Shown piece by piece: positions 1 through 5,235 of a stretch of DNA of 5,235 nucleotides. Source of the DNA: a bacterium (GTDB taxonomy: Bacteria; UBP6; JAFGXH01); assembly GCA_027064085.1 (NCBI GenBank), contig JAMOQH010000190.1:1-5235 (forward strand), written 5' to 3'. A model generated the notes under the pieces. That model did not search any database. It saw only the letters and a program-made list of their open reading frames with translations, and had not been told where the DNA came from. Each line of letters opens with the position of its first letter. Position 1 is the stretch's first letter. The position numbers were made by a program, and so were the translations under genes.

Positions 1-54
1 AATTCTGCACCCTTTGACTTTGAATTGCTCGTCTTTTCTCATCGCTTCTTCGCA

Positions 55-80
55 GTATAATGACACAAGTGCCATTATAC
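55..80. repeat. Imperfect inverted repeat (hairpin) in left flank
   Basis: GTATAATG (55-62) is the exact reverse complement of CATTATAC (73-80). Inside it, CAC (64-66) pairs with GTG (69-71) around an AA loop, leaving one A-C mismatch (63/72). The result is a nearly continuous 12-position stem with a 2-base loop. No T-run follows on either side, so it is not a classical intrinsic terminator. It sits next to the long-range inverted repeat and may be part of the same repeated element. Confidence 0.7.
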
Positions 81-97
81 ACTCAGGGCACGATGAC

Positions 98-122
98 GTG
101 GCACGCCGGCTTTATACACCAT
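98..122 (-). repeat. Left copy of long-range inverted repeat
   Basis: Bases 98-114 are an exact 17-base reverse complement of 5160-5176 (core GCCGGCGTGCCAC when read on the minus strand). Bases 112-122 are an exact 11-base reverse complement of 5074-5084 (ATGGTGTATAA). Here the two blocks are contiguous, overlapping by the three bases TAA. On the right side of the window they lie 75 bases apart. Both copies point outward from the two-gene block, with ATGGTGTATAA nearest the genes. The role is unknown; candidates are ends of a mobile or cassette-like element, or a dispersed intergenic repeat. Confidence 0.75.
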
Positions 123-274
123 ACGAGGAGGTTAATATAGAGTAGCTAGAACTGTAGACAAAATGTTTTTTAACCCGAGTATAAGAGGGAAAAGCGAGTA
201 GTCCTTAATCGATCTGCAAACTGATTTATAAACTACTACACTTTATCCCAAAATCGGTAACTATTTTTTTTCTA

Positions 275-290
275 TTACATATAGATGTAA
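275..290. promoter_or_regulatory. Perfect dyad upstream of gene 1, possible operator
   Basis: TTACAT (275-280) and ATGTAA (285-290) are exact reverse complements separated by ATAG. The dyad lies 24 bases before the start codon of gene 1, and a -10-like TATAGA (280-285) falls inside it. It could be an operator half-site pair or a small 5' leader hairpin. In AT-rich DNA a 6+6 dyad can arise by chance, so the regulatory reading is only a suggestion. Confidence 0.3.
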
Positions 291-305
291 AGAAAAATTA
301 ATTTC

Positions 306-310
306 GGAGG
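306..310 (+). promoter_or_regulatory. Ribosome binding site of gene 1
   Basis: GGAGG ends four bases before the ATG at 315, within a purine-rich run. It is a strong Shine-Dalgarno match and supports the chosen start, which also gives a textbook signal peptide. The spacing is slightly short. Confidence 0.8.
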
Positions 311-314
311 AAAA

Positions 315-2573
315 ATGAAAAAATATTTATTACTAACCATCTTGCTTTACTCTGTTTCTTATCAGTTATTCGCAGAATGTGATATGATGGCAATGTTAAC
401 AAAAACTGGTTATATAATGCCTGATATAAATAATGGATTAGATGACTATGATTGTCCTGATGAACTCTTTCAATTCTTACAGAATGTTTCTAGTGGAAAT
501 GACAACAATGATGGTTATGGAGTAATTTATTACAAGGACAATATACCTACACTATTCCCAGGACAAATGTTTCATCAAGTTGGTATTGGAACACATTATG
601 GTACTAATCCAGAAGAAATGAATAATGCTTATACAGCTATTTCTAACCCAAATTTAAATGCTTCAATAGTTTTGGGGCATGCCAGAAATACTTCTCAGGG
701 TGCATACGGCTCTCACCCATTTTGGTTTAATGCTGACACTGATAATGATGGCAATGATGACACTACTTTTACATTTCAGCATAATGGTGATTGTTCTGAC
801 CTACGAGAAGGAATGTTAGATTATCTTATTGATACACATGGTGCAGGTTGGTTTAATAGTAGTGAACATCCATCTAATTGGGGTGCCAGTAGTAGTTATT
901 ATACTCAATGGATAGATAGTGAGCTTTTGTTCCATTTCATTATGTCCCACATTCTTGAGTACAATGGAGATGTTACTGCTGGTATTATTGCAGCGTTAAA
1001 TTATAATGGTGAATATGGTAATTTTGAAGATTACTTTCATAACCAATCAAGTACCTATAAAATTAATTTTGTGCTATCTGATGGGAATAATTTATATGCT
1101 TTTAGAAATTATACTGGCTATAATTTATCATATAAGAGTTTTGGTAATGACTTTGTTTCATTAAAAACTGACACAATAATTACTGGTGGACAAAACATAG
1201 CTCAGCATTCTTTGGTTAAAATACCGCGTAATGGAAATATTACAACTTACAATGATATCTTTAACCTTGACACTAGACTCTTTACATCTGGTTACAATTG
1301 GGTTTCATTCCCTCGTTTAACAGATCAAAATTCAGGAACTGGGTATGAATATGAACAAGCTTACTATGAAAATGGATTGCCTGGTTTGTTCCAATTAAAT
1401 TCAACAGGTGCACCTACTATTTATGGATTTGATGAAATACAAGGTCAAAGGCTAGGCACTAATACTGTTATGATAATTGATTATTTATATCAATCCTTTG
1501 AAGATAATCTATTTGATAATATGCTTTATCGTCATGAAGGATATAAAGTGAAAGTTGATAGTAATGTTGATCCAACTGTTTTAATAGTTGATGGAGATAG
1601 ATTAGCAAGTACATACAGTTTAGACGATGAGGCTTTGAGTGCAGGAGTATATCATTGGCTAGGTTATTGGTTACCATATTCTCAAAATGTTGATGATGCT
1701 TTTGGTAAAGGTACATCCAATGATGTTTGGCAATATGTTGAGGTTGTAAAAGCCGAAGAATGGGCTTGGATGGATATGAATAGTTCTCGTGGTTTTATTG
1801 GAAAAGAACCAAAACCAAGTATGGAGATAAAACCACTAGAATATGGTAAAGCATATTTGGTAAAGTTTAATCAAAATATTGATAATTTTCAATGGAATGA
1901 TTCTAATATGATGGCAGTACCAACAAAGAACTTAGCACCACAAAACTTTACTTATGAGGAAAAATCTGATTATGAAGTAATTGATCTCCTTAATATTCCA
2001 AATGGTGTAGAGGAGATAGGAGTATACGAAAATGGTGTTTGTCTTGGAGCTGTTGTTGTTCAAGATAGTGCAGAACAAGTTTTGGTATATAGTGATACAG
2101 CTAATCGTGATGCCGGAAATTTTACTTTTGAACTCTATACAGGCTCCAGAGCTATCGATAAAATTAAGAAGTATGAAGTTTTAAATCAATACTCCGGTAA
2201 ATATGAAGCTAAACCACTTACAGCTGGAAGAAATGAATATTCTGTTGTAAGATTTGATTCAGAAACTCCTGAAGATCAACCAACAGATGCTGTACTAGTA
2301 ACAGAGGTTTATAGTAATTACCCAAATCCATTCAATCCAACCACAACTATCTTTTTCAGTTTACCATCTGAACAAAATATCGAGCTTGAGATCTACAATA
2401 GTAAAGGTCAAAAAGTAAAGAGCATCTATTCTGGTATTGCCAAAGAAGGTAAACATTCAGTGGTTTGGAATGGAACAGATAGCAATAAAAAAGCTGTTTC
2501 ATCAGGTGTTTATTTCTATAAACTTAAAACTCAGAATGATACATTTAACTGTAAAATGCTTTTGATGAAATAA
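315..2573 (+). CDS. Secreted class II glutamine-amidotransferase-like (Ntn hydrolase) protein with T9SS/FlgD-like C-terminal sorting domain
   Basis: The protein has 752 residues. Residues 1-20 form a signal peptide (MKK, then a hydrophobic stretch ending QLFA), with likely cleavage after Ala20. Residues 22 to ~275 read as a class II glutamine amidotransferase fold. Cys22 opens CDMMAML, like the nucleophile start of YafJ-type proteins. Arg124 lies in GHARNTSQG, followed by HPF (134-136), HNG (156-158, oxyanion hole) and DSE (201-203, the usual amine-binding Asp). NFVLSDGNNLYAFR (251-264) is the typical closing strand pair. In this family the domain releases ammonia from glutamine or hydrolyses a related amide. 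No synthase partner domain is seen, so the extracellular substrate is unknown. An Asp-rich DxDxDGxxD stretch (141-149) is inserted between HPF and HNG. Residues ~320-650 (GYNWVSFPRL near 326-335, Trp-rich around 448-486) are of unknown function. Residues 668-752 are the sorting domain (NYPNPFNP, WNG, SSGVYFYKLKT). The stop codon abuts a hairpin. I am confident of export and the fold, not of the substrate. Confidence 0.85.
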   Translation: MKKYLLLTILLYSVSYQLFAECDMMAMLTKTGYIMPDINNGLDDYDCPDELFQFLQNVSSGNDNNDGYGVIYYKDNIPTLFPGQMFHQVGIGTHYGTNPEEMNNAYTAISNPNLNASIVLGHARNTSQGAYGSHPFWFNADTDNDGNDDTTFTFQHNGDCSDLREGMLDYLIDTHGAGWFNSSEHPSNWGASSSYYTQWIDSELLFHFIMSHILEYNGDVTAGIIAALNYNGEYGNFEDYFHNQSSTYKINFVLSDGNNLYAFRNYTGYNLSYKSFGNDFVSLKTDTIITGGQNIAQHSLVKIPRNGNITTYNDIFNLDTRLFTSGYNWVSFPRLTDQNSGTGYEYEQAYYENGLPGLFQLNSTGAPTIYGFDEIQGQRLGTNTVMIIDYLYQSFEDNLFDNMLYRHEGYKVKVDSNVDPTVLIVDGDRLASTYSLDDEALSAGVYHWLGYWLPYSQNVDDAFGKGTSNDVWQYVEVVKAEEWAWMDMNSSRGFIGKEPKPSMEIKPLEYGKAYLVKFNQNIDNFQWNDSNMMAVPTKNLAPQNFTYEEKSDYEVIDLLNIPNGVEEIGVYENGVCLGAVVVQDSAEQVLVYSDTANRDAGNFTFELYTGSRAIDKIKKYEVLNQYSGKYEAKPLTAGRNEYSVVRFDSETPEDQPTDAVLVTEVYSNYPNPFNPTTTIFFSLPSEQNIELEIYNSKGQKVKSIYSGIAKEGKHSVVWNGTDSNKKAVSSGVYFYKLKTQNDTFNCKMLLMK

Positions 2574-2594
2574 ACAATTTCCTTTGGAAATTGT
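2574..2594. terminator. Perfect hairpin directly after gene 1 stop
   Basis: ACAATTTCC (2574-2582) pairs exactly with GGAAATTGT (2586-2594) around a TTT loop. It begins at the base after the TAA stop. The stem is AT-rich and no U-run follows, so a classical intrinsic terminator is not supported. It may instead protect the 3' end of the transcript or act together with the hairpins that follow. Confidence 0.45.
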
Positions 2595-2596
2595 AG

Positions 2597-2669
2597 CAAA
2601 CCCAGCGTTTCTTGAAGAAACGGCATTGCAAAAGTTAGTTTTTGCACAGCAAAACTAACGGTTGGTTTG
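2597..2669. repeat. Branched inverted-repeat element in the spacer
   Basis: CAAACC (2597-2602) pairs with GGTTTG (2664-2669), enclosing two further hairpins. The first is CGTTTC (2606-2611) with GAAACG (2617-2622). The second is GTTAGTTTTTGC (2634-2645) with GCAAAACTAAC (2649-2659), which has a single bulged T and an ACA loop. Drawn as RNA or single-stranded DNA, this makes a three-way junction. It is not explained by a coding sequence. It could be a structured 3' UTR or small RNA, or a short non-autonomous repeat. Confidence 0.5.
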
Positions 2670-2678
2670 TAATTACAA
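2667..2678. repeat. 12-base perfect palindrome
   Basis: TTGTAATTACAA is a perfect palindrome centred between 2672 and 2673. It overlaps the closing arm of the branched element just upstream. It might be a protein-binding site upstream of gene 2, but AT-rich palindromes of this size are not rare, so the functional claim is weak. Confidence 0.35.
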
Positions 2679-2706
2679 TAAATTTTAATCAAGAGAAAAT
2701 AAGCCT

Positions 2707-2732
2707 TAGGCGAGAATGCAAATTCTCGCCTA
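2707..2732. repeat. Perfect 11-bp hairpin with GCAA loop (REP-like)
   Basis: TAGGCGAGAAT (2707-2717) and ATTCTCGCCTA (2722-2732) are exact reverse complements around GCAA, a GNRA-type tetraloop. The stem is much richer in G+C than its surroundings, which suggests a dispersed palindromic element rather than chance. The in-frame ATG at 2716 lies inside this stem, which argues against using it as the start of gene 2. The hairpin ends 18 bases before the gene 2 ribosome site. In the transcript it could act as a processing or stabilising barrier between the two genes. Confidence 0.7.
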
Positions 2733-2750
2733 CATTAAATCATTACTCAA

Positions 2751-2755
2751 AAGGA
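2751..2755 (+). promoter_or_regulatory. Ribosome binding site that sets the start of gene 2
   Basis: AAGGA lies eight bases before the ATG at 2764. The alternative in-frame ATG at 2716 has no such site and sits within a hairpin stem. This supports starting gene 2 at 2764. Confidence 0.7.
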
Positions 2756-2763
2756 AAAACTCA

Positions 2764-5055
2764 ATGAAATTAAAAATAATATTATTTTACTCTCTTAGTT
2801 TGCTTTGTTCAATACTATTTGCAATTACTCACGAAATAAAACAAGATGGAACAGGTGATTTCTCAACCATTCAATCAGGTATTGAAGCAAGTACACATTC
2901 AGATACAGTACTTGTATATCCCGGAAGATATTTCGAGAATATTAATTTTCTTGAAAAATCAATAACAGTTACCTCTTTGTATTCCATCAATCAACAGGAT
3001 TCCCTTATTGCTCAAACTATTATAGATGGTAATCATCAAGGTAGATGTGTAACAATTAGTAATTGTGAATCTGCTGCAATTATAGGTTTTACAATTCAAA
3101 ATGGGTATGCTTTTGAGTCTGGTTGGACAGGTTCCTTAGGCGGTGGCATTATGATAGAATATGGTGCAAATACATTAATAGCCAATTGCCTAATAAAAGA
3201 AAATTTCGCGAATGGTGGTGGTGGAGTTAGTGTCTTTTATTCACAAAATATATATTTTAAGGGTAATACAATTATTAGCAATAGAGGTATTTTCTATGGA
3301 GGTGGAATTTCCGTTGCTGGAAATGAATTAAACTTAGAGTTTAATAATGTTTATTTAAACAATATATACCTAAATTATGCTCCAACCGGTTCAGAAATTA
3401 ATATTCCATTTCTTCAAAATCCTGTTGAGATAGTTTTAGATACTTTTATTGTAGCAAATCCGGATTATTTCCACATTACTTGCCCTGACACATTATACAC
3501 ATTTTCGTGCCTTAATTCAGCAATCGAAGAGATAGATCAAGACCTATATGTTTCTCCAGATGGAGATGACAATAACAGTGGATTAACACCCCAAGAACCC
3601 CTGCAAACATTAGCATGGGCACAAACAATTATTAAAAGAAATGATAGCAATCCTCATACCATTCATCTAGCTGAAGGAACTTACTCTCCGTCATTAAATA
3701 ATCAAATTTTACCACTTAATGTGAAGCACGGTGTACTATTCAAGGGAGTTTCACAAGAGCTAACTATTTTAGATGCTGAAGAAGAAACTTCTTTTTTCAA
3801 TCAATATTTTCGAGATCAAAGTGAATTTGCTAAACTAGCTTTGAAAGATTTAAAGATGATAAATGGAGCAGAAAATGGTTCACCTTCTAATGGGGGAATT
3901 AAAATTTATCAAGCTGATTTGCATTTAACAAATGTAACAATTGAAAATTGTAATGGTCACTCAGGTGGAACCATTCAAACGAGTAACGGTTATTGCAATT
4001 TAGAAAATGTTATTATGAATAATAATACAGGTTTCAAAGCACTAAGTCTTGGCATAGAATATAATTGTCCCAATCCTGTCAGAAATGTAAGAATAGCAAA
4101 TTCCAGATTTATAAACAATAGTAATAGTATTTATGATCCTGATTTTACAGATGGTGGAGCAATAAGAATTGGTGGTCATAGCAATATACCAGGCGATTAT
4201 TATGCAGAAATATTAAATTGTGAGTTCATATCAAATTATAATGCATCAGATTTTTTTGGAATTGGGGGTTCCTCCGCTGTATCGGTTGATCATTTAGATT
4301 TGGTTAATGTCATCAACTGTACTTTTTCGGATAATACATTATTGAATAATGCAGGATGTACTATTGCAGTAGAGTTTTCAGAATTAAATTTCATTAATAA
4401 TATAGTTTATGGAAACGAAGGACTTTCAATAAGACTGTATGAAGAAGGTGATGTAAACATTGCACATTCACTACTTGAAGGTTCAACTTATAATATTGAT
4501 CAGTATCATCCAGACACAGAAATAAATTGGTTAGATGGAAATTTTGAGGAATTTACAGATCCAGGATTTTGTGGAGAAAACAATAATTATCCATTCTATT
4601 CATTAGAAGCTGACTCTCCCTGCATTGATGCAGGAACTTTAGATTTACTGGAAGGAATTGAACTTCCTGAATATGATTTGGCTGGTAATCCACGTGTTTA
4701 TGGTGAAGCAATCGATATGGGTGCTTATGAATTTCAGGGAGAATCACAAGCAGCCGAACCTGAGGAAGTGACTATACCAAAAGAAACTAAAATCTCAAAT
4801 TACCCAAATCCTTTTAATCCTTCAACAACGATAAAGCTTAATCTTGCTGAATCAGGAAAAATTATTTTATCAATTTATAATACAAAAGGGCAGAAAATTA
4901 TAACATTACTTAATAAAGAAATGTATGCAGGGCAATATGATATAATTTGGAATGGGGTTAACGAAAATAATTTTCCAGTTAGTTCTGGTGTTTATCTTTA
5001 TAAAGTTAAAACTAGAAATCAAGAGTCTGTTAATCGGATGATATTGTTAAAGTGA
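2764..5055 (+). CDS. Secreted protein with two parallel beta-helix modules and T9SS/FlgD-like C-terminal sorting domain
   Basis: I start the gene at 2764 (763 residues). The frame is open back to an ATG at 2716, but that adds 16 residues in front of a clean signal peptide (MKLK, hydrophobic core, SILFA, cleavage near Ala20), lies in a hairpin and lacks a ribosome site. Residues ~24-215 form a first right-handed beta-helix. It opens with IKQDGTGDFSTIQSGIEA and a DTVLVYPGRY turn, as in pectinesterase-like solenoids, and continues with GGGI and asparagine-rich rungs. A second module opens at YVSPDGDDNNSGL (262-274) and LQTLAWA, the DUF1565-type entry, and runs to ~615 through rungs such as NVIMNNNTGF. 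The segment SPCIDAG ... DLAGNPRV ... IDMGAYEF (618-657) is the usual closing motif of this beta-helix family. Residues 679-763 are the sorting domain. The family includes polysaccharide lyases, adhesins and surface structural proteins; I see no identifiable catalytic set, so I do not call an enzyme. It is probably a surface partner of gene 1, exported by the same route. Confidence 0.88.
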   Translation: MKLKIILFYSLSLLCSILFAITHEIKQDGTGDFSTIQSGIEASTHSDTVLVYPGRYFENINFLEKSITVTSLYSINQQDSLIAQTIIDGNHQGRCVTISNCESAAIIGFTIQNGYAFESGWTGSLGGGIMIEYGANTLIANCLIKENFANGGGGVSVFYSQNIYFKGNTIISNRGIFYGGGISVAGNELNLEFNNVYLNNIYLNYAPTGSEINIPFLQNPVEIVLDTFIVANPDYFHITCPDTLYTFSCLNSAIEEIDQDLYVSPDGDDNNSGLTPQEPLQTLAWAQTIIKRNDSNPHTIHLAEGTYSPSLNNQILPLNVKHGVLFKGVSQELTILDAEEETSFFNQYFRDQSEFAKLALKDLKMINGAENGSPSNGGIKIYQADLHLTNVTIENCNGHSGGTIQTSNGYCNLENVIMNNNTGFKALSLGIEYNCPNPVRNVRIANSRFINNSNSIYDPDFTDGGAIRIGGHSNIPGDYYAEILNCEFISNYNASDFFGIGGSSAVSVDHLDLVNVINCTFSDNTLLNNAGCTIAVEFSELNFINNIVYGNEGLSIRLYEEGDVNIAHSLLEGSTYNIDQYHPDTEINWLDGNFEEFTDPGFCGENNNYPFYSLEADSPCIDAGTLDLLEGIELPEYDLAGNPRVYGEAIDMGAYEFQGESQAAEPEEVTIPKETKISNYPNPFNPSTTIKLNLAESGKIILSIYNTKGQKIITLLNKEMYAGQYDIIWNGVNENNFPVSSGVYLYKVKTRNQESVNRMILLK

Positions 5056-5088
5056 TGAAGAATATGAAGAAAGATGGTGTATAACATA

Positions 5089-5120
5089 GCTATCCGTGCA
5101 GCAAAGCTGCTCGGCATAGC
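5089..5120. repeat. Long imperfect hairpin after gene 2
   Basis: GCTAT (5089-5093), CCG (5094-5096) and GCAGC (5098-5102) pair with GCTGC (5106-5110), CGG (5112-5114) and ATAGC (5116-5120) around an AAA loop. There is one T-T mismatch (5097/5111) and one unpaired C (5115). This gives 13 base pairs in total. The stem is G+C-rich but not followed by a T-run. It could serve as a transcription or mRNA end for gene 2, or be part of the repeated element. Confidence 0.65.
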
Positions 5121-5127
5121 CCACACA

Positions 5128-5162
5128 TTAACCAACATTCCGCTTCGCTCCATGTTGATTAA
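5128..5162. repeat. Second imperfect hairpin after gene 2
   Basis: TTAA (5128-5131) pairs with TTAA (5159-5162), and CAACAT (5133-5138) with ATGTTG (5152-5157). One C-A mismatch lies between them (5132/5158), and a 13-base apical region contains a minor CG/CG pairing. Its outer arm ends at the point where the conserved 17-base repeat begins, so this hairpin is part of the segment absent from the left copy. Confidence 0.55.
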
Positions 5163-5235
5163 AGCCGGCGTGCCACTAAAAAAGACTCGCAACCGCATCG
5201 AAGCGGAACGTCGTTTAACATCACGTCCACGAGAT

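Follow-up and report, generated by a model that had tools for sequence, protein, structure and literature searches.

A putative extracellular hydrolase with a class II glutamine amidotransferase fold and a T9SS sorting domain

Class II glutamine amidotransferases (GATases) are textbook intracellular, ammonia-producing domains. As known from PurF and GlmS, their catalysis depends on an N-terminal Cys whose amino group is free, while an Arg and an Asp bind the α-groups of glutamine and an HNG motif forms the oxyanion hole. Many GATase_4 proteins, of the YafJ and EgtC type, are free-standing and have no synthase. The initial annotation of the locus described here, which considered the family normally paired with a synthase, was therefore overstated on this point, although it rightly regarded export itself as unusual. 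The free-standing GATase_4 enzymes (PF13230; YafJ type, SPO2029 3mdn and PA 1te5) have the same motifs (Cys, H-x-R, HPF, HNG, D-x-E and N-x(3)-S/T-D-G) and the same fold as the protein analysed here, ORF1, and likewise lack a synthase domain. In contrast to ORF1, which has a signal peptide-like start, insertions, an adaptor and a T9SS tail, these enzymes start with Met-Cys and are cytoplasmic.

ORF1 lies in a 5,235-nucleotide stretch of DNA, here called the window, which is contig C190 of bin G000. Its front is very likely an exported class II GATase domain. We further propose, with a probability of roughly 0.6, that ORF1 is an extracellular Cys-Ntn hydrolase, a free-standing class II GATase (GATase_4, EgtC/YafJ-like) that cuts a γ-glutamyl amide outside the cell by the full mechanism set out below. 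The features of the window are as follows, all on the plus strand.

155-259, plus: leader with an inverted repeat, also present ahead of five sibling genes from the same bin
315-2573, plus: ORF1, 752 aa, with GATase domain, adaptor and T9SS tail; predicted to be exported
315-374, plus: signal peptide-like segment, residues 1-20, recognised by eye (KK, hydrophobic core, L-F-A)
375-377, plus: Glu21, a putative one-residue propeptide ahead of the nucleophile, from the position of the cleavage site
378-1268, plus: class II GATase domain (GATase_4-like, Ntn), residues 22-318, from Pfam GATase_4 and a fold like PurF/GlmS/EgtC
378-380, plus: Cys22, predicted N-terminal nucleophile; invariant, in one column with the first Cys of both PurF and GlmS
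684-686, plus: Arg124 of GHAR, predicted to bind the α-carboxylate of the glutamyl moiety; invariant, role transferred from PurF/GlmS
780-788, plus: His156-Asn157-Gly158, predicted oxyanion hole; invariant, role transferred from PurF/GlmS
915-923, plus: Asp201-Ser-Glu203, the Asp being the predicted α-amino binder; Asp201 and Glu203 invariant, role from PurF/GlmS
1269-2264, plus: adaptor, residues 319-650, common to ten other exported proteins with differing front domains
2319-2555, plus: T9SS type A sorting domain, residues 669-747 (TIGR04183 E 2.9e-10; PF18962 E 2.5e-8)
2716-5055, plus: ORF2, 779 aa, a β-helix-type exported protein with a T9SS sorting domain (choice_anch_Q, TIGR04183)

Catalytic residues and predicted fold of the ORF1 front domain

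The landmark residues that had been noted earlier (Cys22, Arg124 in GHARNTSQG, HPF, HNG, DSE and SDG) were all found exactly at the positions claimed, the closing strand being NFVLSDG at residues 251-257. The end of the domain, previously placed at residues 272-275, was corrected to about residue 318 (nt 1268). In a set of seven homologues, the other members of which are 27-68% identical to the window protein, the invariant residues include Cys22, His122, Arg124, HPF, His156-Asn157-Gly158, Asp201, Glu203 and Asp256. PurF and GlmS were also found by profile search in the same bin, on other contigs, and in an 18-row alignment the Cys, Arg, HNG, D and E share columns with them. That the catalytic residues are kept though identity drops to 27% argues for selection on activity.

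The Pfam GATase_4 profile, proposed in the initial annotation as a check, matched beyond chance. The window itself scored below the cut-off of 23 bits, both as the isolated domain (21.9 bits, E 9e-5) and as the whole ORF1 protein (17.6 bits), while the cut-off was passed by five homologues, namely L026 from the same bin (27.6 bits) and the more distant L041-L044 (29-73 bits). The profile matched six of the seven family members, with a best E of 4e-21. Searches with Pfam and TIGRFAM-type profiles found no synthase domain on ORF1, as had been stated. With phmmer, the single window sequence gave only chance superoxide dismutase matches in the PDB, and no Rfam family matched the window.

A structure model of the domain was built from five Cloacimonadota rows (pLDDT 63.6, pTM 0.71). 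Since the only GATase_4 members in its alignment came from Cloacimonadota, the fold result is independent of the profile search. Ranks 1-38 of a Foldseek search against the PDB were all class II GATase-type domains, from PurF, EgtC, SPO2029, PA 1te5, β-lactam synthetase, TsnB9, glutamate synthase and asparagine synthetase. The VIA-align Z scores were 11.8 for PurF, 10.8 for the GlmS glutaminase domain and 10.2 for EgtC. The predicted model, which best matches PurF, GlmS and EgtC, supports the four-layer Ntn (αββα) class II GATase fold expected from the initial annotation. The further expectation that Cys22, Arg124, Asn157 and Asp201 lie in one pocket is supported via fold and alignment; the geometry around Cys22 is seen only indirectly, because the first residues of the model have a pLDDT under 50.

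Relatives, genomic setting and origin of the contig

Homologues were found in four records of the uncultured phylum Cloacimonadota, two of them from Ca. Tenebribacter mawsonii (L032 and L033, 67-68% identity) and two more distant (L034 and L035, 33-41%). The 28 genomes searched from the phylum to which the bin is assigned contained no homologue outside the bin itself. A search of 386 genomes recovered ordinary cytoplasmic Met-Cys proteins and also, in G128, G104, G351 and G246, relatives of the exported type. The relative in G128 (L041) combines GATase_4 with Golvesin_C, and a hydrophobic segment is present at the N-terminus of two others (L042 and L044). No relatives of ORF1 were found in the plasmid collection or among viral contigs. 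The window protein does not stand alone: four lineages besides Cloacimonadota contain exported relatives, and the exported GATase_4 proteins found here, although sparse, span several lineages and show four or more architectures. Tree building grouped the Cloacimonadota rows with L026 and L043 (from G351) in one clade with 100/100 support, and a single origin of all exported forms was recovered in 31% of bootstrap trees.

Two neighbourhoods among these relatives were also recorded. In L042 and L044, which belong to two different families, the exported GATase_4 gene adjoins both a DUF502 and a YidD gene, an arrangement that suggests conservation of the neighbourhood. In L043, the gene immediately preceding the exported GATase on the same strand (2489-3379, minus) can be read by eye as a lipoprotein containing a stretch similar to transglutaminase, a reading that Pfam did not confirm.

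The composition of the window differs from that of its bin. The large contigs of G000 have a GC content of 0.27, compared to 0.29-0.34 for the window and eight sibling contigs (L019-L026; C142, C183, C186, C29, C5, C48, C175 and C36), and the pooled tetranucleotide use of window and siblings is closest to Tenebribacter G387 (distance 0.15, versus 0.26 to G000). Bulk G000 proteins are ~35% identical to their best matches in the Cloacimonadota G389 and G387, whereas the window domain reaches the 67-68% given above. SprA was looked for in MAG G000 and not found, but was present in 4/4 named Cloacimonadota genomes with homologues. In ~295 kb of the larger G000 contigs the only sorting-domain-like match was FlgD itself, whereas the window and sibling contigs are dense in T9SS sorting domains. 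From GC content, tetranucleotide use, protein identities and the T9SS and SprA data, we infer that the window contig was probably mis-binned and comes from a member of the Cloacimonadota similar to Tenebribacter. One sibling, L020, speaks against this, its composition being nearer to that of G000, and recent transfer may be an alternative to mis-binning.

The adaptor is common to ten other ORFs (L019-L025, L032, L033 and L035). Its fronts are a peptidase C10 with an I69 propeptide (L019, L021), β-helix-like domains (L020, L022, L024, L025) and the same GATase as in ORF1 (L032, L033, L035); the front of L023 has no assignment. The GATase of L034 and L026 is built into another, longer architecture that lacks the adaptor. 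An ORF2-like β-helix gene directly follows the adaptor gene in 7/7 contigs that continue downstream, the remaining four ending at the contig edge before the next gene, and the ORF2 homologue in L035 matches Beta_helix. This two-gene unit, an adaptor protein with an exchangeable front followed by a β-helix sorting-domain protein, was observed at 1269-5055 of the window and in L019, L021, L023, L025, L032 and L035. Structure prediction of the adaptor gave no confident fold (pLDDT 37). A broader proposal would be that Cloacimonadota have a modular paired-gene surface system, in which an exchangeable front enzyme (in this case a class II GATase as extracellular γ-glutamyl hydrolase on poly-γ-glutamate or γ-glutamyl peptides) is joined to the common adaptor and T9SS tail and acts as a unit with a constant β-helix partner; taken as a whole, we regard it as improbable.

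The ~100-nt leader, with the inverted repeat GGGAAAAG..AGTAGT / ACTACT..CTTYTCCC, was found upstream of six exported-protein genes (window 155-259; L022 1612-1714; L023 4494-4592; L024 2812-2912; L025 147-248; L026 54-157), and only in these contigs among the 1.0 Mb searched. It matched no Rfam family, and when evaluated as a structured RNA, 97% of cells were paired with no covariation; an inverted-repeat DNA element is equally possible. Repeats are also shared between contig ends (window 17-114 and 5075-5231; L022 1-98; L023 1-157), with identities of 100% over 98 nt and 91% over 161 nt, and are probably the reason why the assembly breaks here. An integron origin of these end repeats was not supported, as the integron-integrase model found only recombinases under its cut-off and the repeat pattern occurred only twice.

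Export, release of the nucleophile and proposed reaction

The two export signals reported earlier, a signal peptide (here a putative one, read by eye) and a T9SS-type C-terminal domain, are supported. By eye, the N-terminus of ORF1 has KK, a hydrophobic stretch and L-F-A/E, with likely cleavage after Ala20, and the C-terminal domain matches TIGR04183 (40 bits against a cut-off of 23) and PF18962. Export of the GATase is well supported because the same carrier, adaptor plus tail, bears the typically secreted peptidase C10. The sequence A-(E/D)-C is kept in 6/6 Cloacimonadota-type proteins, and cleavage between A20 and E21 would leave one acidic residue ahead of Cys22 in the window protein and its closest relatives. 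Propeptide removal is known for class II GATases, in which short segments ahead of the Cys are described as autocatalytically removed (PMC9140057), and a one-residue propeptide is plausible for this reason. L043 reads ..ALWARA/CEFIALMA, with the Cys right behind the A-R-A cleavage site and a T9SS sorting domain at the end of the protein. Given this A-R-A/C site, its Cys would be freed directly, with no further processing.

ORF1 is most likely a glutaminase-like γ-glutamyl-amide hydrolase rather than a synthase subunit. The protein would be exported through Sec and cleaved after Ala20, and Glu21 would then be lost, autocatalytically or by a peptidase, leaving the amino group of Cys22 free. Arg124 and Asp201 would hold the α-carboxylate and α-amino groups of a glutamyl moiety while Cys22 attacks the γ-amide, with Asn157-Gly158 as the oxyanion hole; these residues were placed by alignment and their roles transferred from PurF/GlmS. 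Glutamate would be released, together with ammonia or an amine, into the medium. Such hydrolysis with release outside the cell is expected because no fused synthase or acceptor domain was found. Through its adaptor and T9SS domain the enzyme would reach the outer surface or the medium, probably with the ORF2 protein, an interaction suggested by the observed gene pairing. The likely purpose would be to let a fermentative, polymer-degrading bacterium scavenge glutamate and amide nitrogen.

Two other readings concern whether the domain cuts γ-glutamyl amides at all. If Glu21, which the predicted cleavage leaves in place, were to stay ahead of Cys22, there would be no Ntn nucleophile and the GATase domain would be non-catalytic or vestigial and used for binding, in keeping with the drift of the window sequence below the Pfam cut-off. 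We consider this unlikely, as a binding domain would not need the catalytic residues that are invariant down to 27% identity, and L043 requires no extra processing. Alternatively, ORF1 could be an exported Ntn amidase of shifted specificity, acting on a peptidoglycan stem amide or an N-acyl amide in a role like that of the penicillin V acylase/choloylglycine hydrolase group, in which exported Cys-Ntn amidases exist. The insertions that Cloacimonadota-type domains carry before the GHAR motif could reshape the pocket in this way. However, no member has lost the Arg and Asp that recognise the glutamyl moiety, and both Pfam and the best fold matches point to GATases, which makes such a shift highly improbable.

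Within the preferred reading of an extracellular γ-glutamyl-amide hydrolase, free glutamine, glutathione-like γ-glutamyl peptides and poly-γ-glutamate would all fit the predicted roles of Arg and Asp. An enzyme specialised for poly-γ-glutamate or γ-glutamyl peptides would remove N-terminal γ-linked glutamyl residues and trim the cell's own polymer or that of a neighbour. An N-terminal γ-linked glutamyl residue has free α-groups, as in glutamine, and EgtC, one of the fold matches, acts on a γ-glutamyl compound. One paper (PMC8542988) reports synthesis of poly-γ-glutamate through CapBC in Ca. Tenebribacter, Stygibacter and Zophobacter. CapC occurs in 5/8 other genomes with an exported GATase versus 46/386 overall (Fisher p 0.006 on four genomes of the 386 sample, uncorrected for kinship), a post hoc link that arose after the paper and rests on tiny numbers. 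On the other side, CapC was not found in G386, G389, G104 or G000, none of the loci seen has cap genes next to the exported GATase gene, and a polymer of D-glutamate would require other stereochemistry. Such specialisation is thus rather unlikely, and we treat poly-γ-glutamate as a substrate as a weak lead.

Comparison with known systems

The penicillin V acylase/choloylglycine hydrolase group provides the precedent for a Cys-Ntn hydrolase with a signal peptide. It is another Ntn subfamily, whereas ORF1 bears the GATase signature; the group gave no Pfam match on ORF1 and is absent among the fold matches listed. In the literature that could be searched, which is incomplete, we found no description of secreted class II GATases or of an exported form with a sorting domain. 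A sparse, multi-lineage set of exported GATases with an intact active site would imply an extracellular γ-glutamyl-amide chemistry for which we found no name, with an Ntn nucleophile uncovered by signal peptidase rather than by Met aminopeptidase. For the uncultured fermenters that live at anoxic sites it would also provide a candidate hydrolase, which might take part in turning over γ-glutamyl compounds or polymers.

EgtC, the γ-glutamyl hydrolase of the ergothioneine pathway (TIGR03442; 4zfj, 4zfk and 4zfl), shares its fold with the ORF1 model, and its hydrolysis without ammonia transfer is the model that we apply to ORF1. Unlike ORF1, EgtC is cytoplasmic and belongs to another pathway; TIGR03442 gave no match on the window and scored L032 at 17.9 bits (cut-off 218.65). 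The glutaminase domains of PurF and GlmS are the best structural matches and have the same catalytic columns, but they are fused to a synthase to which ammonia is channelled and are intracellular, whereas ORF1 has no synthase. The peptidase C10 cargo of the T9SS in the same organism (L019, L021) has the same adaptor, T9SS tail and downstream β-helix partner as ORF1, and differs in its front, a cysteine protease with an inhibitor propeptide in place of the GATase. In fold and residues the domain falls within a known superfamily, and the new part would be its exported, sorting-domain form.
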